A stretch of 35,707 bases of DNA from Bacteroidaceae bacterium (lineage in GTDB: Bacteria > Bacteroidota > Bacteroidia > Bacteroidales > Bacteroidaceae), in NCBI GenBank assembly GCA_017471185.1, contig JAFUVZ010000031.1:1-35707 (forward strand), given 5' to 3'. Position numbers and translations under genes: made by a program. Under the pieces are notes generated by a model. That model worked only from the letters and a program-made list of their open reading frames with translations, did not search any database and was not told where the DNA came from. Each line of letters starts with the position of its first letter. Positions within the stretch are counted from its first letter, which is position 1. This document shows positions 1 to 35,707 of the stretch, piece by piece.

Positions 1-40
1 ACCATTTGTGACCGTTATTGCCCATAAAAACGGGATACTA

Positions 41-194
41 TTAGTATCTGAAAAGGAACTCTCTCACGTAAGAGAAAGAACTCCCTCACCTAAGAGAAAG
101 GAATGTCTCGTGGGGAAGGAACCGTTCGCCTATACCCAAACAATCATTCGCCTATACCCAAACGGTCATTCGCCTATACCCGATTTGAAACGTT
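41..194. repeat. Degenerate 22-nt tandem array (about seven units)
   Basis: Seven consecutive 22-nt units can be laid end to end from 41 to 194. Units at 63-84 and 85-106 agree at 17 of 22 positions and share the core TAAGAGAAAG. Units at 129-150 and 151-172 agree at 20 of 22 and begin CCTATACCC, and 173-194 begins the same way. The units at 41-62 and 107-128 are intermediate. A period of 22 is not a multiple of three, so this is not a protein repeat, and there are no spacers, so it is not CRISPR. The array ends exactly at the stop codon of the small minus-strand ORF at 195. Function unknown; an array beside a mobile or recombination element is one possibility. Confidence 0.75.
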
Positions 195-362
195 TTATTT
201 AGCGAAGGGCAGTATTACGTGTTGCATATCTGGCTTCCGCTCTGCTTTCAGTATGTAGTCATTCTGGAAAGAGAAAACTCCCTCAAACTCCTTGGCATAT
301 TGTGAGAAATAGCTCTGATGTCTGACAGCCTTTTCTTTCTTGAATATGGGTAATTTATTCAT
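195..362 (-). CDS. Small hypothetical protein, 55 aa
   Basis: An ATG-to-TAA ORF of 55 codons on the minus strand. It starts MNKLPIFKKEKAVRHQ, ends MQHVILPFAK, and is rich in Lys, Gln and aromatic residues. There is no signal peptide or membrane segment, and I recognise no family. Its stop codon abuts the 22-nt array. I see no convincing -7 box at the right distance upstream on the minus strand. It could be a real small gene, the tail of a decayed mobile-element gene, or chance. The protein-like composition gives moderate support. Confidence 0.4.
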   Translation of the reverse strand: MNKLPIFKKEKAVRHQSYFSQYAKEFEGVFSFQNDYILKAERKPDMQHVILPFAK

Positions 363-517
363 ATTCTTTGTTCTGCTTCTTCATTGAAATCATTACATTT
401 GTTGCAGAATTAAATAAATATCGTGAAATCACCACAAACATGCCCCGGAAAGTTGTCAAAAGAGACAAAAATATGGCGATCATGTTTTAAAAGATGTGTC
501 ATCATTCCTGCCTTGCA

Positions 518-559
518 GCAACAAATATGGCTTTTTCCATAACTTATTGTTGCTTTTTC
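518..559 (+). terminator. Possible hairpin plus T-run
   Basis: The left arm AGCAACAA followed by TATGG can pair with CCATA and TTGTTGCT, with an interruption of about four bases in the right arm. It is followed by a run of five T. It resembles an imperfect intrinsic terminator but no clear gene ends just before it. Low certainty. Confidence 0.25.
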
Positions 560-593
560 TTGAAAAATCTTTTTAAATAATCAAAAGATAAAT

Positions 594-601
594 TAAATTT
601 G
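594..601 (+). promoter_or_regulatory. Bacteroidetes -7 box (TAAATTTG) for the gls pair
   Basis: TAAATTTG matches the Bacteroidetes consensus TAnnTTTG perfectly and lies 27 nt before the ATG at 629, giving a leader of roughly 20 nt. The -33 position (570-573) reads TTTT, only a weak match to TTTG. Confidence 0.6.
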
Positions 602-628
602 CACCCGAATTGTACTTTTTAAGTAAGA

Positions 629-1471
629 ATGGCTGACGACTCTGTCTTTTTGATTGATATAGATAAAGTGCTGCGGGAAAAGGCTCCCGATAAGGCAAAA
701 TACGTGCCCGGCTTTGTTATCTCATACCTGAAGCGCATCGTGCATCAGGATGAGCTTAATATGTTTTTGAGGCAGATAGGCGACAAGCAGGGTGTGGACT
801 TTGCGAAGGGCGCTTTGGAATTCTTAGATGATAAGATTGTGGTGAAAGGAGAGGAGAATCTGCCGAAAGACGGCAAGTCCTATACCTTCGTTTCCAATCA
901 TCCGTTGGGCGGACAAGACGGACTGGCGCTCGGAGCTGTGTTGGGGGAGCATTATCAAGGCAAGATCAAGTTCCTGGTGAACGACCTGCTGATGAACTTG
1001 CACGGATTGGCTCCTTTTTTTATACCTATCAATAAAACGGGCAAGCAGGCGAAAGACTTCCCCAAAAGGGTGGAGGCGGGCTTCTCCTCAAAAGAGGACC
1101 AGCTGATTATGTTCCCTGCCGGACTTTGCTCTCGTAAGCAGAACGGAGTAATCAAGGATATCGACTGGAAGAAGACTTTTATAACTAAAAGTGTCCACTA
1201 TCAGCGTGATGTGGTGCCTATTCACTTTGACGGGCGAAACTCCGACTTCTTCTACAATCTCGCCAATGTCTGCAAGTGGCTGGGCATCAAGTTCAATATC
1301 GCAATGCTCTACCTGGCTGACGAGATGTTCAAGAACCGTCATAAGACCTTCACCGTGACCATCGGCAAGCCCATACCCTGGCAGACCTTCGACCATTCTA
1401 AGACACCACATGAGTGGGCACAATATGTAAAGGAAATTGTTTATAAACTGAATATACCCCAGCATGCCTGA
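629..1471 (+). CDS. glsA: Glycine-lipid O-acyltransferase, PlsC-like (GlsA-like)
   Basis: This 280-aa protein is a lysophospholipid acyltransferase-superfamily enzyme. The catalytic block is SNHPLGGQDG around residues 89-98 (His91, Asp97), and the substrate-binding block is FPAGLCSRK around 162-170. The spacing is H-x5-D rather than the H-x4-D of classical PlsC. It is followed 29 nt later by an OlsB-like GNAT acyltransferase. That pairing matches the glsA/glsB genes known in Bacteroides to make N-acyl-3-hydroxyacyl-glycine membrane lipids, in which this class performs the O-acylation. There is no signal peptide, so it probably works at the cytoplasmic face of the inner membrane. The ATG is supported by a -7 box upstream. 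The family is certain; the glycine-lipid role is inferred from pairing. Confidence 0.8.
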   Translation: MADDSVFLIDIDKVLREKAPDKAKYVPGFVISYLKRIVHQDELNMFLRQIGDKQGVDFAKGALEFLDDKIVVKGEENLPKDGKSYTFVSNHPLGGQDGLALGAVLGEHYQGKIKFLVNDLLMNLHGLAPFFIPINKTGKQAKDFPKRVEAGFSSKEDQLIMFPAGLCSRKQNGVIKDIDWKKTFITKSVHYQRDVVPIHFDGRNSDFFYNLANVCKWLGIKFNIAMLYLADEMFKNRHKTFTVTIGKPIPWQTFDHSKTPHEWAQYVKEIVYKLNIPQHA

Positions 1472-1500
1472 TTCAGACTGCTGCAAGAAACTGACAGATT

Positions 1501-2499
1501 ATGATAATGGAGGATATTATACAGCCCATCAGCAGGGACTTGCTGAAAGCTGAGCTGACAGAAGACAAGCGCTTGAGAATGACCAACAAGAGTCATAACC
1601 AGATCTATATCGTGACGGCTCATAATGCGCCCAACACCATGAAGGAGATAGGCAGATTGCGCGAGATAGCGTTCCGTGCAGCTGGCGGAGGTACAGGCAA
1701 GTCGATGGATATCGATGAGTTTGACATCATGGAAAACCCTTACAAGCAGCTGATTGTGTGGGATCCCGAGGCTGAGGAAATCTTAGGCGGATACAGATAT
1801 ATATTAGGTACTGACGTGCAGTATGGTCCTGACGGACAGCCTTTATTAGCTACGGCGCACATGTTCCATTTCTCAGAGAAGTTCCTCAAGGAATATATGC
1901 CTACCACTATTGAGCTGGCCCGCTCTTTCGTGACACTGGAATATCAGGGCACGAGGGCAGGCAGCAAGGGCCTTTTCGCGCTTGATAACCTGTGGGATGG
2001 CCTGGGTGCCCTGATGGTGATCAAGCCTAACGTGCGCTATTTCTTCGGCAAGGTGACGATGTATCCTTCTTATATCCGCAAGGGTAGGGATATGATCCTC
2101 TATTTCCTGCGCAAGCATTTCGGCGATAAAGACGAGCTGATTACGCCCATGAAGCCGTTGGTGATTGAGAGCGACGAGCAGGAACTGGCGAAGCTCTTCC
2201 CGAATGACACTTTCAAGGAAGACTATAAGGTACTGCATAGCGAGATTCGTAAGATGGGGTATAACATTCCTCCCCTGGTGAACGCTTATATGAACCTCAG
2301 TCCTACCATGCGAATGTTCGGCACAGCCATCAACTATGGCTTCGGTGATGTGGAAGAGACTGGCATTCTGATAGCTGTGGATGAGATCTTGGAAGAAAAA
2401 CGCATGCGACATGTGGAATCTTTCCTCAAGGACGAACCCAATGCCGCACGCTTTACTTCTGGTCAGAACAAAGTCATTTATAAAATGAAGAATGAATAA
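1501..2499 (+). CDS. glsB: Glycine-lipid N-acyltransferase, OlsB-like GNAT (GlsB-like)
   Basis: This 332-aa protein is of the OlsB / hemolysin-type acetyltransferase (Acetyltransf_5) family. It shows the conserved stretch IGRLREIAFRAAGGG near residue 42 and ELARSFV plus YIRKGRDMI-type blocks in the middle, as in enzymes that N-acylate amino acids using 3-hydroxyacyl-ACP. In Bacteroides, GlsB makes the N-acyl-glycine intermediate that GlsA then O-acylates, so the two genes form a two-step pathway. There are two in-frame ATGs (1501 and 1507); the first is listed. The last codons lie inside a 7-nt-periodic tract that runs past the stop towards the convergent dgt gene, so the C-terminal KMKNE may be repeat-derived. 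Confidence 0.8.
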   Translation: MIMEDIIQPISRDLLKAELTEDKRLRMTNKSHNQIYIVTAHNAPNTMKEIGRLREIAFRAAGGGTGKSMDIDEFDIMENPYKQLIVWDPEAEEILGGYRYILGTDVQYGPDGQPLLATAHMFHFSEKFLKEYMPTTIELARSFVTLEYQGTRAGSKGLFALDNLWDGLGALMVIKPNVRYFFGKVTMYPSYIRKGRDMILYFLRKHFGDKDELITPMKPLVIESDEQELAKLFPNDTFKEDYKVLHSEIRKMGYNIPPLVNAYMNLSPTMRMFGTAINYGFGDVEETGILIAVDEILEEKRMRHVESFLKDEPNAARFTSGQNKVIYKMKNE

Positions 2500-2525
2500 T
2501 TGCCAATGATCAATTGTCAATTACA
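2484..2525 (+). repeat. Heptad tract 1 (glsB/dgt junction)
   Basis: Six consecutive 7-nt units each begin with AAT (for example AATTGCC, AATGATC, AATTGTC). They start within the last codons of glsB and run to the end of the convergent dgt gene, filling the entire gap. Confidence 0.75.
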
Positions 2526-3845
2526 TTACACTGCCGGTAGGCTGTTGCCATTGAGCTTCCTGTAAAGGTCGAGTGCAAAGACATCAGTCATGCCTGATAC
2601 ATAATCCAATACCGCCTGTATTCTGTCAAAGAGTGCAGGCGCTTTCATATTATATTGGCTTGACACCCTGTTGATAAGCAGCTGAGAGTAAGCTTTCTCG
2701 GGTGAGAGAACGGCTTCTGTCATCAAGTCAATCAGTGTGCCGATGATGCGGAAGCCTGCCACCTCGATATCCACTACGTCGCGTGACTTATAGATACGTT
2801 CGAAAGCCAGTTTGGCGCAAGTCTTGTAGGCTTGTGCTGGCAACTCGGATATATGGCTGATAAGCGAGCCTTCAAACTCACCGTTGAGTATTTTCTCCTC
2901 ATTGTCTAAGAAAGCCTGCGTACATTCGTGAGTCAGCAGGCCGATGACATTAGAACGCAGATATGCAATCTGTTCGTTATGGTCGCTCACATACCCCAGC
3001 GTCTTTTCCATTTTCTCCCTTCGCTCTTCCGGGAAATAAGCTAACAGCAGGTCTTTAGTCTCCTGCAGGGAGAGAATCTTCAGCTTGAAAGAGTCTTCGA
3101 TATCCATGATTTCATAGCAGATATCATCAGCCGCTTCCACCAGATAAACCAGCGGATGACGCGCATACATTTGGTCGCCCACCTTCTTAACCCCCAGTTC
3201 TTCGGCAATACGCTCATAGCTTTCACGCTCTGAGGTAAAGAAGCCGAACTTGCCCTTTTTATTAGCATGGCTCGATGAATAGGGGTATTTCACGATGCTT
3301 GCCAAAGTGGAGTAGGTCAGTACGAAACCTCCTTTTCGTCGCCCCTCAAACTGATGCGTGAGCAGCCTGAAGGTGTTGGCGTTGCCTTCAAAATGGGTCA
3401 GGTCATTCCATTGCTCATCCGTAAACGCTGCTTTCAGCGGAAATCCTTTGCCCTCAGAGAAGAAAGTGGAGAAAGCCCTTTCGCCAAAATGCCCGAAAGG
3501 CGGATTGCCTAAATCGTGTGCCAGGCATCCGGCTGATACGATGGCGCCAATCTCAGGCAGGTTGGTGGATTGTAACTCAGGCCTTTTCTCTAAGATGCCA
3601 CGAGCCACATCGTTGCCTAATGAACGGCCTACGCAGGAAACCTCTATGCTGTGCGTCAGGCGGTTGTGCACAAAGATGCTCCCTGGCAAAGGGAAAACCT
3701 GAGTCTTATTCTGCAACCTTCTGAAAGGCGGGGAAAATATCAAGCGGTCAAAGTCGCGTTGAAACTCAGTACGGTTTTCATGCCTGTCTTCGTGGAACTC
3801 TTCCAATCCGAATCTTTTGGCGGAAATCAGTTTACTCCAATCCAT
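2526..3845 (-). CDS. dgt: Deoxyguanosinetriphosphate triphosphohydrolase (dGTPase)
   Basis: This 439-aa HD-domain enzyme hydrolyses dGTP (and possibly other dNTPs) to the nucleoside and triphosphate, controlling the DNA precursor pool in the cytoplasm. HD-superfamily metal ligands are visible as His65 in RLTHSIEVS and His110-Asp111 in AHDLGNPPFGH, with a further Asp in the VEAADDICYE block. The N-terminal FRRLQNKTQVF is the conserved dGTPase signature. Length is normal for the family. It is transcribed away from dut, which also cleans the dNTP pool. A TACTTTTG -7 box lies 29 nt upstream of the ATG. Confidence 0.93.
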   Translation of the reverse strand: MDWSKLISAKRFGLEEFHEDRHENRTEFQRDFDRLIFSPPFRRLQNKTQVFPLPGSIFVHNRLTHSIEVSCVGRSLGNDVARGILEKRPELQSTNLPEIGAIVSAGCLAHDLGNPPFGHFGERAFSTFFSEGKGFPLKAAFTDEQWNDLTHFEGNANTFRLLTHQFEGRRKGGFVLTYSTLASIVKYPYSSSHANKKGKFGFFTSERESYERIAEELGVKKVGDQMYARHPLVYLVEAADDICYEIMDIEDSFKLKILSLQETKDLLLAYFPEERREKMEKTLGYVSDHNEQIAYLRSNVIGLLTHECTQAFLDNEEKILNGEFEGSLISHISELPAQAYKTCAKLAFERIYKSRDVVDIEVAGFRIIGTLIDLMTEAVLSPEKAYSQLLINRVSSQYNMKAPALFDRIQAVLDYVSGMTDVFALDLYRKLNGNSLPAV

Positions 3846-3873
3846 TTTTTCATCTCTTAGTTTAAATTAACTA

Positions 3874-3881
3874 CAAAAGTA
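3874..3881 (-). promoter_or_regulatory. -7 box (TACTTTTG) for dgt
   Basis: On the minus strand TACTTTTG matches TAnnTTTG and ends 28 nt before the dgt ATG. No clear TTTG is seen at the -33 distance. On the opposite strand TATTTTCG at 3905-3912 is a one-mismatch -7 candidate for dut. Confidence 0.45.
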
Positions 3882-3938
3882 TAAAATATATGGGAGAAAA
3901 GCTGTATTTTCGCAACTAATTAGTAAACTTATGCAATT

Positions 3939-4373
3939 ATGAAGGTACAAATCATCAATAAATCTCACCATCAGTTGCCACAATATGCCACTCCTCAGTC
4001 GGCAGGAGTGGACTTGCGGGCTAATCTGAATGAGCCAATCACGTTGAAGCCTTTACGGCGGGCGTTGGTTCCTACCGGATTGTATATCGCCTTGCCTCCG
4101 GGCTTTGAGGCACAGGTTCGCCCTCGTAGCGGACTGGCGATAAAAAAAGGAATCACGGTGTTGAACTCTCCCGGGACGATAGATGCCGATTATCGTGGAG
4201 AAATATGCATCATCCTGGTTAATCTGTCAGAAGAGCCTTTTGTCATCAACGATGGTGAGCGAGTGGCTCAAATGGTGATAGCCCGTCATGAGCAGGCTGA
4301 ATGGCAAGAGGTGGAAGTGCTGGATGAGACAGAACGTGGTGCTGGTGGATTCGGACACTCAGGACAACGATAA
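3939..4373 (+). CDS. dut: dUTP diphosphatase (dUTPase)
   Basis: This 144-aa trimeric dUTPase hydrolyses dUTP to dUMP and pyrophosphate, preventing uracil incorporation and feeding dTMP synthesis. All five family motifs are visible in order: [28 protein letters not shown] (catalytic Asp, ring-stacking Tyr), [11 protein letters not shown], and the glycine-rich C-terminal [10 protein letters not shown]. Length is standard. It is the first gene of a plus-strand run into the envelope cluster. Its stop codon runs directly into the heptad tract that precedes the TPR gene. Confidence 0.96.
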
Positions 4374-4421
4374 ACATTGAACATTGAACATTGAATATTG
4401 AACATTGGCAATTGAAAATTA
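4373..4421 (+). repeat. Heptad tract 2 (dut/TPR junction)
   Basis: Five units of AACATTG or AATATTG lie at 4373-4407, followed by two degenerate units. The tract begins on the last base of the dut stop codon and reaches into the start region of the TPR gene, whose candidate TTG starts are part of the repeat. Confidence 0.85.
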
Positions 4422-6121
4422 GATTATCCATATTATTGTTTTGCTTGGGATTAGCAATGCCTGTGTTGCTGCAAGCCCAAAATGCAGATGAGCAGGACAG
4501 GAAGTACGATTACTATTTCCATGAAGCGACGCGTCTGCGCATTCAGAAACAGTATGACGCATCGTTTGACATGCTGCAGCATTGTCTGGCCATCCGCCCT
4601 AACTCGGCTTCTGCACTCTATGAACTGGCTCAGTATTATATTGTGCTGAAACAAACTGACTTGGGAATGGAAACGCTGGCTAAGGCTGTGGAGAATGCTC
4701 CTGACAACTATTGGTATGCGCAAGGCCTCGCTAACCTTTATATGCAGCAGAACAAACTCGATCAGGCGGCTGAGTTGCTGGAGGATATGGGGAAGCGTTT
4801 CCCTGGAAAGATTGACATACTATACAGTCTTCTGCAGATTTATAACCGTCAGGCTAAATATGACCGTTCGATAGAATTGCTCAACCGATTGGAGGTCCGT
4901 ATGGGCAAGAACGAACAGATTTCCATGCAGAAATTCGCTATCTATGACCAGCAGGGAGAAGAGGATAAAGCGATGGCTGAGCTGCAGTCGTTGGCAGATG
5001 AGTTCCCCACAGACTACCGCTATCAGGTAATCTTGGGTGATGCTTATATGCAGAAAGAGAAATATGACCAGGCTTATGCCATCTATCAGAAAATATTGAA
5101 GGCGGAGCCTGACAATGCGCTGGCTATGTACTCATTGGCTGCTTATTATGAGCAGACAGGGCAGACTGAGAAGTATGACAACCAGCTGAATTCTGTTTTG
5201 CTGAACAGGAAAGTGGATGCTGAGACTAAAGTGGATGTGATGCGCCGTTTGATTATCCGTAATGAAGGTAATCAGAAAGACAGTACCCTCGTCATCAATC
5301 TTTTTGACCGTATCATGGAGCAGGAACCCGATGATTCACAACTGCCTATGCTCTATGCGCAATACCTTTATTCCAAGAATATGACGGACAAGGCAATACC
5401 TGTGCTGCAACAGGTACTCCAGATTGAGCCTACCAATACCACAGCCCGTATGACTCTTTTAGGAGAAGCTGTTAAGAAAGAGGATTATGCAGGGGTGATT
5501 GATATCTGCCAGACAGGAACGGAAGCCAACCCTGATATGCTGGAATTCTATTATTACTTGGCTATCGGCTATAACCAGACGCAACAAACGGACAGCGTAA
5601 TCAGCGTTTGTGAAAGGGCATTGACTCATGTGACGGATGAGAGCGACCAGAATGTGGTGAGTGACTTTTATGCTATCATGGGCGATGCTTATCATACCAA
5701 GAAGTCGATGAGCGACACCTACCGGGCATACGAAAAAGCCTTGGAGTACAATTCCAACAACATCATGGCACTCAATAACTATGCCTATTATCTGTCTTTG
5801 GAGCGTCGCGACCTGGATAAGGCTGAGGAGATGAGCTACAAGACGGTGAAGGCAGAGCCTAATAACGCTACTTACTTAGATACCTATGCCTGGATTCTTT
5901 TTGAAAAAGGCAACTATGAGCAGGCGAAGATTTATATCGACCAGGCGTTGCAGAACGACGAGGCTTTGAGTGCTGAAGTGCTGGAGCATTGTGGCGATAT
6001 TTATTTCCATACGGGCGAAACGGAAAAAGCCCTGGATTTCTGGCAGCAGGCCAAGGAAAAAGGAAGCCAGTCGGCTACCATAGACAGGAAGATCAGGCAG
6101 AAGAAATACATCAGGGAATAA
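4391..6121 (+). CDS. Secreted or periplasmic TPR-repeat protein
   Basis: A protein of up to 576 aa built almost entirely of tetratricopeptide repeats after an N-terminal export signal (hydrophobic LSILLFCLGLA, likely cleavage after VLLQAQ). TPR solenoids are protein-docking scaffolds, and the location points to the periplasm or periplasmic face of the outer membrane. The start is uncertain: TTG at 4391 and TTG at 4412 (giving the more typical MKIRLSILLF) both lie in or beside the heptad tract, and the first ATG (4457) falls inside the signal peptide. It is followed by the DUF4292 lipoprotein and an M23-like protein, a grouping I recall from other Bacteroidales and which suggests a shared envelope function. 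The exact role is unknown. Confidence 0.8.
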   Translation: MNIEHWQLKIRLSILLFCLGLAMPVLLQAQNADEQDRKYDYYFHEATRLRIQKQYDASFDMLQHCLAIRPNSASALYELAQYYIVLKQTDLGMETLAKAVENAPDNYWYAQGLANLYMQQNKLDQAAELLEDMGKRFPGKIDILYSLLQIYNRQAKYDRSIELLNRLEVRMGKNEQISMQKFAIYDQQGEEDKAMAELQSLADEFPTDYRYQVILGDAYMQKEKYDQAYAIYQKILKAEPDNALAMYSLAAYYEQTGQTEKYDNQLNSVLLNRKVDAETKVDVMRRLIIRNEGNQKDSTLVINLFDRIMEQEPDDSQLPMLYAQYLYSKNMTDKAIPVLQQVLQIEPTNTTARMTLLGEAVKKEDYAGVIDICQTGTEANPDMLEFYYYLAIGYNQTQQTDSVISVCERALTHVTDESDQNVVSDFYAIMGDAYHTKKSMSDTYRAYEKALEYNSNNIMALNNYAYYLSLERRDLDKAEEMSYKTVKAEPNNATYLDTYAWILFEKGNYEQAKIYIDQALQNDEALSAEVLEHCGDIYFHTGETEKALDFWQQAKEKGSQSATIDRKIRQKKYIRE

Positions 6122-6203
6122 TTGGTAATGGAGAATGGAAAATGGAGAATGGAAAATGAATAATAGTAAACGGTCAACGTTCAACGTTCAATTGTCAATG
6201 ATT
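6117..6203 (+). repeat. Heptad tract 3 (TPR/DUF4292 junction), the longest
   Basis: About eleven 7-nt units remain in perfect phase from 6127 to 6203, drifting from AATGGAG/AATGGAA types to AACGTTC and AATTGTC types; one or two weaker units precede them. The tract starts on the TPR stop codon and extends through the presumed N-terminal codons of the next lipoprotein. Confidence 0.88.
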
Positions 6204-6734
6204 GTGCTTTTATCATTGTTGCTTGTGGGTTGCAAGAGCAGCAAGACAATCGTAAAGCCTGATGACGTGGCGCAACAGTATCTGTCATCGAAGGTGGAAC
6301 TTACTATCCCCCACGGTGATGCAGTCTTTACTGTGAACGGCACGATGAAGATGAAGCAGGGAGAACTGGTTCAGATGTCATTCCTCATGCCAATCTTCCG
6401 CAGTGAGGTGGCGAGGATTGAAGCTACGCCAAGCTATCTGCTGATGGTGGACCGCATGAACCGTCGCTATGTCAAGGCTAATCAGAAAGTGTTGAGGGAC
6501 TACCTGCCTGCTGACAGCTATAGAAGACTGGAGAAACTCATACAAGAAGCTGCCAAGCCTGATGGCAAGGCTACGATGACCGGTCAGGAACTGGGTATCA
6601 AACAACTTGCAAAGGCTAAGATAGAACTTTATGATTTTTCTTCAGACCCTATAAATGTCGCTCCCACTGAAATTACCTCACGTTATCGGGAGGTAACGAT
6701 GGAGGAGCTTCTGCAATTGCTTATGAGTTTATGA
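6156..6734 (+). CDS. DUF4292-family outer-membrane lipoprotein
   Basis: About 192 aa. The signal peptide core IVLLSLLLVGC ends in a lipobox (L-V-G-C) followed by KSSKT. The rest fits the Bacteroidetes DUF4292 family, a beta-rich domain with pattern FTVNGTMKMKQGELVQMSF, which I think resembles the LolA/LolB fold. I chose ATG 6156 because it supplies a charged N-region (MNNSKRS); ATG 6198 gives a very short uncharged signal, and earlier starts (MENGEW) are translated repeat. The stop overlaps the next ATG by four bases (ATGA), so the two genes are translationally coupled. A lipoprotein-handling role is possible but is inference. Confidence 0.78.
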   Translation: MNNSKRSTFNVQLSMIVLLSLLLVGCKSSKTIVKPDDVAQQYLSSKVELTIPHGDAVFTVNGTMKMKQGELVQMSFLMPIFRSEVARIEATPSYLLMVDRMNRRYVKANQKVLRDYLPADSYRRLEKLIQEAAKPDGKATMTGQELGIKQLAKAKIELYDFSSDPINVAPTEITSRYREVTMEELLQLLMSL

Positions 6735-8068
6735 AACGATTTGCCTTCATATTGCTGCTTATCTGCCTTCCTTTGATGCTCGTGGCCCAGACCAACAAAC
6801 GCATCAAGGAACTGGAGACGAAACGCTCTGACTTGCAGAAGCAGATAGCTGAAACGGAGGCTTTGCTCAAGACTACCAACAAAGATGTGGGTAGCCAGCT
6901 CAATGGCCTGAATGCCTTGACTGGCCAGATAGAGGAAAGAAGAAGGTATATTGATAACATCAGCAATGACTTGCTTGCTGTAGATAGTGAACTGGTGTTT
7001 ATCGACCGTCAGCTTGATACTTTGCAGATGAGCCTGGATGATAAGAAAAAGAAATATGAGGCTTCATTGAGATATCTCTATAAGAATCGTAGTATTCAGG
7101 AGAAATTGATGTTTATTTTCAGTGCTGAGAACCTCTCGCAGACCTATAACAGGCTTCGCTATGTTCGCGAATACGCCACTTACCAACGGATGCAGGGCAA
7201 GGAAATCATACGCAAGCAAGATGAGTTAGCTAAAAAGCAAGAAGAACTGCAAAGTGTGAAGGAGGAAAAGGCTCGCCTACTGGCTTCAAGAGAAGAGGAA
7301 AAGCAGAAATTGGAGATCCAGGAGAAAAAGGCTCAGCAGGTTATTAAAGACTTACGTTCGAAACAGAAAGGACTTCAAGACGAGATTGCTAAGAAACGCA
7401 GGGAGGCTACCCAACTGAATAACCAGATAGACAGGCTGATAGCCATTGAGATAGAGAATGCGAGGAAACGTGCAGAAGAAGAGGCGCGTAAGGAAGCTGA
7501 AGTCAAGAAGAATGCGGAGGCTGCAAGAGCTAATACTGCTACTTCATCAACTTCTGCAGGCACTTCAACCACTAAACCGGGCACTGCGACTGCTAAACCT
7601 GCCACAGCCAAGGCAGAAACCTACAGCATGAGCAAGGCCGATCGGGAATTGTCTGCTGATTTCGCCACAAATCGTGGCAAACTGCCTTTGCCAATAACGG
7701 GTTCCTGTATTATTGTGAGTCATTACGGTCAGTATAATGTGGCAGGCCTGCGGAACGTGACACTTGACAATAAAGGTATTGACATACAAGGAAAGCCGGG
7801 AGCTCAGGCACGGGCAATCTTTAATGGTAAGGTAGCCGCTGTGTTCCAGCTCAATGGGCTGTTTAATATCTTGGTGCGCCACGGATCTTACATCTCTGTT
7901 TATTGCAATCTGTCAAAAACGAATGTGAAACAGGGAGATGACGTGTCAACCAAGCAAATCCTGGGGACCATATTCAGCGATACTTCCGACAATAACCGGA
8001 CTGTCCTGCACTTCCAGCTTCGCAAAGAAAAGGACAAACTTAATCCTGAGGTTTGGTTGAATAAGTAA
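6731..8068 (+). CDS. EnvC/NlpD-like coiled-coil protein with degenerate M23 (LytM) domain
   Basis: 445 aa: signal peptide (1-20, ending LMLVAQ), long coiled coil (about 21-260, rich in K/E/Q), Ala/Thr/Pro-rich linker (about 262-298), and C-terminal LytM domain (about 315-445). Of the M23 catalytic set, Asp351 (NKGID), His384 (RHGSY) and His427 (VLHFQL) are present. The first zinc-ligand His is Asn347, and the first His of the H-x-H pair is Val425. That loss, with the coiled coil, fits amidase activators such as EnvC rather than an active endopeptidase. It probably acts in the periplasm at sites of cell-wall splitting. It is coupled to the lipoprotein gene and overlaps the convergent argE-like gene by 29 bp. 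Confidence 0.85.
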   Translation: MKRFAFILLLICLPLMLVAQTNKRIKELETKRSDLQKQIAETEALLKTTNKDVGSQLNGLNALTGQIEERRRYIDNISNDLLAVDSELVFIDRQLDTLQMSLDDKKKKYEASLRYLYKNRSIQEKLMFIFSAENLSQTYNRLRYVREYATYQRMQGKEIIRKQDELAKKQEELQSVKEEKARLLASREEEKQKLEIQEKKAQQVIKDLRSKQKGLQDEIAKKRREATQLNNQIDRLIAIEIENARKRAEEEARKEAEVKKNAEAARANTATSSTSAGTSTTKPGTATAKPATAKAETYSMSKADRELSADFATNRGKLPLPITGSCIIVSHYGQYNVAGLRNVTLDNKGIDIQGKPGAQARAIFNGKVAAVFQLNGLFNILVRHGSYISVYCNLSKTNVKQGDDVSTKQILGTIFSDTSDNNRTVLHFQLRKEKDKLNPEVWLNK

Positions 8069-9134
8069 TGTCAGTCCTATCCAATAGCTTCAGGTAAAAC
8101 GCAATGGCCTCTTCAATCTCCTGAATGTAAATGAACTCATCCGCCGTGTGGCTACGGCTGCTCTTGCCTGGTCCCATCTTCATGCTGGGGAATGACATCA
8201 ACGCTTGGTCACTTAAGGTAGGAGAACCGAATGGTTTCCTGCCTAAAGCGATGGCCTTCTGTACTAACGGATGGCTTTCTGGGGTATGTGAGGAGTTGAG
8301 CCGGAAAGAACGGGCATGAGGCTCACAGCTGATATGCGACTTGATCTCGTTAAAAAGTTCTTCGTTGCTATAGCATTCATTGCTGCGGATATCTACCGTA
8401 AAAGTGCAACGGTCTGGCACCACGTTGTGCTGAGTGCCGGCATTGATGATGGTGACGCTCATCTTTACGGGGCCAAGCATGGGTGAAACCTTGGGAAACT
8501 GATAACTGCGGAACCAGTTGATATCATCCAGTACCTTATAAATAGCGTTATCACCTTCGTTTCTTGCCGCATGGCCCGACTTGCCAAAAGCCTCTACATC
8601 TATTACCATCAGACCTTTTTCAGCGATGGCGGGTTGCATTTCTGTAGGCTCCCCAACAACGGCAAAACTGATTGGCGGGAGATCGGGTAATACGCTTTCA
8701 ATGCCGTTTTTGCCAGAAACCTCTTCTTCACATGAAGCGAGAAATATCAGATTGTATGGTTGGGTGCGTTGGCTTAGCGTGAGGAATACTTGTAACAGAC
8801 TTACTACACTGGCACCGGCGTCATTGCTGCCCAAGCCGTATAGCTTGCCGTTACTCTCTTCTGTCGGTATAAAGGGATTCTTCATCCATCCGCTGACCGG
8901 TTTTACCGTATCAATATGGCTGTTTAGAAGTAATGTGGGCTTTTTCAAATCAAATGCCGGGCTCAGGCACCATATATTGTTACCCTTGCGTGAAGTTTCA
9001 GTGCCTTGCATCTCGATATAATGCTGCAGGCAGTCTGCCGCCACTTGCTCTTCACGGCTTACAGAAGGGATGCTGATGAGCGATTTCAGCAGGGTCACCG
9101 CCTCTTCAGAAAGTTTTTTTACGTCGTAATCCAT
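8040..9134 (-). CDS. argE: M20-family ArgE/DapE-type deacylase (N-acyl-ornithine/citrulline)
   Basis: A 364-aa di-zinc M20 peptidase-family enzyme. Visible ligands and catalytic residues are His73-x-Asp75 (NSHIDT), Asp105 (GSNDAG), the Glu pair at 137-138 (CEEE) and a C-terminal His in RSHTADEF. Given the arg operon 12 kb away, it most likely removes the acyl group in arginine synthesis. In Bacteroides the acyl group is succinyl and the step follows transcarbamoylation, so N-succinylcitrulline may be the substrate. I start at ATG 9134, preceded by a purine-rich stretch. An upstream TTG in frame lies inside the -7 box and cannot be the start. The 3' end overlaps the convergent M23 gene by 29 bp. 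Confidence 0.82.
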   Translation of the reverse strand: MDYDVKKLSEEAVTLLKSLISIPSVSREEQVAADCLQHYIEMQGTETSRKGNNIWCLSPAFDLKKPTLLLNSHIDTVKPVSGWMKNPFIPTEESNGKLYGLGSNDAGASVVSLLQVFLTLSQRTQPYNLIFLASCEEEVSGKNGIESVLPDLPPISFAVVGEPTEMQPAIAEKGLMVIDVEAFGKSGHAARNEGDNAIYKVLDDINWFRSYQFPKVSPMLGPVKMSVTIINAGTQHNVVPDRCTFTVDIRSNECYSNEELFNEIKSHISCEPHARSFRLNSSHTPESHPLVQKAIALGRKPFGSPTLSDQALMSFPSMKMGPGKSSRSHTADEFIYIQEIEEAIAFYLKLLDRTDITYSTKPQD

Positions 9135-9155
9135 CTTTTTTCCTTTTTTATTATG

Positions 9156-9163
9156 CAAACATA
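9156..9163 (-). promoter_or_regulatory. -7 box (TATGTTTG) for argE-like gene
   Basis: TATGTTTG on the minus strand matches TAnnTTTG. ATTG lies about 21 nt upstream at 9185-9188 (read on the minus strand), near the -33 position. The ATG at 9134 is 22 nt downstream of the box, which rules out upstream starts. Confidence 0.55.
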
Positions 9164-9216
9164 AGAAAATAAATTAAATTTACGCAATAAAAAGTGATGG
9201 TTTCACTTGAAACCGC

Positions 9217-9224
9217 TATATTTG
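9217..9224 (+). promoter_or_regulatory. -7 box (TATATTTG) for the acyl-CoA synthetase gene
   Basis: TATATTTG matches TAnnTTTG and lies 24 nt before the ATG at 9248. No clear TTTG is seen at the -33 distance. Confidence 0.55.
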
Positions 9225-9247
9225 CAACAAATTTAGGTTAATTTGTT

Positions 9248-11065
9248 ATGACAATGAATCATGTTTCTGCATTAGTTGATCTCCAGGTGGAAAAGCTGGG
9301 TGCAGATTTTGCAGTATTGAAGTATCGCAACGATAAGGGCGAGTGGATAGACATTACATGGGGACAGCTGCAGGCGGATGTCCGTCTGGCTGCCAATGCT
9401 TTAGCTGTGCTCGGCGTTCAGGAAGAGGAGAATGTGGGCATATTCTCACAGAACAAGCCTGAGAGCTTTGTGGTGGACTTTGCTGACATGTATAACCGCG
9501 CTGTCACTGTACCGCTCTACGCTACCTCATCACCAAGCCAGACGCAATATATAGTGTCTGATGCAGGTATTAGGGTCTTGTTTGTGGGAGAGCAATATCA
9601 GTATGACACGGTGATGCAGGTTTTGCCTCAGTGCCATTCGCTCGAGAAGATCGTGATTTATGACCATAAGGTGACGCGTCATCCTGGTGACAAGATATCT
9701 GTGTATTTCGATGAGTTCCTTCACATGGGTGACGGTCTGCCTAAAAACGACTTGGTGATGGAGCGTAAGGCTAAGGGTAAGGCAGAGGATCTGATTTGGC
9801 TGCTTTATACCAGTGGCACTACTGGAGAGCCAAAAGGCGTGCAACTGTTACATGCCAGTTTGTTAGACCAGTTCCAGAACCATCGTGCCAGACTGGGTGC
9901 TCAGATGCAGCGGGGTGACGTGAGCCTAAGCTTCTTGCCGTTGACGCATGTGTTTGAACGCGGATGGAGCTATGTGTGCCTCTATGAAGGTATTACGATT
10001 GCTGTAAACTTGCGTCCGCAAGAGGTGCAGCAGGCCATCAGGGAAGTACACCCTACCCATATGTGCAGTGTGCCGCGCTTCTGGGAAAAGGTATATATTG
10101 GTGTACAGCAGAAGATAGCTGGCGAAAGCGGCGTTAGGAAAGCGATGATGGAAAATGCCATCAAGGTGGGCAAGGAGTACAACGTTGATTATCTGAATCA
10201 GGGTAAGAAACCTCCTATGTGGTTGTCTCTGAAATATAAGTTCTATGAAAAGACGGTTATCAACACTTTGAAGAAAGTCCTGGGCCTGGAGAACGCTAAG
10301 TTCTTCCCAACCGCTGGAGCTGCTGTAAGTGCCGAGGTGTGCGAGTTTGTGCATGCGGTTGGCATAAACATGATAGTAGGCTATGGCCTTACAGAGTCTT
10401 TTGCAACGGTGAGCTGTTATCCGTTGGAACACTATGTGCCTGGGTCCGTGGGGTTGCTGATTGACAGTATCAAGGTGAAGATTGATCCGGAGAACGAAGA
10501 GATATTGCTGAAAGGCCCTACCATCATGAAGGGCTATTATAAGAAAGAGGAAGCTAATCGTCAGGCATTCACTGCAGACGGCTATTTCCGTACAGGTGAT
10601 ACGGGCTATCTGAAGGAACGTACATTGTTCTTGAAGGAGCGAATCAAGGACTTGATGAAGACTTCCAACGGAAAATATGTCAGTCCACAAGCATTGGAAG
10701 CTAAGCTGGGCATTGACCGCTTTGTGGAGCAGGTGGCTATAGTGGCTGACGGCAGGAAGTTTGTGAGTGCACTGATTGTCCCGAACTATGAGGCTCTGAA
10801 AGAGTTTGCCACACAGAAGGGCATCTCCTATGATACGATAGAGGAATTATTGAAGCATCCGAGGGTGCTGGACCTTTATCAGACACGTATTGATACCCTT
10901 CAGCAGGAGTTCGCTCACTACGAACAGATCAAGCGCTTTACTTTGCTGCCTGAACCGTTCAGCATGGAGAATGGCGAACTTACCAACACCTTGAAACTGC
11001 GTAGAAGTGTGGTGGCTCAAAACTACAAGACGCTGATTGATAAGATGTATGAGGAAAATGGATAA
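9248..11065 (+). CDS. fadD: Long-chain fatty acid--CoA ligase (AMP-forming)
   Basis: A 605-aa adenylate-forming enzyme of the FadD15 type that activates fatty acids to acyl-CoA through an acyl-adenylate. The AMP-binding P-loop is at about residues 187-197 (YTSGTTGEPKG). Further family blocks are YGLTESF (adenine and acyl pocket), YFRTGDTGYL (ribose-binding Asp) and LKERIKDLMKTSNGKYV (hinge and C-terminal lid, catalytic Lys region). Length matches the roughly 600-aa subfamily. Cytoplasmic, probably membrane-associated. Two ATGs (9248, 9254) are possible. The stop lies inside heptad tract 4, which leads into the next small gene. Confidence 0.9.
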   Translation: MTMNHVSALVDLQVEKLGADFAVLKYRNDKGEWIDITWGQLQADVRLAANALAVLGVQEEENVGIFSQNKPESFVVDFADMYNRAVTVPLYATSSPSQTQYIVSDAGIRVLFVGEQYQYDTVMQVLPQCHSLEKIVIYDHKVTRHPGDKISVYFDEFLHMGDGLPKNDLVMERKAKGKAEDLIWLLYTSGTTGEPKGVQLLHASLLDQFQNHRARLGAQMQRGDVSLSFLPLTHVFERGWSYVCLYEGITIAVNLRPQEVQQAIREVHPTHMCSVPRFWEKVYIGVQQKIAGESGVRKAMMENAIKVGKEYNVDYLNQGKKPPMWLSLKYKFYEKTVINTLKKVLGLENAKFFPTAGAAVSAEVCEFVHAVGINMIVGYGLTESFATVSCYPLEHYVPGSVGLLIDSIKVKIDPENEEILLKGPTIMKGYYKKEEANRQAFTADGYFRTGDTGYLKERTLFLKERIKDLMKTSNGKYVSPQALEAKLGIDRFVEQVAIVADGRKFVSALIVPNYEALKEFATQKGISYDTIEELLKHPRVLDLYQTRIDTLQQEFAHYEQIKRFTLLPEPFSMENGELTNTLKLRRSVVAQNYKTLIDKMYEENG

Positions 11066-11091
11066 TGGAGAACTAATAAATAATAATTGAT
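11057..11091 (+). repeat. Heptad tract 4 (fadD/small-ORF junction)
   Basis: Five 7-nt units start with AAT, AAC or AAA (first two AATGGAT and AATGGAG). The tract spans the fadD stop, and its end coincides exactly with the ATG at 11092. Confidence 0.8.
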
Positions 11092-11235
11092 ATGGCAAAG
11101 ACAATTAGAAACCAGAAGAAAGAGGCACGCGAAAAGCGTCAGGAAAAACAGGGTAAACAGATGTTGTTTGGTTTCGCCATCATCGCTGTGGTGCTGGTGG
11201 TGCTGATGCTGATATACTACTCTAACCAAGTATAA
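11092..11235 (+). CDS. Small single-pass membrane protein, 47 aa
   Basis: ATG-to-TAA ORF of 47 codons. The basic N-terminal half (AKTIRNQKKEAREKRQEKQG) is followed by one strong transmembrane helix (about residues 25-43, FGFAIIAVVLVVLMLIYY). The positive-inside rule predicts the charged end in the cytoplasm. It fills the gap between fadD and the CYTH gene, with heptad tract 4 ending at its ATG and the CYTH ATG 5 nt after its stop, which supports it as a real operon member. No family recognised. Confidence 0.75.
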   Translation: MAKTIRNQKKEAREKRQEKQGKQMLFGFAIIAVVLVVLMLIYYSNQV

Positions 11236-11240
11236 GTAAC

Positions 11241-11720
11241 ATGCCGCAAGAGATAGAGCGCAAGTTCCTGGTCACGGATGACAGCTACAAACGCCTTGCC
11301 GTTTCCCACAGCCACATTATGCAGGGCTATATCTGTAGTGGGAAAGGCAAGACTGTGCGTATCCGTATTCGTGATGATAAGGGGTACCTGACCATTAAAG
11401 GCGCTTCTGACGCCGCAGGACTGAGCCGTTATGAATGGGAAAAGGAAATCAGCTTGGAAGATGCCCGTGACTTGATGAAACTGTGCGAGCCAGGTGTGAT
11501 AGATAAAATACGCTATCTGGTTCCATCGGGTAAGCATACTTTTGAGGTGGATGAGTTTTTCGGGGATAATGAAGGACTTGAGATGGCAGAAGTGGAACTT
11601 GCCTATGAAGAGGAACCTTACGTAAAACCAAGCTTTATAGGTAAAGAGGTGACAGGCGACCGTCGCTACTATAACTCTCATTTAAGGCTGAATCCTTTTT
11701 GTATGTGGGGCAGAGAGTAG
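11241..11720 (+). CDS. CYTH-domain protein (triphosphate tunnel enzyme)
   Basis: A 159-aa CYTH protein. The N-terminal signature EIERKFLV (E-x-E-x-K) is present, followed by alternating acidic/basic strand motifs such as KTVRIRIRD, YLTIKG and YEWEKEI, and a late EVDEFFGDNEGLEMAEVEL acidic block. These line the tunnel that binds triphosphate and metal. Bacterial members hydrolyse inorganic triphosphate or nucleotides; a few make cAMP. Substrate cannot be decided here. Short single-domain form without a CHAD domain. Five nt separate it from the small membrane protein, and heptad tract 5 leads into prfB. Confidence 0.88.
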   Translation: MPQEIERKFLVTDDSYKRLAVSHSHIMQGYICSGKGKTVRIRIRDDKGYLTIKGASDAAGLSRYEWEKEISLEDARDLMKLCEPGVIDKIRYLVPSGKHTFEVDEFFGDNEGLEMAEVELAYEEEPYVKPSFIGKEVTGDRRYYNSHLRLNPFCMWGRE

Positions 11721-11725
11721 GGGAT

Positions 11726-11760
11726 AATGTTCAATTTTCAATGTTCAATTTTCAACAAAA
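11726..11760 (+). repeat. Heptad tract 5 (CYTH/prfB junction)
   Basis: Alternating AATGTTC and AATTTTC units, four in all, then AACAAAA, make exactly five units (35 nt) that end at the prfB ATG (11761). The tract starts six bases after the CYTH stop codon. Confidence 0.88.
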
Positions 11761-12873
11761 ATGATAACGAGTGATCAACTGAAAGAAATAAAGGAAAGAT
11801 GTGAGGCGCTGAACCGCTATCTGGATATTGATGGGAAGAAGATGCAATATGAGGAGGAACAGCTCCGTACGCATGATCCCGACTTCTGGAATGACCAGAA
11901 GGCTGCTGAAGCCCAGATGAAGAAAGTTAAGGAACTGGAGAAGTGGCTTAACGGGTATAAAGAGGTGAGTTCACTGACTGAAGAATTGCAGCTGGCTTTC
12001 GACTTCTACAAGGATGAACTGGTGACAGAAGAAGAGGTGGACGCAGCTTATAAGAAGGCAATGGATGCAGTCGAGGCGTTGGAACTGAAGAATATGCTGC
12101 GTGACGAGGCTGATAACATGGACTGTGTGTTGAAGATCAACTCAGGTGCTGGCGGTACTGAGAGCCAGGATTGGGCAAGCATGCTGATGCGTATGTATTT
12201 GCGCTATGCAGAGACACATGGTTATAAGACGAATGTCTCTTATCTTCAGGAAGGTGATGAGGCTGGCATCAAGACCTGTACCATTGAGATCCTGGGCGAC
12301 TATGCGTATGGCTATCTGAAAGGTGAGAATGGTGTGCATCGTCTGGTACGCGTATCTCCTTATAACGCCCAAGGCAAACGTATGACTTCTTTTGCATCAG
12401 TGTTCGCTTCCCCTTTAGTGGATGATACCATTGAAGTGAAGGTAGATATGGCTTGCGTATCATGGGATACTTTCCGAAGCAGTGGCGCAGGTGGACAGAA
12501 CGTGAACAAAGTAGAGTCTGGTGTGCGTCTGCGCTATCAGTATAAGGACCCTTATACGGGTGAGGAAGAAGAGATCTTGATTGAGAATACGGAAACGCGA
12601 GACCAACCGAAGAACCGTGAGAACGCTATGCAGCACTTGAAGTCTATCCTTTACGATAAGGAACTCCAGCATCGTAATGAGGAGAAGGCCAAGGTGGAGG
12701 CTGGCAAGAAGAAGATAGAATGGGGCTCTCAGATACGCAGTTATGTGTTTGACGACCGTCGTGTAAAGGATCATCGCACCAACTATCAGACCTCTGATGT
12801 AAATGGTGTGATGGATGGTAAGATTGACGAGTTTATCAAGGCGTATCTGATGGAGTTTTCTTCAAAGGATTAA
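11761..12873 (+). CDS. prfB: Peptide chain release factor 2
   Basis: 370 aa, class I release factor for UGA and UAA. The peptidyl-hydrolysis GGQ motif is at residues 244-246 (SSGAGGQNVNK). The stop-codon-recognition tripeptide region reads RVSPYNAQGKR, so the usual SPF of RF2 is SPY (199-201). The residue four before the first Gly of GGQ, Thr or Ala in E. coli strains, is Ser here. The reading frame is continuous from ATG: there is no in-frame TGA near codon 25, so the autoregulatory +1 frameshift of many prfB genes is absent. Start fixed by the heptad tract ending at ATG. Confidence 0.95.
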   Translation: MITSDQLKEIKERCEALNRYLDIDGKKMQYEEEQLRTHDPDFWNDQKAAEAQMKKVKELEKWLNGYKEVSSLTEELQLAFDFYKDELVTEEEVDAAYKKAMDAVEALELKNMLRDEADNMDCVLKINSGAGGTESQDWASMLMRMYLRYAETHGYKTNVSYLQEGDEAGIKTCTIEILGDYAYGYLKGENGVHRLVRVSPYNAQGKRMTSFASVFASPLVDDTIEVKVDMACVSWDTFRSSGAGGQNVNKVESGVRLRYQYKDPYTGEEEEILIENTETRDQPKNRENAMQHLKSILYDKELQHRNEEKAKVEAGKKKIEWGSQIRSYVFDDRRVKDHRTNYQTSDVNGVMDGKIDEFIKAYLMEFSSKD

Positions 12874-12875
12874 GG

Positions 12876-12923
12876 AATGGATTGTGATTAATATACGATA
12901 CCAATGTTTAACGTCCAATATTC
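12876..12923 (+). repeat. Heptad tract 6 (prfB/MgtC junction), weaker
   Basis: Units AATGGAT (12876) and AATATAC (12890), then AATGTTT, AACGTCC and AATATTC at 12903-12923, with a one-base phase slip between the two groups. The last three units overlap the first codons of the called membrane-protein ORF. Confidence 0.55.
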
Positions 12924-14208
12924 AGAATACGTACCGGTAGAGATGGTCAACTTCCTGTTGGTCATCCTCTTCTCGTTGCTGATAGGCCTTTCGATTCATA
13001 GGCTGAACCTGAATAAGGAGAGCGAGAGGTTTCTTTTCGGTACTGACCGCACGTTTACATTCATTGGTATTTTGGGTTACCTGCTCTATATCCTTGACCC
13101 CGTGGAATACAGGCTTTACATCTTAGGCGCTGTAATTCTTGGTGTATTGTTTGCCATCAACTATTTTATCAAACAGCTGAAGTATCAGTTGTTTGGCGTG
13201 ACCACCATCGTGATTGCTCTTATCACATACGCCTTACCTCCCATTGTGGTGACCCAGCCTTCCTGGCTCTACATCATGGTGGTAGTTGCCGTTTTGCTGT
13301 TCATGGAGATGAAGCACAACTTTGCGGAACTGGCTCAGAAGATGAAGAATGATGAGATGGTGACACTGGCCAAGTTCCTCGCTATCAGTGGTATCATCCT
13401 ACCCATCTTACCCAATGAGAATCTGCTGCCTGAAATAAACCTTACTCCATATACCGTTTGGCTTGCGACGGTAGTGGTGAGTGGGATCAGCTATCTCTCT
13501 TATTTATTAAAGAGGTATGTGTTTCAGGAGTCTGGCACTTTGGTGAGCGGTATTATCGGAGGACTTTATAGTAGTACGGCTACTATCAGTGTGTTGGCTC
13601 GTAAGGGCAAGGAGACCACTGGGGCAGAAGCAGAAGAATGTGTGGCTGCCATGCTGATGGCTGTCAGCATGATGTTTTTGCGTTTCTTGGTGCTGATAGG
13701 TATCTTCAGCAGGGAAACACTCATGATAATTTGGCCTTATATGCTTGTCATGTCGGCAGTCGCTTTCTTGGTTGGCATCAGAGTTCATATGAAGAACCGG
13801 CAACAATTGGCCAAAGATGTCAGTTCCCGCAATGACACAGACAGTAGTAACCCTTTGGAGTTTAAGGTGGCATTGATTTTTGCCGTATTGTTCGTGGTGT
13901 TTACCCTCGTTACTCATTATACGTTGGTTTATGCTGGCAACAGCGGTCTTCATGTGTTGTCTTTCATCTCTGGATTGAGTGACATCACGCCTTTCATCCT
14001 GAACTTGTTAGAGAGTACAGGTAGCATACAAGTGGATGTTGTTGCAGCTTGTAGTATGCAGGCCATCATCAGTAACATCTGCGTGAATATGTGTTACGCT
14101 CTTTTCTTCTCTGGTGGCAATAAGTCCATGAAACCCCTCATCCTTCGTGGCTTCGGCATTGTCATCGCTGTCAATATCCTTGTGCTGGTTGCACTTTATA
14201 TGCTTTAA
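12904..14208 (+). CDS. MgtC/SapB plus DUF4010 integral membrane protein
   Basis: Up to 434 aa with about ten or more hydrophobic helices. The N-terminal third carries the MgtC-like pattern (LLIGLSIHRLNLNKE, FLFGTDRTFTFIGILGYLL). The C-terminal two thirds fit DUF4010, with GTLVSGIIGGLYSSTATISVLARK as the recognisable block. MgtC-type proteins are linked to magnesium limitation and ATP-synthase control in pathogens, but for this fused family the substrate is unknown. The first 13 codons (from ATG 12904) are partly heptad-derived; ATG at 12943 (MVNFLLVILF) may be the true start. Downstream lies a decayed gene. Confidence 0.8.
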   Translation: MFNVQYSEYVPVEMVNFLLVILFSLLIGLSIHRLNLNKESERFLFGTDRTFTFIGILGYLLYILDPVEYRLYILGAVILGVLFAINYFIKQLKYQLFGVTTIVIALITYALPPIVVTQPSWLYIMVVVAVLLFMEMKHNFAELAQKMKNDEMVTLAKFLAISGIILPILPNENLLPEINLTPYTVWLATVVVSGISYLSYLLKRYVFQESGTLVSGIIGGLYSSTATISVLARKGKETTGAEAEECVAAMLMAVSMMFLRFLVLIGIFSRETLMIIWPYMLVMSAVAFLVGIRVHMKNRQQLAKDVSSRNDTDSSNPLEFKVALIFAVLFVVFTLVTHYTLVYAGNSGLHVLSFISGLSDITPFILNLLESTGSIQVDVVAACSMQAIISNICVNMCYALFFSGGNKSMKPLILRGFGIVIAVNILVLVALYML

Positions 14209-14220
14209 TCATATCTTAAT

Positions 14221-14541
14221 ATAGAAAAAAGGTTTATTCTTTTGTTAGCTTGCATCATGGAGATAAGCACCCTCTGTGCTCAGGAGACTCAGTTTTGGGG
14301 GAATGCTGATAGATACGTATAATATGGATGCCATTTTGCATAATACATTCTATGACAAGAGTGAGGAGCTTAAAGAGTTTATGGCTACACGTGTGGGGAA
14401 AGTGATAGCAGACCTGTGTACTCCGATGGATGACAGCATGAAAATGAAATCCTTTACCACGGCATAGACCCCAAGGAGGCTTATTGGCTGAGCTATGAGA
14501 AGTTTGATGCGATGCGCCAGCCTTATTGCCTGATGACTTAG
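14221..14541 (+). pseudogene. Decayed gene for a small secreted protein
   Basis: Three consecutive reading-frame fragments make one plausible protein. The first (14221 on) reads EKRFILLLACIMEI...CAQETQFWGNADRYV, a signal peptide plus mature start, but its first codon is ATA instead of ATG and it ends in TAA. The second frame continues YNMDAILHNTFYDKSEELK and stops at 14467. The third continues HGIDPKEAYWLSYEKFDAM and ends at TAG 14539-14541. At least two frameshifts and a lost start are needed. The family is not recognised. This fills most of the gap between the MgtC-like gene and the permease gene. Confidence 0.6.
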
Positions 14542-14564
14542 GGGGAGTGGATATCAGTCACGCA

Positions 14565-15650
14565 TTAGCCATTCTTCTTGTAGCTCCATACCGCCCATGT
14601 ACCCATAATCAAGGCGTAGCAAGCCAATGCTCCTACTTGATGGGCAATGCTTTGGAATGTCCCTCCACGAATGAATACGGTACGCATGGCATCTACATAA
14701 TAGTGCATGGGATTCACATAAGTGGTGAGGTATGCCCAGTCGGGCATAGATCGCACTGGAGTAAAAAGGCCGCTGAGCAGCAGGAGGCACACCACAAAGA
14801 ACCACATCACCAGCATGGCCTGCTGCATGGTATCACTATAATTGGAAATAATCAGTCCTAATGACGAAAAGAAAAAAGCAAACAGTATGGTGATGAAGTA
14901 AACAAGCCATAGAGGCCCTTGGCAGGTAATATCGTAAATTGCCCAGGAAAGAGCGAAACAAAGGGTCATCACAATCAAAGCAATAAGCCAGTAGGGTATC
15001 AGTTTTGCCAATATGAATGACCATTTACTGACAGGCGTGACGTTAATCTGTTCTATTGTTCCGGCTTCTTTCTCTCCTACAATATTCAAGGCAGGCAAGA
15101 ATCCACATAACATCAGCACCAAGATGCCCATCAATGCAGGAATCATGAAAACCTTGTAATTCTGATGCTTGTTATACAATGCCAATACATTTGCTACAGA
15201 TCTTTGGCTTGCTAAGGAAGGATTCTGGCTTCCCATGACAACCTGTGACAGATAGGCTGACCCAATGGATCCTTTTGTGCCGTTCACTGCATTGGCAGCA
15301 ATGAGTACTTGAGGCACCTCGCCTGTAGAGAGCTGCTTGCCATAGTCGGGTGGTATCACAACCGTTACATCTGCCCGGCTCGTCTCAATGTCATTGAGGG
15401 CTGCTTCGTAGGAAGGTTTCTGGCCATTGAAAATAAAATAGCCAGACGCCTCAATACTGTGTACCAACTGTTGCGACTGAGTAGATCGGTCATTATCCAC
15501 CACATCCACTATGATATTCTTTACCTCTTGGTTCATGACCCACGGCATGACGCACATTACCATAATGGGAAAGATAAAGATTACCTTCGGCATGAAAGAG
15601 TTACGGCGGATCTGCAGAAACTCCTTTTGTATTAAATATTTCAGCATCAT
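14565..15650 (-). CDS. ABC-2 type permease (efflux pump subunit 2)
   Basis: 361-aa ABC-2 family membrane subunit: one N-terminal helix (KVIFIFPIMVMCVMPWVM), a large extracytoplasmic domain (about 45-170) and five C-terminal helices (from IPALMGILVLMLCGFLPAL). The amphipathic block EKEAGTIEQINVTPVSKWSF is diagnostic of this drug-exporter branch (YbhR/YhhJ-like). It overlaps the upstream permease gene by 4 nt (ATGA), so the two are translationally coupled and probably form a heterodimer. Two in-frame ATGs lie at the start. Last gene of the efflux operon. Confidence 0.88.
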   Translation of the reverse strand: MMLKYLIQKEFLQIRRNSFMPKVIFIFPIMVMCVMPWVMNQEVKNIIVDVVDNDRSTQSQQLVHSIEASGYFIFNGQKPSYEAALNDIETSRADVTVVIPPDYGKQLSTGEVPQVLIAANAVNGTKGSIGSAYLSQVVMGSQNPSLASQRSVANVLALYNKHQNYKVFMIPALMGILVLMLCGFLPALNIVGEKEAGTIEQINVTPVSKWSFILAKLIPYWLIALIVMTLCFALSWAIYDITCQGPLWLVYFITILFAFFFSSLGLIISNYSDTMQQAMLVMWFFVVCLLLLSGLFTPVRSMPDWAYLTTYVNPMHYYVDAMRTVFIRGGTFQSIAHQVGALACYALIMGTWAVWSYKKNG

Positions 15651-16720
15651 ACGGAAAGTCGTTTGTTAAAGGTTTTCAACGCTACGAGAAGTAAGACGGC
15701 GGTCATAATACAGAGAATGGTCACTTCCTGTAGCACATTCTCTATGCCAACGCCCATAATCATCAGCTTGCGCATGGCCTGGATGTAATATCGAGGGGGC
15801 ATCGCAGCAGCTATCCATTGTAGGATCTTAGGCATAGACTCTACAGGGAATAACATGCCTGACAACATGACTGTTGGCAACAGCAGAATCATGGCTGACA
15901 TAAGCAAGGCCACAAACTGTGTCTGGGCTATATTTGATATCAGTAATCCTAAAGAAAGAGCCAATAGGATGTAGATAACAGAAACTATGATGATCCAAAA
16001 CAAAGAACCGGCTAAAGGCACCTCAAGCACAGTGAATGACATCGTAAGAATGATTGTAAGAATCAGTACTGCCTGTAATAAATAAGGTATGGCCTTGCTG
16101 ATGATAATCATCAAAGGATCAACGGGGGAAACCAACAGGACCTCCATCGTACCTCTTTCTTTTTCTCGAACGATGGAAACAGAGGTCATCATCGCACAAA
16201 TCAGTATGAGCAACATACCCATGATGGCAGGAACGAAGTTGTAGGCGCTCTTGACCTGTGGGTTATATAGCATCTTTGTATTGACAATCGGATTTCCGTT
16301 ATTGACCATCACCTGAGTGGCATATGTCGTCCATTGCTGTGCCATGTTTGGGTCAGAAGCATCTACGACAAACTGGATTCCGGCATCTCCTTTCACCTGT
16401 CCGTTGGCAAACTGTGGGGAAAACACTACAGCCATATCAGCCTGCTGGTTGCGAATCATTCGTTCCGCTTCTGCGGCAGAGGGTGCTGAGCCGGTGATAT
16501 TGAAATACTCTGAAGCTTTAAGTCTTTCAATGGCTTTCTGAGTCTGATAATCCATAGAAGAGGTAACCACTACTGTACGCACGTTTCTCACATCGTTAGT
16601 GATAGCGAAGCCGAACAATAGCATCAATACGACAGGCATACCGAAAAGTATCAGCATCGTGCGTTTGTCTCGCAAAATGTGTTTCGTTTCCTTGATGATA
16701 AATGATACAAAAGTCTTCAT
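15647..16720 (-). CDS. ABC-2 type permease (efflux pump subunit 1)
   Basis: 357 aa, paralogous in architecture to the next gene: N-terminal helix (TMLILFGMPVVLMLLFGFAI), extracytoplasmic domain with VVDASDPNMAQQW near residue 120, then VPAIMGMLLILICAM and further helices. EKERGTMEVLLVSPVDPLMI is the ABC-2 signature block between helices. It pairs with the 361-aa permease to form the membrane pore of a YbhFSR-type exporter. Nine nt downstream of the ATPase gene. Confidence 0.88.
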   Translation of the reverse strand: MKTFVSFIIKETKHILRDKRTMLILFGMPVVLMLLFGFAITNDVRNVRTVVVTSSMDYQTQKAIERLKASEYFNITGSAPSAAEAERMIRNQQADMAVVFSPQFANGQVKGDAGIQFVVDASDPNMAQQWTTYATQVMVNNGNPIVNTKMLYNPQVKSAYNFVPAIMGMLLILICAMMTSVSIVREKERGTMEVLLVSPVDPLMIIISKAIPYLLQAVLILTIILTMSFTVLEVPLAGSLFWIIIVSVIYILLALSLGLLISNIAQTQFVALLMSAMILLLPTVMLSGMLFPVESMPKILQWIAAAMPPRYYIQAMRKLMIMGVGIENVLQEVTILCIMTAVLLLVALKTFNKRLSV

Positions 16721-16729
16721 CTCAACCTC

Positions 16730-18187
16730 CTAATTCCTGACGGCTTGCCTTGCCAGATAGGTAAATACGTGGTCCATATCTGGCTGATTGAACTGATGCT
16801 TCAGCTCTTCGGGCGTGCCCATACCTTTAATCTTACCATCCACCATGATGGAAATGCGGTCACAATATTCCGCCTCGTCCATATAATGTGTGGTTACAAA
16901 TACTGTAATACCTCGTTTGGCAGCATCATAAATCAGTTCCCAAAACTGTCGCCTTGTTGCAGGATCCACTCCACCAGTAGGTTCGTCAAGGAAAACCACT
17001 CCTGGCTCATGGAAGATGCTGACAGAGAACGCTAATTTCTGTTTCCAACCCAAAGGCAGTGACTTGACAATGGTATCATGATGATCAGTCATCTTCAACC
17101 TTTTCAACAGTTCATCAGTCTTACACTTGATTTCTTGATCCTTCATTCCGTAGATGCCTGCAAAGAGGCGTATGTTTTCAGCTACCGTGAGGTCTTCATA
17201 TAACGAGAACTTCTGACTCATATAGCCGATGTTCTTCTTGATCTCCTCGTATTCTGTACTTATGTCATATCCTACTACTTTACCATTGCCGCTTGTAGGC
17301 TGAGAAAGACCAGTCAACATACGCATGGCTGTGGTCTTTCCTGCCCCATTGGCGCCCAAAAAGCCGAAAATCTCTCCTTTGCGCACACTGAAACTGATGT
17401 CATCGACCGCATGGAAACTTCCGAATGCTTTTACCAAATGCTCCACTACAATGACATTCTCGTCTTTCATTTCAATAATGTCCTGATGCTCAATGCCAGG
17501 AGGGTTGAAGATATCCTTGAATCTATCAAGAATGATTTCAGGTGTGTCGATACCTCGCACACAGCCATGATCTAAAAAAGCAACTCGCTCGCATCTGCGT
17601 ACTTCATCCAAATAAGGAGTGGCTGCAATGATAGTAATGCCTTGCGACTTGAGTGTGCCAAGCATGTCCCAGAACTCCTTGCGGCTCACAGGGTCAACGC
17701 CTGTAGTGGGCTCGTCTAAGAACAACACGCTGGGTTTATGGACTAACGAACAGCTCAAAGCCAGTTTCTGCTTCATACCCCCTGAAAGTTTGCCTGCTTT
17801 CCTGTCTTTGAATGCTTCTATCTGAGAATAAATGGGCTTAATCAGGTCATAACCTTCTGCTATAGTAGTGCCAAACAAGGTAGCGAAAAAAGATAGATTC
17901 TCCTCTACAGTCAAATCTTGGTACAAGGAAAACTTACCAGGCATATAGCCAACACGTTTGCGGATAACTGCCATCTGACTCACTGTGTCGAAGCCATCCA
18001 CAGAGGCTTTCCCTTGCTCTGGTAACAGCAATGTGGCGAGAATTCGGAACAAAGTAGTCTTTCCTGCACCATCAGGACCGATCAGTCCAAAGACCTCTCC
18101 TTTTTGAACACTGAAGGACACATTGTCCAAGGCGCAAACCTTGCCATAATGCTTCGTAATATGACTTACTTCAATGGCGTTCATCAT
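16730..18187 (-). CDS. Fused dual-ATPase ABC transporter subunit (YbhF-like)
   Basis: 485 aa containing two complete ABC ATPase domains. Domain 1 (about 1-230): Walker A GPDGAGKT (37-44), signature LSGGMKQ (134-140), Walker B VLFLDEP with Glu159; but the Q-loop reads YMPGKF (no Gln) and the H-loop reads AATPYLDE (Thr190, no His). Domain 2 (about 245-485): Walker A GANGAGKT (278-285), Q-loop Gln325, Walker B VVFLDEP, H-loop His434; but the signature is LPLGWKQ (377-383). Motif losses are complementary, implying one working and one degenerate ATP site. It energises the two permeases. Two nt separate it from the adaptor gene. Confidence 0.92.
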   Translation of the reverse strand: MMNAIEVSHITKHYGKVCALDNVSFSVQKGEVFGLIGPDGAGKTTLFRILATLLLPEQGKASVDGFDTVSQMAVIRKRVGYMPGKFSLYQDLTVEENLSFFATLFGTTIAEGYDLIKPIYSQIEAFKDRKAGKLSGGMKQKLALSCSLVHKPSVLFLDEPTTGVDPVSRKEFWDMLGTLKSQGITIIAATPYLDEVRRCERVAFLDHGCVRGIDTPEIILDRFKDIFNPPGIEHQDIIEMKDENVIVVEHLVKAFGSFHAVDDISFSVRKGEIFGFLGANGAGKTTAMRMLTGLSQPTSGNGKVVGYDISTEYEEIKKNIGYMSQKFSLYEDLTVAENIRLFAGIYGMKDQEIKCKTDELLKRLKMTDHHDTIVKSLPLGWKQKLAFSVSIFHEPGVVFLDEPTGGVDPATRRQFWELIYDAAKRGITVFVTTHYMDEAEYCDRISIMVDGKIKGMGTPEELKHQFNQPDMDHVFTYLARQAVRN

Positions 18188-18189
18188 TG

Positions 18190-19080
18190 TTAAATTTTCA
18201 ATTCTCCATACATACCGATCTTTATCTGGCCATCGTTCTTTACTGCTATCTTTACTGCATAGACTAGATCTGCCCGCTCGTCATCAGTTAAAATTGTCTT
18301 TGGCGTGAATTCAGAATGTTCTGAGATCCATGTTACCGTACCTTGATACTCTTTCCTGTCTTCTCCTCCGAAGTCGGCATAAACCTTAACATTCTGTCCT
18401 ATGTTGATGCTTGAAAGTTGAGCGGAGGTGACATAAGCGCGCAAGTACATTCGCTCTATGTCTGCTATCTTGAATAAAGGCTTGCCAATTGTAGCGAATT
18501 CTCCAGCCTCTGCATATTTACTCAAGATTGTTCCACTGATAGGTGTGGTAATATGGCATTTCTTCAATTGGTCAAGCACTTGCAGACGCTGTATGTCTGT
18601 AGCACTCATCTGGCTATTAAGGCTCTGCGTGCTGTTGCCCAAACTCGATATCTGTGCTTCCAACTGCTTCTTCAATACATTAACCTGACTAACGGCATCG
18701 TCAAACTGCTTTTGCGTAGCTGCCTTGTCTTTTAGCAAAGCCTCAAACCTTTTCTGCTCTAACTCAGCTTTCTCTAATTGTTGCCTGGTGGCAGCAATCT
18801 GCTTCGTCAAATCCGGGCGTTGGCTGGCAATGCTTTCCTTGGTGGCACCTAAAAGCTGGGCTTGCAAAGCTAACTGTACGGTGTCAATAAGACCTACTTG
18901 TTGAAGCGCATTCACCGTCATGCCTTCTGTAATGTCTAAACTCAGTAGCCTTCCGTTCTGCTCTGCTGACACGGTCACTTCTGTTGCTTCGAAAGTTCCT
19001 GTAGCATCATAATCCTGTTTGTTTCCGCTACATGCTGTCAATAAAGCAGCCACTCCCAATAATGTAAATATTGTCTTCAT
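18190..19080 (-). CDS. HlyD-family membrane-fusion lipoprotein (efflux adaptor)
   Basis: 296 aa. Lipoprotein signal MKTIFTLLGVAALLTAC with lipobox Cys17. A split biotinyl-lipoyl-like domain (VSAEQNGRLLSLDITEGMTV and ITTPISGTILSKYAEAGEFA) flanks a coiled-coil hairpin (about 75-160), followed by a beta-barrel domain (YVTSAQLSSINIGQNVKVY). This is the YbhG/EmrA-type adaptor bridging an inner-membrane ABC pump and a TolC channel. ATG 19080 is chosen, five nt after the stop of the TolC-like gene. A TTG at 19089 would only add MKI-type residues. Anchored by lipid rather than a helix. Confidence 0.88.
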   Translation of the reverse strand: MKTIFTLLGVAALLTACSGNKQDYDATGTFEATEVTVSAEQNGRLLSLDITEGMTVNALQQVGLIDTVQLALQAQLLGATKESIASQRPDLTKQIAATRQQLEKAELEQKRFEALLKDKAATQKQFDDAVSQVNVLKKQLEAQISSLGNSTQSLNSQMSATDIQRLQVLDQLKKCHITTPISGTILSKYAEAGEFATIGKPLFKIADIERMYLRAYVTSAQLSSINIGQNVKVYADFGGEDRKEYQGTVTWISEHSEFTPKTILTDDERADLVYAVKIAVKNDGQIKIGMYGELKI

Positions 19081-19085
19081 AATCT

Positions 19086-20369
19086 TCAAATATCTGCGTT
19101 CAACGTTAATTTCAAGTTTTCTATCTGCTGAAGCATTTCCACTTCATGAGTAGCCAATTCAATTTTCGCCTGGTTCTCACGGTTGATTTCCTGTAATAAA
19201 GCATTGGTGTCGATAATGCCATGTGCCAGTTTAGACTCGGCAGCTTGCCTTACCTCTTTCCGTAGAACCACGATGCTTTCATCATCTTTCATTAGCTGAC
19301 GGTATTTCTCAATCGCTTCGTTCTGTTGCATCTGTTTTAGTTTATTATTGAAAAGGAATGTTTCACGTGCGTTTTCTGTTTGCTGACGTTGTAACTGAAG
19401 TTTGGCTTTGTCACCCTTATTGGTGTAAAACTGTGAAATGTTCCAGGTAAGACGGGCGCCAACCATGCCGTTCAGGCTCCATTTGCGACTGAACATATCT
19501 TCAAAGGTGTTATATCCAGGATAGCCATAAAACCCTTGAGCAAATATCGATAGCTTAGGCATCAATGATGTGTCTAACAGCTTCTCTTGTGCATGTGCCA
19601 AGTCCAACTGGCTTTCTAATAATCTTAACTCAGGTCGGTTATTCCCAGATGGTATTAGCGGCTGTGATAATGGCTTCGATACGTTTGTTACTTCTTCTCC
19701 AATAAAAGCTGACAACATATGGCATAAGCTTTGGCGGGTACTGATCAATTCCGTGTATTGCTGCTTGGCCTTCAGATGTTCAGCTTTCATGCTGCTTACA
19801 TCGCTCTCCATCGCCAATCCGTTACGTAACATAGAATTCAGTTTGCTTAGGTTGGCTTCTAACAGCGTCTGTAAGTCTTCATTCACTTTCAGTCGTTCGT
19901 CTGTCAGTAATATAGAGAAGAAGATATCGTTAACGCGTTGACGGATAGCATACAAATCCACTTCATTCTGTGCTTTCTGAACATCTCCCTGTAACTGTGC
20001 CACTTTACGTTGATTGCTAATGCTGCCTCCGTCATACACCATTTGGTTGAGGTCTATGCCAACTCGATACTGACTTTTGCTTAGTCCCTTCAACTCTTGG
20101 CCCGTTTGTGCCATGATGTTCTTGAAAGAATTAGGGAAGCTCATCACGTCACTCTGCAATGTTGCCTGTGCTGAGGCAGAAAGCTGTGGCAGCCATCCTT
20201 TGCTGATATTCTGCAAAGTATAGCTTGTGGTCTGCTCTATCAGACTATAGCGTTTGATGAGCGGATAATTTTCTTGTGCCAGACGCTGACATTCATCCAA
20301 AGTCAATGTCTGGGACATCATCGCCATGGGCAAGGCTAAAAAGATGATAAGCGTTCTCAATATTTTCAT
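19086..20369 (-). CDS. TolC-family outer-membrane efflux channel
   Basis: 427 aa. Signal peptide MKILRTLIIFLALPMAMMSQ, then LTLDECQRLAQENYPLIKRY, the typical start of an outer-membrane efflux protein repeat. Two OEP repeats follow, with coiled-coil segments (about 115-215 and 290-425) separated by RPELRLLESQLDLAHAQEKL. It should form the trimeric outer-membrane duct for this export system. First gene of the five-gene minus-strand operon, divergent from the AraC-type regulator gene across a 152-nt shared promoter region. Confidence 0.9.
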   Translation of the reverse strand: MKILRTLIIFLALPMAMMSQTLTLDECQRLAQENYPLIKRYSLIEQTTSYTLQNISKGWLPQLSASAQATLQSDVMSFPNSFKNIMAQTGQELKGLSKSQYRVGIDLNQMVYDGGSISNQRKVAQLQGDVQKAQNEVDLYAIRQRVNDIFFSILLTDERLKVNEDLQTLLEANLSKLNSMLRNGLAMESDVSSMKAEHLKAKQQYTELISTRQSLCHMLSAFIGEEVTNVSKPLSQPLIPSGNNRPELRLLESQLDLAHAQEKLLDTSLMPKLSIFAQGFYGYPGYNTFEDMFSRKWSLNGMVGARLTWNISQFYTNKGDKAKLQLQRQQTENARETFLFNNKLKQMQQNEAIEKYRQLMKDDESIVVLRKEVRQAAESKLAHGIIDTNALLQEINRENQAKIELATHEVEMLQQIENLKLTLNADI

Positions 20370-20397
20370 ATCGCTTGTTTTATTAAGTTCTCTGTTG

Positions 20398-20405
20398 CAA
20401 ATTTA
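20398..20405 (-). promoter_or_regulatory. -7 box (TAAATTTG) for the efflux operon
   Basis: TAAATTTG on the minus strand, 29 nt upstream of the tolC-like ATG. An ATTG lies 22 nt further upstream (20428-20431). It sits in the 152-nt divergent region shared with the AraC gene. Confidence 0.5.
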
Positions 20406-20467
20406 TGATATAAATGTGAGTGTTTGGCAATCAAAATTTACAAAATGATGTCCTTTTTGTTGGATTG

Positions 20468-20499
20468 GTTGTTAAAATCACGAATTATTCATATCTTCG
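20468..20499 (+). promoter_or_regulatory. Promoter for the AraC regulator gene
   Basis: GTTG (20468-20471), exactly 20 nt, then TATCTTCG (20492-20499), a one-mismatch -7 box. The ATG at 20522 follows 22 nt later. The spacing is ideal for the Bacteroidetes primary sigma factor. Confidence 0.5.
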
Positions 20500-20521
20500 C
20501 ATATTATAAAAGAGAAAAGAT

Positions 20522-21418
20522 ATGCAGAATAAGGAATTACAGAAATTGGATTTCACAACCATGCGAAATCTGCTTCACGATAGCAAACCCTATGCATATA
20601 TATATAAAGGTATGGGAATGCTGCGGGGAGCCAAGAAAGATTTCACCCATATGTTGCCACAGGGCACTCCTTTTATTCTGGAGGAATTGCGTATAGGTTA
20701 TATAAAGAAAGGTGAGGGGGACTATGTAGTGAATCTGGTTCAACATGATTTGTCTGCCGGGACCTTGGTGTTTCTCAATAAAGGCTCTATTATCCAGATA
20801 GGCAATCTGAGTGATGACTTTGAACTGGCAGGCGTTGCTATTGACGACTATACTTTGCTTTCTGCTTTCGGTAACAGGAGTTCTATACCTTTAGTCAATG
20901 AATATGCTGATTTGTTTATTACTCCAGGGAATGATGAACAGTTAGTCGTTGACGAACTTTTACGAATAGTTTGGGATATCATGCATCAGGAGCATAGGTG
21001 TGAGGCTGCGGCTGGAGGTGTAGTAGCGGCTTTGTTACATTATTTCAACCATATTTACAAATCTCAGCAGCAACTTAAGCCTGAGACAGTTTCTCATAGC
21101 CGTGAGATTCTTAATAACTTTGTTCGTCTGGTAAATGGACATGCACATCAGGAACGTCAGTTAGCTTTTTATGCAGGCAAACTGTGTTTGTCAGAAAGAT
21201 ATTTGGGTACGCTTATCCGCCAGGAAAGCGGACAAACTGCCAAAGAGTGGATAGATAAAGCAGTACTTACTGATGCGCAAGTACTACTCATGCATACTGA
21301 TAAGACTGTAGCTCAAATCAGCGACGAACTGAACTTTGCGAACTCCAGCTTTTTCTGCAAGTATTTCCGACGTCTTACAGGTATGTCTCCACAGGAATAT
21401 CGTGACAAACGGGACTGA
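20522..21418 (+). CDS. AraC-family transcriptional regulator
   Basis: 298 aa. An N-terminal effector/cupin-like region (about 1-190) is followed by a C-terminal AraC double helix-turn-helix (about 200-298), recognisable from LCLSERYLGTLIRQESGQT and the second-helix block VAQISDELNFANSSFFCKYF plus FRRLTGMSPQEYR. It is divergent from the efflux operon, the usual position for a dedicated regulator, so it probably activates the tolC-hlyD-ABC genes in response to a pump substrate. It could conceivably act elsewhere too, since the rhamnose operon has no neighbouring regulator in this window. Effector unknown. Confidence 0.88.
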   Translation: MQNKELQKLDFTTMRNLLHDSKPYAYIYKGMGMLRGAKKDFTHMLPQGTPFILEELRIGYIKKGEGDYVVNLVQHDLSAGTLVFLNKGSIIQIGNLSDDFELAGVAIDDYTLLSAFGNRSSIPLVNEYADLFITPGNDEQLVVDELLRIVWDIMHQEHRCEAAAGGVVAALLHYFNHIYKSQQQLKPETVSHSREILNNFVRLVNGHAHQERQLAFYAGKLCLSERYLGTLIRQESGQTAKEWIDKAVLTDAQVLLMHTDKTVAQISDELNFANSSFFCKYFRRLTGMSPQEYRDKRD

Positions 21419-21445
21419 CTTGCTAAAGCTTTGGTTTCTTCTGAG

Positions 21446-22219
21446 TTACATCGACGCTTTCATGGCATGTATGACGGCAGAAGAGAAACCGTCGTGTTCC
21501 AGCTGGTTGATACCCTTGATGGTGAGTCCGCCAGGGGTGCATACCTTGTCGATCTCTACGGAAGGGTGGGATTTTTTTTGCAGAATCAACTCAGCGGCCC
21601 CCTTGACGGACTGTGCTACCATCAATGATGCGTTTTTCGGACTTATGCCCAGTTCTATGCCTGCCTGCATAGCTGCTTGAATATATTTTAAGGCGTATGC
21701 AATGCCACATGAAGTGAGTGATGTACAAGCCGCCATCTTATCCTCTGGCACTAACACGGCGAGTCCCATTTCGTTAAAGATATCCAGCATTGTCTGTTCC
21801 TGCTCTGCTGTAGCATGAAAGGATGAAATAATCGTAGTGCTTTGCAACAGACTGATGGCTGTATTGGGAATCAACCTGAACATGGTCATCTCTTTGCGTC
21901 CTGTGAATTGTGCCAGTTGTTGGAAACAGATGCCAGCGGCCACAGACACCAGTGTCTGATTCTCTTGCAACTGAATCTCATCCAGAACTTTCTCAACAAG
22001 CCATGGCTTAACTGCCAGAAATACTACGTCGGCATTTTCGGCAGCTTGCTTATTACTGTTTGTAACCTGAATGCCAGGATGTGCTGCTTTTAAGACATCT
22101 AATTTGTTTGAGGAGGGATTGGAAACGATAATGTCCGATGCGTTAACAATGCTTCCCTGTGCCAATCCTTGCGCAATGGCACCTCCCATATTTCCGGCTC
22201 CGATAATAGCGACTTTCAT
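21446..22219 (-). CDS. proC: Pyrroline-5-carboxylate reductase
   Basis: 257 aa. Catalyses the last step of proline synthesis, NAD(P)H reduction of 1-pyrroline-5-carboxylate. N-terminal Rossmann motif GAGNMGGAIAQGL (7-19), VFLAVKPW in the dinucleotide domain, and the C-terminal family block CTPGGLTIKGINQLEHDG. Length typical. Last gene of the arg operon, 26 nt after argD; its presence links proline and arginine synthesis, which share glutamate as precursor. Convergent with the AraC gene (27 nt gap). Confidence 0.94.
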   Translation of the reverse strand: MKVAIIGAGNMGGAIAQGLAQGSIVNASDIIVSNPSSNKLDVLKAAHPGIQVTNSNKQAAENADVVFLAVKPWLVEKVLDEIQLQENQTLVSVAAGICFQQLAQFTGRKEMTMFRLIPNTAISLLQSTTIISSFHATAEQEQTMLDIFNEMGLAVLVPEDKMAACTSLTSCGIAYALKYIQAAMQAGIELGISPKNASLMVAQSVKGAAELILQKKSHPSVEIDKVCTPGGLTIKGINQLEHDGFSSAVIHAMKASM

Positions 22220-22245
22220 AAAAGTTTCAAGTATCAGGCTACGGG

Positions 22246-23370
22246 CTACATAAGTACAGCCCGTAGTTTATTTAAAAATTCATCTGCTTCAGCTAAATTC
22301 AAACAAAGAGGTGGCAGCAGTCGTAGCACATTCGTACCGCTGGCTCCGGTGAACACGTGCTGTTCATGAAGTAAACGCAACCGCAGTTCCTTTATTGGTT
22401 TCTCAAATTCCAAGCCTATCATCAGTCCTTTACCCCTGACATCTTTTATACCTTCAATCTGTTTGAGTTGTTGCAACAGATAAGATCCTACCTTTGCTGC
22501 ATTTTCAATCAAATGCTCCTGTTCGAATATGTCTAAAACAGCCAAGGCAGCACTGCAAGCCAGGTGATTACCACCAAAGGTAGTGCCTAACTGCCCATAT
22601 ACAGGTTTGAACATAGGGCTAATCAATACTCCAGCCATTGGGAATCCATTGCCAATGCCCTTTGCAACGGTGATGATGTCTGGTCGTATGCCGCTATATT
22701 GATGTGCGAAGAACTTTCCTGTTCTGCCGTAGCCACTCTGTATTTCATCCAATATTAATATGGTACCATGTTCTGAACACGCTTTTCTCAGAGCATACAG
22801 GAAATCATCATGAGGAATCTGTATGCCTCCAACGCCTTGAATGCCTTCAATAATGACTGCGCAAACATCACCTTTGGCCAGTTCTGCTTTCATGGCATCG
22901 ATGTCATTTAAAGGCAGGTATGTAATGTGCCCATTGGCATTGATGGGAGCAATGATTTTAGGGTTGTCTGTAGCTTCAACTGCCAGAGAGGTACGCCCAT
23001 GGAATGCCTTGTTGAATGATATTACGCGTGTTCTTCCTGTATGGAAAGAGGCCAGTTTCAGCGCATTCTCATTGGCTTCGGCACCGCTGTTGATGAGGAA
23101 CAGACTATAATCTTCATATCCACATACCTTGCCTAAACGTTCTGCCAGTTGTTGTTGAAGGCTGTTTATTACAGAGTTGGAATAAAAGCCAAGTGTGGAA
23201 ACCTGCCGGCTGATACACTCCACATAATGCGGATGTGCATGACCGATAGAAATCACGGCATGACCACCATAAAGATCCAAATACTCATTGCCCTGCTCGT
23301 CCCAAACATGGCAACCTTTACCTCTGACTATATTTACGTCAAACAGTGGATATACGTCAAATAGTTTCAT
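22246..23370 (-). CDS. argD: N-acyl-ornithine aminotransferase
   Basis: 374 aa, class III PLP aminotransferase. The PLP-lysine is Lys237 in VAKGIGNGFPMAG, with the cofactor-binding Asp208 in LILDEIQSGYGRTGKF and NSGAEANENALKL for phosphate and substrate contact. It converts N-acyl-glutamate-semialdehyde to N-acyl-ornithine with glutamate as amino donor. In Bacteroides relatives the acyl group is succinyl; the sequence alone does not decide this. One nt separates it from argC. Confidence 0.92.
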   Translation of the reverse strand: MKLFDVYPLFDVNIVRGKGCHVWDEQGNEYLDLYGGHAVISIGHAHPHYVECISRQVSTLGFYSNSVINSLQQQLAERLGKVCGYEDYSLFLINSGAEANENALKLASFHTGRTRVISFNKAFHGRTSLAVEATDNPKIIAPINANGHITYLPLNDIDAMKAELAKGDVCAVIIEGIQGVGGIQIPHDDFLYALRKACSEHGTILILDEIQSGYGRTGKFFAHQYSGIRPDIITVAKGIGNGFPMAGVLISPMFKPVYGQLGTTFGGNHLACSAALAVLDIFEQEHLIENAAKVGSYLLQQLKQIEGIKDVRGKGLMIGLEFEKPIKELRLRLLHEQHVFTGASGTNVLRLLPPLCLNLAEADEFLNKLRAVLM

Positions 23371-23371
23371 A

Positions 23372-24340
23372 CTAAAATGCTGAAGGTTTAAGCTGAAGGC
23401 CTACCTTCTCTTCCAAGTTAAACATCAAGTTCATATTGTGTACTGCCGTGCCGCTGGCACCTTTGAGCAGATTGTCAATACATGAAATGATCAGCAGCTT
23501 ATCTTCATGCTTCTCTAAATGCAAAAGGCATTTGTTCGTATTTACCACCTGCTTGAGGTCAATATTCTGTCTTACAATGTGGGTGAAAGAATCATGCTCA
23601 TAATAGTCAGTATATAGTTGGTAAAGCTCTTCTATATCAACATTCAACTTAACTGTAACCATGGCAAATATACCTCGCGGGAAGTCACCACGCACTGGTA
23701 TGAAGTCTATCTCATGACAGAATCCCTGTTGAAGCTGCATCAATGACTGCTTGATCTCTGGTATATGCTGGTGCTGGAAAGCTTTATAGACGCTCAAGTT
23801 GTTGTCACGCCAGCTGAAATGGCTGGTGGACTGTGGCTTTACTCCCGCTCCTGTGCTGCCGGTAATGGCTGTCACCATGATGTCGCTATTGAGCATCAAG
23901 TGTTTTGCCAGTGGCAATAACGCCAACTGAATAGCGGTAGCGAAACAGCCTGGATTAGCGACATGCTGTGCTGTGCAGGTTGCACGACGGTTCAATTCCG
24001 GTAAACCATACACAAAGTCATGGGATTCATCTTTCAGACGGTAATCCATGGAAAGGTCTATCACCTTCAGGTTCTCAGGTAGCGTATGGCTCTCTAAAAA
24101 CCTGCGTGTATCACCATGGGCTGTGCAGAAAAACAAGACGTCAATGGCTTCCAGCGGCAGTTGGTCTGTAAACTCCATGTCGGTTTCACCAAGCAGTCCC
24201 CCATGTACATCTGTTATCTTGTGCCCTGCGTTACTCTGGCTGTTGACAAACATAATCTCCGCTTCAGGGTGATTCAGCAGTAACCTGATTAATTCTCCTG
24301 CCGTATATCCGGCGCCACCAATAATACCAACCTTAATCAT
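23372..24340 (-). CDS. argC: N-acyl-gamma-glutamyl-phosphate reductase
   Basis: 322 aa. NADPH-binding motif GGAGYTAGELIRLL (8-21) and catalytic Cys132 in NPGCFATA, with the GSTGAGVKPQSTSHF block following. Reduces N-acyl-glutamyl phosphate to the semialdehyde in arginine synthesis. The Cys position and about 320-aa length fit the short-form ArgC. Flanked by pspC (one nt) and argD (one nt). argB, whose product it would use, is not in the window. Confidence 0.94.
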   Translation of the reverse strand: MIKVGIIGGAGYTAGELIRLLLNHPEAEIMFVNSQSNAGHKITDVHGGLLGETDMEFTDQLPLEAIDVLFFCTAHGDTRRFLESHTLPENLKVIDLSMDYRLKDESHDFVYGLPELNRRATCTAQHVANPGCFATAIQLALLPLAKHLMLNSDIMVTAITGSTGAGVKPQSTSHFSWRDNNLSVYKAFQHQHIPEIKQSLMQLQQGFCHEIDFIPVRGDFPRGIFAMVTVKLNVDIEELYQLYTDYYEHDSFTHIVRQNIDLKQVVNTNKCLLHLEKHEDKLLIISCIDNLLKGASGTAVHNMNLMFNLEEKVGLQLKPSAF

Positions 24341-24341
24341 A

Positions 24342-24539
24342 TTAGTTTTCGTAAGGCATTACTAACCATAAGATTAAATAAACCAGCAACCCTGCAAAAA
24401 CAGTGAATATGCTCAGCAGAACATAAATGATTCTTAGCAGTGTGGCATCTAAACCAAAATATTGTGCCAAACCACCGCATACACCGGCAATCATCTTGTC
24501 GGTGCGAGATCTTCTTAATACTTGTCCGTTATTTCCCAT
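24342..24539 (-). CDS. PspC-domain small membrane protein
   Basis: 65 aa. The PspC signature covers most of the protein: RRSRTDKMIAGVCGGLAQYF, then DATLLRIIYVLL, and one hydrophobic helix ending in LILWLVMPYEN. PspC proteins sense or buffer membrane stress, for example in the phage-shock response; this is the single-domain form with no other psp gene nearby. It sits inside the arg operon, 12 nt after argG and one nt before argC, so it is almost certainly co-transcribed. Why it is there is not obvious. Confidence 0.88.
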   Translation of the reverse strand: MGNNGQVLRRSRTDKMIAGVCGGLAQYFGLDATLLRIIYVLLSIFTVFAGLLVYLILWLVMPYEN

Positions 24540-24551
24540 ATTGTATATAAA

Positions 24552-25760
24552 TTAAAGTTCGTCATCAAAATTATGAGTAGCATAATAAGCACGGAGAGCG
24601 GTAGATGAAACCTTGATGAAACCTTTTGCGTCATCTGCAGTCCAACCCTTCTGCATTTCGCCGTATTCACCAAACTTATTCTTCACCAGATCATCCTGAC
24701 TTTCAACGCCTACAGTAGAGAATCCTAATGGCCGTAACTCCAGAATGGCTGTACCATTCACATTTCGTTGTGAAGACGTAAGCATTGCCTCGATGTCACG
24801 CATCACAGGTTCCAGATACTGACTCTCATGCAGGAACATGCCATACCAGTTGGCTACCTGGTCTTTCCAGTACTGCTGCCATTTGCTTAATGTGTATTTC
24901 TCTAAGAAACGGTGTGCTCCGATAATTAGCATAGGTGCTGCAGCTTCAAAGCCTACTCGGCCCTTAATGCCAATAATGGTATCACCCACATGCATGTCTC
25001 GGCCAATCCCGTAAGCGGCTCCTATCTCCTCCACTTTCTGAATGGCTTTGATAGGATCGTCATAAGTCACATCATTCACAGCTTTCAGTTCTCCTTTCTC
25101 GAAAGTAAGGCGCAGCTGTTCAGAGCCTTGCTTCGTGCAGTGCTTTAAGTAAGCACTCTCTGGCAAACCTTGAGCAGAATCAAGTATCTCTCCACCGCAA
25201 ATGGAGGTCCCCCATAGGCCTACATTATAAGAATACTTTAACTTGGCAAAGTCCGCCGGGAAACCGTTTTTATTGAGATAGTCAATCTCCTCCTGTCGGC
25301 TCAAAGCCATGTCACGGGTCAAGGTGATAATCTCCTTGCCGGGAGCCATTACCAGGAACGTCATGTCAAAGCGGACCTGGTCATTGCCGGCACCTGTAGA
25401 ACCATGGGCGATAGCATCTGCTCCGATCTCATTGGCGTAGCGGGCGATTGCCAGAGCCTGGAAAATACGCTCGGAACTAACAGAGATTGGGTAAGTGCCA
25501 TTTCGCAACACATTACCATATACCATGTATTTCAGGCTCTTCTCATAATATTCTCGTGTCACGTCTAAAGTGACGTATTTCACTGCGCCCAGTTTATAAG
25601 CGTTCTCCTCATTCTGTTTCAGTTGCTCTTCACTGAATCCACCAGTGTTTGCGCTGGCTGCATACACTTCATACCCTTTTTCTTTGGCAAGGTACATTAC
25701 GGTGAATGATGTGTCCAATCCACCACTGAATGCCACTACAACTTTCTTCTTCTCACTCAT
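24552..25760 (-). CDS. argG: Argininosuccinate synthase
   Basis: 402 aa from the ATG at 25760 (MSEKKKVVVAFSGGLDTS). The SGGLDTS PP-motif binds ATP; the enzyme joins citrulline and aspartate through a citrullyl-AMP intermediate. Further conserved blocks are AHGSTGAGNDQVRFD and SICGGEILDS. A longer in-frame start (MENGEWIMING...) is translated heptad repeat and is rejected. The 41-nt gap after the GNAT gene is entirely heptad tract 7. Confidence 0.93.
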   Translation of the reverse strand: MSEKKKVVVAFSGGLDTSFTVMYLAKEKGYEVYAASANTGGFSEEQLKQNEENAYKLGAVKYVTLDVTREYYEKSLKYMVYGNVLRNGTYPISVSSERIFQALAIARYANEIGADAIAHGSTGAGNDQVRFDMTFLVMAPGKEIITLTRDMALSRQEEIDYLNKNGFPADFAKLKYSYNVGLWGTSICGGEILDSAQGLPESAYLKHCTKQGSEQLRLTFEKGELKAVNDVTYDDPIKAIQKVEEIGAAYGIGRDMHVGDTIIGIKGRVGFEAAAPMLIIGAHRFLEKYTLSKWQQYWKDQVANWYGMFLHESQYLEPVMRDIEAMLTSSQRNVNGTAILELRPLGFSTVGVESQDDLVKNKFGEYGEMQKGWTADDAKGFIKVSSTALRAYYATHNFDDEL

Positions 25761-25761
25761 A

Positions 25762-25803
25762 ATATTATCTCCATTAATCATTATCCATTCTCCATTCTCC
25801 ATT
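25762..25803 (-). repeat. Heptad tract 7 (GNAT/argG junction)
   Basis: Reading the minus strand, five in-phase units (AATGGAG, AATGGAT and AATGATT types) run from 25803 to 25769, then a weaker unit. The tract starts on the stop codon of the GNAT gene and ends one base before the argG ATG. It lies on the sense strand of the operon, as the plus-strand tracts do for their genes. Confidence 0.85.
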
Positions 25804-26374
25804 AAACCTTGTACGGATCTTCCGGATGCTGTTTAGGATCATACAGCATAGCTGTGCAGATGCAGAACTTGCGGTTCTTCTCCATCAGGATGTGGTGATT
25901 GATACAGCCCTCACAACCTTTCCAGAATGCGTCATCATCAGTCAGTTGTGAGAATGTGACAGGCACATACCCCAGTTCTGTATTCATCTTCATCACTGCA
26001 GCACCGCTGGTTAAACTGAATATCTTAGCCCATGGCCAGCGTAACCGTGCCAGTTTGAAAGTGGCATCTTTGATGCGTTTGGCTATGCCCAATCCCTGAT
26101 AGGCTGGATGTACAATCAAACCTGACGTTGCCACAAATTGCTTGTTGCCCCAACTTTCTATGTATGAAAACCCTACAAATTCATCTCCCTGCAAGGCGAT
26201 GACGGCTTTTCCTTCCTTTATCTTAGTAGCCACATAGTCGTAGGTACGTTCGGCTATACCAGTACCTCTCAACTTTGCGGCATCTCTAATGGTTTCAAGA
26301 ATGGTGTTAACATATACAACGTGACTCGGATCAGCCACCATAACGTCTATCTGCTTGCTCTCCATATCTTTCAT
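25802..26374 (-). CDS. GNAT acyltransferase, likely N-acyl-glutamate synthase
   Basis: 190-aa GNAT protein with the acyl-CoA pyrophosphate loop VHPAYQGLGIAKRI (about 88-101). The C-terminal part carries four cysteines, C154-x2-C157 and C171-x-C173, that could bind a metal. Placed between argR and argG, overlapping the argR stop by four bases (ATGA). In B. thetaiotaomicron the equivalent GNAT gene next to argR has been proposed as the N-succinylglutamate synthase, the first step of arginine synthesis; the same role is likely here, with succinyl-CoA or acetyl-CoA as donor. ATG 26374 is chosen for the coupling overlap; ATG 26365 is possible. Confidence 0.75.
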   Translation of the reverse strand: MKDMESKQIDVMVADPSHVVYVNTILETIRDAAKLRGTGIAERTYDYVATKIKEGKAVIALQGDEFVGFSYIESWGNKQFVATSGLIVHPAYQGLGIAKRIKDATFKLARLRWPWAKIFSLTSGAAVMKMNTELGYVPVTFSQLTDDDAFWKGCEGCINHHILMEKNRKFCICTAMLYDPKQHPEDPYKV

Positions 26375-26859
26375 TTGTTTTTTATTGTCTGTATGTTGGG
26401 GAATATTTTAGACAAGACTTTCAGTATCTCCTCTTTTGAAATGTTTTCCCGAACTACCATGATGATAGTGTCATCTCCGGCTATTGTCCCCAAAATATTC
26501 TTATGATGACGGTTATCAATATCATAAGCCATGCTGCTGGCATATCCTGGGCGTGTGTGAATCACGGCAATATTCGCCGATACGTCTAATGAAATAAAGC
26601 CGTTCTCCATCAGCATTTCACTGGCATTCTGCTTGGCTGTTCGTCTGTACATGATATCATTAGGCAACACATATACATAATTGCCTTCAGAGTTTGCAGC
26701 CTTTGCCACTTTTAGCTGTTTCAGGTCACGTGACAGAGTGGCTTGGGTTACATTGAACCCCTCCTTCTCAAGCTCTTGCATCAATTCTTCTTGCAAGCGA
26801 ATCTCTTGACTTGAGATAATCATCTTGATGGTATCTAACCTGTCTGATTTCTGTTTCAT
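26371..26859 (-). CDS. argR: Arginine repressor ArgR
   Basis: 162 aa. N-terminal winged helix (LDTIKMIISSQEIRLQEELM, then ATLSRDLKQLKV as recognition region) and C-terminal hexamer/arginine-binding domain with GTIAGDDTIIMVVRE, the conserved Asp-Asp arginine contact. First gene of the arg operon, so it probably represses its own transcription and that of the downstream genes. A strong ARG-box-like palindrome lies two nt upstream of the start codon. Divergent from the alpha-rhamnosidase gene. Confidence 0.95.
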   Translation of the reverse strand: MKQKSDRLDTIKMIISSQEIRLQEELMQELEKEGFNVTQATLSRDLKQLKVAKAANSEGNYVYVLPNDIMYRRTAKQNASEMLMENGFISLDVSANIAVIHTRPGYASSMAYDIDNRHHKNILGTIAGDDTIIMVVRENISKEEILKVLSKIFPNIQTIKNK

Positions 26860-26860
26860 C

Positions 26861-26874
26861 TGAATAAATATTCC
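26861..26874 (-). promoter_or_regulatory. Candidate ArgR operator (ARG box)
   Basis: TGAATAAATATTCC on the plus strand matches the E. coli ARG-box core TGAAT-wwww-ATTCA at 13 of 14 positions. It lies between the argR -7 box and ATG, so bound ArgR would sit just downstream of the start of transcription. A weaker site, TGAAATAATATACA (10 of 14), is at 26904-26917, roughly upstream of the -7 box. Confidence 0.6.
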
Positions 26875-26884
26875 AAAACGCTTG

Positions 26885-26892
26885 CAAATATA
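26885..26892 (-). promoter_or_regulatory. -7 box (TATATTTG) for the arg operon
   Basis: Perfect TAnnTTTG on the minus strand. GTTG is present about 23 nt upstream (26916-26919), slightly beyond ideal spacing. Predicted leader of about 20 nt contains the ARG-box candidate. Confidence 0.6.
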
Positions 26893-26953
26893 CAGGATAT
26901 TTTTGAAATAATATACAACTGTGGGTTGTTTTTTTATTCTTTTTTGCTATAAT

Positions 26954-26985
26954 TTTGCAATATCCCGTGGAAACAGCTATATTTG
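26954..26985 (+). promoter_or_regulatory. Full-consensus promoter for the rhamnosidase gene
   Basis: TTTG (26954-26957), exactly 20 nt, then TATATTTG (26978-26985): both halves match the Bacteroidetes consensus. The ATG at 27009 follows 23 nt later. The best promoter in the window. Confidence 0.75.
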
Positions 26986-27008
26986 AAGTATATTTTAAAT
27001 GAAATGTC

Positions 27009-29768
27009 ATGAAAAGAATAACTCCTTACTTCTATATGTTGGTCATCTTGACTTTGGTGGGGTGCAGCCAGAAAGCGGATGTGGCAGTAGTAAGTCCTCA
27101 AATTGAGATGCTGACAAATCCCCAGGGTATAGACGTGATTTATCCTCGATTCAGCTGGAAAATCGAATGTGCAGCTAATGAGGTAAGGCAGACGGGATAT
27201 CGGATTCTGGTAGCATCAAGTTTGCAGAATTTAAATGATGGGATTGGCGATTTATGGGATACAGGTGAGGTGCAGTCTGACCAGTCTGTCTTTATTGCTT
27301 ATGATGGTGTGCCTTTGCAAAGTCGTCAGCAGGTTTTCTGGAAAGTAAAAATACAGACCAATCGTGGTGCGTCAGACTGGAGTGAACCTAACCAATGGTC
27401 TATGGGCATTTTGGAGGAATCTGGCTGGAAAGGGATATGGATCGGTCATTCGCCTTTGGCCTTGGATAAGTTGAAAGGTCATACCGTGGTTCCGGCAAGA
27501 TATTTACGAAAAGAATTCAACATAGAAGATAAACCTATTGAAAGGGCTACTATATATATATCTGGTCTTGGACTCTATGAAGCGTTTATCAATGGAGAAC
27601 GCATAGGCAATCAGCAGCTGGCACCCACACCCACTGATTATGACAAGCTCGTGGTGTACAATACATTTGATGTCACAGATATGCTGAATGCAGGAAATAA
27701 CGCTATTGGAGTGACATTGGGTAATGGAAGGTTGGTGTCAATGCGCCTTCCGGGTGAACCGTCAAGTAAGGACGTTGAACATTTCGATGTGCCCAAATTG
27801 TTGCTGGAAGTGGATATTGAATATAATGACGGTCAAAAGTATTTCATCTCCAGTGACCAGTCTTGGAAGATGAGTGTTGAAGGACCTGTCCAGTCCAACA
27901 ATGAGTTTGATGGTGAGTTATATGATGCCACTAAAGAGATGCCAGGTTGGAACAATGTTGGCTTTGATGATTCCATGTGGATGCGAGTGGAACAGATGGA
28001 AGCTCCCAAAGGAAAGCTTAGATCACAATTGAACAGGAATATCAAAGTGATGGATACCTTGAAGCCCGTTTCCGTCCATGAAATCAAAGAAAGTGTTTAT
28101 GTACTCGATATGGGGCAGAACATGGTGGGCTGGTTACAAATGAAGGTTAAAGGACAGAAAGACGATCGTGTCACTTTGCGATTCGCAGAGTTGTTAAATC
28201 CAGATGGTTCATTATATACAGCCAACCTACGCACTGCGGAGCCTAAAGACGAGGTAATCCTTAAAGATGATCAGCCTTTTACCTGGCATCCGGTGTTTGT
28301 GTATCATGGATTCAGATATGTGGAGATCACAGGCTTGAGAGAGAAACCTTCACTCGATGATTTTGAAGGGCAAGTTCTCTATGATGAAATGGAAACTACA
28401 GGCTCTTTTGAAAGCTCCAGTGAGATATTGAATAAGATATATGCCAATGCTTACTGGGGCATTCGGGGGAACTATCGTGGTATGCCGACCGATTGTCCTC
28501 AGCGTGATGAACGCATGGGGTGGTTGGGGGACCGCACCACTGGCTGCTATGGCGAGAGCTACTTGTTCCAAAACCAAGGTCTCTATGCAAAATGGCTTGA
28601 CGATATTGAAGAAGCTCAGACAGATGAAGGTAGTTTACCAGATGTGGCGCCTGGCTTCTGGAAGATTTACAGTGATAATCTTACCTGGCCAGGAGCATTT
28701 ATTACTGGCTCCAATATGCTTTATGAAAGGTTTGGTGATATACAGCCCATTGTTAGGCACTATCCGGCTATGAAGAAATGGCTTGGTTATATGAAAAATA
28801 AATATGGGGTTGATGGTATTATTACGAAAGATACTTATGGCGATTGGTGCATGCCTCCTGAGAGTCCTGAACTGATACATTCTCAAGATCCTTCACGTAT
28901 AACTGCAGCAGGCGTTTTATCTACATCATTTTACTATTATCTTTGCCATCTAATGGAAAAATTTGCTGCTGTGCAAGAGCTGCCTGGTGATGAGGCTTTC
29001 TATCATGCAGAGGCGGTGGAAACCAAGAAACTTTTTAACGATAGGTATTTTAATGCAGAAGAAGGCTATTATGACAACAATACCGTTACTGCCAATATCC
29101 TGCCATTGAGATTCGGTATGGTGGATGATATTCATCGCCAAAGAGTGTTTGACAACATTTTACGTAAGACTGTGACTGATTTCGGTAGTCATGTGAGTAC
29201 AGGTGTTGTCGGCATCCAGCAGCTTATGCGTGGCTTGACTGATTACGGGCGTGGAGATCTTGCGTTGCAGATTGCTACGAATACCACTTATCCAAGTTGG
29301 GGCTATATGGTGGATAATGGCGCTACCACTATTTGGGAATTATGGAACGGTAATACGGCTGATCCGGCTATGAACTCAGCCAATCATGTAATGCTGTTGG
29401 GCGATTTGCTGATTTGGGTGTATGAATATCTGGCTGGTATTTCTCCTGAAGAACCTGGATTTAAGGAAGTCAGGATGAAACCTTATCCAGTGAAGGGTCT
29501 GGATTTCATTAACGCTTCTTACAATTCTGTCTATGGTCTCATCAAGAGTAACTGGAAAAAGGAGAATGGAACTTTCAAGTGGGATATTACCATACCATGT
29601 AATACCACTGCTAAAGTGTATGTGCCTTGTGTAGCTGAAGATTTCGATGATTCAATGAAACACAGGATACAGAATATGGGAACAAAGTATTTGGAGTTGA
29701 AAGATGGCTATGCCGTCTTCCAATTTCCCTCTGGTTCTTATCATATCAGTGTTCCTTGGACTGAATAA
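27009..29768 (+). CDS. Alpha-L-rhamnosidase, GH78, lipoprotein
   Basis: 919 aa. Lipoprotein signal (MKRITPYFYMLVILTLVGC, Cys19), then fibronectin-like and beta-sandwich domains (about 25-460) and an (alpha/alpha)6 catalytic barrel (about 465-810) carrying the GH78 signature TDCPQRDERMGWLGD (494-508) with the catalytic acidic residues, followed by a C-terminal beta domain. It cleaves terminal L-rhamnose from plant or glycan substrates, probably tethered to the cell surface or facing the periplasm. It supplies the rhamnose used by the kinase, isomerase, transporter and aldolase genes that follow. Separate full-consensus promoter; 108 nt to rhaB. Confidence 0.92.
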   Translation: MKRITPYFYMLVILTLVGCSQKADVAVVSPQIEMLTNPQGIDVIYPRFSWKIECAANEVRQTGYRILVASSLQNLNDGIGDLWDTGEVQSDQSVFIAYDGVPLQSRQQVFWKVKIQTNRGASDWSEPNQWSMGILEESGWKGIWIGHSPLALDKLKGHTVVPARYLRKEFNIEDKPIERATIYISGLGLYEAFINGERIGNQQLAPTPTDYDKLVVYNTFDVTDMLNAGNNAIGVTLGNGRLVSMRLPGEPSSKDVEHFDVPKLLLEVDIEYNDGQKYFISSDQSWKMSVEGPVQSNNEFDGELYDATKEMPGWNNVGFDDSMWMRVEQMEAPKGKLRSQLNRNIKVMDTLKPVSVHEIKESVYVLDMGQNMVGWLQMKVKGQKDDRVTLRFAELLNPDGSLYTANLRTAEPKDEVILKDDQPFTWHPVFVYHGFRYVEITGLREKPSLDDFEGQVLYDEMETTGSFESSSEILNKIYANAYWGIRGNYRGMPTDCPQRDERMGWLGDRTTGCYGESYLFQNQGLYAKWLDDIEEAQTDEGSLPDVAPGFWKIYSDNLTWPGAFITGSNMLYERFGDIQPIVRHYPAMKKWLGYMKNKYGVDGIITKDTYGDWCMPPESPELIHSQDPSRITAAGVLSTSFYYYLCHLMEKFAAVQELPGDEAFYHAEAVETKKLFNDRYFNAEEGYYDNNTVTANILPLRFGMVDDIHRQRVFDNILRKTVTDFGSHVSTGVVGIQQLMRGLTDYGRGDLALQIATNTTYPSWGYMVDNGATTIWELWNGNTADPAMNSANHVMLLGDLLIWVYEYLAGISPEEPGFKEVRMKPYPVKGLDFINASYNSVYGLIKSNWKKENGTFKWDITIPCNTTAKVYVPCVAEDFDDSMKHRIQNMGTKYLELKDGYAVFQFPSGSYHISVPWTE

Positions 29769-29828
29769 GGAAAAGGTGTCAGATACTTTACCAATAAAAA
29801 AAATCTTACTAATTCGATGAATATTACT

Positions 29829-29848
29829 CGCAAATTGCTAAATTTGCG
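29829..29848 (+). promoter_or_regulatory. -7 box inside a perfect inverted repeat (rhaB promoter)
   Basis: The sequence CGCAAATTGCTAAATTTGCG has perfect 8-bp arms around a 4-nt centre, and the -7 box TAAATTTG is at 29839-29846 within it. There is no TTTG at the -33 distance, which would suit an activator-dependent or operator-controlled promoter. The rhaB ATG is at 29877. Which protein binds is not known. Confidence 0.5.
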
Positions 29849-29876
29849 GTAAATGAATAATTAAATACGAGATATC

Positions 29877-31343
29877 ATGAAAAACAGTTTTTTCGCAGTG
29901 GATCTGGGAGCTACCAGTGGACGAACCATCCTGGGTACCTTCGCAGCTGAGGGGCTGGAGATGGAGGTCGTAAATCGTTTCCCCAATCATCTGATACCTG
30001 CCAACGGACATTTCTTTTGGGATATTTATGAACTATACCGTAATATCATTGAGGGTTTGAAGACTGTGTCTCAAAGGGAGGATGTGAAGATTACTTCCAT
30101 CGGTATTGACACCTGGGGATGCGACTTTGTAATGGTAGGTAAGGACGGAAATTTCCTCCGCTTGCCATACGCATATCGAGACCCGCATACTGATGGCGCA
30201 CCAGCCAAGTTCTTTGAACAAGTGCCTCGTAGCCAGGTCTATGGATTGACAGGCATCCAGATTATGAACTTCAACACATTATTCCAGTTTGATACATTAC
30301 GCAGAAATGATGATGCGGCTTATCAAGCAGCTGAAAAGATTCTCTTTATCCCCGATGCGTTGAGCTATATGCTTACCGGACAGATGATAACGGAATATAC
30401 GGTCGCTACCACTGCTCAGATAGTAAACGCACAGACACGTCGTCTGGAACCTTCGTTGCTAAGGGCTGTTGGCTTGACGGAAGATAAGTTTGGGCGTTTT
30501 GTATATCCGGGAGAGGCTATTGGCACATTGACTCCTACTGTTCAGGAACTTACGGGCTTGGATGCAGTACCTGTCATAGCAGTAGCAGGGCATGATACAG
30601 CCAGTGCGGTAGCTGCTGTACCAGCGAAGAATGATAACTTCGCCTACCTGAGTAGTGGTACCTGGTCGCTAATGGGTGTAGAGACACAAAATCCCGTCAT
30701 CACTGAGGAGAGCGAAGCATTGAACTATACCAACGAAGGTGGAGTGAACAACACCATTCGTGTTCTGAAGAATATTTGTGGTATGTGGCTGTTGGAGCGT
30801 TGTCGTCTGAATTGGACGGATGCTGATTATGCCGTACTGAATGAAGAAGCGGAGGCTGCAGAACCGTTCCGTAGTCTGATTAATCCGGATGCCCCTGAAT
30901 TTGCCAATCCTGTGGATATGGAACAAGCCATCAAGGATTATTGCAAAGCCCATGATGAGGCTGTGCCTGAAACTCGTGGACAAGTGGTGCGTTGCATCTA
31001 CGAAAGTCTTGCCTTGAGATATCGTCAGGTACTTGATAACCTGCGAAAGTTGTCAGACCATCCAATAGAGGTCTTGCATGTAATAGGAGGAGGAAGCCGT
31101 AACCACATGTTGAATCAGTGGACGGCCAATGCTATCGGCATTCCAGTGATAGCTGGTCCTTCAGAAGCTACTGCCATTGGGAACATCATGCTGCAAGCAC
31201 TGGCTGCTGGAGCTGCTGAAAGTGTTCCTGCTATGCGTCAGGTTATCCGAAAGAGTATTAAGATGCAAGGATACCTTAGTGAAAATGAGGCAGCATGGAC
31301 TGAAGCCTATAACAAGTTCTTGGCTATTGACCGTTACATATAG
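29877..31343 (+). CDS. rhaB: Rhamnulokinase
   Basis: 488-aa FGGY-family sugar kinase. N-terminal phosphate-1 motif AVDLGATSGRTILG (7-20), central DTWGCDFV substrate-binding block (near 78), and C-terminal adenosine motif VIGGGSRNHMLNQWTANA. It phosphorylates L-rhamnulose to L-rhamnulose-1-phosphate. Family alternatives such as fuculokinase are less likely given rhaT and rhaD in the same operon and the rhamnosidase upstream. 26 nt, A-rich, to the isomerase gene. Confidence 0.9.
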   Translation: MKNSFFAVDLGATSGRTILGTFAAEGLEMEVVNRFPNHLIPANGHFFWDIYELYRNIIEGLKTVSQREDVKITSIGIDTWGCDFVMVGKDGNFLRLPYAYRDPHTDGAPAKFFEQVPRSQVYGLTGIQIMNFNTLFQFDTLRRNDDAAYQAAEKILFIPDALSYMLTGQMITEYTVATTAQIVNAQTRRLEPSLLRAVGLTEDKFGRFVYPGEAIGTLTPTVQELTGLDAVPVIAVAGHDTASAVAAVPAKNDNFAYLSSGTWSLMGVETQNPVITEESEALNYTNEGGVNNTIRVLKNICGMWLLERCRLNWTDADYAVLNEEAEAAEPFRSLINPDAPEFANPVDMEQAIKDYCKAHDEAVPETRGQVVRCIYESLALRYRQVLDNLRKLSDHPIEVLHVIGGGSRNHMLNQWTANAIGIPVIAGPSEATAIGNIMLQALAAGAAESVPAMRQVIRKSIKMQGYLSENEAAWTEAYNKFLAIDRYI

Positions 31344-31369
31344 AAATAAACTTAAAAAACAAAAACAAT

Positions 31370-32800
31370 ATGAGTAAACCATTAGTAGAAACCAAAGCAA
31401 GAGTAGGCGTGTTCTCTATCGCCTTACAGGCATATCTGCCACAATTCCCGCAGCTCGTTCCTGAGTTCGAGGCTCAGTATGCAGCGTTTAAGAAGACATT
31501 ACCTGATACCATCGAGATTATCGACGGTGGTATGGTAACTACCAAAGAGCAGTCTATGGCGGCTGGCGATAAATTCCGGGCAGCTGATGTAGATCTCGTG
31601 ATTCTGCAGATGCTCACCTATTGCACCTCTTATAATATGCTTCCAGCTGTTCGCGACCTCGATGTTCCTGTCGTAATAGTGAACGTACAAAAGAAGTTGG
31701 CACCAGATTATGCCAAGACAGATATCCCTACTTGGTTGGGAGAGTTGTATGCTTGTGGCGCCATTGGTGAAATGGTGGCTGACTTGAACCGTGCAGGTAA
31801 GCGCTCCGCAGTTATCACTGGTGTGGTAGAGGGTGGTGATCCAGGCGTTCAGGCAGAGATAGAAGACTGGTGCCGTGCTGCTCAGGTGCGTCGTCGTTTC
31901 CGTGATACCAATATCGCACAGATAGGTCGTCCTTATCCAGGCATGATGGACCTTTACATTGATGAGACCAACCTCTATCATCGCATGTTTGTTTATACCA
32001 AGCAGTTCGATTGGGAGCAGATGTGGGCGATTGCTGATAATATCACAGATGAAGCTGCTATCAAGGCTAAGGCGCAAGATATCCTTGATACATTTGAGAT
32101 TGAGGGCGGAGGCACTATCGAGAAGGTCTGGGATATGGCAAAGTATGTGGTAGCTTTCGAGCAGTGGGTGAAAGATGAGAAGTTAGGCATGATTGCCTCC
32201 CATTATGCAGGTTTTGCTCAGGGTGTGGCAGGTAAACTCGACTCTATGCTGATTCCTGCATTCTCTATGCTGATCAAGCAACATACAGCTTGTGCCGTTG
32301 AGGGCGATATGAAGGTCGCTATGGCTATGTCTATCTTGAAGACTATCTCTGGCACTGGCACGTTGGCTGAAATGTATTCTATCGACTTCCCGAAGGATAT
32401 CTGCATCATCGGTCATTCAGGCTCTGGCGACTTCGACATTTCTCAGGCGCACAAGCCAACAATGAAGATTGTACCTGTATTCCATGGTAAAACTGGAGGC
32501 GGCTATTTGACTCAGTTCTACCCTCCTACAGGTCCTGTTACCTATTTGGCCATCACGCAAGATGCTAACGGCAAGTTCAAGTTCGTGGTGGCTGAGGGCG
32601 TTAATGAAGAAGGTCCTATCTTCATGTTTGGCGATACCAATATGCGCACCAAGTTCTCATTGAGCTGTCGCGAGTTTGTCAATAAGTGGAGCGAGGCTGG
32701 TCCTACCCACCACATGGCTGCTGCTGTGGGTCATCATATCGACACCATCCTCAAGGTGGCAAAGATCTTCAACATTGATGTGGATGTAGTTTGCAGATAA
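31370..32800 (+). CDS. AraA/FucI-superfamily ketol-isomerase, probable L-rhamnose isomerase by context
   Basis: 476 aa. This is not a RhaA-type TIM-barrel isomerase: the RhaA HCWQGDD signature is absent. It resembles the L-arabinose/L-fucose isomerase superfamily. Aligning by eye with AraA, the four metal ligands are conserved: Glu311 (AVEGDMK), Glu334 (LAEMYS), His349 (IGHSGSG) and His447/448 (GPTHHMAA). In the operon it occupies the position of rhamnose isomerase, between rhaB (26 nt) and rhaT (1 nt), and no other isomerase is present. The most economical reading is that it converts L-rhamnose to L-rhamnulose, but L-fucose or L-arabinose activity is not excluded. Confidence 0.78.
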   Translation: MSKPLVETKARVGVFSIALQAYLPQFPQLVPEFEAQYAAFKKTLPDTIEIIDGGMVTTKEQSMAAGDKFRAADVDLVILQMLTYCTSYNMLPAVRDLDVPVVIVNVQKKLAPDYAKTDIPTWLGELYACGAIGEMVADLNRAGKRSAVITGVVEGGDPGVQAEIEDWCRAAQVRRRFRDTNIAQIGRPYPGMMDLYIDETNLYHRMFVYTKQFDWEQMWAIADNITDEAAIKAKAQDILDTFEIEGGGTIEKVWDMAKYVVAFEQWVKDEKLGMIASHYAGFAQGVAGKLDSMLIPAFSMLIKQHTACAVEGDMKVAMAMSILKTISGTGTLAEMYSIDFPKDICIIGHSGSGDFDISQAHKPTMKIVPVFHGKTGGGYLTQFYPPTGPVTYLAITQDANGKFKFVVAEGVNEEGPIFMFGDTNMRTKFSLSCREFVNKWSEAGPTHHMAAAVGHHIDTILKVAKIFNIDVDVVCR

Positions 32801-32801
32801 T

Positions 32802-33839
32802 ATGGAAATAATCATTGGATTGCTGATTATAGCGATAGGCGCGTTCTGCCAGAGTAGTTGCTACGTGCCTATCAATAAGATAAAGGACTGGAGTTGGGAA
32901 AGCTATTGGATCGTGCAAGGTGTATTTGCATGGCTGGTTTTCCCAGTCTTGGGAGCTTTGCTGGCAGTGCCTGAAGGTCGTCAGTTCTATGAGATGTTCG
33001 CCTCGGCTCCCTCATTCAATCTCTGGATGACCGTCTTCTTTGGTGTACTGTGGGGCGTAGGAGGTCTGACTTTTGGTCTCTCTATGCGTTACTTAGGAGT
33101 GGCTTTAGGTCAGAGCATCGCCTTGGGTACTTGTGCTGGTTTGGGTACCATCATGGGACCTGTGCTCCTGAATATCTACTTCCCAGAGCAGAAACCTTTG
33201 GAGAGCCTGACAGCTGCAGTGATTATCGGAGTGGTGGTTACTTTGATCGGTATCGCCATCATCGGTATAGCTGGTCACATGAAAGCTCAAAGTCTTAGTG
33301 AGGAAGAGAAGAAGGCTGCCGTGAAGGACTTTAACTTCCCCAAAGGTATTGTGATTGCCCTTTTGGCTGGCTTCATGAGTGGCTGCTTCAACGTAGGCTT
33401 GGAGTTTGGTAAGGACATCAACTTTGGTGAAATGACCAATCCGATGTTCAGCACCTTGCCTGCTACCTTGTTGGTTACACTCGGTGGTTTTGTTACCAAT
33501 GCGATCTATTGCTTTTATCAGAACAGCAAGAACAAGACGTGGGGCGATTATAGCAAGACGGCTATTTGGGGTAACAACTTGTTGTTCTGCGCCTTGGCAG
33601 GTTTGTTGTGGTATAGCCAGTTCTTCGGACTTAGCTTAGGAAAAGGTTTTCTCACTGAAAGTCCTACGCTGACAACCTTCGCTTTCTGCATCTTGATGGC
33701 GTTAAACGTTGTTTTCAGCAATGTCTGGGGTATCATTCTCAAGGAATGGAAAGGCGTTTCTCAGAAGACCATCGTGGTACTGTTGATTGGTATCGTTGTG
33801 CTGATTGTATCAACCTTCGTGCCTGAACTTTTGAAATAA
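32802..33839 (+). CDS. rhaT: L-rhamnose/proton symporter
   Basis: 345-aa integral membrane protein of the RhaT (DMT superfamily) type with about ten helices. Characteristic stretches are GAFCQSSCYVPINKIKDWSWE at the N-terminus, GLTFGLSMRYLGVALGQSIALG, and LLAGFMSGCFNVGLEFGK. Imports L-rhamnose across the inner membrane with protons. One nt after the isomerase gene, so translation is probably coupled. The specific family strengthens the rhamnose assignment of the operon. Confidence 0.93.
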   Translation: MEIIIGLLIIAIGAFCQSSCYVPINKIKDWSWESYWIVQGVFAWLVFPVLGALLAVPEGRQFYEMFASAPSFNLWMTVFFGVLWGVGGLTFGLSMRYLGVALGQSIALGTCAGLGTIMGPVLLNIYFPEQKPLESLTAAVIIGVVVTLIGIAIIGIAGHMKAQSLSEEEKKAAVKDFNFPKGIVIALLAGFMSGCFNVGLEFGKDINFGEMTNPMFSTLPATLLVTLGGFVTNAIYCFYQNSKNKTWGDYSKTAIWGNNLLFCALAGLLWYSQFFGLSLGKGFLTESPTLTTFAFCILMALNVVFSNVWGIILKEWKGVSQKTIVVLLIGIVVLIVSTFVPELLK

Positions 33840-33872
33840 TATAAAAGGGATAATTGATAATTAAGAATTGAA
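33838..33872 (+). repeat. Heptad tract 8 (rhaT/rhaD junction)
   Basis: Three clear AAT-phase units (AATTGAT, AATTAAG, AATTGAA) at 33852-33872 and two weaker ones before them, 35 nt in all. The tract starts on the rhaT stop codon and ends exactly at the rhaD ATG (33873). Confidence 0.7.
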
Positions 33873-34685
33873 ATGAAGAGTTCTATTTTAGATAATCGCC
33901 CACAGTTAGCTGCTGAGGTAAATAAAGTGGCAGAGGTAGCAGGTTATCTCTGGCAAAAAGGTTGGGCTGAGCGTAACGGAGGCAATATTACCGTCAATAT
34001 AACAGAATATGTGGATGATGAGATTAAGGTGATGCCTGCCATTAGTGAAGTAAAACAGATAGGAACCACATTGCCTCATCTTAAAGGGTGCTATTTCTAT
34101 TGTAAGGGGACGGGCAAACGTATGCGTGATTTGGCTCGTTGGCCTATGGACAATGGCTCTATTATCCGCATCCTGGATGATTGTGCCTCCTATGTGATTA
34201 TCGCTGACAATCCTGTCCAGCCAACCAGTGAGTTACCTTCTCATCTGAGTGTACACAATTGGCTTATTGGTTCTGGTTCACCCTACAAGGCAAGTCTGCA
34301 CACTCACCCTATTGAACTGGTGGCGCTTACCCATAGCAAGAAATGGCTGGAGAAAGATGCCGCTACCCGAATGCTGTGGAGCATGATACCAGAGACCAAG
34401 GCGTTTTGTCCTCGTGGCTTGGGCATCATCCCTTACAAGTTGCCAAGTTCCATCGAATTGGCTGACGCTACTTTGGCTGAGCTGGCCGACTATGATGTGG
34501 TGATGTGGGAAAAACACGGAGTGTTTGCCGTAGATACTGACATCATGAGTGCCTTCGACCAGGTGGATGTACTTAATAAGTCTGCCCTCATCTATATCGC
34601 TGCCAAGAATATGGGCTTTGAGCCGGAGGGTATGACTGATGAGCAGATGAAGGAGATGAGTATCGCCTTCAACCTGCCGAAGTAA
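33873..34685 (+). CDS. rhaD: Rhamnulose-1-phosphate aldolase
   Basis: 270-aa zinc-dependent class II aldolase. Likely zinc ligands are His143 and His145 (LHTHPIELV) and His215 (EKHGVF), with acidic residues Glu120 (SELPSH) and Glu174 (IPETKAF) matching the E. coli RhaD catalytic positions. It splits L-rhamnulose-1-phosphate into dihydroxyacetone phosphate and L-lactaldehyde. Length equals E. coli RhaD. Lactaldehyde reductase and a RhaR-type regulator, which often accompany these genes, are not in the window. Confidence 0.94.
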   Translation: MKSSILDNRPQLAAEVNKVAEVAGYLWQKGWAERNGGNITVNITEYVDDEIKVMPAISEVKQIGTTLPHLKGCYFYCKGTGKRMRDLARWPMDNGSIIRILDDCASYVIIADNPVQPTSELPSHLSVHNWLIGSGSPYKASLHTHPIELVALTHSKKWLEKDAATRMLWSMIPETKAFCPRGLGIIPYKLPSSIELADATLAELADYDVVMWEKHGVFAVDTDIMSAFDQVDVLNKSALIYIAAKNMGFEPEGMTDEQMKEMSIAFNLPK

Positions 34686-34720
34686 TTGTAGTAACAAGCT
34701 ACGGATTACGAGTCGTTTTT
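34682..34720 (+). terminator. Possible terminator between rhaD and the hydrolase gene
   Basis: GTAATTGTAG and CTACGGATTAC form an imperfect stem with a 7-nt loop and a small bulge; a run of five T follows at 34716-34720. The two genes converge with only 13 nt between them, so the stem overlaps both ends. Modest support. Confidence 0.35.
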
Positions 34721-35454
34721 AGGAAGGTGTGGATGGCAGTTATTGCTTCCTCGAATTGCTCGCCCTCAAAACCATGGTCGGCATCCTCAATGATATGAAG
34801 CTGTGCCTCCGGATAATACTTCAACGCACGTTTGGAGAATCCATGAGGCACAGCTTGGTCTTTGTTGCCATGTAAGAGCAATACCTTTCCTGTGTATGCT
34901 CCAATTTGTTTGTAATAATCGGCATTATAAGCTTCTAAGAAATAGTTTTTGCCAAGCGTGACATCCCACAAATCATACCTTTCAGGAATATCTTCTATCC
35001 GGCTGAAGAAGCTACGCACCATATAGGGTATCACGAAAGCTGGGAATAACAGTATCAATCCTGCTATATTTTTAGTCCTTTGTGCGGCTGCCAAAGCTGA
35101 AACTACGCCTCCCTGGCTGGCACCCATCAAATAGATACGATTTGTGTCAATTCTGGAGTCTTTCAACAAGCTATCTAAAGCGCAGAGCAAGTCTTCAACC
35201 TCAGTTGAGACAGTCATTTCCCAGGTTTCGCCCTCGCTTCTGCTTGCGGCACAGGCTCCTCCTAAATCAATGGCGTGTACCATATACCCGGTTTCAACCA
35301 GCCTGATGGCGTATGGCTCCCAGATATCAGCCGTTTCTCCATATCTGTGAGCACAAAGAATGAGGGGCATTTTCCCATCAAGTTCTGGAATATAGCTCCT
35401 TCCGTATATCTTGCGCTTCCCTCCCGTATGATATGTTACTTCTATGGTGTACAT
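34699..35454 (-). CDS. Alpha/beta hydrolase (dienelactone-hydrolase-like)
   Basis: 251 aa. Nucleophile elbow GASQG with Ser113, acid in the GNKDQAVP block and His in DADHGFEGEQF complete a catalytic triad. Oxyanion region LILCAHRYGETADIW. No signal peptide, so probably cytoplasmic. It resembles broad peptidase-S9/dienelactone-hydrolase-like esterases; substrate unknown, though acetyl-ester removal from imported sugars is possible given the rhamnose neighbours. It has its own promoter and is convergent with rhaD. Confidence 0.82.
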   Translation of the reverse strand: MYTIEVTYHTGGKRKIYGRSYIPELDGKMPLILCAHRYGETADIWEPYAIRLVETGYMVHAIDLGGACAASRSEGETWEMTVSTEVEDLLCALDSLLKDSRIDTNRIYLMGASQGGVVSALAAAQRTKNIAGLILLFPAFVIPYMVRSFFSRIEDIPERYDLWDVTLGKNYFLEAYNADYYKQIGAYTGKVLLLHGNKDQAVPHGFSKRALKYYPEAQLHIIEDADHGFEGEQFEEAITAIHTFLKTTRNP

Positions 35455-35473
35455 ATTTTTTTGTTTTATTGTG

Positions 35474-35505
35474 TAAAGATACTAAAAGTTTGTGTCATTA
35501 ACAAC
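35474..35505 (-). promoter_or_regulatory. Promoter for the alpha/beta hydrolase gene
   Basis: On the minus strand, GTTG (35505-35502), exactly 20 nt, then TATCTTTA (35481-35474), a one-mismatch -7 box, 19 nt before the ATG. Confidence 0.45.
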
Positions 35506-35556
35506 TATTTTAACGTGAGTTCGAAGAAATAGCTGCTATATGTGACACAGATTATC

Positions 35557-35644
35557 CCTATGAGGCAGGGAGATAGCTCCTATCGGTCATTCCGATGGCT
35601 CCTACGAGGTATCGCAGTATCTGTTATACCCCCATAGGAGATAT
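35557..35644. repeat. Degenerate 22-nt-periodic region
   Basis: Units at 35557-35578, 35579-35600 and 35601-35622 each begin CCTA and end CT, matching one another at 11 to 14 of 22 positions; 35623-35644 fits poorly. The period equals that of the array at 41-194, and both include units beginning CCTAT. The surrounding stretch (35455-35707) holds no gene that I can support. Confidence 0.45.
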
Positions 35645-35654
35645 CGCGATACCT
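35582..35654. repeat. Two inverted repeats (hairpin candidates)
   Basis: A perfect 5-bp inverted repeat, ATCGG and CCGAT around TCATT, lies at 35582-35596. A longer one has 16-nt arms AGGTATCGCAGTATCT (35607-35622) and AGATATCGCGATACCT (35639-35654) with 14 of 16 pairing across a 16-nt loop. No T-run follows, so it does not look like an intrinsic terminator. Confidence 0.6.
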
Positions 35655-35707
35655 GGTGGATGACGCTCGAACGGGTGATGGAAATGCCTGCGACAGATGG
35701 TGCAAGA

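Follow-up and report, generated by a model that had tools for sequence, protein, structure and literature searches.

The window, by which we mean the whole stretch of 35,707 nucleotides of Bacteroidaceae DNA that was analysed, comes from a relative of Bacteroides and carries tracts of degenerate seven-base units. They appear to belong to a class of heptamer repeats that has already been described, in a form particular to this lineage, and do not look like a new device. The origin of these tracts could be explained by slippage together with template switching, anchored on a short conserved core, and we give this explanation about an even chance of being right.

Tracts of period seven in the window and the genome

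The original prediction named eight tracts of 7-nt period at gene junctions, and seven of them scored above shuffled sequence. The lag-7 score was taken as the best match count over 28 positions, and each tract was compared with 500 local dinucleotide shuffles. None of the 500 shuffles reached the scores of the tracts at 4373..4421 on the plus strand (26/28; class A, AACATTG being ATTGAAC rotated, at the junction between the dUTPase and TPR-protein genes), 6117..6203 on the plus strand (23/28; a composite in which a purine-rich class is followed by a GTTCAAT-like class), 25762..25803 on the minus strand (22/28; purine-rich class, AATGGAG on that strand, at the start of the argininosuccinate synthase gene, assigned with Pfam), 11726..11760 on the plus strand (21/28; GTTCAAT class, between a CYTH gene ending at 11720 and a release-factor gene starting at 11761), and 11057..11091 on the plus strand (20/28; purine-rich class, overlapping the stop of an AMP-binding gene that ends at 11065). 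Scores of 18/28 were obtained for the tract at 2484..2525, which has no assigned strand (p 0.002), and for the weak plus-strand tract at 33838..33872, between the RhaT gene and a class II aldolase gene (p 0.008). Tandem Repeats Finder reported period 7 at 4373 (5 copies), 6127, 6169, 11726, 25770, and 33849. The eighth candidate, at 12876..12923 on the plus strand, is indistinguishable from shuffled sequence (13/28, p 0.142), and its own lag-5 score is higher (14).

Lag 7 is the strongest short period of the window. At a threshold of at least 18/28, seven regions were found, which are precisely the seven confirmed tracts, whereas 100 block shuffles averaged 0.41 regions with at most 2 in any one; with at least 20/28, there were five regions versus 0.02. 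Chance or base composition as the source of the tracts can be invoked insofar as the junctions appear AT-rich by eye, and such a reading holds for 12876..12923. It was rejected for the other seven because shuffles that preserve the local dinucleotides fail to reproduce the period, and the probability that chance makes the tracts is practically negligible. Tandem repeats of a distinct family, with 22-base units, lie at 56-100 and 125-181.

The window is contig 34 of a genome of 85 contigs (2.76 Mb, about 80% complete), from which 61 stretches, the window included, were sampled (1,041,416 of 2,763,526 bases). These 1.04 Mb contain 93 lag-7 tracts. The first 412 kb (62 tracts) were picked around similarity hits and form a rich sample; the next 629 kb (31 tracts), made of 40 stretches on contigs drawn by number with the earlier contigs left out, are likely to be a poor one. 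The true density is probably between about 49 and 150 tracts per Mb. The lag spectrum of the 629 kb comprises 31 regions at lag 7, 21 at lag 14, 20 at lag 21, 14 at lag 22 (a family separate from the heptads), and 0-8 at other lags, and the first 256 kb of this sample gave 8 lag-7 regions versus 0 in 10 block shuffles. The excess of period 7 that the original prediction proposed to look for is present in this sample.

Genes were called simply as longest ORFs, with uncertain starts. By these calls, 75 of the 93 tracts lie at junctions (63 tandem, 10 convergent, and 2 divergent) and 18 within ORFs, in a sample where intergenic sequence amounts to 76 kb of 1,041 kb (about 7%), so the tracts are not equally common away from junctions. 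Two of the 18 lie at stretch ends outside any ORF (L048:121 and L050:1), and others may be ORF artefacts. Divergent junctions are poor in tracts (2/105 vs 73/689, p 0.002). Tracts had been proposed to run from the upstream stop to the next start; 33 of the 63 tandem tracts begin within 15 nt of a called stop, and 20 of the 63 end within 15 nt of a called start. The proposal fails for 2484..2525, which is flanked by convergent genes (a plus-strand GNAT-domain gene ending at 2499 and a minus-strand HD-domain gene ending at 2526) and where 2484-2499 encodes the final codons of the GNAT-domain gene, so that the tract overlaps coding sequence. Oppositely oriented pairs of heptad tracts, about 15 to 90 bases apart, were seen at L125:12564-12674, L035:18983-19181, and L040:7200-7370.

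Core, classes, and orientation of the units

The unit was studied in the 76 of 93 tracts that could be phased on ATT, the other 17 being dropped. Over their 573 units, the three ATT positions are conserved at 90, 96, and 95%, and the identity of adjacent units by position is 0.92, 0.96, 0.96, 0.69, 0.88, 0.70, and 0.77 (502 pairs). A phase-free control gave 0.949 for the best three columns versus at most 0.906 in 200 permutations. Two classes are dominant: class A, which is ATTGAAC and its variants, and class B, which is ATTCTCC, ATTATTC, ATTATCC, and their variants; the commonest words are ATTGAAC, ATTCTCC, and ATTATTC, and the word list is common to many loci. AATGGAG is class B reversed. 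AACATTG and AATGTTC, which had been taken for differing units, are reverse complements in rotation and, hence, one unit, that of class A, on opposite strands; the supposedly conserved AAT or AAC at the head of each unit is partly a choice of rotation.

Units of class A have a similarity of 0.64-0.76 within a tract versus 0.57 between tracts, and those of class B 0.49-0.60 versus 0.45; the within-tract values are, therefore, modestly above the between-tract level, and they show no steady fall over distance. Sixteen composites contain two or more units from both classes; 14 of them run cleanly from A to B on one strand, none is reversed, and two are treated here as mixed, namely L124:608 and L126:10199, the latter having been scored as A-then-B by the script because of a tie. 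The exact pattern was found in this genome five times as A-then-B and never as B-then-A; elsewhere in 158 genomes of the genus, it was found once as A-then-B and nine times as B-then-A, one each. Eight of these nine share the ending CATTGATC and could represent a single conserved string, and the ninth, from G012, is compatible with a genuine tract of reversed order. Replication strand was considered as the cause of the composite order, and the result, 9 to 6 by the sign of the GC3 skew over 15 composites, is uninformative.

In tandem junctions, class B reads AATGGAG on the sense strand in 28 cases and on the other strand in 7, with two ties (p 0.0005); where class A units are absent, the ratio is 16 to 2, one case being tied. 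Class A is oriented 17 to 15, with two ties (p 0.86). The claim that tracts lie on the sense strand of the downstream gene holds, as a preference, for the AATGGAG-like class and not for the ATTGAAC class. In stretches of at least 10 kb, the class B strand follows the gene strand (Fisher p 0.001) and not the GC3 skew (p 1.0); the class A strand correlates with the GC3 skew (p 0.009). Within ORFs, class A prefers the strand that lacks TGA by 11 to 1; one would expect this, because ATTGAAC in the sense direction puts a stop in every frame.

The class B bias hints at a degree of selection around gene starts, and it would be explained if some tracts had been co-opted as purine-rich leaders, start codons, or parts of signal peptides. 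The composite tract of the window has eleven in-phase units from 6127 to 6203, which agrees with the number originally given for 6117..6203, and it likely holds the start codon and the N-terminus of the next gene, a DUF4292 gene at 6135..6734 on the plus strand (Pfam PF14125; N-terminus read by eye), whose ORF runs from 6135 out of the tract into a signal-peptide-like start. One could go further and suppose that the tract is a selected translation device, that is, a leader or AUG ladder coupling the downstream gene to the upstream stop. The sense-strand position of class B, its tracking of the gene strand and not of the skew, the likely DUF4292 start, and the near absence of structure in the 48 non-composite tandem tracts (mean -0.058 kcal/mol per base) are consistent with this idea. 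However, in relatives the gene order is the same although tracts are missing, tracts also occur between convergent genes and inside ORFs, and class A has no orientation bias, so that a general coupling device, as proposed at the outset, is not upheld, and we consider a selected device of this sort unlikely. In the portions of Baez et al. (2019; PMC6847099) available to us, moreover, AUG is described as rare near start codons in Bacteroidetes, and initiation in Flavobacterium as tuned by structure and by A at -3; yet the tracts add an AUG every seven bases, which is an unexpected leader.

Another possibility is that the tracts are RNA hairpins acting as transcription terminators or attenuators. 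L045:2164 does fold well (-36.1 kcal/mol, z -7.4), as do L124:608, L085:1404, and L084:15457, and two relatives, G123 and G085, carry at the convergent junction of the window a hairpin that looks by eye like an ordinary terminator. The mean z values on the two strands, however, are about -0.7 and -1.0 for 17 composites (a by-eye list, the stricter count being 16), -0.1 and -0.3 for the 48 non-composite tandem tracts, and 0.2 and -0.1 for 10 convergent tracts, intragenic tracts and those of more than 160 bases being left out of the fold analysis. A general hairpin role is not supported, the fold energies of most tracts being near the shuffle level, and a reading of the tracts as terminators or attenuators is very unlikely.

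Relatives, paralogues, and conserved proteins

Junctions were compared in a panel made of this genome and eight relatives, with 76-77% nucleotide identity over the TPR gene. By TPR protein, the nearest named records are uncultured Bacteroidaceae, Bacteroidales, or Prevotellaceae, and three of the nearest are labelled yak omasum, goat reticulum, and sheep rumen. At the dUTPase/TPR junction or in the adjoining start of the TPR gene, heptads (lag-7 score of at least 18) are present in 7 of 9 genomes with units that vary by genome (such as AACATTG, AATGGTC, GGTTATA, and AATTGAT); the G012 tract lies about 80 bases beyond the site orthologous to 4373, in the start of the TPR gene. The very different word GGTTATA/GGTTATG occupies L104:1601-1676 (G109), at the junction orthologous to 4373. 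The TPR/DUF4292 start region has heptads in 4 of 9 genomes, again with differing units (lag-7 scores of 23, 21, 19, and 17, the last, in G094, being accepted by eye). At the convergent junction (2484-2525), they are present in 2 of 8 genomes, namely this one and G098, G109 having given no anchors; G012, G007, and G124 have 15-18 nt without heptads there, G123 and G085 have the hairpin mentioned above, and G094 has another insert. Heptads were found in 0 of 9 panel genomes at the divergent promoter and in 0 of 8 and 0 of 6 at two other tandem junctions, the rest being without anchors; the junctions at 11065 and 11720 had no anchors in any relative fetched.

Between paralogous regions of this genome, one junction carries 8 units in one copy and 3 in the other, and a second junction shows gaps of 6 and 14 bases; the total lengths of the two paralogous pairs differ by 25 and 20 bases, which are not multiples of 7. 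The suggestion that the tracts are slippage products or expandable spacers is partly supported: junction tracts differ or are absent among relatives, and the paralogues have 8 versus 3 units and one gap of 14 bases, although the gap of 6 bases and the total differences of 25 and 20 bases do not fit a clean 7-base step. Three tandem copies of AAYDGTC, counted with overlapping matches, occur 124 times in G098, 99 in G012, 55 in G124, 19 in G001, and 0-10 in the other 14 of 18 genomes, and 33 times in this genome. This triplet was found in 23 of 247 genomes of the order; the backward control, a rotation of YAACTGD that includes TAACTGA, was found in 20 of 247, 17 of which lack the forward word, the control count being one of the degenerate pattern. 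More than one list of heptamer words, therefore, seems to be present in the order.

Conceptual translation of 14 of the 18 intragenic tracts placed three in signal-peptide-like starts (VALSIVNCQLSIAQ or near). Three genes, at L036:2056, L036:14373, and L097:17186, have near-identical heptad-encoded signal-peptide-like ends (VALSIVNCQLSIAQ and similar). Orthologues of in-frame tracts were compared for three genes, those for SufS, RadA, and an RND pump. In SufS, the loop between FG and GSVISF is five residues long in G123, G085, G007, and four outgroup genomes, and match coordinates indicate that G124 has no insert either. Heptads, which give a loop peptide of the NCQLSIV type, fill the loop in four genomes (this one, G012, G098, and G094), and G109 has a faint version; the insert is of equal length in this genome and G012, with base changes, and the loop of another SufS-like copy in G012 is unrelated. 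On the structure 1i29 (CsdB/SufS, presumably from E. coli), the insert falls between aligned segments that end at query residue 327 and restart at 354, one chain residue apart. RadA has clear heptads in G124 and G012, with less extensive traces in this genome and in other members of the clade, and heptads were found in 0 of 4 outgroups. The RND pump has heptads in this genome and a short one in G124; none were found in G012, G094 (two copies), or G098, and two outgroups carry a longer loop of unrelated sequence.

A palindromic repeat of about 65-80 bases, with a core like CTCGGCATAGCTCAAGCAAGCTTGGCTCTGC, was observed in 32 of 158 genomes of the genus. Within the clade, it lies in or beside heptad arrays; the sites noted for the repeat are L042:15842, L124:513, L130:198 and 1117, L032:732, L040:5758, L132:17523, L051:17263, and L054:5240-5420. 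Its hairpin arms differ in a compensating way, and the 7-base register of the heptads is apparently undisturbed; outside the clade, the printed copies are mostly without heptads, with G093 as an exception. For three copies whose 78-base core is identical, one flank counts 2, 2, and 3 heptads and the opposite flank 3, at least 8, and 2, and two copies are flanked by arrays of the same word order that differ in length.

Origin of the tracts and known heptamer systems

How might such tracts arise and change? Slipped-strand mispairing and template switching with a 7-base step could produce them, with the short core ATT, usually CATT (AATG on the other strand), as the anchor. The core would permit realignment and strand switching between tracts, and words would thereby mix and spread. 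Selection would leave tracts where extra sequence is harmless, and some of them might be co-opted as an unstructured purine-rich leader, as a start codon, or as part of a signal peptide. Slippage with strand switching would account for the period, the core, the shared words, the hot sites, and in-frame survival. It leaves the A-then-B order of the composites unexplained, and the flat similarity within tracts is unlike simple one-unit slippage.

The class order, this flat similarity, and the length differences that are not multiples of 7 point instead to copying in blocks, perhaps by a small mobile element, a transposase, a reverse transcriptase, or a single-strand process with a preference for ATT-containing targets. 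Words in common across many loci, differing units at a matching loop or junction in several genomes, and a palindromic repeat that sits within arrays with their register apparently kept, two copies sharing word order and not length, would also fit block copying. Against it, neither the ends nor the length are constant among the tracts listed, and the composite order is not kept elsewhere in the genus, where G012 has one reversed exact match. We regard block copying as rather improbable, though to be taken seriously. A dedicated process of this clade that inserts ATT-anchored heptamers wherever sites are permissive, in frame within housekeeping proteins as well as between genes, and that sets the order of the two classes is distinctly unlikely; if it existed, spacers, start regions, and protein loops would be continuously rebuilt from a common word list.

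Slippage and template switching, the reading that we prefer, can be set beside several known systems. The STRR heptamers of cyanobacteria and the P6b repeats of the Nostoc tRNA-Leu intron consist of heptanucleotide units that are degenerate and species-specific; the present tracts resemble them in these general respects. Long simple sequence repeats were reportedly defined by exact repetition in the work of Mrazek et al. (2007), and the units here differ from perfect repeats of this type in being degenerate, positions 4 and 6 agreeing in about 70% of the 502 pairs. The sections of PMC4679880 available to us, which summarise that study, state that among long simple sequence repeats with units of 5-11 nt, heptanucleotides are the most abundant class in most genomes and that a link to polymerase contact length has been proposed.

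The original prediction knew of no described element of this kind. However, heptamer repeats just upstream of starts have been described in Beggiatoaceae, cyanobacteria, and five Bacteroidetes, as can be read in the same sections (PMC4679880). There, MacGregor (2015) reports TAACTGA direct repeats that are mostly intergenic, often a few bases from the start codon, and patchy among species; relatives have shorter intergenic regions without obvious repeats, a few sets lie inside ORFs, and indels between two Cyanothece strains are mostly in 7-nt increments. The present tracts are, as far as these sections go, like the TAACTGA repeats in being tandem seven-base units, mostly intergenic and patchy among genomes. 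The TAACTGA study followed one exact heptamer, related heptamers rarely being repeated in its main genome, whereas here, degenerate words surround an ATT core, two classes follow one order, and tracts lie in frame in loops of conserved enzymes. Rickettsia palindromic elements, in the text of PMC10969869 available to us, are palindromic, about 150 bp long, and encode conserved peptides as in-frame insertions in unrelated genes. The tracts are like them, or like a MITE, in their in-frame presence in conserved genes (SufS, RadA, and the RND pump) but unlike them in that ends and length vary among the listed tracts and there is no general palindrome. In searches of an open-licence library, no listed publication was recognised as treating degenerate ATT-core heptamers in Bacteroidales.

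Annotators cannot rely on start codons and protein ends called close to such tracts. Heptamer repeats have mostly been regarded as oddities of intergenic DNA; here they can be traced at orthologous sites of nine genomes, among them the SufS and RadA loops and signal-peptide-like starts, as a source of new spacer and protein sequence. A core that is kept while the positions between vary offers a cause for the seven-base step that can be put to the test.
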